A DNA stretch of 64,000 nucleotides, taken from positions 3,286,001-3,350,000 of the forward strand of contig NZ_CP034363.1 of assembly GCF_007981265.1 (NCBI RefSeq), in the 5' to 3' direction. Positions 1-64,000 of this stretch are shown here, piece after piece. A program made the translations under genes and the position numbers. Numbering within the stretch: the first letter of the stretch is position 1; every line of letters begins with the position of its first letter. The notes beneath the pieces are model-generated. The model saw only the letters and a program-made list of their open reading frames with translations. It searched no databases and had not been told where the DNA came from. This DNA comes from Pantoea sp. CCBC3-3-1. Its GTDB lineage: Bacteria; Pseudomonadota; Gammaproteobacteria; Enterobacterales; Enterobacteriaceae.

Positions 1-984
1 TTTGCCGCCACGGTTGAGCACGCGAAGGAAGTCCTGGGGCTGCTACCCGGCAGCAAAGCACTGATTACTGCCGATACGCCCGCGGCCGAACGCGATGCAT
101 TAATTGCCGCGTTTAAAGCCCGCGAATTACTCTATATGGTTAACGTTGCCGTTCTGACCACCGGCTTTGATGCGCCGCATGTGGATTTAATTGCTATTTT
201 GCGGCCAACCGAATCCGTCAGCCTTTACCAACAGATCGTCGGACGCGGCCTGCGGCTCTGTCCCGGTAAAACCGACTGCTTGATTCTGGATTATGCCGGC
301 AATCCACATGATATTTTTACGCCGGAAGTCGGCGCGCCCAAAGGCAAAAGCGATAACAAGCCGGTCCAGGTATTTTGTCCGGCCTGCGGCTTCGCCAATA
401 CCTTTTGGGGAAAAACAACGGCTGATGGCACCCTCATTGAGCATTTTGGCCGCCGCTGTCAGGGCGTTTTTGAAGACGATGAGGGCGAACGCGAGCAGTG
501 TGACTACCGTTTCCGCTTTAAAAGCTGCCCACACTGCAACGCCGAGAACGATATCGCTGCCCGCCGCTGTCAGGAGTGCGATGCGGTACTGGTCGATCCT
601 GACGATATGTTAAAAGCCGCGCTCAAGCTGAAAGATGCGCTGGTGCTGCGCTGTGCCGCGATGGTGCTGGAAAGCGGTAAAGATGAAAAGGGTGAATGGC
701 TGAAAGCACGCTATTTCGATGAAGAGGCGACGGAAGTCAGTGAACGTTTCCGCTTAAGCACGCCTGCTCAGCGTAAAGCGTTCGAACAGCTGTTTATGCG
801 GCCTCATCAGCGCGCGCCCGGCGTGCCCCTCGGCTGGCAGAATGCAGCGGATATCGTGGCGCTGCAACCCTTGCTTCGCCATCCCGACTTTGTGGTGGCC
901 CGTAAACAGCGTCATTTCTGGCAGATCCGCGAAAAAATGTTCGATTATCAGGGCCGCTATCGTCGCGCCAACGAGCTGCGTTAA
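1..984 (+). CDS. radD: RadD (YejH) DEAD/DEAH-type helicase, 3' part
   Basis: C-terminal 327 codons of a superfamily 2 helicase; the reading frame is open from base 1, so the N-terminus with the Walker motifs lies outside the window. Visible parts are the second RecA-like lobe ([10 protein letters not shown], then [14 protein letters not shown], the motif VI arginine-finger region) and a cysteine-rich section with CPAC, CPHC and CQEC pairs that probably binds zinc. RadD acts in DNA repair and recombination intermediate processing in E. coli. Identity rests on these motifs and on the downstream rplY-yejK-yejL-yejM order, which matches the E. coli yejH region. An internal ATG at 136 is not a start. 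Confidence 0.9.
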
Positions 985-1004
985 GGGTTGAGTGGTTTAA
1001 TTCG

Positions 1005-1034
1005 TTGCCCGTGAAGGCGAACTCAGGCTATAAT
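1005..1034 (+). promoter_or_regulatory. Candidate sigma-70 promoter of rplY
   Basis: TTGCCC at 1005-1010 and a perfect TATAAT at 1029-1034 with an 18-bp spacer. Transcription would begin near 1041, just before the leader hairpins of rplY. Confidence 0.6.
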
Positions 1035-1041
1035 GCGCCCC

Positions 1042-1124
1042 GCTTTTGCACATGCAAAAGCTGAACACTCCAACCTGCTGCTGGGTCGCCTGTAGCAGGA
1101 TAATCACTATAAAGAGACTGAACA
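1042..1124 (+). promoter_or_regulatory. L25-type structured mRNA leader of rplY
   Basis: Two hairpins precede rplY. The first is GCTTTTGCA-CA-TGCAAAAGC (1042-1061). The second is closed by CCTGCT (1074-1079) with AGCAGG (1094-1099). Gammaproteobacterial rplY leaders are known to bind L25, mimicking its 5S rRNA site, and to repress translation. Position and two-hairpin layout fit; the match to the family was not computed. Confidence 0.6.
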
Positions 1125-1409
1125 ATGTTCACTATCAATGCAGAAGAACGTAAAGAGCAGGGTAAGGGTGCGAGCCGCCGCCTGCGTACAGCTAACAAAT
1201 TCCCAGCCATCATCTATGGCGGTGAAGCAGCAGCTGTTGCCATCGAACTGGACCACGACTACGTGATGAACATGCAGGTTAAGCCTGAGTTCTACACCGA
1301 AGTTCTGACTCTGGTTGTTGACGGTAAAGAAACCAAAGTAAAAGTGCAGGCTGTTCAGCGTCACCCGTTCAAGCCAAAACTGCACCACATCGACTTCGTT
1401 CGCGCTTAA
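1125..1409 (+). CDS. rplY: 50S ribosomal protein bL25
   Basis: 94 residues, the length of the short enterobacterial L25 that lacks the CTC-type C-terminal extension. It binds 5S rRNA (loop E) in the central protuberance of the 50S subunit. Recognised from [20 protein letters not shown] near the N-terminus and HHIDFVRA at the C-terminus. It lies about 140 bp after radD and is followed by a strong terminator, so it is probably monocistronic from the promoter at about 1005. Expression is probably autoregulated through the structured leader. Confidence 0.97.
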
Positions 1410-1434
1410 TTGCTCGTCTGAAATCATGTGAAGG

Positions 1435-1462
1435 AAACGCCGCTTAACGCGGCGTTTTTTTT
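1435..1462 (+). terminator. Rho-independent terminator of rplY, shared with convergent yejK
   Basis: AAACGCCGC (1435-1443), loop TTAAC, GCGGCGTTT (1449-1457), then a run of T to 1462. The convergent gene yejK ends at 1465, so the hairpin may serve both strands. Confidence 0.9.
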
Positions 1463-1464
1463 GG

Positions 1465-2469
1465 CTATTTTCCGCTGCTGCGGCGCTGTAGCTGGTCACG
1501 CAGGTTTGGCGGCGTGCCTTTAATCGTCAGCGTATCAGTGGTCGGATCCCAGAAGATGCGCTCACCTAACAGCAGAGCGTCAAAGTTGATGGTCAGGCCG
1601 CCGCCGCTGCCAGCGAATTTGGTCAGCTGACGCAGCGTGCTGCGATCGGCGGGGAAACTCTCTTCCAATTCGTAACCCTGCTCCTGCGTAAACGCCTGGA
1701 AGCTCTTTTCACCCAGCGGGGCCAGCTCTTTCGACAGGCCTTCCAGCTCGATTTCTTCACCGGACTGAAGCTGTTCGTTACAGTAGCTGTAGACCTGCTG
1801 ACGATAGTTTTGCCGCTCGTTTTTATCGAGGCTGGCTTCGGAGCAATAATCGTCAACGGCCTGAAGCAGCCCTTTGTTCTGCGCTTTGGTATCCAGACCG
1901 ACGCTTGCACCGAGGAAATCCATAAAGAAGTCCGCAACCTTGCGCCCTACTCGCCCACGCAGGAAAGTCAGGTAACGCGTTGACTCCGGGTTGGTTTCCC
2001 ACTCCGTTAAGTCAATTCGGGCGACGATATCAGCATGGTTGATATCGAGATAGTGCGTGCTGCTGATATCCAGTTCTTCATTGACGCGCATGCTGTTCTG
2101 GCTGTTCAGCACGGCAATCAGCAAATATTCCACCGCCAGGTAGCGATAATGTCCGAACAGAACAATGCCGCCGTCGGCAAACGGATATTTCGCTAATTCG
2201 TCACGTAAACGCCCGGTTGCTGCACGGCTGAAGGCCAGAAAATCATCCTGCCCCTTGCGGCAATTACGCAGCGCATCGGCCAGTTCGCTCTCTTCATTAA
2301 ACAGGCCATATGCTTTGCTTTTCGCACTGTAGACGCGATGCAGCTCCTCCATCATCGCCGTGACCGGCCCGTTAGCCGGCAGCAGCGATTCACGCAGCAC
2401 CAGCTCCAGCGACTGCTCGTCACGTTTGATCATCTGGTGAAGGGCAATCTGGTCGATATCCAGACTCAT
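1465..2469 (-). CDS. yejK: Nucleoid-associated protein YejK (NdpA)
   Basis: 334 residues, the family's usual length. YejK/NdpA is a nucleoid-associated DNA-binding protein of gammaproteobacteria. Recognised from long stretches typical of the family, such as [37 protein letters not shown] and [17 protein letters not shown]. The start was placed at MSLDIDQ (2469), which has an AGGAG Shine-Dalgarno about 10 bases upstream; the reading frame continues 12 codons further upstream but without family similarity. It is divergent from yejL, with a 158-bp spacer containing an 8-bp palindrome. Confidence 0.95.
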
Positions 2470-2559
2470 GGTTGATTCTCCTTTATAACACAGGCGCGTA
2501 TTCAATCACCGCACGTCGCTGCGATCAACAGGCAACAACATTAACCGTTCCCTCACGAT

Positions 2560-2585
2560 AAAAGTGCAGAAAAAATCGCACTTTT
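2560..2585. repeat. Perfect inverted repeat between yejK and yejL
   Basis: AAAAGTGC (2560-2567), a 10-nt A-rich spacer, then GCACTTTT (2578-2585). It sits in the divergent yejK/yejL promoter region, so an operator or supercoiling-sensitive site is possible. No known regulator motif was recognised. Confidence 0.5.
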
Positions 2586-2627
2586 ACGGTAAGATGCCGC
2601 CCTTTAATACTCAATAAGTTCGACGCT

Positions 2628-2855
2628 ATGCCACAATCATCCCGTTACAGTGACGACCGCGTGGAGAAACTCCTCGCCGAAATGGTCAACGTTCTTGAAA
2701 AAGACAAGGCCCCTACCGATCTTTCCCTGATGGTACTGGGAAATATGGTGACCAATTTGATCAACACCAGCGTATCTCCGGCACAGCGCCGCACGCTGGC
2801 ACGCTCGTTTGCCGAAGCGCTGCAAGCCTCCGTGCATGAAGATAAAGCCCATTAA
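2628..2855 (+). CDS. yejL: Small conserved protein YejL (UPF0352/DUF1414)
   Basis: 75 residues, matching the family length. Function unknown. It is recognised from [19 protein letters not shown] and its invariable place directly upstream of yejM. The product is mostly helical with no signal peptide. A 21-bp gap separates it from yejM, so the two are most likely co-transcribed. Confidence 0.93.
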
Positions 2856-2876
2856 TGTGATAACTCTGATTCTGTT

Positions 2877-4631
2877 ATGGTAAACAACCAGCAGCGCTAC
2901 CGTGAAAAAGTCTCCCAGATGATTGGCTGGGGGCATTGGTTCGCCCTGTTTAATATTATCTTTGCCTTTATTCTGGGTAGTCGCTACCTGTTTGTCTCCG
3001 ACTGGCCGGCCTCGCTGGCCGGACGTATTTACGCGTTTACCAGTTGGATAGGCCATTTCAGCTTCATCGTTTTCGCTGCTTATCTGCTGATCGTCTTCCC
3101 ACTGACTTTTGTGGTGATGTCGCAGCGGCTGCTTCGTTTTCTTTCCGCCATTATTGCTACCACCGGGCTAACGCTGCTGTTGGTTGACAGCGCGGTCTTC
3201 GATCGCTTTCATCTGCATCTAAATCCTGTGGTTTGGGAGCTGGTGGTTAACCCCGATCAAAGCGAAATGGCACGCGACTGGCAGCTGATGTTTATCAGCG
3301 TGCCGGCTATTTTCCTGGTGGAAATGCTGTTCGCCACCTGGAGCTGGCAGAAGCTGCGCAGTCTGAACCGGCGCAGCTTCGGTAAACCATTGGCCGTGCT
3401 GTTTATCCTGGCCTTTTCCGCCAGCCATATTATGTATATCTGGGCCGATGCTAACTTTTATCGCCCGATTACCATGCAGCGCTCTAACCTGCCGCTCTCT
3501 TACCCAATGACCGCAAGGCGCTTTCTTGAGCGTTATGGGCTGCTGGATGCGCAGGAGTATCAGCGCAAACTGGTGCAGCAGGGGAATCCGGAAGCCGTGT
3601 CGGTTGCTTATCCGCTTAACGACATTACCTTCCGTGAGCCCGGCCATCACAATTTGTTGATGGTGACCGTTGATGGTTTGAACGAAGACACGCTGGATAA
3701 ATCGCTGCCCCATCTGGCGCAATTTGCGGATGCCAACGTTAACTTTACCCAGCATTTCAGCGCCGGAAGCCACGCGGACACCGGTTTGTTCGGGCTGTTT
3801 TACGGCATTTCTCCCAGCTATATGGACAGCATTCTGGCTTCACGCACCCCTTCAGTGCTTATTGATGCGCTGGCAAAACAGGGGTATCAGTTTGGCCTGT
3901 TCGCTGCCGATGGCTTTGCTTCCCCTCTTTATCGCCAGGCGCTGCTGAGTGATTTTTCCCTGCCTGCTTCGCAAAATCAGTCGAATTCACAAACGGTTGA
4001 GCAGTGGCAGCGTTGGCTGGAAGGTCAGAAAAATAATAGCGCACCGTGGTTCTCCTACCTTTCTCTTTCCGGCATGGATAAGGATAAGGCCGGCGCTACG
4101 GCGAAAGAGATTACCCGACGCTATACCCGCACGGCGGCTGATGTGGATACGCAGGTACAAAACGTGCTGGCGACGCTGCAAGAGAAAGGCCTGCTGGAAA
4201 ACACCGTTGTAGTGATTACCGCCCAGCATGGCGTGGCGCTGGACGGCAATAGCAGCATGGGCGATCGGGCCAATTTACAGGTTCCGTTAGTTGTTCACTG
4301 GCCAGGGACACCGGCGCAGCAGATTACTCGTCTTACGGATCATCAGGACATCATGGCTACCCTGATGCAGCGCCTGCTGAATGTAAGAACATCGGTAGCG
4401 GACTATTCGCAGGGTGACGATCTCTTTACCCCTCAGCGCAACCGCAACTGGGTTTCCAGCATTAACGACCGTCAGTTAGTGATCACTACGCCTACGGTAA
4501 CGCTGGCGCTGGATAACAACGGCAGCTATACCGCCTGGGATAGCGCCGGGCATAAGCTGAAAGATCATAAACCTCAGCTGGCCCTGCTGCTTCAGGTGCT
4601 GACGGAAGAGAAAAGATTCATCGCTAATTGA
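2877..4631 (+). CDS. yejM: Inner membrane LPS-homeostasis protein YejM/PbgA/LapC
   Basis: 584 residues (E. coli 586). Five N-terminal membrane helices lie within about the first 190 residues, followed by a periplasmic sulfatase-like (alkaline phosphatase superfamily) globular domain containing MVTVDGLN, LFGLFYGISPSYMD and LQVPLVVHWPGTPAQ. In E. coli the protein senses periplasmic LPS and controls LpxC turnover through LapB and FtsH. It is essential there. The end LTEEKRFIAN matches the family. Probably transcribed with yejL. Confidence 0.96.
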   Translation: MVNNQQRYREKVSQMIGWGHWFALFNIIFAFILGSRYLFVSDWPASLAGRIYAFTSWIGHFSFIVFAAYLLIVFPLTFVVMSQRLLRFLSAIIATTGLTLLLVDSAVFDRFHLHLNPVVWELVVNPDQSEMARDWQLMFISVPAIFLVEMLFATWSWQKLRSLNRRSFGKPLAVLFILAFSASHIMYIWADANFYRPITMQRSNLPLSYPMTARRFLERYGLLDAQEYQRKLVQQGNPEAVSVAYPLNDITFREPGHHNLLMVTVDGLNEDTLDKSLPHLAQFADANVNFTQHFSAGSHADTGLFGLFYGISPSYMDSILASRTPSVLIDALAKQGYQFGLFAADGFASPLYRQALLSDFSLPASQNQSNSQTVEQWQRWLEGQKNNSAPWFSYLSLSGMDKDKAGATAKEITRRYTRTAADVDTQVQNVLATLQEKGLLENTVVVITAQHGVALDGNSSMGDRANLQVPLVVHWPGTPAQQITRLTDHQDIMATLMQRLLNVRTSVADYSQGDDLFTPQRNRNWVSSINDRQLVITTPTVTLALDNNGSYTAWDSAGHKLKDHKPQLALLLQVLTEEKRFIAN

Positions 4632-4729
4632 TCGCCGACAAGTTCAACGGCAAGTTGGTTAAATTGTTAGCAGTCAAGACGTTAGCCGCTTGCATTCAAA
4701 GCGAAATTGCGTAGTATTAGCTGACGTGT

Positions 4730-4806
4730 CGGCACGTAGCGCAGCCTGGTAGCGCACTGTCATGGGGTGTCAGGGGTCGGAGGTTCAAATCCTCTCGTGC
4801 CGACCA
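4730..4806 (+). tRNA. proL: tRNA-Pro (anticodon GGG)
   Basis: 77-nt cloverleaf with encoded CCA. The acceptor stem is CGGCACG/CGTGCCG, the anticodon loop is ATGGGGT, and the T-arm is GGTTCAAATCC. It occupies the same place as E. coli proL, after yejM. Its 3' end, from 4793, is the attachment core of the island to the right. It remains intact because the core sequence is duplicated at 27527-27540. Confidence 0.97.
4793..4806 (+). other. attL core of the tRNA-Pro island
   Basis: The 14 bases TCTCGTGCCGACCA at the tRNA 3' end recur exactly at 27527-27540. The P4-type integrase gene begins about 220 bp downstream. P4-type integrases typically recombine at tRNA 3' ends, so this pair defines an element of about 22.7 kb. 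Confidence 0.85.
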
Positions 4807-4860
4807 TCCATATCCCCAACGTTTTGTCTGGCAAAGTCCAGACAAGACTATAAGTCCTGA

Positions 4861-4893
4861 AAGTACAGTGGGTTAACATGATCCGCTGTACTT
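4861..4893 (+). terminator. Terminator-like hairpin just inside attL
   Basis: AAGTACAGTGG (4861-4871) pairs with CCGCTGTACTT (4883-4893) through 11 pairs, one of them G-T, followed by a T-rich stretch. It probably ends tRNA-Pro transcription now that the native terminator (27586-27619) has been displaced by the insertion. Confidence 0.5.
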
Positions 4894-5023
4894 TTCTATT
4901 GTCTAGTGACGTCCATACTCTTACATTGAAATCCACTGATTTGGGCATATCTCTAGGCTTAGTCATACAGTGACGCGCCGACCAATATGCCTAACACTCT
5001 AAGGACTCTTGTGGAGAGCTAAA

Positions 5024-6289
5024 GTGGCAAGGCAGACCAAACCCCTGACAAATACTGAGATCAAAAACGCTAAGTGTTCAGAACGTGCCATCGTCCTCTA
5101 TGACGGAGACGGACTAGAAATTCAGATCAATCCAGCCGGTTCAAAACTCTGGCGCTTCCGTTACTACAGACCTTTTACAAGCAAACGCACTATCCTCAGC
5201 TTCGGTTCCTACCCAGAAATCTCTCTTTTAGAAGCTCGCCAGTTCCGTACAGACTTCCGAAAACTTCTGCAGCAGGACATTGATCCTCAGGAGCACAGGA
5301 AGGCGCAAAGACTTCAACAAAGAGAAGCAACAGAAAACACATTCGAAAAGGTTGCTGCATTATGGTTTAAGACTAAAGAAGCTGCCGGACTAACCCAGCA
5401 CACGCTAAACGATATCTGGCGCTCCCTTGGTAAATACGTTTTCCCGCACATTGGCTCATTACCTATTTCAAAAATCACTGCTCAGCAATTCATTGGGGCG
5501 CTTGAACCAACTCACTCAGCCGGGAGACTGGAAACGGTCAAACGACTTACGCAACGTATCAACGAAGTCATGGATTACGCTCTCAACGCTGGATTAGTCA
5601 CTTTCAATCCTGCTGCGAGAATCAGCAGAACTTTTCACAAACCAACCGTTAAGCACCGCCCTGCCCTTGCGCCTGAACAACTCCCCCTGCTTATGAAGGC
5701 TCTTGCATTTGCGAGTATTGGCAGACAAACGCGTTGCCTTATCGAATGGCAGTTGCTAACCATGACAAGACCAGCTGAGGCAGCAATGACCCGGTGGGAC
5801 GAGATCAATTTTGAGACAAAGGAATGGCGCATTCCTGCCGGGCGCATGAAAATGAAACGTATGCACATTGTTCCATTGTCTGAGCAGGCACTTGCCGTAT
5901 TAGAAGTCATGAAGCCTATCAGTAAACACAGACCACACGTTTTTCCAGGCTACCGTAATCCACTGGAACCAATGAACAGTCAGACGGCAAACATGGCGCT
6001 GAAACGCATGGGCTTCAAAGACATCCTTGTTGCGCATGGTATGAGATCCATAGCCTCAACTGTTCTCAATGAGAAAGGGTTTCAGCCTGACGTAATTGAA
6101 GCAGCATTGGCACACATTGATACTAATGAGGTCAGGAGAGCTTACAACCGTTCTCAATATCTGGAGCAACGAAGAGATATGATGGCGTGGTGGGGAAGGC
6201 ATGTTGAACTTTCAGCAAGTGGCAACTACAGCTTTTCATCAGGATTGGAAAATGATTCAGTAAATCATTACCATGATTTAAAAGTATGA
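5024..6289 (+). CDS. P4-type tyrosine integrase of the tRNA-Pro island
   Basis: 421 residues. An N-terminal DUF4102-type arm-binding domain (PLTNTEIKNAK, DGLEIQINPAGSKLWRFRY) is followed by a core-binding region and a catalytic domain. Catalytic signatures are TMTRPAE (Arg), HGMRSIAS (His-x-x-Arg), LAHIDTNEVRRAYNRS (His and Tyr nucleophile). A GTG start at 5024 was chosen because GGAGAG lies about 7 bases upstream and P4 integrases begin near this sequence; a TTG start at 5009 is also open. It lies next to attL and should catalyse site-specific insertion and excision at tRNA-Pro. Confidence 0.93.
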   Translation: MARQTKPLTNTEIKNAKCSERAIVLYDGDGLEIQINPAGSKLWRFRYYRPFTSKRTILSFGSYPEISLLEARQFRTDFRKLLQQDIDPQEHRKAQRLQQREATENTFEKVAALWFKTKEAAGLTQHTLNDIWRSLGKYVFPHIGSLPISKITAQQFIGALEPTHSAGRLETVKRLTQRINEVMDYALNAGLVTFNPAARISRTFHKPTVKHRPALAPEQLPLLMKALAFASIGRQTRCLIEWQLLTMTRPAEAAMTRWDEINFETKEWRIPAGRMKMKRMHIVPLSEQALAVLEVMKPISKHRPHVFPGYRNPLEPMNSQTANMALKRMGFKDILVAHGMRSIASTVLNEKGFQPDVIEAALAHIDTNEVRRAYNRSQYLEQRRDMMAWWGRHVELSASGNYSFSSGLENDSVNHYHDLKV

Positions 6290-6393
6290 TAATTATTTGC
6301 ATTTAACATTGTACTCAACTACAAGAATAGCAACTCATCTTTATGATCCAAAGATCATGACTAAGCCTAATAATTTTAAAAGGAAATAGCCTA

Positions 6394-7560
6394 ATGATTT
6401 ATCAGTGTTACTCATGCAGCAAGACATCTTTCGAAATTATTTGTCCCTGGTGTTCTGGCGGAGTACCAACTGTAACGAATTCATGGGGCACAAAAACGCC
6501 CACCCCTATTACCTCAGAACAAATGATCCCTCTTAATCCCTCTTTTTATCCAGAATTTCAGTATCAGTCAAAAGGAATTATAAAAGACTTGTTCGGGAAA
6601 AAGAAAGAGCAGTCCCAACTCAATAGTCTCTTGCAAAATGTTTTAGATAAATATGCAACGTTTAAGGATCCTTATTTCACTAATTTCATTTACACAACAA
6701 AGTTCTCACATGATAAGCGATCAGAAAGTGATTTATCGGAAGACAAAAGCACTTATTCTGATTTTGTATTATTTCGTGAAGTACTTGTTCGAAAGGGGTT
6801 TAATGAATTGGAAGAGCTGCCAATGCTTTTGGACAAGCTTTTACTTACTACATCATTTAACGCTGTATATAACGGGTTTGCGAAAGAGATCAAAAGACAT
6901 ATCAAACCTACATTAACAGAATCTTTAAAATCATGGATTGAAGAAGCAGGAACGACATTTAGATCTGATCTATCATTGTTTCTATACTTTGTCTGGAGCA
7001 ATAACATAGCCTTCTCTGCATTAGAATTCGATGAGAACGCACAAAATACTCCCGGAAAACCATTGATCTCAATTGATAATGTTAGAAAGTATATATCAAT
7101 CTGTGAAACTATATATTTTGACATACTGGTAGAAAGATTGGCTATACGCCTCGAACATTTCAATCCCGATAAATATGTTAATATGTACTCAGTTGATTCA
7201 ATGAATGGTTTTGAATTTGAAGACTTTTTAGTCAAGATATTCCAAACTCTTGGATACGATGTTAAAGAAACCAAGAGAACTCAAGATCAAGGTGCAGATC
7301 TATTTGTCACTCGTTTCGATAAAAATATTGTTATTCAGGCAAAAAACTATTCTGGCTCAGTTGGTAATTCAGCAGTACAACAAGCTATCTCCGCTAAGGC
7401 ATTTTACTCATGTGACGAAGCAATGGTTATTACAAATTCATATTTCACCAATTCGGCTAAAGAACTTGCTGAATCAGCAAAAGTACGTTTGATTGACAGA
7501 AATGAATTACAGAAATATTTGGAAGATTATAACCAAAAAATAATTGAAGACTTCGAATAA
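6394..7560 (+). CDS. Mrr-type restriction endonuclease domain protein with N-terminal zinc ribbon
   Basis: 388 residues. The N-terminus has two CxxC pairs (Cys5/Cys8 and Cys17/Cys20), a probable zinc ribbon. The middle is helical and not recognised. The C-terminal about 110 residues form an Mrr-like PD-(D/E)xK fold: FEFEDFLVKIFQTLGYDV, then QDQGADLFV and IVIQAKNY (catalytic D and QxK). Mrr-family enzymes cut methylated or foreign DNA, so phage or plasmid defence is likely. Shine-Dalgarno AAAAGGAAA precedes the ATG. Base composition is AT-rich like the rest of the island. No methyltransferase is nearby. Confidence 0.8.
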   Translation: MIYQCYSCSKTSFEIICPWCSGGVPTVTNSWGTKTPTPITSEQMIPLNPSFYPEFQYQSKGIIKDLFGKKKEQSQLNSLLQNVLDKYATFKDPYFTNFIYTTKFSHDKRSESDLSEDKSTYSDFVLFREVLVRKGFNELEELPMLLDKLLLTTSFNAVYNGFAKEIKRHIKPTLTESLKSWIEEAGTTFRSDLSLFLYFVWSNNIAFSALEFDENAQNTPGKPLISIDNVRKYISICETIYFDILVERLAIRLEHFNPDKYVNMYSVDSMNGFEFEDFLVKIFQTLGYDVKETKRTQDQGADLFVTRFDKNIVIQAKNYSGSVGNSAVQQAISAKAFYSCDEAMVITNSYFTNSAKELAESAKVRLIDRNELQKYLEDYNQKIIEDFE

Positions 7561-7781
7561 TCGAAAAATCGAATAACTATAGTTTTCATGAAACTAATAG
7601 AATTGATGCTAAACAAGGCATTTAAAGAATTAGCACAATTTTTAATGCCTAAGTGCATAATTGGAACACTAATTGAGGGTGGTTATCAAGTAATCTTGAA
7701 CATACAATCCTGATACTACACCACCCTGACCTTTAGCAAATAACAAATAAAGACCCGCACAGAGTATCTACAATAATCTAA

Positions 7782-7988
7782 TTACCCGAATCTGTCGGTA
7801 AATCTTTTATTACTGACTCTTCGGCTCATTTTATTGTTGCAATTAGGACATAAATGTTGTTTACGACCTTCAATTGTCCAGGTGTAGTAGTTTCTTTTAA
7901 ACAATATTCCACAGACATCACATCTTCGTGGTTTCAGAATCGCGCCTATAATTGCAAATAAAATGACCCCACCAATAATCCATTCCAT
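7782..7988 (-). CDS. Small membrane-anchored zinc-finger protein
   Basis: 68 residues, family not recognised. One N-terminal membrane helix (MEWIIGGVILFAIIGAIL) is followed by CDVCG and CPNC, which would bind zinc as in small rubredoxin-like knuckles, and a basic tail. The start at 7988 is preferred because GAGAGG sits 6 bases upstream; another ATG lies four codons earlier. It faces the upstream Mrr gene convergently. Confidence 0.55.
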   Translation of the reverse strand: MEWIIGGVILFAIIGAILKPRRCDVCGILFKRNYYTWTIEGRKQHLCPNCNNKMSRRVSNKRFTDRFG

Positions 7989-8135
7989 AAATCCTCTCAT
8001 AAAAAAGCAGTAAATTATTAATAATAATTCTTTTATTATAGAGAAATAATTCCGTCATTAGACTTGATAACACCTGCAAGTAAGTATATATCTATTCTTG
8101 AGAGATTTCCCTCTCGAACATATAGGATACCAATC

Positions 8136-8264
8136 ATGTCACTTAAACCAGGACCAAAACGCATTGCTGAATCAACTGGCAAACCTGATCAGCGCCAGCG
8201 TGATAACAAAAACACGCCTGGAAATACTCCAGATCTGAAGCCTAGTAAATCTTCAAAAAAATGA
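8136..8264 (+). CDS. Small highly basic hypothetical protein
   Basis: 42 residues, rich in Lys, Pro and Asn with no hydrophobic core, beginning MSLKPGPKRIAESTGK. Probably disordered or nucleic-acid binding. The ATG at 8136 has AGGA nine bases upstream, and a terminator follows the stop codon by about 20 bases, both supporting expression. The frame is open 24 codons further upstream without a ribosome site. Function unknown. Confidence 0.5.
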   Translation: MSLKPGPKRIAESTGKPDQRQRDNKNTPGNTPDLKPSKSSKK

Positions 8265-8286
8265 TTATTGTAAACTTAAACGCATA

Positions 8287-8309
8287 AAATCCCTTCGGGG
8301 CTTTTTTTT
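8287..8309 (+). terminator. Rho-independent terminator
   Basis: Short stem with a TTCG tetraloop (CCC-TTCG-GGG) followed by a run of eight T, just downstream of the small basic gene. Confidence 0.65.
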
Positions 8310-8686
8310 AATAGCGCACGCTCAGCCAGCAGTAAATTATCAAGTGTATTTCCACATTTTTCTCTATTACAATCTACTCTCAGCAATATATTTCGCAAGA
8401 ATAAAAAAATAAATATAAAAACGACAAAACAGTGCAATTGGACAAAAGAGCATTATAGCTGACTATCAGTTAAGATTTAAACAAAAAAAATTTTAGCTTT
8501 CGATAAAAAGCAGAGTAAATTGCAATTTCTACTTAACTCAAATTATGGAAGCTTAATCGCTCCAGCTATCAATTTTTTAATTGATTAACTCAAACTGAGT
8601 TAACAGCACTTTTAAACATGGTAATGTCAATCTGCGTTAGAAAAAATCGTGTTAACGATTAAAACAAGACCTCTGGAGATTGATAT
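8310..8686. other. AT-rich gene-free stretch with a palindrome
   Basis: No convincing gene on either strand. It contains a perfect palindrome TTAACTCA-AAC-TGAGTTAA (8585-8603), about 85 bp before the start of the next gene, suggesting an operator. The rest is poly-A/T-rich sequence typical of the island. Confidence 0.4.
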
Positions 8687-8857
8687 ATGTCAAAAGTACC
8701 ACTCGGAACCACTGGCACTACTGGCGGAACATGTCCTGAAAGTGGAGTATGGACTGTTGTTGGGACTCCTTCAACGACTGCGCCGATTGCAAAAAATAAT
8801 CGATTCCCACCCTATAATGGTAAGTCGGTTACTTGGAAGCTAACCCAGTATGCTTAA
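8687..8857 (+). CDS. Small Gly/Thr-rich protein, resembles YjzC-like family
   Basis: 56 residues. The ATG at 8687 has GGAG nine bases upstream. The pattern GTTGGTCPESGVW, a short Thr/Ala stretch, then NRFPPYNGKSVTWKLTQ recalls the YjzC-like family of small domains (Gly, Cys-Pro-x-Ser-Gly-x-Trp, Phe-Pro-Pro, final Trp). This is recognition by eye, not a search. It is too short for a typical ORF list, and a 64-codon frame overlapping it from 8649 is a shadow. The DUF3223 gene follows 51 bp later, so the two probably form one transcript. Confidence 0.5.
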   Translation: MSKVPLGTTGTTGGTCPESGVWTVVGTPSTTAPIAKNNRFPPYNGKSVTWKLTQYA

Positions 8858-8908
8858 TAATTAGTGACCGCATTGCGGTCACTTTCAGCAATTTCAAGAG
8901 GACAAGAA

Positions 8909-9205
8909 ATGAAATACACCGTGGCAGGAAAGAGCTTTCTTACAAAGGAATTAATTAAGAAAGAGGCTCAGCGCATCCTCAATAAAGGCACAATCGGAAA
9001 TGCTGTAAAAGGAGAAGATTATGATTTTTTATTAAGTTTATTTAAAAATCATAGTGAGTGGGAAGAAAAGAGTCGAGGTGGATTTGAGGAAATTTTCACA
9101 GGAAAAGCTTCACATGGCACAACATGCTTTTATTTAAAAAAGGAAAACGACTTAGAAGATATCTCATTCATACATGCTATTAAATGCTTGAAGCCTAATA
9201 AATGA
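8909..9205 (+). CDS. DUF3223-domain protein
   Basis: 98 residues. The spacing LIKKEAQRIL, YDFLLSLFKNHSEWEEK, GGFEEIF, then CFYLKK and the final FIHAIKCL match the DUF3223 (DeCL-like) domain. This domain is found in bacteria alone or joined to HNH nucleases and also in plant RNA polymerase subunits; its role is unknown. The start at 8909 has AGAGGA about 6 bases upstream; an earlier ATG (8864) has none. Probably co-transcribed with the small gene upstream. Possibly a small defence or accessory module. Confidence 0.6.
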   Translation: MKYTVAGKSFLTKELIKKEAQRILNKGTIGNAVKGEDYDFLLSLFKNHSEWEEKSRGGFEEIFTGKASHGTTCFYLKKENDLEDISFIHAIKCLKPNK

Positions 9206-9267
9206 GATACTCAATACTAACCCCTGACATTAAAAATACAGGGGCTAATAATTTGTATAGAAACTCT

Positions 9268-10836
9268 TCACACCCAGCCGTATTTTAGTTTATCATACAA
9301 ACAAGCCAATTTTTTAAAGTAAGTTGCATAACTTGAATTATCAGGGTTAATTTTATCAATATTTGCAATAAGAAAATCTCGAGTAACATCAAGATCAATT
9401 TTATCCCAAAGGAATGGAATATAGATCGCAGCTGACTCAGGAGTACAGTGTTCAATTATATATTCAGTATCCTTACCTTTAAATTTTCTTACGTAAGAAC
9501 GTAAATAAGTAGAACACTGGTAGCTTTTATCTTGGCGGAGAACCCACTTATCTAGATTAAGAGAAGACCTTTTGTAGTCGTCGAAACTTTCAATATCTAC
9601 TTCCTTTAAATATTTGAAAACAGGTATGTTAGGCGAATGCTTTCCAGCATTAGGAATTACACTATCTAAAATACTATTGGCATGATATTTTTTATTACCT
9701 TTTAGCAAGTCTTCAAATAAGTCCAAATTTCGTATTTGTGTGTACCCGATCATGCCTACTTCGTCTTCTTTTTTCTTTGCGGCTGCTACTCCCACACCAA
9801 CAACAAATTCAACATCTTCATGTTTTTCGACCTCATCAATATCTACTACATAGATCTTTTTCTCAGGCTCGTTAGATTGAACTAAATTATAAAGCTCTTC
9901 CTTACAATACCTTAGTATTCTTGCTGGTATTTTTCTTTTATTTTCGTCTATGGCCTCATAAATTGGTAAAAAATCATCAGTTCGGATTAACGTAATAGGA
10001 ATCTGTACGCCATCAATCGCAGTATAAGTTTCAGAGACTGTTGGTTCTTCGATACCTTCTTCTCGCTGAACAAATATCAAATTATTTCGAAGTTGATGTA
10101 GATTGTCGCTGCCAATACATACAGAAATCGCACTAAGTAAATCACTAATATTTTTATCAGAAAGTGAGTAACCTAGAAAAACAACAGGATGCTCAACAAA
10201 AATTGTTATTAGCTTCGCTGCAAGATAAGGATTTTTTAAATTAAAATCCACATAATCATAGTCAGTTAAAACCAGAGACTTAGGTTTGTGAGCGCTTCCA
10301 TGGATTTTATATATCTCGGCAATTGATTGCGGATTTGAGAAAAGCAATTCATTCTGCCCAGTATAAATCTTATAGTCAGGGAATAGCTGCTCAAGTAAAC
10401 AGTCCCAATTAGTAGTGATAAGCCCGTCTACGTTAAGATTTGATAATAAATTTATTTCTTGAATATATAGGCTATCGCTCAAAGGTTTTTGAACAGCTTT
10501 GGTCAATATGTCACAGATTTCAAAACGCATTGCAGAAGTTTTATCAGTAACTCTCTTACTAAATTTCTCACGGCTAGAGGAATATAAATCGTCGGTCCAC
10601 CATTCATTATTGAAATCTTCTGCTATAAGCCGTGCAGCTGTAGGGTATGTGCCATCTCCGCTTGAAAGATAATACTCAAATGGTTTTTTTGCACTGCAAA
10701 AAACTGATAGCAATTCGGCCCAATCAGGCAACCCTATGTATCTCCTTGAAAATCCAGAACCTACAAAAAGAAAAGGCCCTGCACTGCGTTGTCCAAAAAT
10801 ATTAACTAAAATTTCTTTTAACTCATCGTTAGCCAT
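9268..10836 (-). CDS. SIR2-domain protein, probable NAD-depleting anti-phage effector
   Basis: 522 residues. The N-terminal about 280 residues carry SIR2-like signatures: FLFVGSGFSRR (nucleotide-binding loop), LITTNWDCLLE, IYKIHGSAHKP (catalytic-type His) and VVFLGYSLSD. The C-terminal half is unrecognised and may sense the trigger. In systems such as Thoeris ThsA and DSR proteins, SIR2 domains cleave NAD+ and abort infection. No TIR, Ago, HerA or other usual partner gene is adjacent, so this looks like a single-gene system. Two ATG codons are adjacent (10839, 10836); GGAG spacing favours the second. Confidence 0.75.
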   Translation of the reverse strand: MANDELKEILVNIFGQRSAGPFLFVGSGFSRRYIGLPDWAELLSVFCSAKKPFEYYLSSGDGTYPTAARLIAEDFNNEWWTDDLYSSSREKFSKRVTDKTSAMRFEICDILTKAVQKPLSDSLYIQEINLLSNLNVDGLITTNWDCLLEQLFPDYKIYTGQNELLFSNPQSIAEIYKIHGSAHKPKSLVLTDYDYVDFNLKNPYLAAKLITIFVEHPVVFLGYSLSDKNISDLLSAISVCIGSDNLHQLRNNLIFVQREEGIEEPTVSETYTAIDGVQIPITLIRTDDFLPIYEAIDENKRKIPARILRYCKEELYNLVQSNEPEKKIYVVDIDEVEKHEDVEFVVGVGVAAAKKKEDEVGMIGYTQIRNLDLFEDLLKGNKKYHANSILDSVIPNAGKHSPNIPVFKYLKEVDIESFDDYKRSSLNLDKWVLRQDKSYQCSTYLRSYVRKFKGKDTEYIIEHCTPESAAIYIPFLWDKIDLDVTRDFLIANIDKINPDNSSYATYFKKLACLYDKLKYGWV

Positions 10837-11009
10837 CATAACACTCCAAACATGGATTTCATGGTGATCAAGCTATCACAACACACTGTTTTATATGCAA
10901 TAACAAACAAAATAAAAATAAAGCTTTACTTTCTCCTTGAAGTTAATAAGATAAAAAAAATTTATGTATTTTGTCTAATCTATGAAGATACACAAAGGCA
11001 GGAAGCTAG

Positions 11010-11837
11010 ATGAACAAAACAAAAAACAATATCTCAAATGAAAATGTAGAAAAAAAACTAATAAACTCTAAGGCATTATATGTATTGGATTTAGTTTTTG
11101 TCCTCTTAATTGTTGCATGCACTTGGTTTTTTGGTCAACTTATTTTAAAAAATAGTTATTTAGTTAATTTATTTAAAGCCCTTGAAAACATCCCAGAACT
11201 ATTGAGCCTTTTTCCAATCTTTTCTAGTAGCTTAATGATTGCAGCATGGTTTATATATAGAGGCAAATCGATTAAATCACTAAACGATTTCATCCTCTTT
11301 TTTTCAGTCAGTTATGCACTTTATCTTTTTCTGTTTAATAATACAGAATATCAAAAACTAAATAATTTAAAAGCAGTAGTCAATGAAAGCAATCTATTCT
11401 TTGCAAAGATAGTTATTCTTGACTGTACTATAGCTAAAACTTTAATTACGTTATTTGAGTTTGTAATTGAGTGGGTAAAAGAAAACTCAGAAAAGGAACT
11501 CATCATGCATAAAAATGAACATAGCAAAAATGAAAACATCCCCTCTAAGGAAGATAATGATGGAAAGCATGAAAGGTTCCAATTTAATTATAAGTACCAT
11601 AAATCAGATGGGAATAAGCTGGAACATGAAGAGGTTTCTGTAATGAAATTTGAAAAGCATGGTCAAAAAGAAAGCGAATCATCTTCACGGGAAAAAAATG
11701 GAGATAACAATAAACCAATTTCGTCGGTAAGAAAAAAACCTTTTAAAAAGAAATTTCTAATTTCACTATTCTCACTATCGTTACTACTTTTGGCATCCCC
11801 GTTTGCTTACAGCTTATTTACTCATCACTTTCATTAG
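11010..11837 (+). CDS. Hypothetical membrane protein
   Basis: 275 residues, family not recognised. Three or four hydrophobic segments in the first about 165 residues are followed by a long charged Lys/Glu/Asn-rich cytoplasmic-type stretch (about 165-250) and a final C-terminal membrane helix after a KKPFKKK cluster. GGAAG precedes the ATG. Very AT-rich. It is divergent from the SIR2 gene across a 173-bp spacer, and its last 20 bases overlap a minus-strand small gene. A role in sensing or in defence is possible but not shown. Confidence 0.6.
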   Translation: MNKTKNNISNENVEKKLINSKALYVLDLVFVLLIVACTWFFGQLILKNSYLVNLFKALENIPELLSLFPIFSSSLMIAAWFIYRGKSIKSLNDFILFFSVSYALYLFLFNNTEYQKLNNLKAVVNESNLFFAKIVILDCTIAKTLITLFEFVIEWVKENSEKELIMHKNEHSKNENIPSKEDNDGKHERFQFNYKYHKSDGNKLEHEEVSVMKFEKHGQKESESSSREKNGDNNKPISSVRKKPFKKKFLISLFSLSLLLLASPFAYSLFTHHFH

Positions 11838-11982
11838 ACATTCCACTTACATAAATAATTGCTAATGCCATAGCAAATGACATTAAATCCATTAGCACGA
11901 GCGCCTGTTTCATCTCCGGGTGGCATATAAAACCATAAAAGTTAATAATACCAATTACCATTATAAATATAAAAATTTTCAT
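11818..11982 (-). CDS. Small membrane protein, second gene of a two-gene mini-operon
   Basis: 54 residues beginning MKIFIFIMVIGIINFYGF, with a second hydrophobic segment near residues 30-48 and an acidic end NESDE. A near-perfect AAGGAGG Shine-Dalgarno lies about 6 bases before the ATG, strong support for translation. It starts 12 bases after the stop of the small gene at 11995-12138, and its end overlaps the plus-strand membrane protein gene. No family recognised. Confidence 0.6.
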   Translation of the reverse strand: MKIFIFIMVIGIINFYGFICHPEMKQALVLMDLMSFAMALAIIYVSGMSNESDE

Positions 11983-11994
11983 TGGATCCTCCTT

Positions 11995-12138
11995 CTATAT
12001 TTTATCAATATCATTTCTGTTCAATATGTCAACATCCATCTCTTCAGGAGCAAGAGCTAACTCAGCGAAGCTGAGTAGCCTTGCTTTTTCTGCTCTTCGA
12101 TTGTAAAAGGGGAAAGTCAAACCCGACATCGTTGACAT
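11995..12138 (-). CDS. Small hypothetical protein divergent from mobC
   Basis: 47 residues beginning MSTMSGLTFPFYNRRAEKAR, with an acidic C-terminal half. Its stop codon is followed directly by the Shine-Dalgarno of the next small gene, so the pair looks translationally linked. Its own ribosome site is weak (AGGTAG). It is divergent from mobC across 74 bp. Function unknown; a partner of the small membrane protein or a mobilization accessory are both possible. Confidence 0.45.
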   Translation of the reverse strand: MSTMSGLTFPFYNRRAEKARLLSFAELALAPEEMDVDILNRNDIDKI

Positions 12139-12212
12139 AATCTACCTATCGATTATAAATATATTAGGCATAAGGAATATGCTTATCTTTATATAATAGA
12201 AAAGGAGCTTCT
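12139..12212. other. Divergent region upstream of mobC, possible oriT
   Basis: AT-rich 74 bp with a short inverted repeat, ATAAG-GAATATG-CTTAT, at about 12172-12188. Relaxase genes of mobilizable elements usually lie beside their origin of transfer, so this is the nearest candidate. No nic site consensus was recognised. Confidence 0.25.
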
Positions 12213-12599
12213 ATGGATACCACCTATCAACCTCCCCTTGCAGAGAACCTACGTATTCATTGCGTTAGTGTTAGACTGAATAACTCAGAGCTAAATACTT
12301 TGGATCATGAGCGTAAACAATACGCCAAAGGCGAATGGCTTCGAATGTGCTTCATGAAAAACCAACCTGTTATCGTTCCTGAGATCAACAAAGCAGCATG
12401 GAAAACGTTTGGCGAAATAAACCGCAGCCTAAACGCAATTGTTAATCACCTCAACGCGAAACAATCATGTAGCCCTCTGACAAAAACAGAACTCTTCGCT
12501 GTGAAACGTCAAATTAGTGATCTTCGCTCACGTCTCATTACAACCGATCTTTGGAGTATCCCCTCTCATGAAGGGTATGCAGAAGATCAAGCGCGGTAA
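12213..12599 (+). CDS. mobC: MobC-type relaxosome accessory protein
   Basis: 128 residues. The N-terminal part SVRLNNSELNTLDHERKQY, then KGEWLRMCFM resembles a ribbon-helix-helix DNA-binding fold. The middle INKAAWKTFGEINRSLNAIV is the typical MobC signature. MobC proteins bind oriT and assist strand opening for the relaxase. AAGGAG lies 5 bases before the ATG. The gene overlaps the relaxase start by about 30 bp, indicating translational coupling. Confidence 0.8.
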   Translation: MDTTYQPPLAENLRIHCVSVRLNNSELNTLDHERKQYAKGEWLRMCFMKNQPVIVPEINKAAWKTFGEINRSLNAIVNHLNAKQSCSPLTKTELFAVKRQISDLRSRLITTDLWSIPSHEGYAEDQAR

Positions 12600-13809
12600 G
12601 AGTTTTGCTGGGGTTGTCATATACGCATTAAAGCCTGGAACTCACCATAAAACTGACCCGGTGATCATAGGGGGGAACATGCTGGGCGCTTCAGCACCTG
12701 AACTGATTGCTGAGTTCAACGCTTCTGCTTCACTTCGGACAGACGTTGCAAAACCGGTGTGGCACAACTCACTCCGCCTGCCACAAGGTGAATCCCTCAC
12801 AGCGAAGCAGTGGGTTTCATTTGCTGACGACTATATGAATCGCATGGGGTTCAGTGAGACGCACCTGCGCTGCTATGTCATACATGACGACGAGGCAGGT
12901 CAACATATTCATATCATTGCCAGTAGAGTCGACCTGGTAGGAGGGAAGCTCTACCTGGGAAGGAATGAAAACCTAATCAGCACGCGAGTAATTCAGGAAC
13001 TCGAGTCAGCACATGACCTGACCAGAACCATAGGTCCTTCCCCTTTACAGTGCCCTACCGCCTCCAGTAGGCGTAAGAGGCTATCACGAGGTGAGGAACA
13101 GAAAGAGAAGCGCGAGCAGGTCCCGTCTCCGAAGACATTCCTGCAGGACACAATTGATACACTCCTCCGTACTCACAATGACATTCCTAGCTTCGTTGAA
13201 GCACTCCATAAGAACGGTATAACGCCCTTACCAAATATATCATCTACAGGTCGTATGAATGGTTTCGCATTTGACTACGCTGGAATCGCTTTTAAAGCCT
13301 CTCAGTTAGGTAAAGCCTACTCATGGGCGACTTTACAAGAGAAGCTCAGCTACGCACCTGAACGCGACAACCCCCTGCTCTTTTCATTGGAAGCCCCGGC
13401 TATGAGAAGTAATGAGACGGGTGATTCAGTAACAGAAGCTCCGACCCGGGATACTACGCCGTCACTACCGGCTACGTTAGAGTCAGAAATTATTGCACGA
13501 CCTCCCCAGCAGGAACATAGAGTTGAGACAGCGGAAACCTGCGAAGCACATACGCCTGCCAGCATTGTGCTTACAGCACCGGGACAAGCCAACAACAATA
13601 GCTACCTCATGACAGCAGTCATAAAGTGGCTACTGAGCATTCCTTACCTTCAAGTCTTTGCAAAATTGCTCAAAGAGACAGGTAAAACGTTTCTCCACAG
13701 AAAATCCTCATTTTCCGTTATCAGCACGGTTAAATCAGCCGAGCCTGACGTCAAAACTTCAAACGAAACGCCTGAAGAATTTTCAAAAAGCTTATACACG
13801 CCTAATTAG
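12568..13809 (+). CDS. Relaxase/mobilization nuclease (MobA/VirD2-like)
   Basis: 413 residues. The first about 200 residues form the relaxase domain: FAGVVIYALKP near the N-terminus and the metal-binding motif YVIHDDEAGQHIHIIASRV with the HxH pair. The remainder is hydrophilic with a hydrophobic stretch near WLLSIPYLQVF. Relaxases nick oriT and lead DNA into a helper conjugation channel. No type IV secretion genes are in the island, so it is mobilizable rather than self-transmissible. The start at 12568 (MKGMQKIKRGKSF) overlaps mobC; the frame is open 17 codons earlier. Confidence 0.85.
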   Translation: MKGMQKIKRGKSFAGVVIYALKPGTHHKTDPVIIGGNMLGASAPELIAEFNASASLRTDVAKPVWHNSLRLPQGESLTAKQWVSFADDYMNRMGFSETHLRCYVIHDDEAGQHIHIIASRVDLVGGKLYLGRNENLISTRVIQELESAHDLTRTIGPSPLQCPTASSRRKRLSRGEEQKEKREQVPSPKTFLQDTIDTLLRTHNDIPSFVEALHKNGITPLPNISSTGRMNGFAFDYAGIAFKASQLGKAYSWATLQEKLSYAPERDNPLLFSLEAPAMRSNETGDSVTEAPTRDTTPSLPATLESEIIARPPQQEHRVETAETCEAHTPASIVLTAPGQANNNSYLMTAVIKWLLSIPYLQVFAKLLKETGKTFLHRKSSFSVISTVKSAEPDVKTSNETPEEFSKSLYTPN

Positions 13810-14052
13810 ACAACCTTCTGAAGAACATCATCTTTCCTGTCTAAGCGCTTCAAAACATAAAACAATTGATCGTTTTTACAGATCAATTAATAGCATTATG
13901 ATAGCTTATAACTATCAAATAAGATCTATCGATCGGTACAAGTGATTTGCTTAAGTTTTGAGCTTGCTCAAAAATGCCCAGTAAAAGCAGTGACCAATCA
14001 GCTAGTTACCGACATGACTACCTTCAACTATTGGTTTTAAAAGGAATTCAAC

Positions 14053-14637
14053 ATGAGCAGCATGAGTATGAGAAAACCCTCTTACTTCCGTTCAATCAGA
14101 GTCTGGTTTACAATCGGCGTGGCCGTATTAATCGTCCTCAAGGCAAAACCAACTGACGCCATGGGAATGCTTATTCTTTGGTGTATCCCCGCTTTTTTCT
14201 TACTTGTGACAGCTGGTATTAGCTATAAGCATAAGAAAGATAACGTCTCAACTTTCGATAACTTCAACGAAGGCAATGACGGCTCCTGGAGCCATGAATT
14301 CAACGACTCAAAGCTACTGCTAAATGAGAAGCAGCAGACTATTACGCTCAAGAATGGTAAGAACGAAAAAACGTATCCGTTTAGCTCTGTAATCGGTTGG
14401 CGATACAATTTGGAATCTGGTGGCTATGACGGGGGATTTGGAACCGGCGCTATCAGACAGCAAAATCTCAACAACTCAGGTCTTTTCATTGAAGTTAAGG
14501 ACGTCATGTTTCCCGAATGGCAGATCAAGTTCTATCCGCAAAAAGGGAAGTTTCACCAGGACACCGGTTATAAAGATATGGAAATGCAAATTAAACGCTG
14601 GTTGAGAGTTCTTTCTCAGGTTATTAACAAGGAATAA
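14053..14637 (+). CDS. DUF4755-like membrane-anchored protein
   Basis: 194 residues. Two N-terminal hydrophobic helices (about 14-32 and 37-55) anchor a C-terminal domain whose pattern YPFSSVIGWRYNLESGG ... PEWQIKFYP ... RWLRVLSQVINKE is reminiscent of DUF4755. AAGGA precedes the ATG at good spacing. The next gene starts 3 bases after the stop, so they form an operon with the lipoprotein gene. Function unknown; such genes are common on plasmids and islands. Confidence 0.55.
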   Translation: MSSMSMRKPSYFRSIRVWFTIGVAVLIVLKAKPTDAMGMLILWCIPAFFLLVTAGISYKHKKDNVSTFDNFNEGNDGSWSHEFNDSKLLLNEKQQTITLKNGKNEKTYPFSSVIGWRYNLESGGYDGGFGTGAIRQQNLNNSGLFIEVKDVMFPEWQIKFYPQKGKFHQDTGYKDMEMQIKRWLRVLSQVINKE

Positions 14638-14640
14638 ATA

Positions 14641-15021
14641 ATGAAAGCTAAGGTTGCAGGAGCTTTATTAACTATTATCGTTTTATCAGGTTGTGCGTCA
14701 ACAGCAGGGAATCAATCAATTAAAAATGAGACGCAGCAAAGTATTGCGTCAAAGATCTTCAAAGGTCGAACCACGAAGCAAGATATTCAAAAGCAGTTCG
14801 GTGAACCTACTCGTAAAACCACCGTTGATACTAACGAGGATATGTGGTTTTATTCAGTCATGAATTCAAATATGTCAGCAACGTCGTATATTCCAATCGT
14901 TGGAATTTTTACGAACGGAACCGACATGAAAAGTAAGGCACTAACAGTTACGTTCCAAGGAGACAAAGTCGAAAACTGGTCTTTCAGTGAGAGTAACGAT
15001 TCAGTTCATAACGGATTGTAA
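14641..15021 (+). CDS. BamE/SmpA-like small lipoprotein
   Basis: 126 residues with a type II signal peptide ending in the lipobox LSGC (Cys19). The mature part has GRTTKQDIQKQFGEPTRKT, the SmpA/OmlA (BamE) fold signature found in many accessory lipoproteins. Probably an outer-membrane or periplasmic lipoprotein. Its Shine-Dalgarno lies in the end of the upstream DUF4755-like gene, so the two are coupled. It is not the housekeeping bamE, given its island context and divergent sequence. Confidence 0.7.
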   Translation: MKAKVAGALLTIIVLSGCASTAGNQSIKNETQQSIASKIFKGRTTKQDIQKQFGEPTRKTTVDTNEDMWFYSVMNSNMSATSYIPIVGIFTNGTDMKSKALTVTFQGDKVENWSFSESNDSVHNGL

Positions 15022-15233
15022 AAAGGCTCTTATTTGAATTATTTCAGATTTGAGCGGAAACAGCTATTGTACAGACCTAAACCTCATCTGACAGGCAGCT
15101 CTGTGCCAAAAGAGGTAATAGTTTACAGTAATTAGTATTGATTAACAGGAAGCAGATAATCTGCGATAAGTTTTGTAATTCCCAGCAGTTTAAAAAAGTT
15201 GTTAACTTTCAGATAAGAGAAGATTTTTTCCTC

Positions 15234-15263
15234 TTGCAATAAATCATTAAAAAGTGTTATAAA
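15234..15263 (+). promoter_or_regulatory. Candidate promoter of the DRT2 noncoding RNA
   Basis: TTGCAA (15234-15239), 18-bp spacer, TATAAA (15258-15263). The predicted start near 15270 falls exactly at the first hairpin of the RNA. Confidence 0.6.
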
Positions 15264-15269
15264 TCATTT

Positions 15270-15545
15270 GCCCTAAGTGCAGACTTGGGGGAGGTGTACA
15301 GTTTGTCCAGTCCGGGCCAGCGAGCTTCGCAACACGCCGACCAGAGACTGAACAACAGGTGGACGATGCTCATAACGGTCTCCATTAAGCTGATTACATT
15401 ATACAGTGTTTCTAACATTTGCGGTGAAATGCATCTCTGGTTACTTGCGAATCAGTATGTATGAGAAGGTTGGATAAAGACCACTTTGTTAAGCCGGGGC
15501 AATGTTTTTTGGACGACCGCAGTTCAAAGTTGCCCCGGTTTCACA
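15270..15545 (+). ncRNA. Candidate DRT2 noncoding template RNA
   Basis: About 276 nt of noncoding sequence directly before the reverse transcriptase. Structures seen: 5' hairpin CCCTAAGT-GCAG-ACTTGGGG (15271-15290); GCGA-GCT-TCGC (15320-15330); long-range pairing CCAGAGA (15341-15347) with TCTCTGG (15434-15440); a strong 3' stem, CCGGGGCAA (15494-15502) with TTGCCCCGG (15530-15538). Known DRT2 systems use a similar-sized RNA as template for rolling-circle reverse transcription between two ACA motifs. Here ACA at 15298-15300 and ACA at 15415-15417 give a 117-nt unit. RNA ends are estimates from the promoter and terminal stem. Confidence 0.75.
15298..15417 (-). other. neo: Predicted Neo repeat unit (rolling-circle cDNA gene)
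   Basis: Read on the minus strand as a circularly joined 117-nt unit (39 codons). Joining puts TGGACA (complement of 15304-15309) 17 bp before TATAAT (complement of 15398-15403); on the chromosome these are in the wrong order, so the promoter exists only in concatemeric cDNA. GGAGA (complement of 15379-15383) lies 5 bases before ATG (complement of 15371-15373). Translation starts MSIVHLLFSLW, passes the junction at a CTG codon, continues LLETLYNVISLMETV, and re-enters MSIV with no stop. Chance alone leaves a 39-codon frame open about one time in six; the promoter, ribosome site and length together make the case. Confidence 0.7.
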
Positions 15546-15564
15546 ATCCCTGAGAACTAACAAT

Positions 15565-16851
15565 ATGGAATCTCGTGAGCATCCTTGGTTTAGAAAACGT
15601 GGTTATTTGCACTTTGATAAGCCAATTTCTGTAGAGCATGCCTTAGATATAGTTACTAATCCTAATTCGGTTGCCACTCATTCGTTCCTTCCGTTTATAA
15701 CATTTACTTCGACTACTTTTAAAATCCATAAAGACAAGGGAAAAAACGCAATAGAAAAAACGATAAAAGAAAGGCCCATAGCGTATTCCTCTCACATCGA
15801 TAGTCATATCTATTCTTATTATTCTGAAATCCTCGACTACCTGTATGAGGAACAGTTACACACTCACAATATATCCAAAAATATACTAGCGTTCAGAGCG
15901 TTAGGTAAAAGTAATATTGAGTTTGCTAATGCAGCCTTTCAGGAAATAAAACGGAGAGGTAATTGCAGTGCGGTTGCTTTAGACTTATCTAAATTTTTTG
16001 ACACTCTGGACCATTCTATATTAAAAGATGCTTGGTGTAGATTGCTGACTACTGACATTTTACCCCGAGATCATTATGCTGTTTTCAAAGCTATTACAAA
16101 ATACTCTAAAGTAGATAAAGAAAAAGTTTATGAACTTATGGCTATTCCTAAAAATAATGCAAAACACGCAAAAAAGACAAGGAAGCAAATTTGCTCATTT
16201 GCAGAATTCAGGAATAAAGTTAGGAAATCAAGCCTTATAGTACCTAATAAAGCTAATTTTGGTATTCCGCAAGGTTCTCCGATAAGTGCCCTTCTTTCAA
16301 ACATCTATATGTTGAACTTCGACATTGAGATGGATCAATACGCGTCTTCATTAGGTGGGGAATATTTTCGCTATTGCGATGACATGCTTTTTATTGTACC
16401 TACGCATGAAAAAAACAATGTAGCTGGTGAGGCAGAAAAACGCTTGATTAAACTTAAAGTTTCTCTAAATGTCAAGAAAACAGAAATTAGAGAATTTAAA
16501 GCAACTCCAACAAAAATTACATCTGATAAACCACTTCAATATCTAGGTTTTATTTTCGATGGAGATAATATTTTTCTTAGATCCTCATCTCTTTCACGCT
16601 ATTCTGACAGAATGAAGCGTGGAGTTAAGCTGGCAAAAGCAACTATGAAGCGAAAGAATAAAATAAGAAAAAATAAAGGACTACCAGACAAAGAACTTTT
16701 TAAGGAAAAGGTTTATGCACGTTATGCTCATGTAGGAAAGCGAAACTTTTTAACTTATGGATATCGTGCTTCACGCATTATGAATTCTAACTCAATAAGA
16801 AAGCAGTTGAAACCTTTGTGGGAGAGATTGCAAAAAGAGATCCAAAAGTAA
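15565..16851 (+). CDS. drt2: DRT2 (UG2)-type antiviral reverse transcriptase
   Basis: 428 residues. Reverse transcriptase blocks are present: ALDLSKFFD with the first catalytic Asp (about 138-146), GIPQGSPISALLSN (233-246), YCDD with the other two catalytic Asp (270-273), then LQYLGF. The N-terminus HPWFRKRGYLHFDKP and RPIAYSSHIDSHIYSYY match my recollection of DRT2 proteins. No extra nuclease or retron partner is fused. In DRT2, phage infection triggers cDNA concatemers that encode a toxic Neo protein. The ATG at 15565 was chosen because the earlier in-frame ATG (15502) lies inside the 3' stem of the noncoding RNA. Confidence 0.85.
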   Translation: MESREHPWFRKRGYLHFDKPISVEHALDIVTNPNSVATHSFLPFITFTSTTFKIHKDKGKNAIEKTIKERPIAYSSHIDSHIYSYYSEILDYLYEEQLHTHNISKNILAFRALGKSNIEFANAAFQEIKRRGNCSAVALDLSKFFDTLDHSILKDAWCRLLTTDILPRDHYAVFKAITKYSKVDKEKVYELMAIPKNNAKHAKKTRKQICSFAEFRNKVRKSSLIVPNKANFGIPQGSPISALLSNIYMLNFDIEMDQYASSLGGEYFRYCDDMLFIVPTHEKNNVAGEAEKRLIKLKVSLNVKKTEIREFKATPTKITSDKPLQYLGFIFDGDNIFLRSSSLSRYSDRMKRGVKLAKATMKRKNKIRKNKGLPDKELFKEKVYARYAHVGKRNFLTYGYRASRIMNSNSIRKQLKPLWERLQKEIQK

Positions 16852-17004
16852 TGTGTGTTACCCATATATGGTTTGCAGAACACACTTCCAATTAAGTTGT
16901 GGAATATAGGCAACGCTAGAGTAATTACAATTGTTAAAGCAGATTTGTTAAGTAACCAAGAAAATCTCTGGTTTTAACTCAGACTTAAAAAGGAAAATAC
17001 TATT

Positions 17005-17919
17005 ATGAATGAAGAATTTACTTCCCATAATGCCAGTAAAAATAAAAATTCAAGTGATCCCTACGAAGATAGTTCTGCTCAAGATTATTTTAAAAAACCT
17101 TCTGCTAATTTATATTTTAAAAAGCTACTTGGTTGTAGCGATAAATTATATCTCACTAACGGAGATTTAGAGAAGCTTAAAGAGTCATATGATAAGGCCC
17201 ATGACATTAGGAAATTTGAAATAGAACTTTACTGGAAACGCACCACCTATATTTGGACATTAGTGGCTGCATTAATTACAGCATGTGCAATTTTAGCGGC
17301 AGCTTATTATCGTGTCCATGATGCAGACCCTTCAAAAGATAGAGCTCTTAGTGAAACTAGAAATTTTTTACTGGCGTCCTTAGCTGGCGTGTCTTTTTTC
17401 GGTGTTATTATTACTATAACTTCCTCTTTCATACTTAAAAGTGGAGAATATTGGCAGAAAAACTGGGAGTATCATGTAAGCCTATTAGAACCTTTATTTT
17501 CCGGCAGATTATACTCAAGCCTGCTTGATAAAAACAAAAGTCGTTACTCAATCGCTGGGTTAAATAATTTCCTTTATGCTATTTTTCTTTTTCTTTGGAT
17601 TGTGATTTTCGTTATCATTACAATTACACTTTCGAAAGATTTTCCATTTTGGTTTTATTTATCCCCACTTATTATATTTGGTTCTACATTTTTATTAACA
17701 AACACAATTATCTCTTGGAAAACACGCAGAACAACTGACGTCTCTCAGATTGAAATTTCTCAATGGGGGGTAGAGGTTAAGGAAAAAACATCAAAAGAAA
17801 GCAAAGAAACCTCTCGACTACATTACATATTAGAAACAACACTAAAGATTGTGAAAATTTTAACATATTGTTTTTTAGCAGTTATACTCGGAAATGTAAT
17901 CTACCACCAATTATTTTAA
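17005..17919 (+). CDS. RipA-like membrane protein
   Basis: 304 residues. A hydrophilic N-terminal about 75 residues precede FEIELYWKRTTYIW and a membrane helix, a second helix (SLAGVSFFGVIITITSSF) followed by GEYWQKNWEYHVSLLE, then two more hydrophobic stretches and a C-terminal helix. The WQKNWE-HV pattern after the second helix recalls the RipA family of octameric inner-membrane proteins; the match is by eye. It lies 153 bp after the reverse transcriptase on the same strand and is a possible but unproven partner. Shine-Dalgarno AAGGAAAA precedes the ATG. Confidence 0.55.
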   Translation: MNEEFTSHNASKNKNSSDPYEDSSAQDYFKKPSANLYFKKLLGCSDKLYLTNGDLEKLKESYDKAHDIRKFEIELYWKRTTYIWTLVAALITACAILAAAYYRVHDADPSKDRALSETRNFLLASLAGVSFFGVIITITSSFILKSGEYWQKNWEYHVSLLEPLFSGRLYSSLLDKNKSRYSIAGLNNFLYAIFLFLWIVIFVIITITLSKDFPFWFYLSPLIIFGSTFLLTNTIISWKTRRTTDVSQIEISQWGVEVKEKTSKESKETSRLHYILETTLKIVKILTYCFLAVILGNVIYHQLF

Positions 17920-18189
17920 TATAATAGGACACCAAATAGTGTACTCATTATCTTATCACGCATTAACCTAAACCCAAGAATTAAAAAATCGAATTATTAG
18001 TAATTTCCGAAAATCGCTCAAAGCAGACTGTCAGATCAGATTGTGTGCTGCTAATGAAAACTGTTAGACGAAGTCTGTGCTAATACACTTAATGACTAAG
18101 ACCTCGGTTGAAACTTGTGGGGTCTTTAAGTTTGTGTTAAGCACATCTTATCGGTTACAATCCTGAAATGTTCTCATGCTTCACGGATA

Positions 18190-18522
18190 ATGGATATGAA
18201 TAAACTACAAATCGAACAACTTTTACGACAGGAAGGGTTCACACCTAAAGAAATTTCCGTGATTCGTCAACATGCTGAGAAAGACGCCTACCCCTACCCT
18301 TGGTTGTTATCTCAACTTTCAAAGAGATTTGTTGTTTCCATTATCCTGCTGCTCATACTTTTCGCAGGCTTTATCTTCACATTGAGTCATGGCACTCATG
18401 AAAACCTTGTCTCTTACTCAATTACGTTTTTAATAGGTTTCGGAATCATGTATGTTTTCGTTCCATTGAAACCTGCATTTAAAGCATTCAGATTCATGAG
18501 AAAGCATGGTCATTCATTATAA
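18190..18522 (+). CDS. Small two-helix membrane protein, candidate immunity protein
   Basis: 110 residues. A soluble N-terminal domain (LRQEGFTPKEISVIRQHAEK) is followed by two membrane helices (about 46-66 and 74-93) and a basic tail. The family is not recognised. Its 3' end overlaps by 13 bp the convergent DUF4225 gene. Small membrane proteins beside toxin-like genes often give immunity, but orientation is convergent here rather than operonic, so this is only a suggestion. ATG codons at 18190 and 18196 are both possible. Confidence 0.55.
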   Translation: MDMNKLQIEQLLRQEGFTPKEISVIRQHAEKDAYPYPWLLSQLSKRFVVSIILLLILFAGFIFTLSHGTHENLVSYSITFLIGFGIMYVFVPLKPAFKAFRFMRKHGHSL

Positions 18523-19301
18523 TTATCACTGATAGATTTGATCGCCATACCGTCGTTATAGACTTCAATAAACAGCTCTTTTCTACTCATTTCCTTTATA
18601 CCGCGAACGTAATCAGTATTGAGGAAGTAGAAAAGCCTCCATGCCTCCGGTTTCTGAACCAGGCGAACAATGCCATACACCGATAACGCCAGATCCGTTG
18701 AGCTATAGGCTATCTGTCCAACCTTTTGATCGAAGCCCAAAAATTCCGCTGTAGCTACATAGCCCTGCTTCAACAACCCTTCGCTATCGCTTTTGCCATA
18801 AATCAGATTCTCAACTGATTCCTGAACACCGTTTAACCCATGGAGCACTAGCATTCCGCCAAAAGCTGTTCCAATGATTGTTCCGGTAGCAAGGGAAGCG
18901 CCAACGACCGATACTCCGGCTATAACCTGCAGGCCACTTAGAACTACACCTACTCCATTTATCACATAGCCCCAGATATCTCCCTTCTTAACGAGCTCAA
19001 CTGACGCATGTACAGCAGCTGTACCAGCACGAAGCATTCTGTCCTGAATCGTTAGATATTCATTTTCCTTTTTCAGATTCTGTATGCAGTTCTGGCACTG
19101 CTCATCTGAAGATCCTGACCGTATTATGTTAAGTTGAGCATTCACAAAAGCTTTAACATCGTCCTGAAACTGCAAGCGATTAAGCCCGTCTTTAAGATAG
19201 ATAAGAGACAGGTGATTAGCATGAGCAAGAAGCTGATTTGCCTCTGCATTTGCCATTGTCAGGAAGTAATCTGCGAATCTGTTCGGTTTCCAGTAGTCCA
19301 T
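18510..19301 (-). CDS. DUF4225-domain protein, probable secreted toxin or effector
   Basis: 263 residues. The C-terminal half has the DUF4225 pattern: GYVINGVGVVLSGLQVIAGV, GFGGM-type glycine-rich hydrophobic segment, GYVATAEFLGFDQKVGQIAY and PEAWRLFYFLNTDYVRGIK. Glycine-rich amphipathic segments near 110-155 could insert into membranes. DUF4225 proteins are frequent near Hcp genes and type VI secretion islands, and are considered candidate effectors. The gene is divergent from hcp, with starts 82 bp apart. Function inferred from context only. Confidence 0.65.
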   Translation of the reverse strand: MDYWKPNRFADYFLTMANAEANQLLAHANHLSLIYLKDGLNRLQFQDDVKAFVNAQLNIIRSGSSDEQCQNCIQNLKKENEYLTIQDRMLRAGTAAVHASVELVKKGDIWGYVINGVGVVLSGLQVIAGVSVVGASLATGTIIGTAFGGMLVLHGLNGVQESVENLIYGKSDSEGLLKQGYVATAEFLGFDQKVGQIAYSSTDLALSVYGIVRLVQKPEAWRLFYFLNTDYVRGIKEMSRKELFIEVYNDGMAIKSISDNYNE

Positions 19302-19383
19302 GACTGACCCTTTATGTCATTATGTATATCTATAAGTTTATTTAATCAGATAAGTTTGCTGAGTGAAAGAAAAAGGGCCAATC

Positions 19384-19866
19384 ATGAGTACTGATCTCTT
19401 CTTAAAAATCGACGGCATTACAGGTGAATCTCAGGACAGCAACCACAAAGGCTGGATCAACGTAGACTCTTTCACATGGGGTGCAACACAACCTGGTAAT
19501 ATGTCAGTTGGGGGCGGCGGCGGCGCTGGTAAGGTCCAGTTTCGCGATCTAACAGTACAGACCCAAATCGACAAAGCAACACCCGCTATCATGCGATACG
19601 TCTCAAACGGCAAGCATATCGGCAAAATAGAGCTATCAGTCTGTAAAGCAGGCGGCAGCCAGATAGAGTATTGCCGTATAACTCTGGAAGACGTATTAAT
19701 CACAAACGTAACATTCCATGGTACGACAAATCGTGACCTTATCGGATTGTCCTACCAGTTTCAGGCTTCAAAAGTCAAAACCCAGTATTGGGAGCAGTCC
19801 TCTACTGGCGGCAAAGGCGCAGAAAGTCAGTCAGGTTGGAATATTAAGACCAGTCAAGAAATTTAG
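19384..19866 (+). CDS. hcp: Hcp-family type VI secretion protein
   Basis: 160 residues, full Hcp length. MSTDLFLKIDGITGES, GWINVDSFTWGATQPG and KATPAIMRYVSNGKHI are Hcp family signatures. Hcp hexamers form the type VI secretion tube and carry small effectors within their lumen. This is an orphan copy: no tss genes are in the window, so it would depend on a type VI system elsewhere. A glycine-rich loop (MSVGGGGGAGK) is notable. The start at MSTDL was chosen because AGGG lies about 8 bases upstream; the frame is open seven codons earlier. Confidence 0.92.
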   Translation: MSTDLFLKIDGITGESQDSNHKGWINVDSFTWGATQPGNMSVGGGGGAGKVQFRDLTVQTQIDKATPAIMRYVSNGKHIGKIELSVCKAGGSQIEYCRITLEDVLITNVTFHGTTNRDLIGLSYQFQASKVKTQYWEQSSTGGKGAESQSGWNIKTSQEI

Positions 19867-19884
19867 TTATTATCTTTAATCCCT

Positions 19885-20751
19885 TTGAAAATAGAAAATT
19901 TTTACGCCCTATATAATGAGAAGTTAAGTTCGCATATGAAATATATAATTTTGATTGTTATTTTTATATCCACTTTTTGGTGCTGGCATGCATTCCCTGA
20001 TAGCAGCCCACTAATAATGCTAACTTATTCCAGCACAGACATTAATGAAATAGTCAAAAATTCATTTAATCTTACAGCAGGCATGTTTAAATACAATTTA
20101 CTTTCTGCCTCCTGGATTACGTTTATCATTTATGGTTTTGACTTTGTTACGTCTACACTAAACTATAATACGCCATACATGCGTAAATTATATAAGAGTT
20201 GCAGACTTGAAGTTGTAACTCTTTTCATTATGTCAGTAATTACTTTTTTTATATTCTGGGATTCGAAGAATACTTTCACTAATTCAAGTGTAGACATTGC
20301 TATGGCTGGCTTAAGCTTTATGATAGGTGCGCATTACAACTTTCTAAAATTATTCAAATTTAAAATTGGTAGAGTTAAATACCCAATTAAAATTGCAGCT
20401 TTGATCAATATTTTCATGGGTGCATTTTCTTTTTACATCATTGCGATTACAAATGACATTTCAATGGGTAGATTCAATATGGAACAATCTATCTGGTTGC
20501 AAATCACAGTATTAACTTATTCTTTATCACTGTATTTTTCTTCAAAGTATATTTCTTATGTAATTAAAACTAAAACATTAGGCGTGTCTCCTATCATTCT
20601 TGAAATTCTTAAATCTCTAAAACCCAATAATAATATGTATGAAGATCTTGCTAAGGGAGTAGATATTTGGAACAAAAAAAGCAGAGAGGAAAAAGCAATA
20701 GCCAGCTCCAAGCTTAGAAAAAGAAACTCCAAAAAAAGAAAGAGAAAATAA
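19885..20751 (+). CDS. Polytopic membrane protein after hcp, possible immunity
   Basis: 288 residues by a TTG start at 19885; an ATG at 19936 (MKYIILIVIFISTFWCW) is a plausible alternative, and neither has a clear Shine-Dalgarno. About six hydrophobic segments and a very basic C-terminus (KRNSKKRKRK). It begins 18 bp after hcp, so it is probably co-transcribed. A membrane immunity or accessory protein for the Hcp/DUF4225 pair is possible. No family recognised. Confidence 0.55.
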   Translation: MKIENFYALYNEKLSSHMKYIILIVIFISTFWCWHAFPDSSPLIMLTYSSTDINEIVKNSFNLTAGMFKYNLLSASWITFIIYGFDFVTSTLNYNTPYMRKLYKSCRLEVVTLFIMSVITFFIFWDSKNTFTNSSVDIAMAGLSFMIGAHYNFLKLFKFKIGRVKYPIKIAALINIFMGAFSFYIIAITNDISMGRFNMEQSIWLQITVLTYSLSLYFSSKYISYVIKTKTLGVSPIILEILKSLKPNNNMYEDLAKGVDIWNKKSREEKAIASSKLRKRNSKKRKRK

Positions 20752-20809
20752 CACCTAATTGTATTCTTAATTGATTGGTGCAATCCTAGCATTAATCAAA
20801 TATGGAAAG

Positions 20810-21229
20810 TCAAAGCCTTTTGCCTTTCCGTTTTTTCTTGTTAGGTGATACTTGACTCAATAGGACCGATTTCTCGTACTTAACCCTTTCTGCCTGATAG
20901 ATCCCCTCTGCCTCCTGTTCATTATCAATCGCATAGTGAATGAGATATCTAAAGAAGTATGTTAGCTCATGCTCAAACCCTAAGGTATCAATGATACGTT
21001 TTGAGCTACATTTAAGTGCATTTGAAAGCATAGAGATTATAGTAAAGCGATCAATTGTGCTGTTCATCTGATCGGGAAGATAGTATTTGATATAATAGCC
21101 TACGCAGAAGAGCCACATGTAACGCACAATTCTACTGTGATCAAAGCCAGACTGTTTTAATTTTTCAACATATAGTTGTAAAAGAAGAAGCAATTTCTCT
21201 TCTTTTGTAAGAGTATTATAATTTTTCAT
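20810..21229 (-). CDS. Hypothetical helical protein at the end of the recombinase operon
   Basis: 139 residues, all-helical appearance (KEEKLLLLLQLYVEKLKQSG), ending in a basic tail KKKRKGKRL. The start MKNYNTLTKEE has AAGG about 8 bases upstream; an earlier ATG at 21277 is open too. It lies 96 bp downstream of the small coiled-coil gene on the same strand. Family and function not recognised. Confidence 0.5.
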   Translation of the reverse strand: MKNYNTLTKEEKLLLLLQLYVEKLKQSGFDHSRIVRYMWLFCVGYYIKYYLPDQMNSTIDRFTIISMLSNALKCSSKRIIDTLGFEHELTYFFRYLIHYAIDNEQEAEGIYQAERVKYEKSVLLSQVSPNKKKRKGKRL

Positions 21230-21325
21230 AGTTGCATCCTTGCAATAATCGTCATCCTGACGATTAAAAAGTAACATAAAACTTTAACTAGTCAATAGGT
21301 GAAATCTATCAAGATTAGTTTAATA

Positions 21326-21706
21326 TCAGCTTTGTATTACATCGCTCTCACGTATATTGTGTTTGCCACAAAAAAACAGTAGCTTATTTATATATTCTCT
21401 TTGAGCATCTATAGTTTTAGCACTGTCTTCGAGTTTCTTTTCAAGCCGTTCAATCCGCTCAGCAGCAACCTGGAGATTTCCTGGACGCACCTGGCACTTT
21501 AACTTTGATTTGATAACATCTTTCTTAACTTCAAATGCACCTACGATGTCTTTATGCATATATAGTGCTTGTCGAGTTGGACGTCTGCCAATCTTCTTGG
21601 TTACACTATCGCACAATCCTTCCCAGGTTATTTTATCTGGTAATGACCACGAATTTATAGACTCAATTATCTTTCTTTTATCATTGTTTGTAAGTCTTCT
21701 TGCCAT
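21326..21706 (-). CDS. Small coiled-coil accessory protein of the recombinase trio (TnpC-like)
   Basis: 126 residues. The N-terminal part (MARRLTNNDKRKIIESINSW, then GRRPTRQALYMHKDI) looks like a helical DNA-binding domain, followed by a coiled coil (VAAERIERLEKKLEDSAK). Its size and place resemble TnpC of Tn554, which assists two tyrosine recombinases. It follows the third recombinase by 9 bp with GGTGG as ribosome site, so it is the distal part of the same operon. A GTG nine bases earlier (21715) is an alternative start. Confidence 0.65.
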   Translation of the reverse strand: MARRLTNNDKRKIIESINSWSLPDKITWEGLCDSVTKKIGRRPTRQALYMHKDIVGAFEVKKDVIKSKLKCQVRPGNLQVAAERIERLEKKLEDSAKTIDAQREYINKLLFFCGKHNIRESDVIQS

Positions 21707-21715
21707 GTAAGCCAC

Positions 21716-23326
21716 CTATAATTTACAAGTTTTAAATATTAATTCCTCATTCGCCCACTTATCCGCACCGTAGACACCAGAACTACTATCTTTATCTGAT
21801 GTTTTTATTAAATATTCAAATTTTTCTTTCAAAAATTTATTATTTTTATCAAATCCCGGATACTTTCCACATGGAGCCATTGCATAATCATGCTCACAAT
21901 AACCATTGTCCATAATCATAAAAGCCCCGTGACACTGATCAAAATCTAGTTCCGGTTCTTTCACACGCTCCTCTTTATTATTTTTTAAGTCTGATAGAGT
22001 GTCATTCTCAGAAAGCCCCTCTGGTATATTCTCCATGAAATCCATAGCATGTTCTTGTGAAACATGGTTATAACTATTATTTTGAGAAACATTTTTCCTT
22101 CCAGACCAGCGAGCTATCTCAAAATCTGTCATTCCACCTAAATATGCAATTGTGTTTAATAAATGACGAGCCTGGTGAGAATTAAAAAATAAACTTTTAT
22201 TTTCTGAATCAGAGTATTTGTGCCTAGCAAATATATTATTTTTGTTATAACATGAAATGTCATTATTAAACTCAACTGCATTCGCAACTCTAAGAGAAAA
22301 ATAGTCTGTTTTTTTCTTAGAACTAAAACAATACTTGTGCTGCAAGCATAACGCATTAAATTGCTCAGGTTTAAATCCTTTCGCCAGTCCATATTTAATG
22401 GCAGAGCTTTTATTTTCGAAGTTATTATATTCTAACTCTTTTGCCAGCTTACGTGCATTCTCAGATAGTTTTTTTAAACGCGATATAGCTTTCTTAGCTA
22501 TAGGAACCATAATGGTCGGGATCCATTTTATATTTGCTCCATATCCTTTTAGTGAGAATAACCGAAGCCCATATCTCATTACCCCATTGTGATCCTCTGA
22601 ACAGAGTTCACAATCAAAAGGCAATGACAGTATCTCTGTTATGCGTGAAGGTGCACACATGAGTAAAGCAAACACTGAACTTGTAAATAAATCTTGCTCA
22701 CTTAAAAGGCAATCGTCTTTTGCAAAGATTGCAGCTAAAGCCTCTATTGATTTCAAACCAGACAATTTCCCTTCGGGACTTATCAGACACTCAAAACTTT
22801 CATACAGTTCAGGTGAAGGTTGTCTGGTTTTATTCTTCCAGCAAAAGTAGTGTTTATTTAGAAATCCCTTTTGAAAGATAATTTCAGAAATCTTTTGCAG
22901 ATTAACTGATATCTGAAATGCAGTATTCCTTTTATATAACTTCTTTGCTCTTTGATAAGCATAATCGAACACATTCTCGTTAATCAAGCAAACGTCTGCA
23001 CAATTGCATTTCTTATTTAGGGAGAATTCTAAAAGCCGTAGAGCAGCTATCAAAGCTGTATAGCTCTTGGAGGGATTTAAAATGTGCTTGTGAATAATAA
23101 TTGCTTTACTAAAGTCACAAAATTTTTCATTCATATATTTCAATTTATTGGGCTTTGAATCTTCATCTTTTAACGATTTAAAAGTACAGAATCCATTCCA
23201 TTTGTTTTCTTCCCAATGGAATGGGAATTTGAAACGCTCAAATATTTTCTTGGCGTCAGTAATGTAATTATCCAACCTTTCTAATGGGTTGCGATTTTTA
23301 TCAACGACATAAAAATTATTTTTCAT
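21716..23326 (-). CDS. Tyrosine recombinase C of a three-recombinase operon
   Basis: 536 residues, the largest of three. Catalytic-domain signs are MCAPSRITEILSLPFD (Arg box), FNSHQARHLLNTIAY (His-x-x-Arg-His) and the distal ARWSGRKNVSQNNSYNHVS, with W and Tyr at the box II place. A C-terminal Cys/His-rich segment (CHGAF, YCEHDYAMAPCG) may bind zinc, a feature seen in large TnpB-like recombinases. GGAGG lies 5 bases before the ATG at 23326. It overlaps the upstream recombinase by 4 bp, indicating coupling. Confidence 0.8.
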   Translation of the reverse strand: MKNNFYVVDKNRNPLERLDNYITDAKKIFERFKFPFHWEENKWNGFCTFKSLKDEDSKPNKLKYMNEKFCDFSKAIIIHKHILNPSKSYTALIAALRLLEFSLNKKCNCADVCLINENVFDYAYQRAKKLYKRNTAFQISVNLQKISEIIFQKGFLNKHYFCWKNKTRQPSPELYESFECLISPEGKLSGLKSIEALAAIFAKDDCLLSEQDLFTSSVFALLMCAPSRITEILSLPFDCELCSEDHNGVMRYGLRLFSLKGYGANIKWIPTIMVPIAKKAISRLKKLSENARKLAKELEYNNFENKSSAIKYGLAKGFKPEQFNALCLQHKYCFSSKKKTDYFSLRVANAVEFNNDISCYNKNNIFARHKYSDSENKSLFFNSHQARHLLNTIAYLGGMTDFEIARWSGRKNVSQNNSYNHVSQEHAMDFMENIPEGLSENDTLSDLKNNKEERVKEPELDFDQCHGAFMIMDNGYCEHDYAMAPCGKYPGFDKNNKFLKEKFEYLIKTSDKDSSSGVYGADKWANEELIFKTCKL

Positions 23327-24615
23327 TCTACCCTCCATGGATTAAACCTTTTACAGCCATGGCAAGGGCTAGAAACCTTCTCACTTTCGATATTTTTAAG
23401 AGAATCAGGCTTTAGAGCATTCATTAAAACGTCGCCACTAAAAGGCCTAATCCCCATAAAGACTTCCGCTATATCCTTAAGATAAGGAGTAACTGCTTTA
23501 TCAATCACTTCAGCATTCCCAGGCTCATTTTTAATATATATTGCTGCACATGCTGTTGAGGTGTGGTCTAAAGCAACTGCTATTTCTTGAACACTAGCCC
23601 TATTCCTGGCCATTTTAGTACCCAATGTATATCTAAATCTGTGAGGGTTCAATTTAATAATTTTATTTGTTCTTTCTGAAATTACATTATGAACACTTGC
23701 AAATTTATTTAGTTTATAAATCAAGTTTGACCGCCCAATTGTCAACTGATTGATCGAGCCTTTTAAAGAACTATTCATTAGTAACTTTTTATTTAAAAAC
23801 AACGGGGCCTTTCTAAGTTCACTTAAAGGAATATCCTTGAATCCATGCTTCTTTAAGAAGTCAAGATTATCTCTTACATGACTATTAAGTTGATTACAAA
23901 GTTTTTTTGATACTTTGACTGTTCTGTACAACTCTCTTGAACCTGGTCTTTGTTTCGCCCTCTGTATACTTAGAATTCTCACTCCACCTTCTTTAAATAT
24001 ATCTTTCATTCTGAGGTTAAGTATTTGTGATATTCTTCTTCCAGTAGTTAATAGCAACTGAATTATTAGATAACATTCGTTATCTAAACTTTTTTCCCTC
24101 CGTGCTTTTCTGGAAATAAGAGATATTTGCCTTATCTCCTTATCTGTAAATGGCCCTCTTTCAGGATCCATAGATCCAACTACTTGACCTGGTGGTTTCC
24201 CTTTTGATTTCATTTCCTTGAAGAAGGTATATGCTTCATCATTTACACCATCTAATCCAAGATCGAACCATTTGATCATGAAAATTTTCGTATTTACTGT
24301 ATACCTATAGTTTTTAATGTTAAGATTTGCTTTTAAATCCCATGCAAATTCTTTGTTAATTTCTTTTGGAGAAAAAAACTTAAAAACATAGAGTAAGCTT
24401 TGAAAAATACTTTTTAGGTATACCAAAGAATAATTTTCCGCATAAAAAATCAAAGTTTCAATCATTCCTGCCTGCAAATCAAAATGCACTTTTTCAAGCA
24501 AGCTTGTCACGTCCCTCTTAAGATAATTGCTCAAATAACTGATTTGTTCTGTAATCGCTTCGTTATTTTTATTATCGTCTTTAGACAGTTCCAATTTTTC
24601 TTTTAACTTATTCAT
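23323..24615 (-). CDS. Tyrosine recombinase B of a three-recombinase operon
   Basis: 430 residues. Catalytic signs are LLTTGRRISQILNLRMKDI (Arg box), LNPHRFRYTLGTKMA (His-x-x-Arg) and VALDHTSTACAAIYIKN (His/Tyr region). The C-terminus ends SSPCHGCKRFNPW, a short Cys motif. It overlaps both neighbours, with AGGAG 7 bases before its ATG. Trios of overlapping tyrosine recombinases occur in RIT elements and Tn554-like transposons, where the enzymes act together in insertion. Confidence 0.82.
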   Translation of the reverse strand: MNKLKEKLELSKDDNKNNEAITEQISYLSNYLKRDVTSLLEKVHFDLQAGMIETLIFYAENYSLVYLKSIFQSLLYVFKFFSPKEINKEFAWDLKANLNIKNYRYTVNTKIFMIKWFDLGLDGVNDEAYTFFKEMKSKGKPPGQVVGSMDPERGPFTDKEIRQISLISRKARREKSLDNECYLIIQLLLTTGRRISQILNLRMKDIFKEGGVRILSIQRAKQRPGSRELYRTVKVSKKLCNQLNSHVRDNLDFLKKHGFKDIPLSELRKAPLFLNKKLLMNSSLKGSINQLTIGRSNLIYKLNKFASVHNVISERTNKIIKLNPHRFRYTLGTKMARNRASVQEIAVALDHTSTACAAIYIKNEPGNAEVIDKAVTPYLKDIAEVFMGIRPFSGDVLMNALKPDSLKNIESEKVSSPCHGCKRFNPWRVE

Positions 24616-25819
24616 TTACAAGCTCCTTTAATTCATTTTGAATTCTATCTTGAACTAACGATAAAATTCTGTTGGCTTGTTCTCGAACGTATGTAGCATT
24701 ATAAACATTCGACATTTGTGAATAAGGGGTCCAGCCCATTGCATAAGATCTAATTAACTCTGTACTGAGACCATTCAACGAGAAGTTTAATTTTTCGATT
24801 TTCACTGAAAACTCATAGTTCCAGGTGTGTCTAAGCGAATGACCTGAAAATTCTTTCAAGATAGGGTCATGCTCTCTGATTTTTTGAATGGTTTTTTCAT
24901 ACGAACTAACGGACATAGGCAATCCCGCTTGTTTTCCACCCTTGTGACTTATAATTAAAAAATCATGCGGTTTCTTGCCAATATAATTTCTTCTCTCTGT
25001 TTGTATGTACTCAATAACTTTTCCAATGACCCATTCACTCACCTTCATTTTTCTACTCAATGTTTTAACTACGGGCTGATTAACCCTAGTATCAAATATA
25101 TCCCCATGTCTTCTCATAATTGAAATGGTGCTTTTATCAAAATTAATATCGCTAATTCTTAAATTCAGCAACTCACCTTTTCTCATACCGAGTGAATAAA
25201 GCAAAATGATAATAAGCTCATTTCTTTTCCTGACGTTTTCACTATAAATATTGCTTGAAGAGTTAGCGCCAACATATCTGAATAAAACTTTTTTCTGAGT
25301 AATGTCAATTGCTTTTCCATCGTCCATATAATAGGTATCTGCGATCTTCTTTCTGGGTGTATATCCATTCAACATTTTTAGAAATAGTCTTGCCTGACTG
25401 TCATTGTGAGCTTCGCTTCCTATTAAATACTCACATAACCATTTGATATATTTAAATGCTATTTTTACTCTATAGCATTTAGTCCCTGAACCTACCTCTC
25501 TGTGATTAAACTCGTATATATTACCTTTAGCTTTTCTTTTAGACATATAAGTAATAATGTCTTTTATGTCTTCTCTTGCCAGAAAACACTTGTCGTTGAT
25601 TACCTTTTCAAGATCGATATTCTTTTTTTCAAAAAAATCTAATAGCATTATTATGACTTTTGCTACTGCTAGTCTTGTAGAAGCGGTGTATTTGTCATTT
25701 ACTATTTCACTTACCAGATACAAATTAGGATAAACTACAGGCTTTAAACTACTGTGTATTATTTGGCATGATCTCGTACCGTCATTCATTATAAAACTTT
25801 TAATTACATACTTATTCAT
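24608..25819 (-). CDS. Tyrosine recombinase A of a three-recombinase operon
   Basis: 403 residues. Catalytic signs are YSLGMRKGELLNLRISDI (Arg box), FSGHSLRHTWNYEF (His-x-Leu-Arg-His) and MGWTPYSQMSNVYNATY (distal box with Tyr). An N-terminal SAM-like core-binding part precedes it. GGGAGG lies about 6 bases before the ATG. It is the first large gene in the operon and overlaps recombinase B by 8 bp. The gene set is separate from the P4-type integrase at the other end of the island, suggesting a second, nested element. Confidence 0.82.
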   Translation of the reverse strand: MNKYVIKSFIMNDGTRSCQIIHSSLKPVVYPNLYLVSEIVNDKYTASTRLAVAKVIIMLLDFFEKKNIDLEKVINDKCFLAREDIKDIITYMSKRKAKGNIYEFNHREVGSGTKCYRVKIAFKYIKWLCEYLIGSEAHNDSQARLFLKMLNGYTPRKKIADTYYMDDGKAIDITQKKVLFRYVGANSSSNIYSENVRKRNELIIILLYSLGMRKGELLNLRISDINFDKSTISIMRRHGDIFDTRVNQPVVKTLSRKMKVSEWVIGKVIEYIQTERRNYIGKKPHDFLIISHKGGKQAGLPMSVSSYEKTIQKIREHDPILKEFSGHSLRHTWNYEFSVKIEKLNFSLNGLSTELIRSYAMGWTPYSQMSNVYNATYVREQANRILSLVQDRIQNELKELVNE

Positions 25820-25833
25820 TTCAACCTCCCGGT

Positions 25834-25956
25834 TTACGTTTTAATTAACTCCGGGAATCTATATTTTATTATTTTTAACTTTGCAAATTTTTTTATTATT
25901 AAATTTTCTCGAATTGCATTCTTATTGATTTCTTCAAGTCTAATTTTACGTTTCAT
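25834..25956 (-). CDS. Possible 40-residue basic leader gene of the recombinase operon
   Basis: 40 residues, Lys/Ile-rich and basic, beginning MKRKIRLEEINKNAIREN. GAGTG lies close before the ATG, and the stop codon is 14 bp before recombinase A with that gene's GGGAGG in between. It could be a small DNA-binding protein or a translated leader. No family recognised and the sequence is AT-rich, so a chance frame is possible. Confidence 0.35.
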   Translation of the reverse strand: MKRKIRLEEINKNAIRENLIIKKFAKLKIIKYRFPELIKT

Positions 25957-26245
25957 TATTCACTCAGATAAATAGTATTTCTCCTGAGTAAATACCATAA
26001 ATATCTTTAAACCCCTTGAGAATAAAGGATTCTTTTCTTGCATTTTGAAAATATGTAAATTTCAATATACTTAAAATGCTATTATTTACGTTTTATTTTT
26101 CAAACGAAAAAAATTTTTTACATCGACCATTCGATTTTTATCATAGCTAAATTTAAGTCAAATTTCTTTGTGTGCTTTTTGTACTAAACTTATAGTTGCT
26201 ATGTCCCTCAAACTTTTCATTAAACTTTTATAAGTAGGGAAGCCT
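25957..26245. other. AT-rich divergent promoter region
   Basis: About 290 bp between the recombinase operon and the DUF4062 gene, with no gene seen. It holds several A/T tracts; Shine-Dalgarno AGTAGGGA of the DUF4062 gene is at its right edge. No insertion-sequence end or repeat recognised. Confidence 0.4.
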
Positions 26246-27388
26246 ATGAACATCTTCATTAGTTCACTGATATCTGGGTTTGAAGAAAATCGAATTGCAG
26301 TTAAACGAGCCATTTCGATTCTTGGTCATAAGCCTATCATGGCCGAGGATTTCGGTGCGCGTTCTGACTCTCCCCAAGTCACTTGCCTCAGAGGAGTCCG
26401 AGAAGCAGACGCTGTAATCTTGATACTCGGTTCTCGCTATGGAGCACCACAGCAAAAAGGTTTGTCTGCTACTCATGAAGAAGTACTAGAAGCTCGCACC
26501 ACTAAGCCACTGATTATATTTCTTGAAGCAAATATTCATCCTGAGCCCGAACAAGAAAATTTGCTAAATGAAGTGAGTACCTGGGAAAAAGGACTATTCC
26601 GAGAGGAATTCAGCTCCGCAGAGGATCTGTTTGAGAAATCCCTTAAGGCCATTAGTCAGTTACAGCTTGCTCATGCACAATCACCAGTTGACCCAGAAGG
26701 GTTGAAAAAGCGAGCCATAACGAATTTACCTAAGGAAAATCAGAACTATTTCCATAGCTCAGTCAGACTCCAAATCTCCATAGCAGCAGGCCCTGACACG
26801 ACAATTATCCGTCCAGCTCAAATGGGTTCCAAAGCACTGATAAACATCATGTCGCAGGAAGCTCTTTTTGGAAACAATTCGGGAATCGGACCAATTTTCG
26901 ACAGGCAGTCTGGAGTTAACGATAGTTTAGATAGCGACTCATTATGTATCAGCCAGAGTCAAAATCGCGACGTGCACAACTTAGTCAAGCTTTCCCCCTC
27001 AGGGGACATACTTCTGATCCTTTCCATGCCAATGCAGTCAGGTGGTTTGCCGGTAATACTCGAGGAAACCGTACACGAAACCTTATTAAAGGGCTTTGAC
27101 TACGCCTCATGGCTTCTGGCAGAGATAGATAACACGCAACGGCTGACTCATGTTGTTCCCGCCGTGAGCATAGCAGGAGCTTCCTCCGCTGGCTGGCGCA
27201 CCATTGCTGAACACCAGGCTAGTCCAAACTCAATGCAGTCTTTCGGTATGGGTCAAAGCAAGGAACCTGTGCTTTTAAGTCCTGCACACATTGTCAGACA
27301 GTCATTTGCTTTGTCGTCAGATCGGAATACTTACGTTGAAGACTTCGTAGCCCTTCTGAGACGTATGTGGAAAGAACAAAGGTATTAA
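26246..27388 (+). CDS. DUF4062-domain protein, probable defence-associated
   Basis: 380 residues. The N-terminal about 90 residues follow the DUF4062 pattern: MNIFISSLISGFEENRIAVK, GHKPIMAEDFGAR, SPQVTCLRGVREADAVILIL, GSRYG and then THEE. This Rossmann-like, TIR-related fold is common in single-gene defence candidates and in signalling ATPases. The remaining about 240 residues are not recognised; they contain no NTPase motif. It is the last cargo gene before attR and is divergent from the recombinase operon. Higher GC than the recombinases suggests a separate origin. Confidence 0.7.
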   Translation: MNIFISSLISGFEENRIAVKRAISILGHKPIMAEDFGARSDSPQVTCLRGVREADAVILILGSRYGAPQQKGLSATHEEVLEARTTKPLIIFLEANIHPEPEQENLLNEVSTWEKGLFREEFSSAEDLFEKSLKAISQLQLAHAQSPVDPEGLKKRAITNLPKENQNYFHSSVRLQISIAAGPDTTIIRPAQMGSKALINIMSQEALFGNNSGIGPIFDRQSGVNDSLDSDSLCISQSQNRDVHNLVKLSPSGDILLILSMPMQSGGLPVILEETVHETLLKGFDYASWLLAEIDNTQRLTHVVPAVSIAGASSAGWRTIAEHQASPNSMQSFGMGQSKEPVLLSPAHIVRQSFALSSDRNTYVEDFVALLRRMWKEQRY

Positions 27389-27526
27389 GATTGCAGCCGA
27401 CCCTATGTCTGAGGCGAGGAAAAATGCATGTCCGAGCTTAAGGCCAAGTAATGGGCCTAGCGTCAGAAAATCAAAATCTGCATTTCCTGATATAAATCAT
27501 TGATTTATTGAAACTAGCTCCAGTGA

Positions 27527-27540
27527 TCTCGTGCCGACCA
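27527..27540 (+). other. attR core of the tRNA-Pro island
   Basis: Exact copy of TCTCGTGCCGACCA from the tRNA-Pro 3' end (4793-4806). Flanks differ on both sides. To its right the sequence returns to core composition. Confidence 0.85.
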
Positions 27541-27585
27541 AAATACAGAGTCTGTCAGTCATGGTCACTGATGGATACCCTACAG

Positions 27586-27619
27586 AAACCCGCATTCTCA
27601 CTGAGTTTGCGGGTTTTTT
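27586..27619 (+). terminator. Native tRNA-Pro terminator, displaced by the island
   Basis: AAACCCGCA (27586-27594) pairs with TGCGGGTTT (27608-27616) followed by T. Its position, 45 bp after attR, is what would follow tRNA-Pro before the insertion. Confidence 0.75.
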
Positions 27620-27709
27620 GTTGCCTGTATAAAAATCAGGGCAAACCGGGCGGAATTCTGAATTGTCTTTTCTTTGTCGGTGAATATTTACAGCTTGTTC
27701 AGGGAGAGT

Positions 27710-27901
27710 ATGATTTCTAACGGTCTGAACAAGCTGATGGATTATCACGCACAAGGAAGCGATACCGTGCCAGCACTAGAATTCCCCTGTACCCTTTTCA
27801 CGACGCAAAGACGGATGGATGATTACAGCGCCAGCGATATGCTCTGTGGCGATTTATCCGCCTCACAGTTGCTGGCAGCAGTGCAGATTCCTAACAGCTA
27901 A
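27710..27901 (+). CDS. Hypothetical small protein right of attR
   Basis: 63 residues beginning MISNGLNKLMDYHAQGSDTV. AGGGAGAG ends 2 bases before the ATG, so spacing is tight but usable. No family recognised. It is either a small lineage-specific gene or a remnant of an older insertion at the same tRNA. Confidence 0.4.
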   Translation: MISNGLNKLMDYHAQGSDTVPALEFPCTLFTTQRRMDDYSASDMLCGDLSASQLLAAVQIPNS

Positions 27902-28247
27902 GGACTTTAACGAAGACTAAATCACTTCGCTACTTTCTGTGATTAGCGGCTTTTTAATGCCTAAAATTTGACCCGGGCACGGCACTGCCCTCAACATCCT
28001 ACACGTAACCCACCAGTAGGGATGACATATCAGCAAACATCATTTGCACCTGCTGCCAAATTTTAGCCTCAACCAGCGGCATCCCCTTATAAATTTATCT
28101 AATTGAATTTAATCATTTTTATTGAAATTTAGCCGCAGCTTTACCTTCAAGCTTTGTAAAAAGTGTGATAAGGATCACTTTCGGATTGAATTTTATACGC
28201 AGGCTTCTAGAATTACGCGTTTTGTAACGGGAATGGAGCTGAAGCCT
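27902..28247. other. Intergenic region before sotB
   Basis: No gene seen apart from an unsupported 5' extension of the sotB frame. A terminator-like stem CGCTA/TAGCG at 27928-27948 is followed by GCTTTTT. The remainder presumably holds the sotB promoter; none was clear enough to call. Confidence 0.35.
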
Positions 28248-29462
28248 ATGTCTGACATGAACATCGTCTCGCGTAAAGTCGCATGGTCACGCGTTCTGGC
28301 TCTTGCGGTAGCTGCCTTTATTTTTAACACCACCGAATATATGCCGGTCGGTCTGCTGTCAGATATCGGCCACAGCTTTGGCATGGAGTCGGCACAGGCT
28401 GGCATCATGCTGACTATCTATGCCTGGATCGTGGCGCTGATGTCGCTGCCGTTGATGCTGATGACCAGCCAGACAGACCGCCGGCTGCTGCTGATTGCGA
28501 TATTCAGCTTGTTTACCGTAAGCCATGTGCTGGCCTTTTTCGCCTGGAACTTTGATGTGCTGCTGCTCAGCCGCGCTGGCGTTGCGCTTGCTCATGCGTT
28601 GTTCTGGTCCATTACCGCATCGCTGGCGGTCAGACTGGCCCCGCCGGGTAAGCGTGCTCAGGCACTGAGCCTGATTGCTACGGCAACGGCTTTGGCCTCC
28701 GTACTGGGGCTGCCGCTGGGCAGAATTATTGGCCAGAGCTTCGGCTGGCGCAGTACGTTCCTGCTGATTGGTGCAAGCGCCTTTGTGCTGCTGGGTTTGA
28801 TTTTAAAAATCATGCCGCGCGTACCGTCAGAACACACTGGCTCACTGAAAAGCCTGCCAGATCTGTTCCGTCGCCCGGCATTGGTGGGTCTGTATGTGCT
28901 GGCTGTCACCGTGGTGACTGCACACTTCACAGCGTTCACCTATATTGAACCGTTCGTGCAGAAAGTGGCGGGCTTTAATCAAGATTTCGCTACGCTGCTG
29001 CTGTTGATCTTTGGCATGGCGGGCATTACCGGCAGTATTATTTTTGGTAAAAGCGGCGAGAAACGTCTGTCAGGATTACTGATTGCCTCAATCGCATTGC
29101 TGGCACTCTGCCTGATTCTGCTGTCGCCTGTTGCCGCCAGTAAGGCTGGCTTAATCGTTCTCAGCCTGCTGTGGGGCATGGCGTTTATGATGATTGGCAT
29201 GGGCATGCAGATGAAGGTGCTAACGCTGGCACCCGATGCAACCGACGTGGCGATGGCGATGTTCTCCGGCATTTTCAATATCGGTATTGGTGCAGGCGCG
29301 CTGTTAGGTAATAAAGTGAGCCTGGATTTATCGATGTCATCTATCGGTTACATCGGCGCGGTTCCGGCCGTATCAGCGCTGCTGTTGGCAATTGTGGTCT
29401 TCCGTAAACGTCGTGGCGAAGAACCACAAAGCGAGACCAACGTGGTTACCGAGATCAAATAA
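28248..29462 (+). CDS. sotB: Sugar efflux transporter SotB (MFS, DHA1 family)
   Basis: 404 residues with twelve membrane helices. Close in sequence to E. coli SotB/Yde[62 protein letters not shown] and [20 protein letters not shown]. It exports arabinose, IPTG and related sugars across the inner membrane. The start at 28248 ([10 protein letters not shown]) fits E. coli and has GGAG about 9 bases upstream; the open frame extends 42 codons further upstream without similarity. A strong terminator follows. Confidence 0.92.
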
Positions 29463-29478
29463 GCCGTCATAAAATAAG

Positions 29479-29514
29479 AAGCAGCGGTTGATGAATTCAA
29501 CCGCTGCTTTTTTT
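29479..29514 (+). terminator. Rho-independent terminator of sotB
   Basis: AAGCAGCGGTTGA (29479-29491), loop TGAAT, TCAACCGCTGCTT (29497-29509), then a T run. It may also serve the convergent acyltransferase gene. Confidence 0.9.
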
Positions 29515-29544
29515 ATTGCAGCAAGCAAACGCTATGGCAGGCGT

Positions 29545-30618
29545 TTAAATCTTTCCGCCCTGCACTACCTTGTCCTTTTCACGCATAAAAATCACGCTCT
29601 TCAGGATATTCCTGAGGAAAGGCTCTGCATATTTAGTGATCAAAAAAGCGATGCAGTAGATCACTGATACCACCAGCACCGGCATAATCAACATGACATA
29701 ATCATTCTGCACCAGCGCATCAATTTTTCTCAGCGAGGCAATCATCAGGTTTTCATGGATAAGATAAAGTGCATAGCTGGAAAAACCGACCGCAGTGAGC
29801 AGCTTTGTGGATAAAAAGCGCTGCACGTGGCTGCTATAGAAGCTAACGGTAAACAGGATTATTGCCAGTACCAGCGGAATGATAACCAGAGGGCCGGTGT
29901 TTTTAACGTAGTAAGCAAAGTTAATCAGCACGGCAACGCAGACCAGCGCATAATGGAATTTCACATCCCGATTGTTCATACGTTCATAAAGCAGACAGCC
30001 GATCATAAACCAGGAATAATGGATAAAGCCAAACTTGGCGACAAAATCAGCGATTTCAGGATGCCCCAGACTTTTAAAAGCCGAAGCGCCTGCCACCAAA
30101 AGCATCGGTAACAACAGGGATGGCAGGCAATATTTTCTGCCCGCGGTGAAATAAACTGCGCCGATAACAATATAAAATACCGCTTCAACATACAGTGACC
30201 AGAAAGAGCCTTCCAGACCGTTAATATGATAGCCAATAATATATTTCAATATCAGCGGATCGATAAACAGCAGGCCAGGGATCAGGTTTGAAGGCGAAGG
30301 GATGCCGCCAGGTCTTTCGGCGAAAAGATGCGCGGTAAAGTAGACCAGTAAGGAAACGATTACCATCGCAGGAAACAGCCTGAGCCAGCGCTTCAACATG
30401 AAGTTGACGAAACCTTTGGACTTATCCAACGTCATAAAAATAACGAACCCGGAGATCATAAAGAACAGCGGGACGCCAAGATAACCAAAGGAGAATAAAG
30501 GGAAATTTTTAGTGATGGTAGCGAAGTTGAGCAGTGACGACCAGCGGCTGTAAGCATGAAAACCGATAACCAGCAGAATAGCCAACCCTCGCATGCCATC
30601 TAAGTGTTTAATGCGCAT
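29545..30618 (-). CDS. Acyltransferase-3 family membrane protein (OafA-like)
   Basis: 357 residues with about ten membrane helices. Family signatures are LDGMRGLAILLVIGFHAY (catalytic His), GVPLFFMISGFVIF, FMLKRWLRLFPAMVI and GSFWSLYVEAVFY. Members transfer acetyl or succinyl groups to O-antigen, exopolysaccharide or other surface glycans. No linked polysaccharide cluster is present, so the substrate is unknown. The start at 30618 (MRIKHLDGMRG) places the family motif at the N-terminus; a start at 30657 has no ribosome site. It is monocistronic and convergent to sotB. Confidence 0.88.
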   Translation of the reverse strand: MRIKHLDGMRGLAILLVIGFHAYSRWSSLLNFATITKNFPLFSFGYLGVPLFFMISGFVIFMTLDKSKGFVNFMLKRWLRLFPAMVIVSLLVYFTAHLFAERPGGIPSPSNLIPGLLFIDPLILKYIIGYHINGLEGSFWSLYVEAVFYIVIGAVYFTAGRKYCLPSLLLPMLLVAGASAFKSLGHPEIADFVAKFGFIHYSWFMIGCLLYERMNNRDVKFHYALVCVAVLINFAYYVKNTGPLVIIPLVLAIILFTVSFYSSHVQRFLSTKLLTAVGFSSYALYLIHENLMIASLRKIDALVQNDYVMLIMPVLVVSVIYCIAFLITKYAEPFLRNILKSVIFMREKDKVVQGGKI

Positions 30619-30989
30619 GGTATTTAATCCCGGAAAAAAATTTGCAGCACGCAACATAACACTTTACAAAAGCTTTACGGATGAGAGTCGTCTGATTGCG
30701 TTCCCCCTGATACCTCCTGTTTTTTAAAAATTGAAAAATCCGTTAATCTTTTGAAATAAAAGACTTTAACATCATCGTTTCCTGTCCTGCCGGCTAATTT
30801 CACTAACGTTGAATCTTAATATTTCGTCCTTGTCGTCCATTTTAAGATAAATTCTCCAGGCGTTTTCCTAAGCATAAAAACCGATAAAAGGTCTTTCTAC
30901 CCAGCGATCCAGCGTTGCCTGCGGTTTTCTCCCAACGAGTTGATATTGCTCAATTCCTGATACCAGCAATATGCTATTTTGTCGCCCGT
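30619..30989. other. Intergenic region before the tRNA pair
   Basis: About 370 bp without a gene. It should hold the promoter of the acyltransferase gene (minus strand) and, near 30941-30975, that of the tRNA operon (TTGATA and an AT-rich box are visible but not at ideal spacing). Confidence 0.35.
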
Positions 30990-31065
30990 GGGTCGTTAGC
31001 TCAGTTGGTAGAGCAGTGGACTCTTAATCCATCGGTCGCGGGTTCGAATCCCTCACGACCCACCA
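30990..31065 (+). tRNA. tRNA-Lys (anticodon CTT)
   Basis: 76 nt with encoded CCA. Acceptor GGGTCGT/ACGACCC, D-arm AGCTCAGTTGGTAGAGCA, anticodon loop CTCTTAA, T-arm GGGTTCGAATCCC. The E. coli counterpart has TTT, so this is the AAG-specific isoacceptor. Confidence 0.95.
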
Positions 31066-31066
31066 T

Positions 31067-31140
31067 GCGGCCATCGTATAATGGTATTACCTCAGCTTCC
31101 CAAGCTGATGACGCGGGTTCGATTCCCGCTGGCCGCTCCA
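31067..31140 (+). tRNA. tRNA-Gly (anticodon CCC)
   Basis: 74 nt with encoded CCA, one base after tRNA-Lys, so the two are co-transcribed. Acceptor GCGGCCA/TGGCCGC, anticodon loop TTCCCAA, T-arm GGGTTCGATTCCC. Reads GGG codons, like E. coli glyU. Confidence 0.94.
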
Positions 31141-31323
31141 GTTTTTAGCGCTCTGACCGGTTCTTTAACCGCTGAAGCAAACCTGCGTCTCACTCGATAA
31201 ATGACTGGCCTGTAAAATCTGGCGATAATCTCAAAACCCTGCCCTGAAACAAAAACGTCATATTACTAACATAAGCTCCCGTTACACTTTTGCAGCAAAA
31301 ACGGTTTACGACAGGTAATCATA

Positions 31324-31530
31324 ATGGCAACAATCAAGGCAAAAAATTATCGGGATGCAGAGGAAATGCTGCAATCCGGCATCAGCAGGGTAGAACTGGC
31401 CTATGATATTGACAGTGATGACTTCTTTCGCTTTGCCAGCCACTGGTGCGATCGGGGAGCAAAAATATCACGTGGCAACGAGCATTTTGTCGTGTCGTTA
31501 AAAGGTTTTACTATTCCTCCTAACGAGTAA
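31324..31530 (+). CDS. Small hypothetical protein
   Basis: 68 residues beginning MATIKAKNYRDAEEMLQSG, with ELAYDIDSDDFFRFASHWCD in the middle. Soluble, acidic, no signal peptide. ACAGGT about 8 bases before the ATG could serve as ribosome site. Codon use is like core genes. Family not recognised. It is not obviously linked to the downstream transferase gene. Confidence 0.65.
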   Translation: MATIKAKNYRDAEEMLQSGISRVELAYDIDSDDFFRFASHWCDRGAKISRGNEHFVVSLKGFTIPPNE

Positions 31531-31551
31531 ATCATCCTGCTTTGCTATCTT

Positions 31552-32376
31552 GTGCCTGACCTGCTTAAATCACCGCTTCAGGAGATAAGCAGGTCAGGTC
31601 AAGTGAACAACCATTCTTTCCCCAATCTGGTGCCTTGCGCGCTGGATCTACTGCCAGTAGAACCGCTGCCAGCGCCCCACTTTCTTCATACCCTCAACTG
31701 CCTGTCACCGGCAGATCATTCGGACGTCATGTTGCTACAGGCCCGCTTCGACCTGACGCAGTTTGATAATGCTTTATTTGCCGCCTGCAAAATTCCCTTT
31801 CCCGAGTCGCTGAATAAAGCCGTTAATAAACGCCGCGCGGAGTATCTTGCCAGCCGCCTGTGCGTCAGACACGCTGTGAGTCAGTTGGGCATTGAGGACT
31901 TTTTGCTGGCCAATGATTGCGATCGCGCGCCCATCTGGCCGCAAGGCATTACCGGATCGCTTTCACATACTCATCACTGCATCAGTTTGCTGCTGGCTAA
32001 AACCACCAGTGGAAAAATACTCGGCGTGGATTGTGAACAGGTGATGAAACACCAAACGGCGCAGGAGATGCAGTCCATGATTGTGACTGCGCAAGAAATG
32101 GCGGTGTTGCGACACAGCGGCCTGCCCTTTGCAACAGCGCTGACCGTAGCCTTTTCACTAAAGGAGAGTCTTTATAAGGCACTGTTTCCGCAGTTAAGGC
32201 AGTTTATGAATTTTGATGCAGCGGAAATCGTGCGCTGCACCCCCAATGCAGAACAGGTTACTTTACGCCTGACGCACACTTTTGCCGGGGGTTTTACGGC
32301 TGGCAGAGCATTCAGCGGACGGGTGCTGGTAGAACAGGATGAGGTGCTGAGCTGGATTATCGACGCGACAACATAA
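31552..32376 (+). CDS. EntD-like 4'-phosphopantetheinyl transferase
   Basis: 274 residues from a GTG at 31552; a GTG at 31603 (257 residues) is an equally good start. Family motifs are RRAEYLASRLCVRHA, PIWPQGITGSLSHTHH, GVDCEQVM (Mg-binding acidic residues) and FSLKESLYKALFP (WxxKEA-like box). EntD-type enzymes attach the phosphopantetheine arm of CoA to carrier domains of siderophore or peptide synthetases. No synthetase is in the window, so its target lies elsewhere. It is convergent to yojI, which exports cyclic peptides. Confidence 0.85.
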   Translation: MPDLLKSPLQEISRSGQVNNHSFPNLVPCALDLLPVEPLPAPHFLHTLNCLSPADHSDVMLLQARFDLTQFDNALFAACKIPFPESLNKAVNKRRAEYLASRLCVRHAVSQLGIEDFLLANDCDRAPIWPQGITGSLSHTHHCISLLLAKTTSGKILGVDCEQVMKHQTAQEMQSMIVTAQEMAVLRHSGLPFATALTVAFSLKESLYKALFPQLRQFMNFDAAEIVRCTPNAEQVTLRLTHTFAGGFTAGRAFSGRVLVEQDEVLSWIIDATT

Positions 32377-32437
32377 AAAAACCGGCCTGAAAAAAATCAG
32401 ACCGGCCGTGACCATAAGTCAAGACGACGGGAAAGTC

Positions 32438-32460
32438 CGTGACGGCCTGCTGCCGTCACG
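32438..32460. repeat. Perfect 9-bp inverted repeat between the transferase gene and yojI
   Basis: CGTGACGGC-CTGCT-GCCGTCACG. An imperfect stem CCGGCCTGA/TCAGACCGG lies just before it (about 32382-32406). Neither has a T run. They probably act together as a bidirectional transcription barrier. Confidence 0.6.
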
Positions 32461-32523
32461 ATTACCTTACCTTTATTCGTATCTTACTGACCAATAAGAC
32501 TTTCTGCATTGCTTATGCAGCCT

Positions 32524-34173
32524 TTAGCTAACCACGCCCGTGTCCGTTTGCTGCACTGCGTCCAGGGTAGCCTGTGCTCTCGCCTCGCCAGTCAGTTCTC
32601 TCAGTTGGCCTTCACGCATTTCCAGCAGGCGGTCAGCATGCAGGAAATAGTGATCGTCATGGCTGATAGCAAACACGGTTTTGCCCATCTCTTTCAGCCA
32701 CGGCAACAGTTCACGATAGAAGATACGGCGGAAATGCGGATCCTGATCGGCCGCCCACTCATCCAGTAAAAGAATGTCTCGCTGTTCGGCCACTGCCAGC
32801 AGCAGCGCCAGACGTTTGCTCTGTCCTTTCGACAGTTTCAGATTCAGGACTTTGTTGCCTTCCAGCTTAAGCTTGTCCTGCATCTGTAAACGTTCCAGCC
32901 AAAGCTGAACCTTCGCGGGATCGGCAGCATTTCCCTGATTATCGATCAGTCGATCGAACAGATGCAGATCGGTGAAGACGGCCGAGAACAGTTGACGACA
33001 GGCAACGATATCGATCGGCTGGCCATCCAGCAGAATCAACCCGGAAACCGGCTGGTAAAGACCGGTCAGCAGCATCGCCAGCGTGGATTTTCCGCTGCCG
33101 TTGCCGCCAATCAAAAACACCAGCTCACCCCGACGCAGCGTCATATTGATTGGCCCAACCTCGAACCCGCTTTCGCCATAGTGGAAATGGAGATTACGCA
33201 ATTCAAGCGTTTGCCATTCTTGCGTCACGACATGTTCGTTAAAGCTCTCCTGGTGCGCCGCCAGCTTAAACTTATGCAGCTTATTGAACGCCACCTGCGC
33301 CGTCAGTAAGGTGGGCAAAGCGCCCACGGCGGAAAGCAGCGGCGTGCGCAGGAACAGGAGCGTTAGCGAGTAGGTGGCGGCAATCGCCGTATCTGCCCAA
33401 CCGAGGCTGTTAGCCATAAAAAACACCAGGCCAATAGCGCCAAGCATCATAATATTTGACCAGTTCACCGCACTCAGGTGAAAGGTATCGGCACGTACGA
33501 TATGGTGCCGGTAAGCGCGGGCATCTTCCTGATAAACCGTCTCGAAGATCAGCTGCGCGCGCTGCCGGTTCAGCGCCAGCTCTTTGCGCCCTTCGATAAT
33601 GGTTTGATAATCCGCATACAAGCTGTCTTCAATGTCGCGCAGCTTTGCCATATGGCGGTAAACACGCGAGACCAGCAGCCAGCCGCCCACAATAGTAATC
33701 ACCAGCCAGATAACCGTTATCAACAGCATACGTGGCGAAAGCCAGGCCAGATAAGCCGCAGAACCGACGGTAAGAATGATCCCCTGAATCAGCTCCGGCA
33801 GGCGCACAAAGGCAATAGTGATATTGCGGACGTCGCTGGTCAGCGCTGCCAGCAGCTGGGCACTACCGATTTGCTCAATGCGCTCAACCTGCGTGTCGAG
33901 AATGCGTTTAATAAATTCTCCGCGCAGACGATAGACAAAATGGTGCCCGAGCAGGGTCAGCGCCAGCTGGGAAGCCAGCGTGATCGCCATCAACAGCAGC
34001 AGCAGACCCAGAAATTCCGGCAAAACCAGCAGCGAAGCGTTGAGCGAAGTAATCAGTTCACGATTGATAAAGGCGATAAGGCCAATGCCCAGCGCCGCGC
34101 TGAGCAGGCTGAGAAAGATGACCAGCACAAAAGGCCAGCGATACTGGCGGTAAACGACGCGAAGCAACTCCAT
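32524..34173 (-). CDS. yojI: Cyclic-peptide ABC exporter YojI (fused permease/ATPase)
   Basis: 549 residues (E. coli 547). Six membrane helices in the N-terminal 320 residues; ATPase domain with Walker [16 protein letters not shown], signature [15 protein letters not shown] and Walker [20 protein letters not shown]-like SyrD/PvdE family members export peptides; in E. coli YojI exports microcin J25 with TolC. Next to alkB and apbE as in E. coli. A possible Fur site lies upstream. Confidence 0.93.
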
Positions 34174-34229
34174 GACACCATCCCGGTAAAATCAGCAGCC
34201 TGCAGTTTAATGAGAAGCCGGACGATATC

Positions 34230-34248
34230 AATAATAATTCTCATTGGC
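34230..34248. promoter_or_regulatory. Possible Fur box upstream of yojI
   Basis: AATAATAATTCTCATTGGC agrees at 13 of 19 positions with the consensus GATAATGATAATCATTATC. It lies about 57 bp before the yojI start. Iron control would fit a peptide or siderophore export role, but 13 of 19 is modest. Confidence 0.3.
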
Positions 34249-34252
34249 TTTC

Positions 34253-34897
34253 TTAACGGAAAGCGCGCCGAAACGTCAGGTTGTAGCGAAAGGCACCGGT
34301 AGCGGGATGGATACCAGGCTTGAGCGGCAGAATACCGTGATACCTCAGGCGTGACGGACCGCCCCATACCACGATATCGCCATGTTCGAGTAAAACACGC
34401 TGCGTGGCGTCTCCGCGTTCAAATCCGCCGAACTGAAAAACTGCCGGCAGACCCAGCGAGACAGAAACGATCGGCTGCTGAAAATCCTGTTCATCTTTAT
34501 CCTGATGCAGCGTCAGTTTTGCCCCCGGCTCATAGCGGTTAATCAGGCAGGCATCAGGATTAAAATCAGGAAAGCCCGCCTCGCTGGCGCAGGTTTGTGC
34601 CAGCTGGCGAAACGGTGCCGGCATTGAAGGCCAGCGCTGCCCGGTCGTGCTGTCACGCTCGCTGTACTGATAACCTCGCGAATCCGTTGACCAGCCGAAG
34701 TCGCCACAGTTGGTCATGGCCACCGACATCCGGTGGCCGCCAGGGGTAATGCGATGATGAAAAGGATTCTCAGCGGCGATCTGCTCCACCAGCGCCAGCA
34801 GCGTTTGCGCTTCATCACGCGCGCGCCGCCGCAGGATCACGGCCCCTTCCGCCAGCGGCTCTGCCCACGGCGCTTCTTCACTAAACAAATCCAGCAT
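34253..34897 (-). CDS. alkB: DNA/RNA dealkylating dioxygenase AlkB
   Basis: 214 residues, the usual length. Fe(II)/2-oxoglutarate dioxygenase motif LTLHQDKDE (H-x-D), distal RYHGILPL (His) and RYNLTFRRA (Arg pair binding 2-oxoglutarate) are complete. It removes 1-methyladenine and 3-methylcytosine damage. In E. coli it is the second gene of the ada operon; here no ada gene lies next to it, so its regulation must differ. The stop codon of apbE's neighbour gap is only 32 bp, so alkB is probably transcribed with apbE. Confidence 0.95.
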   Translation of the reverse strand: MLDLFSEEAPWAEPLAEGAVILRRRARDEAQTLLALVEQIAAENPFHHRITPGGHRMSVAMTNCGDFGWSTDSRGYQYSERDSTTGQRWPSMPAPFRQLAQTCASEAGFPDFNPDACLINRYEPGAKLTLHQDKDEQDFQQPIVSVSLGLPAVFQFGGFERGDATQRVLLEHGDIVVWGGPSRLRYHGILPLKPGIHPATGAFRYNLTFRRAFR

Positions 34898-34929
34898 ACC
34901 GGCTCCTCACAGGCAGCGTACTGCCCGGT

Positions 34930-35964
34930 TTAAGGCAGGACAAAAGCGTTAAACTGCGGCGACATCCAGGTCGTAAAGCCATTGCCCTGCCTGATAATCA
35001 GATAGACCGCCAGATGCTCACGCAGCGCCAGCGCTTTGGCTTTCTCTTCGCCCAGCACCATCAGCCCGGTATCCCAACCGTCCGCTTCCAGCGCGGTCGT
35101 CGCGATAACCGTGGCGGAAACCAGCTTGTGCTGAATGGGTCGTCCGGTTTCCGGGTCGATAATGTGCGAAATTCGTTGGCCATCCAGTTCATAATAGTTG
35201 CGATAGCTGCCGGATGTACTGATGCCATGTCCCTGTAAATCTACCCGCGCCTGTACCGCATTCTCTTTATCGGTCGGCTTCTGGATCGCCACTTTCCAGG
35301 GGTTGCCCTGCGCGTTTTTCCCACGAGTCAGCACCGCGCCGCCAACAGAGACCAGATAGTTATTGATGCCCTCTTGTTCCATCAGCCGCGCCAGATGATC
35401 GGTAGCAAAACCTTCACCGACGGTAGAGAGATCGACATAGAGATCGGGAAGATCTTTTTGCAGATATGCCCCTTCACTGCGCTGAATCACCCGCAGATGT
35501 TGCAGGCCGGTTAACGCCCGAGCGGCATCAATCTGCGCCTGGCTGGGAATACGTATTGGCTGTTTATCTGGCCCAAAGCCCCAAAGATTGACCAGCGGCC
35601 CGACGGTGATATCCATTTCCCCACGGGTTTTTTGCCCGATACGCAGGGAAAGCGTTACGATATCGGCCATATTGTCACTGACCGGCTGCGGCTCGCTGCC
35701 ACGATAGCGGTTAAAGCGGGAAATAACCGATTCAGGTTTCCATGTAGACAGCTCCCGATCGTCATTATCAAGCCGCTGCTGCACCTGCTTTTGCAGCTTT
35801 TCTCTCCGATCGGGCGACACGCCAGCCAGGCTGACCCTCCAGAATGTTCCCATAGTGCGTCCTTCCAGAATCAGCGCTGAGTCCGCATCACGCTGGTGAT
35901 TATCACAGCCTGAAAGTAAAAAAAGTGCTGTAAGCCCAATACAATAGAGCCAATTCTTTCTCAT
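34930..35964 (-). CDS. apbE: FAD:protein FMN transferase ApbE
   Basis: 344 residues. Lipoprotein signal peptide ending in FLLSGC. Family motifs are GRTMGTFWRV, GEGFATDHLA, YLVSVGGAVLTRG (FAD site) and ISHIIDPETGRPI (metal-binding). It transfers FMN onto threonines of Rnf/Nqr-type flavoproteins in the periplasm. The start at 35964 gives a proper signal peptide and has AAAGG upstream; a frame open to 36015 adds 17 residues. Same place as in E. coli, between alkB and ompC. Confidence 0.93.
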   Translation of the reverse strand: MRKNWLYCIGLTALFLLSGCDNHQRDADSALILEGRTMGTFWRVSLAGVSPDRREKLQKQVQQRLDNDDRELSTWKPESVISRFNRYRGSEPQPVSDNMADIVTLSLRIGQKTRGEMDITVGPLVNLWGFGPDKQPIRIPSQAQIDAARALTGLQHLRVIQRSEGAYLQKDLPDLYVDLSTVGEGFATDHLARLMEQEGINNYLVSVGGAVLTRGKNAQGNPWKVAIQKPTDKENAVQARVDLQGHGISTSGSYRNYYELDGQRISHIIDPETGRPIQHKLVSATVIATTALEADGWDTGLMVLGEEKAKALALREHLAVYLIIRQGNGFTTWMSPQFNAFVLP

Positions 35965-36124
35965 TTCGAACCTTTTTTTATAGTTAACTGTGGACCTGAA
36001 TATCAATGAAATCAAAACGATGCGGTATAATCACCCTTGATCTTATGCCGTAAGCAAACCAGGATAATGGCCAGATGGCTGCCTGTGTATGGCGGCTGAT
36101 TTCAGCGACAAAAGGGGGATCTTA

Positions 36125-36235
36125 ATGATCTATTACCTGATACCTTTCATCTGCCTGGGGCTGATTATCTTTTCAGGCTACAAGCATTACAAGCAATCAC
36201 ATAACAGACAGCTCCATCGTCCACGTCATCGTTAA
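36125..36235 (+). CDS. 36-residue small membrane protein
   Basis: A single N-terminal membrane helix (MIYYLIPFICLGLIIFSGY) followed by a His/Arg/Lys-rich tail ending RPRHR. A very strong AGGGGG Shine-Dalgarno lies about 8 bases before the ATG. It stands alone between apbE and ompC on the opposite strand. No name is assigned. Confidence 0.65.
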   Translation: MIYYLIPFICLGLIIFSGYKHYKQSHNRQLHRPRHR

Positions 36236-36283
36236 GTGGGGAGCCGGTAAGGAAGAGATAACACGCAGGGAACGGCAGAATGA

Positions 36284-36308
36284 GGGAGCGCAGGCAAGCT
36301 GCGCTCCC
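36284..36308 (-). terminator. Hairpin downstream of the porin gene
   Basis: GGGAGCGCAG-GCAAG-CTGCGCTCCC, starting 8 bp after the porin stop (minus strand). The T tract is weak, but the stem is perfect. Confidence 0.65.
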
Positions 36309-36315
36309 TTCGTAA

Positions 36316-37431
36316 TTAGAACTGGTAGACCAGACCTAACGCTACGACATCATCAGTGTTGATGCCAGCATCGTCGGTGAAGTTGTTGTCATCCAGCAGG
36401 TTGATCTGGTAGTCAACATAGGTAGACATGTTTTTGTTGAAGTAGTAAGTCGCACCAACATCAACATATTTTTTCAGGTTCTGTTTGCCATAGCCCTGGA
36501 TGTCGGTGCCGCGAGAGCTGACGAAGGCCAGAGAGGGACGCAGACCGAAGTCGAACTGATACTGTGCAACCAGTTCCCAGTTATCGGCTTTATCCGCATA
36601 ACCGTAAGCCGTTGAGTCGTCGGTGCTGCTGGTGCCGAAACGGGTCGCGTTCAGTGAGCGGGTATACATCGCCGCCAGGTAGATGTTGTTCGCGTCATAT
36701 TTCAGGCCGCCGGTGTAAGCTGTCGCTTTGTCGCCGTTGCCCAGGATGCCGTTGGTGTTGTTGTTCTGATCGTTAGTGCGATCGGAGCTAAACATTGCCG
36801 CACCAATACCGAAGCCAGAGCCCAGATCGTAAGTGGTAGACACGCCCCAGCCATCGCCGTTCGCGCCCAGCACATCACGGCCGCCGGTTTCAGTTGCGCT
36901 GCTGTTTTTGCCCTGATACTGGACTGCAAAGTTCAGACCATCAACCAGACCAAAGAAGTTGTTGTTACGGTAAGTCGCTACGCCGTTCGCACGCTGGAAC
37001 ATGTAGTTATCTGCGCCGTAGGTATCGCCACCGAATTCTGGCAGGACGTCAGTCCATGCGCCGATGTCGTAAACCACGCCGTAGTTACGGCCGTAATCGA
37101 AAGAGCCTGCATCGCCAAATTTCAGGCCTGCAAAGCCAACGCGAGTGTAGCTGTTTGCCGTGCCTTCATTTTCAGTGGTGTTCAGTGCCGCCTGGTATTC
37201 CCACTGGCCGTAACCGGTCAGCTGGTCGCTAATCTGGGTTTCACCTTTGAAACCAAAACGCAGGTAGGACTGGTCGCCGTCGGAGCCGTCGTTATCGGAA
37301 AAATAGTGCAGACCGTCTACTTTACCAAAGAGGTCAAGTTTATTGCCGTCTTTGTTGTAGATTTCTGCAGCACCTGCAGAACCTGCGATCAGCATCGCCG
37401 GGACCATCAGGGAAAGAACGCGAAGTTTCAT
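36316..37431 (-). CDS. ompC: OmpC/OmpF-type general porin
   Basis: 371 residues. Signal peptide [20 protein letters not shown] cleaved before [16 protein letters not shown]; strands such as [20 protein letters not shown] (with the L3 constriction loop nearby, PEFGG) and the C-terminal VALGLVYQF, whose final Phe is the BAM signal. It forms trimeric outer-membrane channels. Assigned ompC rather than ompF because apbE follows it and micF lies divergently upstream. The start at 37431 was chosen over a frame open to 37467 because it gives the signal peptide. Confidence 0.92.
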
Positions 37432-37752
37432 TTTTATTACCCTCTTGTTATGTGCCTTATTTACCACTGCGTGCTGAACGTCGAAAATTCAGCCGGCAAC
37501 CACATGTTAGTGTTCACCCAGTAATAATCTATAAAGAAAATGATACTAAATTTCCGAATGTGTTTCATTATGTAAATTAATTATTGCAAATGATTTCAAG
37601 AGGGGAGCTTTTGAGCAGCACATATAGGTAAAAAATAGCGCACTTAATGTCAATAAATAAGTAAATTATTCATATTCATCAAGTTAGGTAATGTTAGTTA
37701 AGTGAGCACTGAATGATAAAAATAAGTCATCATCAGGTTATACAATGACGTC
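37432..37752. promoter_or_regulatory. Divergent ompC/micF control region
   Basis: About 320 AT-rich bp. In E. coli the matching region holds shared OmpR sites and the long ompC leader. Several AT-rich segments are seen here, but individual OmpR boxes were not assigned. Confidence 0.55.
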
Positions 37753-37845
37753 GCTATCATCATTTTATTTCATTATTATCTTCATTCACCCCGAATGTGT
37801 TGTTTTACCCTAATTCCCGCCGGACTTCGTGTTCGGCATTTTTTT
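37753..37845 (+). ncRNA. micF: MicF antisense RNA
   Basis: About 93 nt. It begins GCTATCATCATTTTATTTC, nearly the E. coli MicF 5' end that pairs with the ompF ribosome-binding region. It ends in GCCGGAC-TTCGT-GTTCGGC (37819-37837) plus a T run. Divergent from ompC as in E. coli. It represses ompF-type porin translation with Hfq. Confidence 0.88.
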
Positions 37846-37972
37846 ATCTGCACTAAAAATGCCTTTCACTTCCCGCTGCGACTGTCTTAATTCCGTCATC
37901 AAAAACCACCGAATAATTTATTACCTCTGACGAAGAAAGTCTCGCTAATAAACTATTCAGTGGCGTTATTTC

Positions 37973-39142
37973 TTACCGTTCGCGCATTGATTCTTTAACT
38001 TTATTCAGGGGCTTAATCAGATAATCCATCACCGATTTCTGACCCGTTTTAATTTCCACGTTCGCGACCATGCCCGGCACGATAGGAAACTTACGCCCGG
38101 CCTTATTGACCAGCTCCGCTTTCTGAGTGCGCACGTAAACGCGATAGTAATACTGGTCACGTTTGACCTCATCCTGGAGAGTATCGGGCGAGACGGTTTC
38201 AACTTCACCGTCCAGATTGCCGTAGATCGATGAGTCGTAGGCGGTGACTTTCACCACGGCTGGCAGGCCAGGTCGAATATAGGCAATATCGCGTGGATTG
38301 ATACGGGTTTCAATCAGCAGCTGATCTTCCAGCGGAACAATCTCCATCAGCTTGCCTCCCGGTTGCAGAACGCCGCCGACCGTGGTGACCTGGATATCCT
38401 TCACAATGCCGCGTACCGGTGAATAAATGGTGGCGCGGGTGAGCTGATCCTCTTTACCGGTCAGTACCTGAAGTTGCGCATCCAGATCGGCATTATTTTT
38501 CACCTGTTCTTCGCGCGCTCTTACCGCATAGTCGTTTTTCGCCTCATCAATTTTACCGCGCAGATCGCTTACCTGACGACGCAGCCTGATCACCTCAACC
38601 TGTCCGGCAGCGCCTTTCGCCACCAGCGGCTCGGTCATCCGCAGTTCATCCTGCACCAGCTTCATCGACTGGTTGAGGTTACTCACCGTTTCGGTCAAAT
38701 TGCGTCGACGCGACTGATAGAGCTGGGTTTCCCGGGCGACCAGCTCAGGCTCTTTCAGCGTTTCCGCGCTGAAGGCCAGCGGTGCTCCCGTCAGTTCAGC
38801 GCGCAGCCGCTCCGCCGAGGCGCGCAGCGTCCTGGCTTTTGCCGCCGCTTCGCCAAAGTTGGACTGGAACCGCGTGGGATCGAGGCGGGCGATGATTTCC
38901 CCTTTGTCGACAATATCGCCCTCATGCACATTCAGCTGATTAACAATACCGCCATCCAGACTTTCAATGACCTGCGCGCGGCTGGAGGGCGTAACCTTAC
39001 CGGTGCCGACGGTGACTTCGTCAAGGATGGCAAAATGCGCCCAGATAAAGAAAATCACCAGCGCTGCGGTACACAGCCAGATAATGGCCGACGTTTTGCG
39101 TTCATTACGTTTCAGGCTGCGATCGACAAGTATCAGGCTCAT
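37973..39142 (-). CDS. HlyD-family membrane fusion protein of the type I secretion system
   Basis: 389 residues. One N-terminal membrane helix (IIWLCTAALVIFFIWAHFAI), a lipoyl/barrel-sandwich half (QVIESLDGGIVNQLNVHEGD), a long coiled coil (about 95-230), the second lipoyl half (TIYSPVRGIVKDI) and the HlyD C-terminal signature VVPGMVANVEI. It bridges the ABC exporter and the outer-membrane channel. Its start overlaps the ABC gene by 4 bp. Corresponds to BapD in Salmonella gene order. Confidence 0.93.
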   Translation of the reverse strand: MSLILVDRSLKRNERKTSAIIWLCTAALVIFFIWAHFAILDEVTVGTGKVTPSSRAQVIESLDGGIVNQLNVHEGDIVDKGEIIARLDPTRFQSNFGEAAAKARTLRASAERLRAELTGAPLAFSAETLKEPELVARETQLYQSRRRNLTETVSNLNQSMKLVQDELRMTEPLVAKGAAGQVEVIRLRRQVSDLRGKIDEAKNDYAVRAREEQVKNNADLDAQLQVLTGKEDQLTRATIYSPVRGIVKDIQVTTVGGVLQPGGKLMEIVPLEDQLLIETRINPRDIAYIRPGLPAVVKVTAYDSSIYGNLDGEVETVSPDTLQDEVKRDQYYYRVYVRTQKAELVNKAGRKFPIVPGMVANVEIKTGQKSVMDYLIKPLNKVKESMRER

Positions 39143-41289
39143 GCGGCATCTCCTGGTGTTGTGGCCTGTTTGGCCGACTGCGCGGCGGCAGCATTGAGGA
39201 TCTCATCCCGCTTGCCGTCGGCAATGATGCGTCCGTTATCCATCACGATGATTCTGTCCACCAGCTTCAGCAGCGCCGGCCGGTGCGTCACCAGCACCAG
39301 CGTGCGGCCAGAAAGCCAGCCGTGCATCTGACGGATCACGTGATCCTCCAGCGATTCGTCCATTGAGGCGGTCGGCTCATCCATTAGCACGACCTGAGGC
39401 TGACGCAGGATCATCCTGCTGAGCATCACCATCTGCCGCTGCCCGCCGGAAAGACCGCGACCGCCCTCATTGATAATACGATCCAGGCTGGCGGCATCCT
39501 GCTGCACCAGGCTGAGCGCCCCGCTGACCCGCAGCGCCTGCAACATCTCCTGTTCGCTGGCATGAGGATTTCCCAGCATCAGATTTTGCCGAAGCGTGCC
39601 GAAGAACAGACGCGAATCCTGCGACAGCCAGCCAAGCTGACGACGCAAATCGACCGGATCGATACGACGAATATCCACGCCGTCGACGATCACTTTGCCC
39701 TGTGTCGCCGTTGCCTGCCCGGCCAGCATTCTGAGCAGCGTGGATTTGCCCGCCCCCACTTTGCCCAGTATGGCAATGCGCTCGCCCGGTTTGATTTGCA
39801 GCTGTCCGATAGTGACCACGTTTTTCACGTTTTCTTCATCGTAGCTGTACTGTACGCCACGCAGATCGTAGTGGCCGGTCAGCGTGGGACAGTGCGCCAT
39901 TTCGCCCTCCTCCGGCTGATCGAGCGGTTTTTTTAGCAGCTCATCCAGACCGGTCATCGCCGTTTTTGCATGTTGCCAGCGTGAAAATACCATGGTCAGC
40001 TGCATAAGCGGCGCGATAGTCCGTGAGGAAAGCAGACTGCTGGCAACCAGCGTACCGGTGGTGATGTCCCCTTGCAGCACCAGATACACGCCAAACACCA
40101 GCATCCCGGCATAGGTCAGCTGCTGCACGGTGGAGGCCCAGCCCGTCAGCCGCGCGCCCCATAACCTTTGCTGCATCCCAACCGTGGCGCTCACCTCATG
40201 AGTCTGCTCCCACTGCCGCTGAAAATAGGGTTCCGCCTGCAACGATTTAATGTCTTCAATGCCTTCGATAGTTTCCACCAGCACCGCGTTACGCAGCGCG
40301 CCTTCACGCAGCCCTTCTTTCGCCAGTTTCGCCATCGGGATTTGAATAAGCAGGCCCGGGATCACAATCAGCGGAATAGCCAGAATGGGGATCAGCACCA
40401 GCGGCCCACCGATAAAGGCCATGATAAACAGGAACAGCAGCACAAAAGGCATATCAGCGGCGGCGCCCACCGTGGTGGAGGTCAGCAGCTCACGCACCTG
40501 ATCGATTTCACGCAGCTGAGAGATAAAAGAGCCGGTCGATTTTGGTCGTGCTTCGTTGCGAATGTTCATCGCGCGAGCAAACAGCATCGATGACACTTTT
40601 AGATCGATGCGTTTACCCATCAGATCGGAGACCTGGGTACGCATCAGTCGAATCAGATATTCAATGGCCGCTGCAATCAACACGCCAATAAAAAGTACCC
40701 AAAGCGTTGGCACTGATTGCGCCGGAATAACGCGGTCGTAAATCTGCATTGAAAAGAGGATCCCGGCCAGCGCAAGCACGTTGCCGACCACTGAGGCAAG
40801 GGAAATCTCCATAATCCGACGGCCCATGCCGCGAAAGTTTTCCCAGAACCAGTGCTTTTTATAGGGCTGGACGAATTCGTCGATCCTTGCATCGCGGCCT
40901 CGGGCCGCCACGCCAATAATGCCCACCTGTTCCTGGCTTTGTGAAAGCAGCTGTGACAGCTCGCTCTCACGCACCACGTCGCCGCCGTCGCTTAACCAGT
41001 AGCGCGCATTGCCTTCGGCATCAATTGTTTCAACCACCACCACGCTGCCGCTTTCCATAATCAGGATCACCGGCGTCACCTCCTGCCGCCAGCGAATTTT
41101 ATCGCGCGGCGTCATGGTCAGATGCAGCCCGAGCAGCCCGGCGAGTCTTTCCAACTGCTGTGCCGGTGCAAGGTGCTCGAACCAGCGCATCTGCTGGCGT
41201 AGCGTGGAGCCATCCGCGGGTTTGCCAAATCTTGCCGCCACGCGCAGCATGGCGTCGATCCAGTTTTCGGTGCTAGCGGTCTTGCTCAT
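39139..41289 (-). CDS. LapB-type type I secretion ABC exporter
   Basis: 716 residues. An N-terminal C39-like domain without the catalytic cysteine (about 1-140), the membrane domain with six helices (150-450), then the ATPase: Walker A GKVGAGKSTLL (509-519), signature LSGGQRQM (613-620), Walker B VVLMDEPTASMD (635-646). Exporters with a dead C39 domain secrete large RTX and Bap adhesins with uncleaved C-terminal signals. Substrates are probably both adhesins upstream. Corresponds to BapC. Confidence 0.93.
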   Translation of the reverse strand: MSKTASTENWIDAMLRVAARFGKPADGSTLRQQMRWFEHLAPAQQLERLAGLLGLHLTMTPRDKIRWRQEVTPVILIMESGSVVVVETIDAEGNARYWLSDGGDVVRESELSQLLSQSQEQVGIIGVAARGRDARIDEFVQPYKKHWFWENFRGMGRRIMEISLASVVGNVLALAGILFSMQIYDRVIPAQSVPTLWVLFIGVLIAAAIEYLIRLMRTQVSDLMGKRIDLKVSSMLFARAMNIRNEARPKSTGSFISQLREIDQVRELLTSTTVGAAADMPFVLLFLFIMAFIGGPLVLIPILAIPLIVIPGLLIQIPMAKLAKEGLREGALRNAVLVETIEGIEDIKSLQAEPYFQRQWEQTHEVSATVGMQQRLWGARLTGWASTVQQLTYAGMLVFGVYLVLQGDITTGTLVASSLLSSRTIAPLMQLTMVFSRWQHAKTAMTGLDELLKKPLDQPEEGEMAHCPTLTGHYDLRGVQYSYDEENVKNVVTIGQLQIKPGERIAILGKVGAGKSTLLRMLAGQATATQGKVIVDGVDIRRIDPVDLRRQLGWLSQDSRLFFGTLRQNLMLGNPHASEQEMLQALRVSGALSLVQQDAASLDRIINEGGRGLSGGQRQMVMLSRMILRQPQVVLMDEPTASMDESLEDHVIRQMHGWLSGRTLVLVTHRPALLKLVDRIIVMDNGRIIADGKRDEILNAAAAQSAKQATTPGDAA

Positions 41290-41324
41290 AAAAAAACCTT
41301 ATCTTGTAGGGAGTGGCTTGTGCG

Positions 41325-42680
41325 CTAAAGCGACGGCAGGGTTTGTCCGCTGTTCGCTTCGCGATCGATGCCCATAATGTCCAGCAGGTTATCAACGGCG
41401 GCGGCATAGCGAACCGTGGCGTCCCAGCCATCATAAAGTGCAGTCAGGCGGCTGCTGTCTGCCTGAAAAACGTCCTGCTCCACGCTCAACAGATCGTTGA
41501 GGCTGCGCTTATTGAGCTTGTATTCATCGGCGTAAACCGAACGCGTATGATCGGCGCTGCTCAGCTGCTGTTCGCCAGCGGCCTGGCGCTGCTGCGAGCC
41601 AATCATGTCGGCATACGCGGTAGAGGCGTGCTGATTGATATCCAGTTTGGCCTGTTGAATGGCGGCTTCGGCGGCTTCACGATCGCCTTCAGCCGCGCGG
41701 GTTTTTGCATTGACCAGCCCGCCCTGATACAGCGGCGCTTCAACCTGAAGCTGCAACTGGTTATCCCAGTAGGTATTGGTGTTGGCGTTTCCTTCATAAC
41801 GAGTGCGACCCGCCACCACTTTGAGCGTTGGCCAGTGATTTGACGACGCCTGGCGGACGCGTTCCCTTGCTGCTTCCTGTTTGCACTGGGCGCTGCGCAC
41901 GGCGGCGCTTTTTTCATAGGCAATGCGATCGAGGGTGATTTGCTGGCCCAGCAGCGATTGCGGCAAATCGGGCAGATCGTTTGAGACCACGCCGGTAAGC
42001 ACCGTCAGCTGTGCCTGCGCCGAACGCTCCGAAGCGCGATACTGCTCCATGGTGGCGTGCATACCGGCGATACGGGTTTCAGCCTGCAAGACGTCCGATT
42101 GTGAACTTAGTCCGGCATCGGCGCGGTCGTGGGCAATGCTCCTGACTCGCTCAAGCGAGGCGACATTGTTGCGCGCCGCTTCCACCAGCGCGCGATAACG
42201 CTTTACCTGCAAATAAGCCTGTAGCGTGTCCTGCGCCACGGTGGTCATGGTGTCATAGAGCGCATAGCGATACGCATCGGAAAGTTTATGCTGTTCGTCA
42301 ATCGCGCCATTGGTGCGGCCAAAGTCCCACAGCAGCTGACTGAGCGTGATGCCGCCGGAGCCTTTATTTTTAACGGTGCCGGAGGAGTAGGTTTGCTGTG
42401 AGCTCCCGCCGGAAGCCTGTAATGAAAGTTGCGGATACCAGGCGCTTTGCGCCGCATCCAGATCCGCTTCACCTACGCGGATCTGCGCAGCGGCTTCAGA
42501 TATTTTCGGATTACGGGCAAAGGCCCGCAGGATCGCATCTCGCAAAGTCAGTGTTGAAATTTGCTCTTCAGTTGGCGCAGCGCGCCAGTTAAACGCCACC
42601 TTCTGTTGTTCCGCTGCCAGCGCGCCCGGACCCGTGCTGCATAACGTGGCCAGCCACAGGGATACCCACACTCTCTTCAT
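41325..42680 (-). CDS. TolC-family outer-membrane channel for adhesin export
   Basis: 451 residues with an N-terminal signal peptide (MKRVWVSLWLATLCSTGPGALA). Two outer-membrane efflux repeats are visible; DAILRAFARNPKISEAAAQI and ERVRSIAHDRADAGLSSQSD are typical LapE/AggA-like stretches. It is the outer-membrane duct of the secretion machine. It follows the Bap-like gene by 68 bp and precedes the exporter by 35 bp. The start at 42680 gives the signal peptide; a frame open to 42743 has no benefit. Corresponds to BapB. Confidence 0.92.
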   Translation of the reverse strand: MKRVWVSLWLATLCSTGPGALAAEQQKVAFNWRAAPTEEQISTLTLRDAILRAFARNPKISEAAAQIRVGEADLDAAQSAWYPQLSLQASGGSSQQTYSSGTVKNKGSGGITLSQLLWDFGRTNGAIDEQHKLSDAYRYALYDTMTTVAQDTLQAYLQVKRYRALVEAARNNVASLERVRSIAHDRADAGLSSQSDVLQAETRIAGMHATMEQYRASERSAQAQLTVLTGVVSNDLPDLPQSLLGQQITLDRIAYEKSAAVRSAQCKQEAARERVRQASSNHWPTLKVVAGRTRYEGNANTNTYWDNQLQLQVEAPLYQGGLVNAKTRAAEGDREAAEAAIQQAKLDINQHASTAYADMIGSQQRQAAGEQQLSSADHTRSVYADEYKLNKRSLNDLLSVEQDVFQADSSRLTALYDGWDATVRYAAAVDNLLDIMGIDREANSGQTLPSL

Positions 42681-42748
42681 CTTTACACCACTGTTTCCAT
42701 CGTTTTCAAAAATGGCGCGGAGCAGAAGCCCGCCCCGCGCCACCCGAG

Positions 42749-45700
42749 TCAGGCTGTCTGTACCTGTAAGTTGTGTTGAATTAATACATCGGCCAGCATG
42801 CCTTGATAGCTGGCCGATGAGTTGTGGTAAATATCGTACTGCTGACCGTCAACCGTGCGATGGCCAACATCGCTCCAGACACCGCCTTCCGTGGTGCTCA
42901 GGTTTACCGTATTGCCCTCAACCCCTTTGATGGTTAGCGTTTCGCTGCCGTTATCCGTCAGCTGCAACAGGTCGGTTTTGCCCAGCGTCAGGCTGTTGGT
43001 TCCTGTCGTGCCGAGATCGAGGGTTTCAATACTGCTGACCTGCAAGCCCAGCGAAGCAAAATCCAGCGTCAGATGCGAACCGCTCAGGAGCAATGTGTCG
43101 TGACCTGCACCGCCATCGAGGTGACTGAAGTCAAGCGAGGAGAGCCGGAAAGTATCGTCACTTGCCGTGCCGATAATGTTGGCGCTGCCGCTGATGCTTT
43201 CTCCGTTCAGGCTGTTTTCCGCCAGGCTGCTATCCGTCACGCTGTCATTGCTCTCCGTCGCCGTGGCCAGGCCGTTATCCGTACCGGAAACCGTTTCGCC
43301 ATCGGTTGGGTTATCTTCTGCAAGCGTGGCGGTAGCCGCAGTCTCCGTTCCGTCCGGCGTGGTGAGGCTCGCCGTACTCAGCGTGGTGACAAAGCCCACC
43401 TGCTGCTCTTCCCAGTTTTCAGCAATGTCCAGCACGCCAAACGTTAGCGTGTTAAAACCGTTCTGAAGCTCATTTGCCGGGATATCTACTGTCCAGCTGC
43501 CGTCTTCCGAAACGGTAGCCGTGTAGTAGGTCTGCATGATGTCGCTTTTTAGCGCGACCAGCGTAAGCGGGAAAATGGCCGCCATGGTGCCGCTGACGGT
43601 GTAATAGAGCACGCTGTCGTGATAGATGGCGTCGGCCGCGGTGATTTCGTTGGCGGTAACGGTTGGATTACTGGTGCGGGGATGGGTCAACAGCCAGACG
43701 TCGCGGCTGGCGCTGGTGCTGTTACCGTCGGCATCGGTGGCGGCCACCGTAAAGGTGTAGTATCCGTCCGCCACGGCTTTCAGGGCATTATCGTCAATCT
43801 GCACGCTCCAGCTGTTGCCATTGACGTAGCCTGAATAGGTTTGACCATCCAGCGTTAATTCTACGCGGCTGCCAGAAGCCAGATGCGTACTGGTTCCGGT
43901 GACTGCCATGCCGTAGACGCCTTCGCTGATGTTGATGGCGTCATCGGTGCCGACAATATCAATAGTCAGCGTCGGCAGCGCGTCGGTGGTGTAAACACTG
44001 ACGTCAAGTGAAGTGCTGCTGGCATTGCCCGATCTGCTGGCGATGGTTGCCGACAGGGTGTAGTCGCCAGGTGCCATCGCCTGAACTTCCGCCGCCGACA
44101 TGCTGGCCTGCCAGGTGCCGTTGGCCGCTACCGTGATTTGCCATGTGGCGGCTCCCAGCGTTAACGTCACGATATTACCCACATCGCCGGTGCCGCTGAG
44201 CACCAGCGGATCGGTGATGTCACTGGCGTTGATGCGGTTGCCATCCGCCAGCTCGCTGAGGGTGACATGCGGCATCACGCTGTCGGTCACAAAAGTGGCG
44301 CAGGTGGTGCCGGTCTCGCCTTCGGCGTTGGTCACGGTAACGTGAGCCCAGTGCCTGCCGTCGACAAAATTGCTGGCCGCCATCTGGGCCGGGGTCAGAA
44401 GCAGCGTCCAGCTGCCCCCTTCCGTTACCGTTGCCTGATAGGTTGTACTGCCAATTTTTACCACTACCGACTGGCCGCTGCCGGTGATGCCGGTAGTGCC
44501 GCTCAGGGTCTCATCGTGGCTTCTTTCCTGCACGTTTAACCAGTAATCAACGAACGGCGTGGTAATCGTCGGTTTTGGCGTTGCGGTTGCCGCTGCCGCC
44601 GCGGTGGCTTCAGCGGTGATGCTGTCGGCAGCGGTGGCGATGGTCGCCGCTGTGGAGAGCGTTGTTGCCGTGCTGTCGACAGGATTATCGGCAACCAGCA
44701 CGGCAACAGCAGAATCCGCGACGACGCTGAGTGAGGGAGCATCGGGCGTGTTAACGTAAATCGTCTGCTCAAACCAGTTTCCCGCCCGATCCTGAATGCC
44801 AAACTCCACGCTGCCCAACTCATACGCACGAACGTCTACGCTCCAGCTGCCATCTTCATTAATAACGCCATCAAACCAGCCTTTATCGCTGCCATGAATA
44901 GAGAAGAGAGAAACAGGGAATGTGCCTTCTGCGGTGCCGCTGACCTTATACCAGAGCTGGCCATCGTGATAAACCGCATCAGCCTGTGTCACGTCATTCA
45001 CCGTGACTACCGGATTGCTGCTGTTGTAATGGGTAATCAACAACAGATCGCGGCTGGTACTGGTACTGTTACCATTTGCATCCGTGGCCCTGACCGCCAC
45101 GGTATAAGTTCCGTCGGTAAGGCTGGCGAGATCGGTATCGCTTAGCTGTACAGACCAGCTATTGTTGCCATAAACGCCGCCGGTCCAGGTTTTGCCGTCT
45201 ATGGTCAGTTCAATCATGGTGCCGGTTGGCAGATGCGCGCTGGTGCCGGTGATTTCGACGCCATAAATCCCTTCGCGGTAGTTAACAGCATCATCCCCGG
45301 AAATGGGGTTAATCGTGAGTTCAGGCAGGGTGTCTGCGGCATAAACCTGTACGCTTTTACCCGTCGAATAGCTGTTGCCCGCCTCGTCACTGACCCTGGC
45401 TTCAACAACATAGCTTCCTTCCGCCAGCGTCTGAATGGTGCTGGCCGGGACGGTAAACTGCCACTGCCCGTCTTCGCCAATGGTACTGTTCCAACTTTCA
45501 CCATTGAAAGTGACGGTCAGCGCGGCTCCCGCGTCACCCGTCCCGGAAATAACCAGCGGTTCATTGATTTCACCGGCATCAATCAAATTGTCGCCAGAGA
45601 CATTATTCAGAAAAACAGAGGGAGCACGGGCATCAGCTATAAAGGTCGTGGTCGCAGTATCTGTCCGGCCCCAGGCATCCGTTACCGTAACGGCGACGGT

Positions 45701-48613
45701 ATGCTCGCCATCCTCATAGTTACTGTTCATCATCGCGTTGAGCGAAAGCGGTACGCTCCAGATGCCGTCACCGTCGACCGTGCCACTGTAGCTGACCCCA
45801 TCAATAGTTAACGCGATCTGCTGGCTGACGCCGGTGACGCCGGTCGAGCCGGTCAGCGTATAAGCCTGGTAATGTTCGTCACTGTTCAGCCAGCCGTCGC
45901 CAAATGGCGCATCAATGGTGGCGTGCGGCAGCGGCGCATCGGCCGGGGCTTCGGATGCCTCCACGCTAATGGTTTTACTGGCGGTCGTCGTGCCGCCAAC
46001 GCCGTTAGCAAAGCTGATGCTGATACGATTGCTGCCAACAGGCAATAACTGTAAATCCGCCGCCGGAATTTCCACATTCCAGCTGCCGTCCTGAGCCAGC
46101 GCGGTCGTGTACGTTTTACCATTGAGGCTGATGGTCAGCGTGCTTCCTGCCGCCAAATTATGCGTGATGCCGCTCAGCGTTTGCGCCGACAGTTTCTCCC
46201 CGGCCGAGACTACACCGTCGCCGGTAAAGCTGTTTACCGCCAGCGAAGGCGATCCGGTTGTCGCCGCAGGCGTATCGGCGCTGTTATCAACAGGCGTCGT
46301 GTCGCCACCGGTTGGGTTATCCGCAGACGCGCTGTCACCGTCCGTGGGATTGTCTTCTGCGGGCGTGGTGGTTCCTGCGTTACTGCCGGATTCGACTGGC
46401 GTTTCCAGATCGTAACTTACTGAAATGACTTGCTCGAACCAGTTTCCGGCACCGTCCTGCACGCCGAAAAGTAGCGTGTTGCTGCCAATGCCCGATCCCA
46501 GATCGTAAGAATTTACCTCAACGCTCCACTGCCCGTTTTCGCCGATCGCGCCATCCCGCCAGCTCATTTCGCTGCTCTGCACGGCAAACATTTGGATCGG
46601 AAGGCTGCCTGACAGGGTGCCGGTAAGCGTGTACCAGGTCTGGCCATCGCGTTCGACAGCATCGGCGAGCGTCACTTCGTTGGGGGTGACGACCGGGTTG
46701 CTGCTGCCGTAGTGAGTGATTAACAGCAAATCGTGAGTGGCGCTGGTGCTGTTGCCGTTGACGTCGGTGGCACTGACCGTCACGCTGTAGTTGCCGTCGG
46801 TAATGGCGGCCAGGTCGGTGTCGCTGAGCTGTACCGTCCAGCCGTTGTTATAAACGCCGCCGGTCCAGGTTTTGCCATCCAGCGTCAGGACGATTTGCGT
46901 ACCGGAAGCCAGATGGGTACTGGTGCCGGTAATTTCGACGCCGTAAATCCCTTCCCGATAGCTCACCGCATCGTCGCCAGAAATGGTGTTAAACGTCAGG
47001 CCGGGCAAGGCTTCTGAGGCGTAAACCTGTAACGTCTGACTGCTGTAGCTGGCATTACCTGCTTCATCCGTCACGCTGGCGGCAACCACATAGCTGCCTT
47101 CGCTCAGGTTTTGCAGGGTGCTGGCCGGGACGGTAAACTGCCAGGTTCCGTCTTCACCGACGGCGGGCGTATAGCTTTCGCCATTAAATGTCACGGTGAG
47201 CGCACTGCCCGCTTCGCCCGTGCCGGAGATCACCAGCGGTTGGTTGATTTCGCTGGCATCAATCAGGTTATCATTTGAAAGCGTATTGATTGTAACGGGT
47301 GGATGCAGCGTATCAACGGTAAAGCTGCTGGTGGTCGTTGCGGTTCGTCCCCAGGGATCGGTGACAATCACTGAAATATCGTGGCCGCCTTCACTGAATG
47401 CGGCTTCGCGCATGGCATCCAGCGACAGCGGCACGCGCCAGTTGCCTTCGCTGTCTACGGTGCCTGTGTAGCTGACGCCATCGATAGTCAGTGCAACCTG
47501 CTGGCTGGTGCCCGCCACGCCGGTGGTGCCGGTCAGCGTGTATTCCGCATAATGCTCGTTTTCATTCATCAGGCCATCGCCAAACGGCGTGTCAATGGTG
47601 GCATTGGGTAGCGGCGCATCGGCCGGTGCCTCGGACGCTTCCACGGTAATCGTCTTGCTGGCCGTGGTGGTGCCGCCCGCCTCATTGGCAAAGCTGATGC
47701 TGATTTGGTTGCTGCCCGGTGGCAGCAGTTGCAGATCGGCCGCCGGGATCGCTACATTCCAGCTCCCGTCCTGCGCCAGTTCGGTGGTGTAGGTTTTCCC
47801 ATTCAAACTGATGGTGAGGGGGCTGCCCGCTGCCAGGTTTTGTGTGGTGCCGCTCAGCGTTTGCGCCGACAGTTTTTCATCCGCCGAGACCACGCCGTCG
47901 CCGGTAAAGCTGTTGACCGTCAGTGAAGGTGCGGCGGCGGTGGCCGTTGCGCCGGCATCGGCTGTATCAGGGATTGCTGACTCGGCTGTGGTTGCTGCCG
48001 TTGCGTCGCTGGCTATGGCATCACTGACTGTTGCGGTCGCGGCAGTTTCTGAAGAGACGGCAGCGTCAGCTGAAGCGGTGCTGTTAGCCGCCGTTTGCCC
48101 GGACGCGTCGTTACCCCCGCCGCTACCGCCGCTGGCCGCAGCGACGCCGGCCCCTGCGCCAATCAGCCCAAGCACGCCCAGTCCCACTGCCGTCACTGGA
48201 TTGCTGGCTTCTGCGGCAGGCGTTGAAGCCGAAGCCATCAGCGCGTCAACATTTTCCAGTGACTCATAGCCGGGCGTCAGGGCAACAATCGCTTGCGGAT
48301 CGGTTTGTAACTCAGAAGCAAACAATGCCTGCTGAAGCGACTGCCCGCCTTCCTGAAATACCAGTTCACTCTGTTCGCCATCCATCACCGTAAAGAAGTG
48401 CTGATAGCGCACGGTGCTGCCATCCCGCATATGCAGGATCAAATCCTGGCCTTGCTGTTGATAAGACGCCACCAGCGAAGGGGTGCCCTGTAGCGAAATA
48501 ACGCTGGGCTGGGTTAGGAAAAAACTGTGTGAATTGCCTGCTGAAAGTTGAGCCAGCGATTTGCCGCTCGCCCGCGATAAAATATCGACGTGGCCTTCGC
48601 CTGAATACGCCAT
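42749..48613 (-). CDS. Bap-like adhesin with 14 Ig-like repeats
   Basis: 1,954 residues. A BapA-type N-terminal prefix (about 1-130; VDILSRASGKSLAQLSAGNS) is followed by a Gly/Ala-rich hydrophobic stretch (about 140-165) and an Ala/Ser/Thr linker. Then come fourteen Ig-like repeats in three modules of ordered types A-B-C-D-E, A-B-C-D-E and B-C-D-E, separated by acidic linkers such as EDNPTDG. The C-terminal about 135 residues (LDGGAGHDTLLLSGSHLTLD, TVDGQQYDIYHNS) form the type I secretion signal. The start at 48613 has AAGGGG 8 bases upstream. A surface or biofilm adhesin is inferred. Confidence 0.9.
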   Translation of the reverse strand: MAYSGEGHVDILSRASGKSLAQLSAGNSHSFFLTQPSVISLQGTPSLVASYQQQGQDLILHMRDGSTVRYQHFFTVMDGEQSELVFQEGGQSLQQALFASELQTDPQAIVALTPGYESLENVDALMASASTPAAEASNPVTAVGLGVLGLIGAGAGVAAASGGSGGGNDASGQTAANSTASADAAVSSETAATATVSDAIASDATAATTAESAIPDTADAGATATAAAPSLTVNSFTGDGVVSADEKLSAQTLSGTTQNLAAGSPLTISLNGKTYTTELAQDGSWNVAIPAADLQLLPPGSNQISISFANEAGGTTTASKTITVEASEAPADAPLPNATIDTPFGDGLMNENEHYAEYTLTGTTGVAGTSQQVALTIDGVSYTGTVDSEGNWRVPLSLDAMREAAFSEGGHDISVIVTDPWGRTATTTSSFTVDTLHPPVTINTLSNDNLIDASEINQPLVISGTGEAGSALTVTFNGESYTPAVGEDGTWQFTVPASTLQNLSEGSYVVAASVTDEAGNASYSSQTLQVYASEALPGLTFNTISGDDAVSYREGIYGVEITGTSTHLASGTQIVLTLDGKTWTGGVYNNGWTVQLSDTDLAAITDGNYSVTVSATDVNGNSTSATHDLLLITHYGSSNPVVTPNEVTLADAVERDGQTWYTLTGTLSGSLPIQMFAVQSSEMSWRDGAIGENGQWSVEVNSYDLGSGIGSNTLLFGVQDGAGNWFEQVISVSYDLETPVESGSNAGTTTPAEDNPTDGDSASADNPTGGDTTPVDNSADTPAATTGSPSLAVNSFTGDGVVSAGEKLSAQTLSGITHNLAAGSTLTISLNGKTYTTALAQDGSWNVEIPAADLQLLPVGSNRISISFANGVGGTTTASKTISVEASEAPADAPLPHATIDAPFGDGWLNSDEHYQAYTLTGSTGVTGVSQQIALTIDGVSYSGTVDGDGIWSVPLSLNAMMNSNYEDGEHTVAVTVTDAWGRTDTATTTFIADARAPSVFLNNVSGDNLIDAGEINEPLVISGTGDAGAALTVTFNGESWNSTIGEDGQWQFTVPASTIQTLAEGSYVVEARVSDEAGNSYSTGKSVQVYAADTLPELTINPISGDDAVNYREGIYGVEITGTSAHLPTGTMIELTIDGKTWTGGVYGNNSWSVQLSDTDLASLTDGTYTVAVRATDANGNSTSTSRDLLLITHYNSSNPVVTVNDVTQADAVYHDGQLWYKVSGTAEGTFPVSLFSIHGSDKGWFDGVINEDGSWSVDVRAYELGSVEFGIQDRAGNWFEQTIYVNTPDAPSLSVVADSAVAVLVADNPVDSTATTLSTAATIATAADSITAEATAAAAATATPKPTITTPFVDYWLNVQERSHDETLSGTTGITGSGQSVVVKIGSTTYQATVTEGGSWTLLLTPAQMAASNFVDGRHWAHVTVTNAEGETGTTCATFVTDSVMPHVTLSELADGNRINASDITDPLVLSGTGDVGNIVTLTLGAATWQITVAANGTWQASMSAAEVQAMAPGDYTLSATIASRSGNASSTSLDVSVYTTDALPTLTIDIVGTDDAINISEGVYGMAVTGTSTHLASGSRVELTLDGQTYSGYVNGNSWSVQIDDNALKAVADGYYTFTVAATDADGNSTSASRDVWLLTHPRTSNPTVTANEITAADAIYHDSVLYYTVSGTMAAIFPLTLVALKSDIMQTYYTATVSEDGSWTVDIPANELQNGFNTLTFGVLDIAENWEEQQVGFVTTLSTASLTTPDGTETAATATLAEDNPTDGETVSGTDNGLATATESNDSVTDSSLAENSLNGESISGSANIIGTASDDTFRLSSLDFSHLDGGAGHDTLLLSGSHLTLDFASLGLQVSSIETLDLGTTGTNSLTLGKTDLLQLTDNGSETLTIKGVEGNTVNLSTTEGGVWSDVGHRTVDGQQYDIYHNSSASYQGMLADVLIQHNLQVQTA

Positions 48614-49174
48614 GGACATCCCCTTGTGCACCGAATAAATAAGTAAAGTGATGCCGCAGAAAAGTAAAGCTTTGCTTTATTTTCTTGCAGACATACGTTG
48701 GCCAGCGCCGAAAACGGAGCCGAGCCTGACCCGGTGCTCATCGGATTGAAAAATAATCCGTAACAAGGATAATGGTTAAAATTGTAGCCAAAAACAAAAG
48801 TGCTCAGTGCCTGACGCATACGGACTGATTCAGCCAGTAAAAACAGTACCACTCTTTGCAAGAACCCGAGCGTCAGCCCAATTTACCACTATTAACCTCA
48901 ACCACTTATCGGCAGATGAGGTTAAGCGCGCAACGCTGGAGATGGATAAGCTAATCCTCGCGTACGCACTTTTCTATTGGCTAAATTCTGGAAATTGATC
49001 CAGAACAGCTTTTTTTATCATTAATGTTTCTGAAGTCACTTTACTTAAATTTAACGCTTATTTTGTCGGTCTGATTTTAGGTTTGAAACTGTCACCGTCT
49101 CGCTATTGATAATTTCCTCTTAACTTTAGACGCCCTGCGCGGGAATTTCACCCCCCGCGCAGAGAAAGTCTTTG
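48614..49174. other. Intergenic region between the two adhesin genes
   Basis: 561 bp without a credible gene; a 63-codon plus-strand frame at 48807 has no support. A stem CTGCGCGGG/CCCGCGCAG at 49135-49162 lies just after the giant gene's stop on the minus strand and is a likely terminator or attenuator. The promoter for the 1,954-residue adhesin and secretion genes is presumably here. Confidence 0.5.
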
Positions 49175-52100
49175 TTACACAACGTGAACCTGAAGCGCGT
49201 GCTGGATCAGCACGTCCCCGAGCGTGTTGGTCGAAGCCAGCGCCGAGTTGTGATAAACGTCATAAACCTGCCCGTCTACCGTGCGCTGCGCGGTGGTTGC
49301 CCAGACGCCGCCATCTCCGTTGGCCAGCGTGACCTGGTCTCCTGTCACCCCTTTAATCACCAAATCGTTGCTCTGACTGTCGGTGATATTCAGCGCCTCG
49401 TTGAGATCCAGCTTAATGCTGTTGGTACCGCTGCTGCCCAGGTTGATCACTTCGATATGCTCGACCTTCAGCCCCAGCGAGGTGAGATCCAGCGTCATAT
49501 TTTCCCCGTTCAGCACCAGCGTATCGGTGCCTGCTCCTCCGTCGATGTGCGTAAAGTTGGTGGTATTCAGCGTGATAGTATCGTCGCCGGTTCCGCCGGT
49601 AACGGAAGCGCCCTCTGCGGTGTGGCCATCCGCGAAGGCGATCACCAGGCCGCCGATGGTGTAGCCGCTGTCATCCGACGTTGCCGCAGTGGCGGTGGTG
49701 GTGGTGTCGTCCGTCGTCGTTGTTGAGTCAGAAGTGGTACTGGCAACGGTTGACGAATCCGTGTCGCTGGTTTCCGAGGTTGTCGCCACCCGTGCGGCCG
49801 TCGCTGCCTGCGCCGTCGTGGTATCGCTGTTATCAGCGGCGGCCACCGCGGTTGCATCATCTGCTGCAACTGCCAACAGGGTGGTCGCGGCCACGGCCGA
49901 GGTCGTCGTTGTTGGCAACAGTGAACCCAGTAACAGCGTCGTGCTGGTGTTCGCCGGGTTACCCGCCACGTCTACGGCCGTTACGGTGACAATTGAGTTA
50001 AGGCTTAAGGTGGTTAACAGCCCACCGGTAAATTTGGTGCTGTAACGCCCTAACGCATCCAGCGTTGCGGTTTGCGTGGTGCCATTTAGCGTAACGTTGA
50101 CGGTGGTGCCCTGTGCCAGATTTAGCGTGCCGCCGGAGATCGTCAGTCCGTTGACCAGCACGCTGACCAGGCTCAGCACCGGATCGACACCCACAATCGG
50201 CAGGTTATTGGTTTTCGCTGTAAAGGTATTACTGCCGGTCGAGGTGTTACCGACCGTATCAGTGACCGTTGCATTAATGGTGTAGCTGCCGTCAGCAAGA
50301 GATCGCAGCGTGGCGGAAGGGATGGTAATACTCCATGCCCCGTTGCTGCCTACCGTGGTGGTATAAACATTGCCCGCCACGTTAACCGAAACCGTGCTGC
50401 CTACCGCGTTGGTGGAGGTACCGCTGATGGTTTCCGCAACGTTGGCTTCGCTAAGGTTCAGGTAGTGATCGCCGCCGAATACCGTGCTGTTGGTGATTGC
50501 AACCGTCGGCAGCGTATGGGTTTTAATCACCACCGTATCGGTGCCAGAACCGGTATTGCCGACGTAGTTCGTTACGCTGGCCGTCACGGTGCTGGTGCCA
50601 TCGGCCAGCGCCGCCAGCGTGGCAGCCGGTACGGAAACGCTCCAGGTCCCGTTAGCACCCACCGTCGTCGTTAACGTCGCCGTTCCCACCCGCACGGTAA
50701 GGATTGAACCTTCCGCATTGGTGGTTGTGCCGTTGATGGTTTGAGCCGCGGTTGCATCCACTGCATTCAGCAGGCCATCGCCAAAGATGCTGGAGATGGT
50801 GACGGATGGCGGAGTCTGAGCAATATTGATCAGCGTGCCGGTGTTGGTTGCCGTGTTGCCATAAAGACTGTCCGTCACCGAAGCGTTTACCGTCAGCACG
50901 GTATTTGGCAGCGCGCTCAAATCAGCTTTAGGTACGTTCAGCGTCCAGCCGCCGCTGCTGTTCACCGTGGCGGTGTAAGTGACGTTATTCAGCGTCACGG
51001 TCACGATTGAACCCGCCGCCACGTTCCTGGCGGTACCGCTAATGGTCTGCACGGTGCTGAGGTCGTTGGCGCTGAGCACGCTGTCACCGAACACGGTATT
51101 CACCGTCAGCGTTGGTGTGGTGTGAATACCCACTTTTAACCCAGCGCTTGTGCTGGCAACGTTACCTACCGCATCGGTGACCGAGACGCTGGCCGTCAGG
51201 TTGCCGTCCAGCAGGGTGCTAAGAATAGCCGGGGAAACCTGCGCACTATAGGCACCGTTTTGGCCGACAACTGCCGTTACCGTGGTATTTCCCAGCGCAA
51301 TGGTGACGGTTGAGCCCGCAGCGACGTTGGTTGCCGTACCGGAGATCGTCTGCGTTACCAGCGATTCAGCCAGGTTAAGCACGCCGTCGCCAAACAGCGG
51401 ATTCAGCGTTACCGCAGGCAGCGTATGCACACCCACGATTGCCCCCGCCGTGGCGCTGCTGGTGTTACCCGCCGCATCCGTAACGCTGACGCCCACCGTC
51501 AGATTGCCATCCGCCAGTCCTTTAAGGATGGCCGGGGTTAGCGCCACGCTAAACGCGCCGTTCGCGGCCGTGGTCGTTACAAACTGTGTACCGGCTACGG
51601 TGACAACCACACGAGAACCGGCTTCTGCCCCGGTGATCGTCCCGGTAACGTTTTGCCCCAGCGCGGCATCCGCCAGATTCAGCAAGCCGTCGCCAAACAG
51701 CTGGGCAATACTGACCACCGGTGCCGTGAGTTTCGTCAGCAGCGCACTCGACGCGGTAGCGGTGTTGCCTGCCGCATCCGTTACGCTCGCGCCTACGGTC
51801 AGATTACCGTCGGTCAGCGTGCTGAGAATGGCTGGTGTGACGGTCGCGGTGAAGGTGCCGTTTTGTCCAACGGTCGCCTGGACACTGGCATTGCCCAGCG
51901 TCAGGGTGACAATACTGCCTGCCGCCACGTTATTGACCGTGCCGCTAATGGTCTGATTAACCAGCGCATCTGCAACGTTCAGGATGCCATCGCCAAAGAT
52001 TGGGCTGAGGGTAATCGTTGGCTGAGCGGTAAAGATGCCGAGCGTGGTTGAGGTGGAAGAAACGTTCCCTGCCGGATCCACAACGGTAACGCCCAGCGTC

Positions 52101-55100
52101 TGGTTGCCGGTGGTTAGTGCGGCCAGATCCAGTGCCGGAACGCTGATGCTCCATGCACCGCCCGCCTGCAACGTGGTCTGATAAGACTTGCTGCCCAGCG
52201 TCACGGTCACGGTTGAGCCGGTTGTACCGTTAATGGTGCCGCCGATGGTTTGCGCTACTGCCGCTTCAGCAATGTTCAGCAGGTTGTCGCCGCCAAACAG
52301 GCCGGTAATCGCGTTAATCACCGGTGCTTCCAGGATAGCCGTAACCGTTTCACCGACGGTGCGGGTATTGCCCGCCGCATCGGTCAGCACCAGATTCAGC
52401 GAGGTATTGCCATCGCTTAACAAGCCCAGCAGGCTTGGCGGCACCACCAGCGCAAAACGGCCATCCTGACCCACTGCGGCGCTAACGGTCGTTCCACCCA
52501 GCGTCAGCGAGACGGTTGCCCCAACGCCTGCCGAGCTGGCCACGCCGGTAATCGTCTGCGCAACTGCGGTATCCGCCGCATTCAGGAAGCCATCGCCAAA
52601 GACCGTATCCACCACCAGATTCAGCGCAGCGTTAACCACCTTATTCACCGTTAACGTCGCATCGGTGGCGTTGCCCGCAGCATCACTGACGCGCAGGCCA
52701 AACACCAGAGCACCATCCGTCAGGCTGCCTAACACTTCAGGCGTCAGATCCAGACTAAAGGTGCCATCGGCATTGACTATCGCCGTGGCGATTGGCGAAC
52801 TGTCGCCGACATACAGGCCGATAGTCTGTCCTTCCGCGCCCGATGCCGTACCGGTTAACACCTGGGTTGTCAGGATATCCGTCGCGTTCAGCAGGTTGTC
52901 ACCCAGGAGCGCATCCACCTGAATCAGCGGCGCGCCGGTATCAACCGTGAAGTCGTGCGTCGTGGTGCCCACGTTGCCTGCCGCATCGGTCAGGGTCGCG
53001 CTAATGGTCTGGCCGGACTGTGCCAGCGCCTGCAAATCGCCTGCGCCAACGGTGGTAGACCAGCTGCCGTCGCCCTGCACGAACGCCGTGTAGGTTTTCG
53101 CATTCAGCGTGACGGTCACTGCCCTGCCCGCTTCGCTGACCGAGGCGGTACCGGTGATGGTTTGCGAGGTGGCCGCTTCACTGTTGTTCAGCACATCGTC
53201 ACCGGCAAAGGTGTTGACGGTGACGGTTGGCACAATGCGATCCACCAGTACCTGACTGGAGGAGGTGAGCGTCGTGCCCTGATCGGTGGTCAGGGTTGCC
53301 GTGACCGTTGCCGTGCCTTCCGCAATATTCGCCGTGGTGTTAGGAACGGTAATGGTCCAGATGCCGTCAGCGGTGACAACGGCAGATGTTGCCGCTTGCG
53401 CCACACCATTAATGGTCACCGCTACGGTGCCCGTTACCGCGCCGCCGGTGGTCGGCAGATTGGCGAAGGTCCCGCTCACCGTTAGCGTCGCGCCGTCAGT
53501 GCTGTTAACAACGTTGTCGCCAGAAATTGGATTCAGCGAGAGCAGCGGCGTCGGAGGTGGGGTGAGATCGACAGTTACGTCGGTGGTAGCCGTACCGGCA
53601 TTGCCCGCAATATCAGCGATCGAGGCGGTAATAGTACCGGTATCGCCTGTCGTCCCGAGCTGCGCCAGCTGCACTGGCGTCAGGTTCACTGACCAGCTGC
53701 CGTCAGCCGCTACCACGCCCTCAACGGATGCGGTACCTATCGTTACCGTGACGATCTGTCCTTCACTGGCTCCGGTTGATGTCCCGGTCAGCAGCTGCGT
53801 GGTGAGACTTTCAGCGTAATCCAGCGCATTATCTCCGGTGAACGGATCGATGTTAACCACTGGCGCAATCGTATCAACCGTGAAGCTGCCCGCTACCGTT
53901 GCCGAGTTACCTGCCGCATCGGTCGCCACAACCGTGACGTTCTGCAATCCTTCGCCCAGCGCGTTGAGCTGCGCCGTATTGAGATCCAGCGTCCATGCGC
54001 CGTTGGTGGCAACCGTTGCCGGATAGTTAGTGGCTCCGATGGTGACGATGACGGTCTGTCCATCGCCCGCCACGCCAGTGGTTCCCGTTAGCGCAGCGCC
54101 TGCTGCCACATCGTCACCGTTCATATAGCTGTTATCGAACGGCACGGCCAGCGCAGGGACTGGCGGCGTCAGCAGAGAGGTGAAATCCAGACTGCTGGTA
54201 TTGGTGTTACCTGCGGCATCGATGACCGTCACGTTAACGCTGTGCGCGCCATCGTCGAGGCTATTTAACGCGCCGGCAGGCAGCGGCACCGCCCAGGTTC
54301 CGTCTGCCGCAACCGTTCCGGTATAGACAATACCGTCCAGGTCAATTTGCAGCTGAACGCCCTGGTTCGCGCCGGTAACGCCGGTTGTCCCGGTCAGGGT
54401 AATCGCCGCGCCCGCCTCGGCAATATTCAGGAAGCCGTCGGTAAACAGCGGTCCGTCAACGGTAGGCTGTGGCAGCGTCAGCAAGGCATTGAAATCAAGG
54501 GTGGCCGTACTGGCATTGCCCGCGCTGTCCGTGGCGGTAACGGCAAAGGTATGGGTGCCATCGCTCAGTGCCGTTAGCTGGTCAGTGGTCAGATCCAGCG
54601 TCCAGTTACCGTTGGCATTAACCGTTGCCGTTAGCGGTGCGCCGCCATCAATAGTCACCGCTACCGTTTGACCGGCACCGGTGATGCCGGTGTTGCCGCT
54701 AACCGTCTGGGTGATGGCTGCTTCCGCCACGTTGAGCTGGCCATCGCCAAAGGGCAGATCGATGGTGGTGGCAGGCAGCGTATTTACCGCGACAACCAGA
54801 TTATCGGTAGCCGAGGCCACATTGCCGACGGCATCCGTTACCGTAACGGTAATCGGCAAGGTGCCGTCCGGCAGCGTAGTCAGCGTGCCCGCCGGTAAAT
54901 CGAGACTCCATGCGCCGGTGGCAGGATCAACCACTGGCGTATAGGCCGTGCCGTTAATGTCCACGGTGACAGTTTGTGCGCCGGTAATGCCGGTGGTGCC
55001 ATCCAGCGTGCCGCCCGCGGCTGCTTCTGCCGCATTCAGTACGCCATCGGTAAATGGCTGAACCAGCGTTGGATCAGGCAGTCCGGTGACGATGGCGGTA

Positions 55101-58100
55101 TAGACCAGCGAATCGGTGCTGGTATTACCCGCGCGGTCGGCAACGTTAACCGTAATAGTATGGTCGCCGTTGCCCAGCGTTGCGGCCAGCGTTGGCGTTA
55201 GCGTAGCGCTCCAGACACCGCTTTCGTCTACGGTGGCCGTAATGTCGTTACCGTCAATGTTTAGCGTAACCGTCTGGCCCGCTCCGGTAATCCCCGTATT
55301 GCCGTTGATAAGCTGATCGACACCCGCTTCGGTGGCATTCAACAGCCCATCAACAAATGGCGTTGCGATGGTAATGGCCGGCAGCGGCGCAACCAGCAGT
55401 TCGATACTGCCGCTGGCACTGGCCGGGTTTCCGGCTGCATCGGTGGTGGTAATGGCAAGCTGATAAGCGCCGTCTCCCAGACCGGTCAACGAACCTGCCG
55501 GGATGGTTGTGCTCCAGGTGCCGTCCGCGTTTACCACACCGGCAAAAGTCAGCCCTTCAACGGTAACGGTAATGGCCGTGCCTTCAGCAAGGTTGGTCGC
55601 GCTACCGGTCAGAATCTGATCGGCTCCTGCTTCTGCCGCGTTGACCAGACCATCGGTAAACGGCGTATCCAGCGTCAGCGTTGGCAGAGCATTGATGGCC
55701 ACACCCAGGCTGAGGTCACTGGTGGCGGTATTGCCGCTGGCATCCGTTACCGCGACGGTTAGCGGTGTCTGCCCGTCCGCCAGCGCCAGCAAATCGCCGC
55801 TGTCGATGGTCAGACTCCATGTCCCGTCGGCGGCTGCCGTCGCGGAATAGGTTTTGTTGTTCAACGTGACGGTAACAGGCAGTCCGGCGTCGGTAGTGCC
55901 GCTGACCACCAGCCCGGCTTCCGCTTCAGAAACGTTCAGCACGTTGTCGACACCGGCGCTGGTAGCGACACTCAGCACTGGCAGCACCGTATCGACGGTG
56001 AAATCAACGGTAGAGGTGGCGACGTTGCCCGCCACGTCATTCCCGCTGGCCGTTACGGTGTTGGTTCCCTGCGACAACGCCTGCACATCAGCCGCCGGAA
56101 CGGTCGTGGTCCAGTTGCCATCGGCATCTACTGTTGCCACATAGGCATTCCCATTCATCGTGACCGTGACGGTATCGCCAGCAGGAATACGCTGGCTGGT
56201 TCCGCTAATTTGCAGATCGTCCTGCGCTTCCTGATTATTGACGACGTCATCGCTGGTAATCGGATTGATAGTGATGGCAGGCAGATCGGCGGCCTGAGCA
56301 ATGACGGTAATTTGGCTGGTAACGCTCGCCGGATTACCCGCCGCATCGGCAACTGCGGCACTGATATTCTGTGCGCCATCAGGCAGCGTGGCGAGGTCAG
56401 CAGCCGGGATTGTCGCGCTCCATGTTCCATCTGCCTGCACCAGTGTCGTGTACGTCAGGCTGTTGAGAGTCACCGTGACGGTCTGTCCCTCAGTGACGTT
56501 CGTGACATTACCCGTGACGATCAGATCCTGTCCGGCTTCGATCTGATTAATGTAGTTATCGCCCGTTACGGCATCCAGCGTAATCACTGGCAAACTTGCC
56601 GCAGCAGCATCAACGGTGACCGTCAGATCCTGAGTCGAGACGTTACCTGCGCTGTCGGTCAGGCTCACGGTGACCGGATAAGCGCCATCCGCCAGCCCCT
56701 GCACCACGTTGGACGGCAGATTGATCAGCCAACTGCCGTCGTTCTGCACCGTCTGCTGATAGGCGGTACCGTTAAAGGTGACAGTCACCAGCTGGCCCAC
56801 TTCGCTCAGCGAAGCGGTGCCGCCAATGGTGACCGGCTGTAAGCTTTCTGCCGCGTTGATGATGTTGTCGCCCGCGACCGGATCGACAGTTAGCGTTGGT
56901 GCCGTGTAGTCAACGGTAATCGACGTGGAGGCCGTGCCGGTGTTGCCCTGCGCATCCGCAGCGGTTACGGTCACGGTCTGAATGCCTTCGCCAAGCGCTT
57001 GCAGCGTTGCGGCTGTCACCGGTAGCGTCCAGCCGCCGTTCGCATCCACGGCGGCCGAATAATCAATGCCGCCAATATTCACCGTGACCGTCTGGCCTGC
57101 CCCTGTCGCACCGGTGGTGCCGCTCAGCGTTTGGTCGGCCTGCGCTTCTGCGGTGTTCAGATAGTTATTGGTAAACGGCGTATCCAGCGTTGGCTGTAGC
57201 GACACGGTCGACAACGTAATATCCGATGTTGCCGTGGTACTATTCCCTGCGGCATCGCTGAGGGTCGCCGTCAACGGATACGTTCCGTCGACGGCTGTCT
57301 GCAACAGGCCCGCCGGGAGCTGAAGCGTCCAGCTGCCGTCTGCGGCAATCGCCGTGGTGTAGTTTTGTCCGGCAAGCGAAACGGTAACCAGCTGGCCCGC
57401 TTCCGCATCGGTGCTGGTGCCGCTAACGGTGATTTCCGCTGCGGCTTCACCCGCATTCACTATGCCATCGCCCGCGATGGTGTTCAGCGTCACGGTTGGC
57501 GCAACGGTATCCACGATGACCGGCACGCCCAGCACATTGGTATTGCCCGCCGCATCCGCGACCGTAACCTGCAACGTGTTGCCGCCCTGCGGTAATGCCT
57601 GGAGATCGGCGGCCGGAACGCTAACGCTCCAGTTGCCGTTTGCGTCAACCACGCCGGTATAGGTAATGCCACCGACGACGACCGTCACAATCTGCCCATC
57701 GCCGGTCAAACCGGTGGTGCCGGTCAGCGTTTGCGCGGTTGCCGCTTCGCTGCCGTTCAGTACGCCGTCATTAAACGGTGCGTCGGCAGTGGCCAGAGGC
57801 AATTGATTAACCTGCACATTAAGCGTGCCATCGCTGATGATTGTCGTGCCGCCAGCGTCCGTCACCGCAACGGTTAGCGTCGCCGCGCCATCCGGCAGGC
57901 CTGCCAGAGAAGAGGCTGGAATAATGGCGTTCCAGGTACCGTCTGCGCCCACTGCACCGGTAAAGGTCTGCCCGTTAAAGGTGACAGTGACCGGCGTGCC
58001 CTGTGCAATATTCACGGTTGTGCCGGTGACGATTAACGCATCCTGTGCTTCGACCGCATTCAGATAACCATCGGTGCTGAGCGGATCGATACTGATACCG

Positions 58101-61100
58101 GTCGCGCCTGCATCAACGGTGATGTCGCGAGTGGTGGTCACCGGATTGCCTGCCGCATCCGCCACGGAAATGCTGAAGGTCGAGGTTCCATCTTCCAGTG
58201 CAGCGAGCGCTGTAGAAGGAATAGCGACCCGCCACGCCCCGCTCGCCAGCACGCGGGTAAAGTAAGCCACGCCGTTGAGCGTTACCGTCAGCTGTTGGCC
58301 CGCTTCAACATTAGTGGTGGTACCCGTCAGGTATTGCGTAGTTTGCTGCTCGGCACCATTGATCGTATCGTCGCTGGCAAACGGATCGACGCTGATAGTT
58401 GGCAAGCCAGCCGCGCTGGCCTTGACCGTCAGCGGCGACTCAACCGTCGTGCTGTTGCCTGCCGGATCGGTCGCGGTGGTATTCACCACGTAATCGCCAT
58501 CCGCCAGGTTCGCCAAATCGGCAGCCGGAATGGTCAACGTCCACTGGCCGTCACCCCCAACCGTAGCGGTGTAATTCACGCCATTGAGTGAGACGACAAT
58601 CGCGGAATCCGCTTCACCCGTCCCGCTAAGGGGCAGATCGCTGCCCTGTTCAGCCGCATTGAGGGTGTTGTCTCCGGCAATATCCGCCACCGTGACAGCC
58701 GGTGGCAGCGTATCAACGCTGAGCGTCAGATCCGAGGTCGACGTATTGCCAGCCGCATCGCTGACCGTGACCAGGGCCGTGGTGTCGCCCTGCGGCAGAG
58801 ATTGCAGCACGCTGGCTGGCAGCACCAGGCTCCAGTTGCCGTCGCCATCCACCGTCCCGGTGTAGGTCTGACCGTTAATCACCACGCTCACGGCTTGTCC
58901 ATCGCCCGTGACGCCCGTGGTGCCGGTCAGCGTCTGTGCCGTCGCCGCTTCGTCAGCATTCAGGGTTCCGTCAGTGAATGGCGTTGCTGCAACGGCCGTT
59001 GGCAGTGTGGCAATGGCAACATTGAGCGTCGCGTCGCTGGTCACCGTATTATCACCGGCGTCTGTGGCACTGACGGTCACTGTCTGCACGCCATCAGGTA
59101 ATGCCGCGAGATCCACTGCCGGAACCACCAGGCTCCAGGCGCCGTTTTGAATCGTCGCGGTGTAATCTACGCCGTTCAGCGTGACCGTCACGGTATTCCC
59201 TTCCGGCAGATTCGACGCGGTGCCACTGAGGGTTAAATCGCTTTGCGCTTCAATGGCATTGAGATAGCCATCTTCGCTGATCGGATCGAGTGCGATAGCA
59301 CTCAAATCGGTGTTGACATCAAAACTTCCCGATACCGTGGCCGGATTGCCTGCCGCATCGCCTACGGAAACCACATAGCTTTGCGTACTGCCGGAAGGCA
59401 GGTTAACCAGGTCCGCTGCCGGAACAGTAATGCTCCATGCGCCGCTGGCCTGTACCGTGCCGATATAGGTCACGCCATTCAGCGTCACGCTAACCAGCTG
59501 GCCTGGCTGTACGTTAGTGGTGGTTCCGCTAAGCTCCTGATTAACTTGCTGTTCTGCACCATCAAGAATATTGTTGCCCGCAAAGTTATCCACCGTCAGC
59601 ACCGGCAGCGTGTTGGCGTCCGCCACCACGGTGAGCGTACTGTCCTGCGTGGTGGTATTGCCCGCCGCATCCGTTGCCGTCACGGTGAGCGTATAGTCGC
59701 CGTTGGTTAACGCCAGCAGATCGGCCGTTGGAATTGCCACGGACCACTGCCCGTTGGCGGCGGCAGTGGCAGTGTAGTCAACGCCTTCCAGCGTGACGGT
59801 AATCGCCGCGCCGTTTTCAGCCGTACCGCTAACCGTCAGTGGCTGCGACTGCTCTTCGGCATTGAGGATATTATCGCCGCTCAGTGGGTTGACCGTGAGC
59901 AGCGGTGCGGTGAGATCGACCGCCAGCGTGCTGCTTTGCGTAGCGGTATTGCCCGCCGGATCGGTGACGGTAACGTTAAGCGGATAGCTCCCGTTGGTCA
60001 GCGCGATTAACGCCGTATCCGGCACGGTGACTGTCCAGTTGCCGTCGGCATCGACAGTCGCGGTGTAGACGGAGCCGTTAAGCGTGACGCGCACGCTGTC
60101 GCCTGCCGTACCTGTCCCGGTAATATCCAGAGGCTGCCCTTGTTCGGCCGTATTCAGGAAGCTATCGCCGGAAACTGCCGCAACGGTAAAGGTTGGCAGA
60201 GCGGTATCAAGCGTGATGGTCGCCGGTACGGTAATCGCGCCGCCCGTTGCTGGCGTTGCGGTCACCGAGACCAGATAATCGCCATCGGCCAGACCGTCCA
60301 GTGCGCTGGCCGGGATCGCAGCGGTCCACAACCCGTTTGCGCCGACTGTCGCCGGATAGCTTGTGCCGTTGAACGTTACCACCACGGCGGTCGTCGCATC
60401 CGGCACGCTGCCCGTGACGTTAAAGCCCTGCACCGCTTCGGTCGCGTTAACAATATCATCGCCCGCCACGGTGTTGACGATCAGCCCGACATCAATCGCG
60501 GTATCCAGTACAACGGTTGTATCCTGGCTGGCGGTGTTGCCCGCCGCCGAAGTGGCCGACACGGTGACGGTGTTGTCGCCTTCAGTCAGGTTGGTCAGCG
60601 TGGTAGCCGGCACGCTTACCGTCCACACGCCATCTGCACCAACGGTGGCATTAAAGGTATCGCCTCCCAGCGTAACGGCAATGGTATCGCCTGCGGTGCC
60701 TGTACCGGTAACATCAACGCCCTGACCCTGTTCAGCCAGATCGATGATGTTGTCCGTCGCAATCGGATCCACGGTAAAGGTTGGCGTTGCGGTATCCACC
60801 GACAGCGGCAGGTTCTGCGTAGTGGTATTGCCGAAGGCGTCCGTGACGCTCAGCTGCAACGCGTAAGGACCATCTGCCAGCGCCGCCAAATCCGCCGCCG
60901 GAACGGTGATTGTCCAGCTGCCGTCATCGTTGACGGTAGCGGAGTACTGTTCGCCATTCAGGGTGGCATTCACCGTATCGCCTGCCGTTCCTGTCCCACT
61001 GACTGTCAGTGGATTTCCCTGCTCATCAGCATTAATGATGCCGTCGCCGCCCGCCAGCGGATCGACCGTTAACGCAGGTAAGGTGGTGGCAACGGTGATG

Positions 61101-64000
61101 GTGGGGGCAGGCGTAATAGCAGAGGTGTTGCCCGCCACGTCAGTCACTGTCACCGTTACAGCGGATTGCCCCTGCGGTAGCGCCTGAAGAATGGCCGGAG
61201 AAAGATCGAGGCTCCACAGGCCGGAGCTGTTCACCGTGGCGGTGTAATCTGTGCCGCCAATATTGACCGTGACCGTTTGGCCATCGCCCGTTTGTCCGGT
61301 GGTGCCGTTCAGCGTTTGCGTAATGCCCGCTTCGTCGTTCGTCAGCGTGCCGTCAGTAAATGGCGTCTGAAGCGTTGGATCCGGCACGCGATCGATATAC
61401 ACGTCCAGCGTGCTTTCGCTGGTGACCACACCGCTGTTCGCCGTGACGCTGGCAGTGGCCGTTTGCGGCCCTTCCGCCAGCGCCTGCAAATCGGCCGCAG
61501 GCACCGTCACCGTCCAGCTGCCGTCTGCCGCCACTGTGCCGGTGTAGGTCTGGCCGCCGAGGGTAAAGGTAACGGTGCTGCCTTCGGCAACGTTGGTGGT
61601 TGTCCCTGTCACCGACAGATCGGTTTGCGCTTCCTGCGCGTTCAGATAACCATCGGCGCTTAATGGATCGAAGGCAACGCTGCTCAGCGTGTTATCGACG
61701 GTAAAGGCTTTATCAACGCTGCTGCTATTGCCTGCCACATCGGTCACGCTTACGGTGAGGGTTTGCGCACCATTCGCCAGTCCCGTTAGCGCGGCTGCCG
61801 GGATCGTCACCTGCCAGCCGCCGCCGGCAAGGATCGCGGTGGTGTAATCGACGCCATCCAGCGTCACGGTAATTTGCTGACCCACTTCAACGTTGGTCGT
61901 TGTACCGCTGATGATCTGGTCGGTTTGCTGTTCCGCACCGTCGACCACGTTGTTGTCGGTGACGTCGTTAACGTTAATTACCGGAACCGAGGTGCTAACG
62001 GTCAGCGGCGTGGTGGTCACCGTGGTGTTGCCAGCCTGATCGCTGGCCGTCACGTTTAGCGTATAGCTACCGTCCGCCAGACCATTAACCGCCGTATTAG
62101 GAACGGTCAGCGTCCACTGGCCGTTAGCCCCTACTACGGTGGTATAGGTGACGTTGTTTAAATCCACGCTAATGGTGCTGCCCGTCTCACCCGTGCCGCT
62201 CACCACCAGCGGCTGATTGCTCTCTGCCGCGTTAAGATAGCCGTCGCCGGAAACGGTGTTGACCGTCACCGCTGGCGGCGTCAGATCGACATCCAGCGTA
62301 CGGATCACCGTACTGACGTTGCCCACGGCATCGGTGACGCTCACCGTCACGTTATAGCTGCCCTCAGCCAGATCCAGTAACGCCGCAGATGGGATATCAA
62401 TGTTCCAGCTGCCGGTGCCCGTTACCGTGCCGGTATAGGTATTGCCATTGAGCTGTACGCTAACGGTATCGCCTTCCTCGCCGTTGCCGCTCACCGTCAG
62501 CGTTTGGTTTTGCTCAGCCAGATTCAGACGATTGTCCTGCGCGATCGCATCCAGCGTCAGGGTGGGTGTCAGCGTGTCGACGGTAAAGGTGGTCGTCAGG
62601 CTGGTGGCATTACCTGACGGATCGGTCACGCTGATATTCAGGTCATTGCTGCCCTGCGGCAATGCCTGAAGCACCGCATTCGGCAGTAATACTGACCAGT
62701 TACCGTCCGTATCTACCGTGCCGGTGTAGGTGATGCCGCCCAGCACCACGCTGACGGTCTGGCCGGTGCCCGTTACGCCCGTGTTGCCCGAAAGTGGCTG
62801 ATCGCTGGTGGCTTCAATGCCGTTCAGTGAACCATCAACAAACGGCGGATTCAGCGTCAGGTTGAAATCAGGCGTAACTGCCGAATCCAGTGCCTGCGTG
62901 GTGGTAATGGTGTTGCCGTTGATATCAGTCGCGGTGGCGGTGATGGTCTGGCTGCCGTTAGCCAGGCCCGCTAATGCGCTGGCCGGTACGGTCACGCTCC
63001 AGCTGCCGTCGGCGTTGGCGGTTGTTTCATAATCCACGCTGTTGAAGCGCATCAGAATGCGCGCGCCAAACGCGACGAAACGGCTGCTACCAGAAATCAC
63101 CAGCGGCGTTTGCGCTTCGGCTGCGCTCAACATATTGTCATTGCTGACAATGCCTATAGCGATGGCGCTAAAGGTGTTATCAACAGTAAAGGTGCTGCTC
63201 GTCGTGGCAGGATTCCCTGCCGTATCGCTGACCGCCACAGTATAGTTTTGTGCCCCGTTCGCCAGCGCGTAATAAGCGGTGGCCGGAACCTCGATACTGT
63301 AGCTGCCATCGCTCTGAACCGTGCCGGTATATTGCTGACCATTTAGCGTTAGCGTGACCGGCTGCCCGGCGGCGACGTTGGTAGTGGTGCCTGTGACCAG
63401 CTGGTTCAGTCCTTTTTCGGCACCGTCCAGCACGTTATCCCCCGCGAAGGCGGCTACGGTGATGGTCGGCTGGGAAGCGGCCTGCGCCACAACGGTGAGC
63501 GGCTGGAGCGTACTGCTGCTGTTTCCTGCCGGGTTAGTCACCTGCACGTTAACGCCGTAGGTGCCGTCGGTTAAGGCATTGACCGCATCGGCAGGAACCT
63601 CAACGCTCCAGTTTCCTGCTGCATCAGAAACGGTGTTATACGTGACGCCGTTCAGCGAAACGACCACGGCTGAACCCGCATCAGCCGTACCGGCAACGCT
63701 CAGCGCGGCGGCATGTTCGGCGGCGTTCAGATAACCGTCGCCCGAAACCGGCGCGACCGTCACTACCGGCGCAACAGTGCTGATGGTGATGGGGACCAGT
63801 GAACTGGTCTGGTTGCCTGCGGCATCCGTTGCGGTGACGGTAACATCATATTTTCCGTCCGGCAGCGATTGCAGCGTCGACGGAGAAATGTTCAGGCTCC
63901 AGTTACCGTTGTCATCAGCGCCCGTGAGATAGGTGACGCCATCCAGCACCACACTGACGGTGCTGCCTGCTTCTGCCGTCCCGCTCACTGCCAGCGGCTG
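49175..64000 (-). CDS. Giant Ig-repeat type I-secreted adhesin, N-terminus outside window
   Basis: At least 4,941 residues with no stop or frameshift; the frame runs off the window's right edge. About 46-47 tandem Ig-like repeats of around 95-105 residues each, each marked by a GDG-x-LN-x-x-E-like motif (GDGYLNAAE, TDGTLNADE, GDNIINAAE) followed by a beta-sandwich with Y-T-A-T-V and ending DAAGN. After a Thr/Ser/Ala/Asp-rich linker comes a C-terminal domain (IDGGAGTDTLVLNGENMTLD, TVDGQVYDVYHNS) homologous to that of the smaller adhesin, so both should use the same exporter. Ca-binding Asp residues in each motif would stiffen the fibre. Confidence 0.92.
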   Translation of the reverse strand, partial: QPLAVSGTAEAGSTVSVVLDGVTYLTGADDNGNWSLNISPSTLQSLPDGKYDVTVTATDAAGNQTSSLVPITISTVAPVVTVAPVSGDGYLNAAEHAAALSVAGTADAGSAVVVSLNGVTYNTVSDAAGNWSVEVPADAVNALTDGTYGVNVQVTNPAGNSSSTLQPLTVVAQAASQPTITVAAFAGDNVLDGAEKGLNQLVTGTTTNVAAGQPVTLTLNGQQYTGTVQSDGSYSIEVPATAYYALANGAQNYTVAVSDTAGNPATTSSTFTVDNTFSAIAIGIVSNDNMLSAAEAQTPLVISGSSRFVAFGARILMRFNSVDYETTANADGSWSVTVPASALAGLANGSQTITATATDINGNTITTTQALDSAVTPDFNLTLNPPFVDGSLNGIEATSDQPLSGNTGVTGTGQTVSVVLGGITYTGTVDTDGNWSVLLPNAVLQALPQGSNDLNISVTDPSGNATSLTTTFTVDTLTPTLTLDAIAQDNRLNLAEQNQTLTVSGNGEEGDTVSVQLNGNTYTGTVTGTGSWNIDIPSAALLDLAEGSYNVTVSVTDAVGNVSTVIRTLDVDLTPPAVTVNTVSGDGYLNAAESNQPLVVSGTGETGSTISVDLNNVTYTTVVGANGQWTLTVPNTAVNGLADGSYTLNVTASDQAGNTTVTTTPLTVSTSVPVINVNDVTDNNVVDGAEQQTDQIISGTTTNVEVGQQITVTLDGVDYTTAILAGGGWQVTIPAAALTGLANGAQTLTVSVTDVAGNSSSVDKAFTVDNTLSSVAFDPLSADGYLNAQEAQTDLSVTGTTTNVAEGSTVTFTLGGQTYTGTVAADGSWTVTVPAADLQALAEGPQTATASVTANSGVVTSESTLDVYIDRVPDPTLQTPFTDGTLTNDEAGITQTLNGTTGQTGDGQTVTVNIGGTDYTATVNSSGLWSLDLSPAILQALPQGQSAVTVTVTDVAGNTSAITPAPTITVATTLPALTVDPLAGGDGIINADEQGNPLTVSGTGTAGDTVNATLNGEQYSATVNDDGSWTITVPAADLAALADGPYALQLSVTDAFGNTTTQNLPLSVDTATPTFTVDPIATDNIIDLAEQGQGVDVTGTGTAGDTIAVTLGGDTFNATVGADGVWTVSVPATTLTNLTEGDNTVTVSATSAAGNTASQDTTVVLDTAIDVGLIVNTVAGDDIVNATEAVQGFNVTGSVPDATTAVVVTFNGTSYPATVGANGLWTAAIPASALDGLADGDYLVSVTATPATGGAITVPATITLDTALPTFTVAAVSGDSFLNTAEQGQPLDITGTGTAGDSVRVTLNGSVYTATVDADGNWTVTVPDTALIALTNGSYPLNVTVTDPAGNTATQSSTLAVDLTAPLLTVNPLSGDNILNAEEQSQPLTVSGTAENGAAITVTLEGVDYTATAAANGQWSVAIPTADLLALTNGDYTLTVTATDAAGNTTTQDSTLTVVADANTLPVLTVDNFAGNNILDGAEQQVNQELSGTTTNVQPGQLVSVTLNGVTYIGTVQASGAWSITVPAADLVNLPSGSTQSYVVSVGDAAGNPATVSGSFDVNTDLSAIALDPISEDGYLNAIEAQSDLTLSGTASNLPEGNTVTVTLNGVDYTATIQNGAWSLVVPAVDLAALPDGVQTVTVSATDAGDNTVTSDATLNVAIATLPTAVAATPFTDGTLNADEAATAQTLTGTTGVTGDGQAVSVVINGQTYTGTVDGDGNWSLVLPASVLQSLPQGDTTALVTVSDAAGNTSTSDLTLSVDTLPPAVTVADIAGDNTLNAAEQGSDLPLSGTGEADSAIVVSLNGVNYTATVGGDGQWTLTIPAADLANLADGDYVVNTTATDPAGNSTTVESPLTVKASAAGLPTISVDPFASDDTINGAEQQTTQYLTGTTTNVEAGQQLTVTLNGVAYFTRVLASGAWRVAIPSTALAALEDGTSTFSISVADAAGNPVTTTRDITVDAGATGISIDPLSTDGYLNAVEAQDALIVTGTTVNIAQGTPVTVTFNGQTFTGAVGADGTWNAIIPASSLAGLPDGAATLTVAVTDAGGTTIISDGTLNVQVNQLPLATADAPFNDGVLNGSEAATAQTLTGTTGLTGDGQIVTVVVGGITYTGVVDANGNWSVSVPAADLQALPQGGNTLQVTVADAAGNTNVLGVPVIVDTVAPTVTLNTIAGDGIVNAGEAAAEITVSGTSTDAEAGQLVTVSLAGQNYTTAIAADGSWTLQLPAGLLQTAVDGTYPLTATLSDAAGNSTTATSDITLSTVSLQPTLDTPFTNNYLNTAEAQADQTLSGTTGATGAGQTVTVNIGGIDYSAAVDANGGWTLPVTAATLQALGEGIQTVTVTAADAQGNTGTASTSITVDYTAPTLTVDPVAGDNIINAAESLQPVTIGGTASLSEVGQLVTVTFNGTAYQQTVQNDGSWLINLPSNVVQGLADGAYPVTVSLTDSAGNVSTQDLTVTVDAAAASLPVITLDAVTGDNYINQIEAGQDLIVTGNVTNVTEGQTVTVTLNSLTYTTLVQADGTWSATIPAADLATLPDGAQNISAAVADAAGNPASVTSQITVIAQAADLPAITINPITSDDVVNNQEAQDDLQISGTSQRIPAGDTVTVTMNGNAYVATVDADGNWTTTVPAADVQALSQGTNTVTASGNDVAGNVATSTVDFTVDTVLPVLSVATSAGVDNVLNVSEAEAGLVVSGTTDAGLPVTVTLNNKTYSATAAADGTWSLTIDSGDLLALADGQTPLTVAVTDASGNTATSDLSLGVAINALPTLTLDTPFTDGLVNAAEAGADQILTGSATNLAEGTAITVTVEGLTFAGVVNADGTWSTTIPAGSLTGLGDGAYQLAITTTDAAGNPASASGSIELLVAPLPAITIATPFVDGLLNATEAGVDQLINGNTGITGAGQTVTLNIDGNDITATVDESGVWSATLTPTLAATLGNGDHTITVNVADRAGNTSTDSLVYTAIVTGLPDPTLVQPFTDGVLNAAEAAAGGTLDGTTGITGAQTVTVDINGTAYTPVVDPATGAWSLDLPAGTLTTLPDGTLPITVTVTDAVGNVASATDNLVVAVNTLPATTIDLPFGDGQLNVAEAAITQTVSGNTGITGAGQTVAVTIDGGAPLTATVNANGNWTLDLTTDQLTALSDGTHTFAVTATDSAGNASTATLDFNALLTLPQPTVDGPLFTDGFLNIAEAGAAITLTGTTGVTGANQGVQLQIDLDGIVYTGTVAADGTWAVPLPAGALNSLDDGAHSVNVTVIDAAGNTNTSSLDFTSLLTPPVPALAVPFDNSYMNGDDVAAGAALTGTTGVAGDGQTVIVTIGATNYPATVATNGAWTLDLNTAQLNALGEGLQNVTVVATDAAGNSATVAGSFTVDTIAPVVNIDPFTGDNALDYAESLTTQLLTGTSTGASEGQIVTVTIGTASVEGVVAADGSWSVNLTPVQLAQLGTTGDTGTITASIADIAGNAGTATTDVTVDLTPPPTPLLSLNPISGDNVVNSTDGATLTVSGTFANLPTTGGAVTGTVAVTINGVAQAATSAVVTADGIWTITVPNTTANIAEGTATVTATLTTDQGTTLTSSSQVLVDRIVPTVTVNTFAGDDVLNNSEAATSQTITGTASVSEAGRAVTVTLNAKTYTAFVQGDGSWSTTVGAGDLQALAQSGQTISATLTDAAGNVGTTTHDFTVDTGAPLIQVDALLGDNLLNATDILTTQVLTGTASGAEGQTIGLYVGDSSPIATAIVNADGTFSLDLTPEVLGSLTDGALVFGLRVSDAAGNATDATLTVNKVVNAALNLVVDTVFGDGFLNAADTAVAQTITGVASSAGVGATVSLTLGGTTVSAAVGQDGRFALVVPPSLLGLLSDGNTSLNLVLTDAAGNTRTVGETVTAILEAPVINAITGLFGGDNLLNIAEAAVAQTIGGTINGTTGSTVTVTLGSKSYQTTLQAGGAWSISVPALDLAALTTGNQTLGVTVVDPAGNVSSTSTTLGIFTAQPTITLSPIFGDGILNVADALVNQTISGTVNNVAAGSIVTLTLGNASVQATVGQNGTFTATVTPAILSTLTDGNLTVGASVTDAAGNTATASSALLTKLTAPVVSIAQLFGDGLLNLADAALGQNVTGTITGAEAGSRVVVTVAGTQFVTTTAANGAFSVALTPAILKGLADGNLTVGVSVTDAAGNTSSATAGAIVGVHTLPAVTLNPLFGDGVLNLAESLVTQTISGTATNVAAGSTVTIALGNTTVTAVVGQNGAYSAQVSPAILSTLLDGNLTASVSVTDAVGNVASTSAGLKVGIHTTPTLTVNTVFGDSVLSANDLSTVQTISGTARNVAAGSIVTVTLNNVTYTATVNSSGGWTLNVPKADLSALPNTVLTVNASVTDSLYGNTATNTGTLINIAQTPPSVTISSIFGDGLLNAVDATAAQTINGTTTNAEGSILTVRVGTATLTTTVGANGTWSVSVPAATLAALADGTSTVTASVTNYVGNTGSGTDTVVIKTHTLPTVAITNSTVFGGDHYLNLSEANVAETISGTSTNAVGSTVSVNVAGNVYTTTVGSNGAWSITIPSATLRSLADGSYTINATVTDTVGNTSTGSNTFTAKTNNLPIVGVDPVLSLVSVLVNGLTISGGTLNLAQGTTVNVTLNGTTQTATLDALGRYSTKFTGGLLTTLSLNSIVTVTAVDVAGNPANTSTTLLLGSLLPTTTTSAVAATTLLAVAADDATAVAAADNSDTTTAQAATAARVATTSETSDTDSSTVASTTSDSTTTTDDTTTTATAATSDDSGYTIGGLVIAFADGHTAEGASVTGGTGDDTITLNTTNFTHIDGGAGTDTLVLNGENMTLDLTSLGLKVEHIEVINLGSSGTNSIKLDLNEALNITDSQSNDLVIKGVTGDQVTLANGDGGVWATTAQRTVDGQVYDVYHNSALASTNTLGDVLIQHALQVHVV

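Follow-up and report, generated by a model that had tools for sequence, protein, structure and literature searches.

A DRT2 locus of Pantoea sp. CCBC3-3-1 predicted to yield an endless Neo gene upon head-to-tail copying, and variation of the jump triplets among its relatives

The stretch of DNA analyzed here, called the window, comprises 64,000 nt of Pantoea sp. CCBC3-3-1 (NZ_CP034363.1, positions 3,286,001-3,350,000, forward strand) and contains a reverse transcriptase (RT) gene preceded by a noncoding RNA (ncRNA) region (Table 1). The RT, which a first-pass annotation of the sequence had described as DRT2-like, was confirmed as Drt2 by PADLOC (1.9e-206) and by the NCBIfam model NF041746 (590 bits against a cut-off of 390), with an RT-12 scaffold beside it. 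It also matches over its full length (576 bits) the 425-aa Drt2 chain 9c0i, which we take to be the Klebsiella enzyme. An assignment of the RT to Retron, Drt3a, Drt4 or group II intron was rejected, the six corresponding NCBIfam models giving 20.6-79 bits against cut-offs of 200-600, and PADLOC, run without cut-offs, returned Drt9 for the same protein at 3.2e-17 versus the value given above for Drt2. An alternative longer RT start, the ATG at 15502 (449 aa), falls within the RT-12 scaffold. The RF03016 match spans the scaffold only, the template with the Neo unit lying outside it. The TATAAA of the likely promoter of the ncRNA and RT is kept in the window and in the 10 close relatives displayed with intact upstream DNA, and one pair of the 5' handle hairpin is altered on both sides in 6 of the 11 rows of the consensus fold.

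The DRT2 locus likely lies in a mobile defence island, the same window carrying a tRNA-Pro, a tyrosine integrase, an Mrr-type nuclease, a SIR2_2 gene and a relaxase. The final 14-18 nt of the tRNA as matched by Rfam have no exact second copy elsewhere in the window. By a distant blastn search, DRT2-like DNA proved rare among E. coli genomes, being detected in 3 of 5426, two of the three loci being near-copies that lie in prophage according to annotation. An 8xMP gene starts 153 nt after the RT, and its counterpart in locus L007 is annotated as 'RipA family octameric membrane protein'. Such a gene was found by tblastn beside DRT2 in the window and in L010 (84% identity), L007 (75%), L012 (55%) and L011 (55%), and in none of the other loci of the set, whose flanks in most cases extend no further than 3 kb. 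In this sub-clade the DRT2 module may include it as a second gene. Further along lie a gene for a type VI secretion system (T6SS) tube protein and, adjoining it on the opposite strand, a DUF4225 gene.

Table 1. Features of the window in order of position, numbered from its first base
Feature	Position	Strand	Remarks
tRNA-Pro	4730-4806		
Tyrosine integrase	5009-6289		
Mrr_cat (Mrr-type) nuclease	6394-7560		
SIR2_2 gene	9268-10839	-	Matches PADLOC PDC-S25
MobA/VirD2-like relaxase	12517-13809		
Likely promoter of ncRNA and RT	15234-15263	+	TTGCAA 15234-15239, 18 nt, TATAAA 15258-15263; inferred
5' handle hairpin of ncRNA	15271-15290	+	Consensus fold of 11 sequences, columns 17-36
ACA-1	15298-15300	+	First three bases of template, copied last in each round; read directly, role by homology to PMC11100668
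Template unit	15298-15414	+	117 nt; predicted head-to-tail reverse transcription
Linear part of Neo frame	15299-15412	-	38 of 39 codons; last codon spans junction
-35 box of joined promoter	15304-15309	-	TGGACA; one mismatch to TTGACA
Predicted neo start codon	15371-15373	-	ATG
Shine-Dalgarno of neo	15379-15383	-	GGAGA; 5 nt before ATG
-10 box of joined promoter	15398-15403	-	TATAAT
RT-12 ncRNA scaffold	15413-15547	+	Rfam RF03016; 86.8 bits, E 2.1e-13, model positions 1-117 of 117
ACA-2	15415-15417	+	Proposed landing site of nascent cDNA end; read directly, role by homology
DRT2 reverse transcriptase	15565-16851	+	428 aa; YCDD active site
8xMP gene (PF24838)	17005-17919	+	
DUF4225 gene	18510-19301	opposite to Hcp/TssD	
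T6SS tube protein (Hcp/TssD) gene	19363-19866		61.6 bits against a cut-off of 58.9

The first-pass annotation had proposed that two ACA motifs delimit a 117-nt unit whose head-to-tail joining assembles a gene, and direct reading of the DNA located the motifs, the unit, both promoter boxes, the GGAGA and the ATG at the coordinates of Table 1. Upon joining, the arrangement TGGACA-17-TATAAT is obtained, the 17-bp spacer being made of 6 + 11 bp across the junction. The same reading bore out the position of the GGAGA relative to the ATG and an endless frame: at 39 codons per unit, the Neo frame is stop-free through any number of joined units, and the other two cDNA-strand frames of the joined unit contain stops. 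A unit not divisible by three, which the annotation regarded as incompatible with its proposal, is absent, since 117 nt is divisible. A second in-frame ATG (complement of 15383-15385) overlaps the GGAG. The single Neo unit is predicted to be helical (residues 2-31, mean pLDDT 79.5, pTM 0.41), in agreement with the helical Neo described in PMC11100668.

The template might instead be copied and joined elsewhere, for instance at other ACA triplets, three further pairs of which lie at a suitable distance in the window. The best of these scores 9/12, its 83-nt unit lacking an open frame, and neither of the others exceeds 7; it is the pair at 15298/15415 that all 11 aligned ncRNAs retain, so that a junction elsewhere is scarcely credible. 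As to chance, we scanned for two ACA triplets 90-160 nt apart whose joining creates a -35 box of at least 5/6, a 17-bp spacer and a -10 box of at least 5/6. The dinucleotide-shuffled window (5.12 million strand-bases) yielded 2 matches, neither reaching the 11/12 of the real site. In 874,444 strand-bases of real DNA, i.e. the window and the fetched viral loci without a DRT2 RT, only the Pantoea site and L019 matched, the latter with a score of 10, an open frame and no start signals. The probability of 15 percent that the annotation gave for an open frame arising by chance holds for one named frame, and for any of three frames it becomes about 39 percent by arithmetic; the view that the 15 percent figure settles the matter was thus rejected. 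The frame by itself is therefore weak evidence, and it is the comparative evidence that carries the case.

When the ncRNAs of the window and its close relatives were aligned (11 sequences), ACA-1, the -10 box and ACA-2 were invariant and the -35 box showed at most one mismatch: it is TGGACA also in L007 and L010, TTGCCA in L093 and TTGACA in the rest. The TGGACA form, one off the consensus, is shared by the window with only L007 and L010 among the loci scanned. Two further close units from a pattern scan of viral contigs brought the set to 13, and the Neo frame, which the annotation expected to be uninterrupted in homologues, has no stop in the window or in the 12 close relatives; it is the sole frame of the six that is stop-free in 13/13 units, which were picked blind to frame. 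The unit of L092 has 105 nt owing to a 12-nt in-frame deletion, and its frame is still open. Among the 12 rows other than L092, the pN/pS of the Neo frame was 0.57, the lowest of the six and a value reached by 6 of 200 column shuffles, with one RNA-strand frame nearly as low (0.62); restricted to the three closest units, the comparison does not distinguish the Neo frame (0.44) from other frames (0.43 and 0.47). Purifying selection on the Neo frame is thus modest. The alignment of the RNA region, suggested in the annotation as a check, also gave a consensus fold of 75 pairs, 14 of them with changes on both sides. In the clade of the window, ACA-2 also pairs with the TGT directly 5' of ACA-1, and part of the conservation of ACA-2 may therefore reflect RNA structure.

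A search of genome contigs and viral contigs with the single RT protein as query found no close relatives, and the alignment used as query retrieved 65 genome loci and 80 viral loci, 73 of the latter matching just part of the RT at 24-43% identity. At the protein level, 1248 RTs reached E <= 1e-60 out of 7987 candidates scored. The earliest scans of these loci rewarded open frames and pairing triplets, i.e. they were not neutral, and they were therefore rerun blind to frame and then with selection by promoter alone. The blind rerun, in fixed geometry and for ACA/ACA pairs whose promoter scores 9/12 or more, covered 74 loci: the window, L002, two E. coli loci, six viral loci and 64 of the 65 loci from the alignment-based genome search. 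Left out were L003-L006 and L090, which were judged to be the same places as L101, L125, L109, L116 and L093, the near-copy of L007 (L009), L014 and L091 (both lacking a template, with a truncated or disrupted RT) and the RT fragment L156. An ACA/ACA pair was found in 45 of the 74 loci, and 43 of the 45 have an open frame and a unit length that is a multiple of three, counts that are not independent given that the loci are related. Of the two exceptions, L108 fits an ACA/ATA unit of 111 nt and L109 an ACA/ACA unit of 129 nt. L115 and L136 entered the 43 through a 99-nt pair judged wrong, their 111-nt ACA/ATA unit scoring 12/12. Nine of the remaining 29 loci fit with changed triplets (L016, L099, L120, L121, L122, L125, L126, L134 and L135). 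No fitting unit or recognizable joined promoter appeared in the scans of L002 (Agarivorans, same place as L247) and L095 (Marinomonas fungiae), with RT identities of 56-59%, L095 matching the scaffold and not the template; no consistent unit was found in the 18 distant loci L138-L155 (Bacteroidota and Sphingomonas, RT 28-36%). A fixed-geometry scan that still required pairing triplets gave a joined promoter in 63 of 82 loci. Of these 63, fifty belong to the five triplet classes, all with an open frame; in L103, L109, L118, L119 and L129 a closed alternative was picked though an open ACA/ACA unit of 117, 129, 126, 138 and 153 nt, respectively, exists, and the other eight comprise loci of greater distance and a copy in the wrong orientation (L245, judged to be the same place as L104).

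A reading of the region as merely a structured RNA, with the promoter boxes and the open frame on the complement as by-products of RNA conservation, would account for its high conservation and for the fold described above, whose predicted stems cover parts of the template. Folding, however, does not demand accepted unit lengths (99-153 nt) that are divisible by three, nor that a deletion be in frame; neither does it demand the identical reading phase relative to the junction seen in 50/50 open units or the Shine-Dalgarno word and start present in the Neo frame of 46 of them by a rule that has no computed chance level (L128 and L131-L133 being open and lacking the word by that rule). In addition, the Neo frame alone is stop-free in all 13 close rows. 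We consider a purely structural role very improbable. Across the wider set the Neo protein is poorly kept apart from the promoter-encoded residues, as is likewise reported in PMC12039810. In L130 (Pectobacterium sp. PL152) the RT translation stops after 77 aa, the template and Neo frame being intact.

The sequence itself shows the RT and the RNA scaffold, both ACA triplets, and the promoter, ribosome site, start and open frame that result from joining, together with their conservation in relatives. The locus is a member of DRT2 by every sequence-level feature tested. The stretch 15298-15414 is, with high confidence, the template of a DRT2 ncRNA, predicted to be copied head to tail by the adjoining Drt2 RT, each join creating a promoter and a stop-free Neo gene. 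We infer that the mechanism is the published DRT2 one and that cDNA, Neo, arrest and defence also occur at the Pantoea locus. By homology, the RT would copy the template up to ACA-1, the cDNA end TGT would be released and base-pair with ACA-2, and copying would resume at 15414. Phage infection would then lead to double-stranded repeats transcribed from the joined promoter, and translation would give repeats of MSIVHLLFSLWSACCEARWPGLDKLLETLYNVISLMETV, the predicted Neo. The promoter and the stop-less gene are thus predicted to exist only after phage attack, on head-to-tail DNA. Neo, as a repeating protein, would likely arrest the infected cell.

ACA-1 and ACA-2 are described as conserved in both PMC12039810 and PMC11100668. 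ACA/ACA is not universal among the loci fetched here. When units were chosen by promoter score only, with no rule on triplet or frame, 46 of 81 loci had one best pair of at least 11/12, including 28 ACA/ACA loci among which are the close relatives of the window. The triplets are able to pair in 39 of the 46 (30 identical, 9 with one wobble), and in the control, with both triplets slid 1-12 bases either way, pairing occurred in at most 13 of 46. The frame is open in 38 of the 39 pairing loci versus 1 of the 7 non-pairing ones (L170), two of which, L096 and L105, nevertheless have an open 120-nt ACA/ACA unit each. The lone closed pairing locus, L241, carries ACT/ACT at 145 nt. This locus, on a Nitratidesulfovibrio plasmid (upstream of 3977), has a 12/12 joined promoter and a unit not divisible by three; if read as 144 nt, with a spacer of 16 bp, it has an open frame. 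The other variants are ACA/ATA in Photobacterium and Vibrio and, from a non-blind scan, in Proteus, ACA/GCA in Pseudomonas and Thiotrichaceae, ATA/ATA in Moritella (L125) and GCA/GCA in the Neisseria MAG L134; L126, L134 and L135 lie outside the 46 blind-selected loci. The promoter spacing is kept across the triplet variants, and so is the reading frame except for ACT/ACT.

Since the triplets vary in relatives and stay able to pair, the jump is probably guided by pairing and not by the letters ACA. These data support template jumping via a three-base cDNA:RNA duplex, under which ACA/ACA would have been rewritten to ACA/ATA and ACA/GCA with a wobble, to ATA/ATA and GCA/GCA, and perhaps even to ACT/ACT. 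A quick RT tree with 58 rows, of which 54 were hand-labelled, requires no fewer than 4 changes at site 2 and no fewer than 2 at site 1. Any of the three transitions possible in ACA leaves a wobble pair in place, so that changes at site 2 count for little by themselves, and there are only two site-1 changes, one of them on a long branch (L134). Moritella falls within the same clade as the ACA/ATA rows (SH-aLRT 100), so that the simplest path there leads through a wobble state to a second change that restores the pair. Searches for more loci of the ATA and GCA clades brought no gain. The covariation of ACA-2 with its partners could also stem from the basal RNA stem SL2 rather than from pairing of the cDNA end, and the best local stem does include site 2 in the clade of the window, in L115 and in L136; site 1, however, lies outside this stem and yet changes together with site 2 in L125 and in L134 (the latter, as noted, on a long branch and not in the blind set), and the best local stem of both loci excludes site 2. 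We regard the SL2 explanation as unlikely, albeit one to be reckoned with, and lean towards a restart by a three-base cDNA:RNA duplex under compensatory change, in which case jumping would be a programmable realignment of a telomerase-like kind and would not depend on a fixed motif being recognized.

Pairing-guided jumping is offered as speculation in PMC12039810 and backed by mutants in PMC11100668, and the distant relatives analyzed here suggest that base pairing is likely what directs the copying enzyme to the point of restart. The logic resembles that of the A-B-A' templates of DRT10, where the end of the cDNA is realigned on a segment that recurs in the template; DRT10 differs in that tandem-repeat cDNA is made from a 137-nt ncRNA, is protein-primed and needs a SLATT protein (PMC12632851). 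We found no mention of triplet variants in PMC12039810, PMC11100668, PMC12596737, PMC12632851 or PMC12483538, as far as the available text of each extends, or in the related titles and abstracts listed. The departure of the jump triplets from the published ACA/ACA thus appears to be new.

According to PMC12039810 and PMC11100668, the endless-gene mechanism had already been reported for Klebsiella, and the Pantoea locus resembles the Klebsiella pneumoniae DRT2 in its RT family, in its upstream ncRNA with a 3' scaffold and an ACA-flanked template, and in its joined -35/-10 promoter with a 17-bp spacer, ribosome site, start and endless frame. The two differ in the unit (117 nt versus 120), in the TGGACA box and in the Neo sequence, and the Pantoea locus is known from its sequence alone. 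The annotation had considered the repeat length and the Neo sequence new for this lineage: the sequence is, and the length is not, because 117 nt is the repeat of most of the 42 homologues in PMC12039810, where the mechanism is also published, so that neither unit length nor logic is novel. For this lineage, the novelty lies in the Neo sequence, in the TGGACA box and in the genomic setting.

Taken together, these results extend one of the strangest known routes of gene expression to a further lineage, which has a Neo sequence of its own, and show that the rules for promoter and frame apply even to relatives with an RT identity of about 46%. The triplet variants may partly explain why Neo is harder to annotate in divergent clades, a difficulty noted in PMC11100668, and, being natural, they provide ready-made material for testing how the RT jumps.
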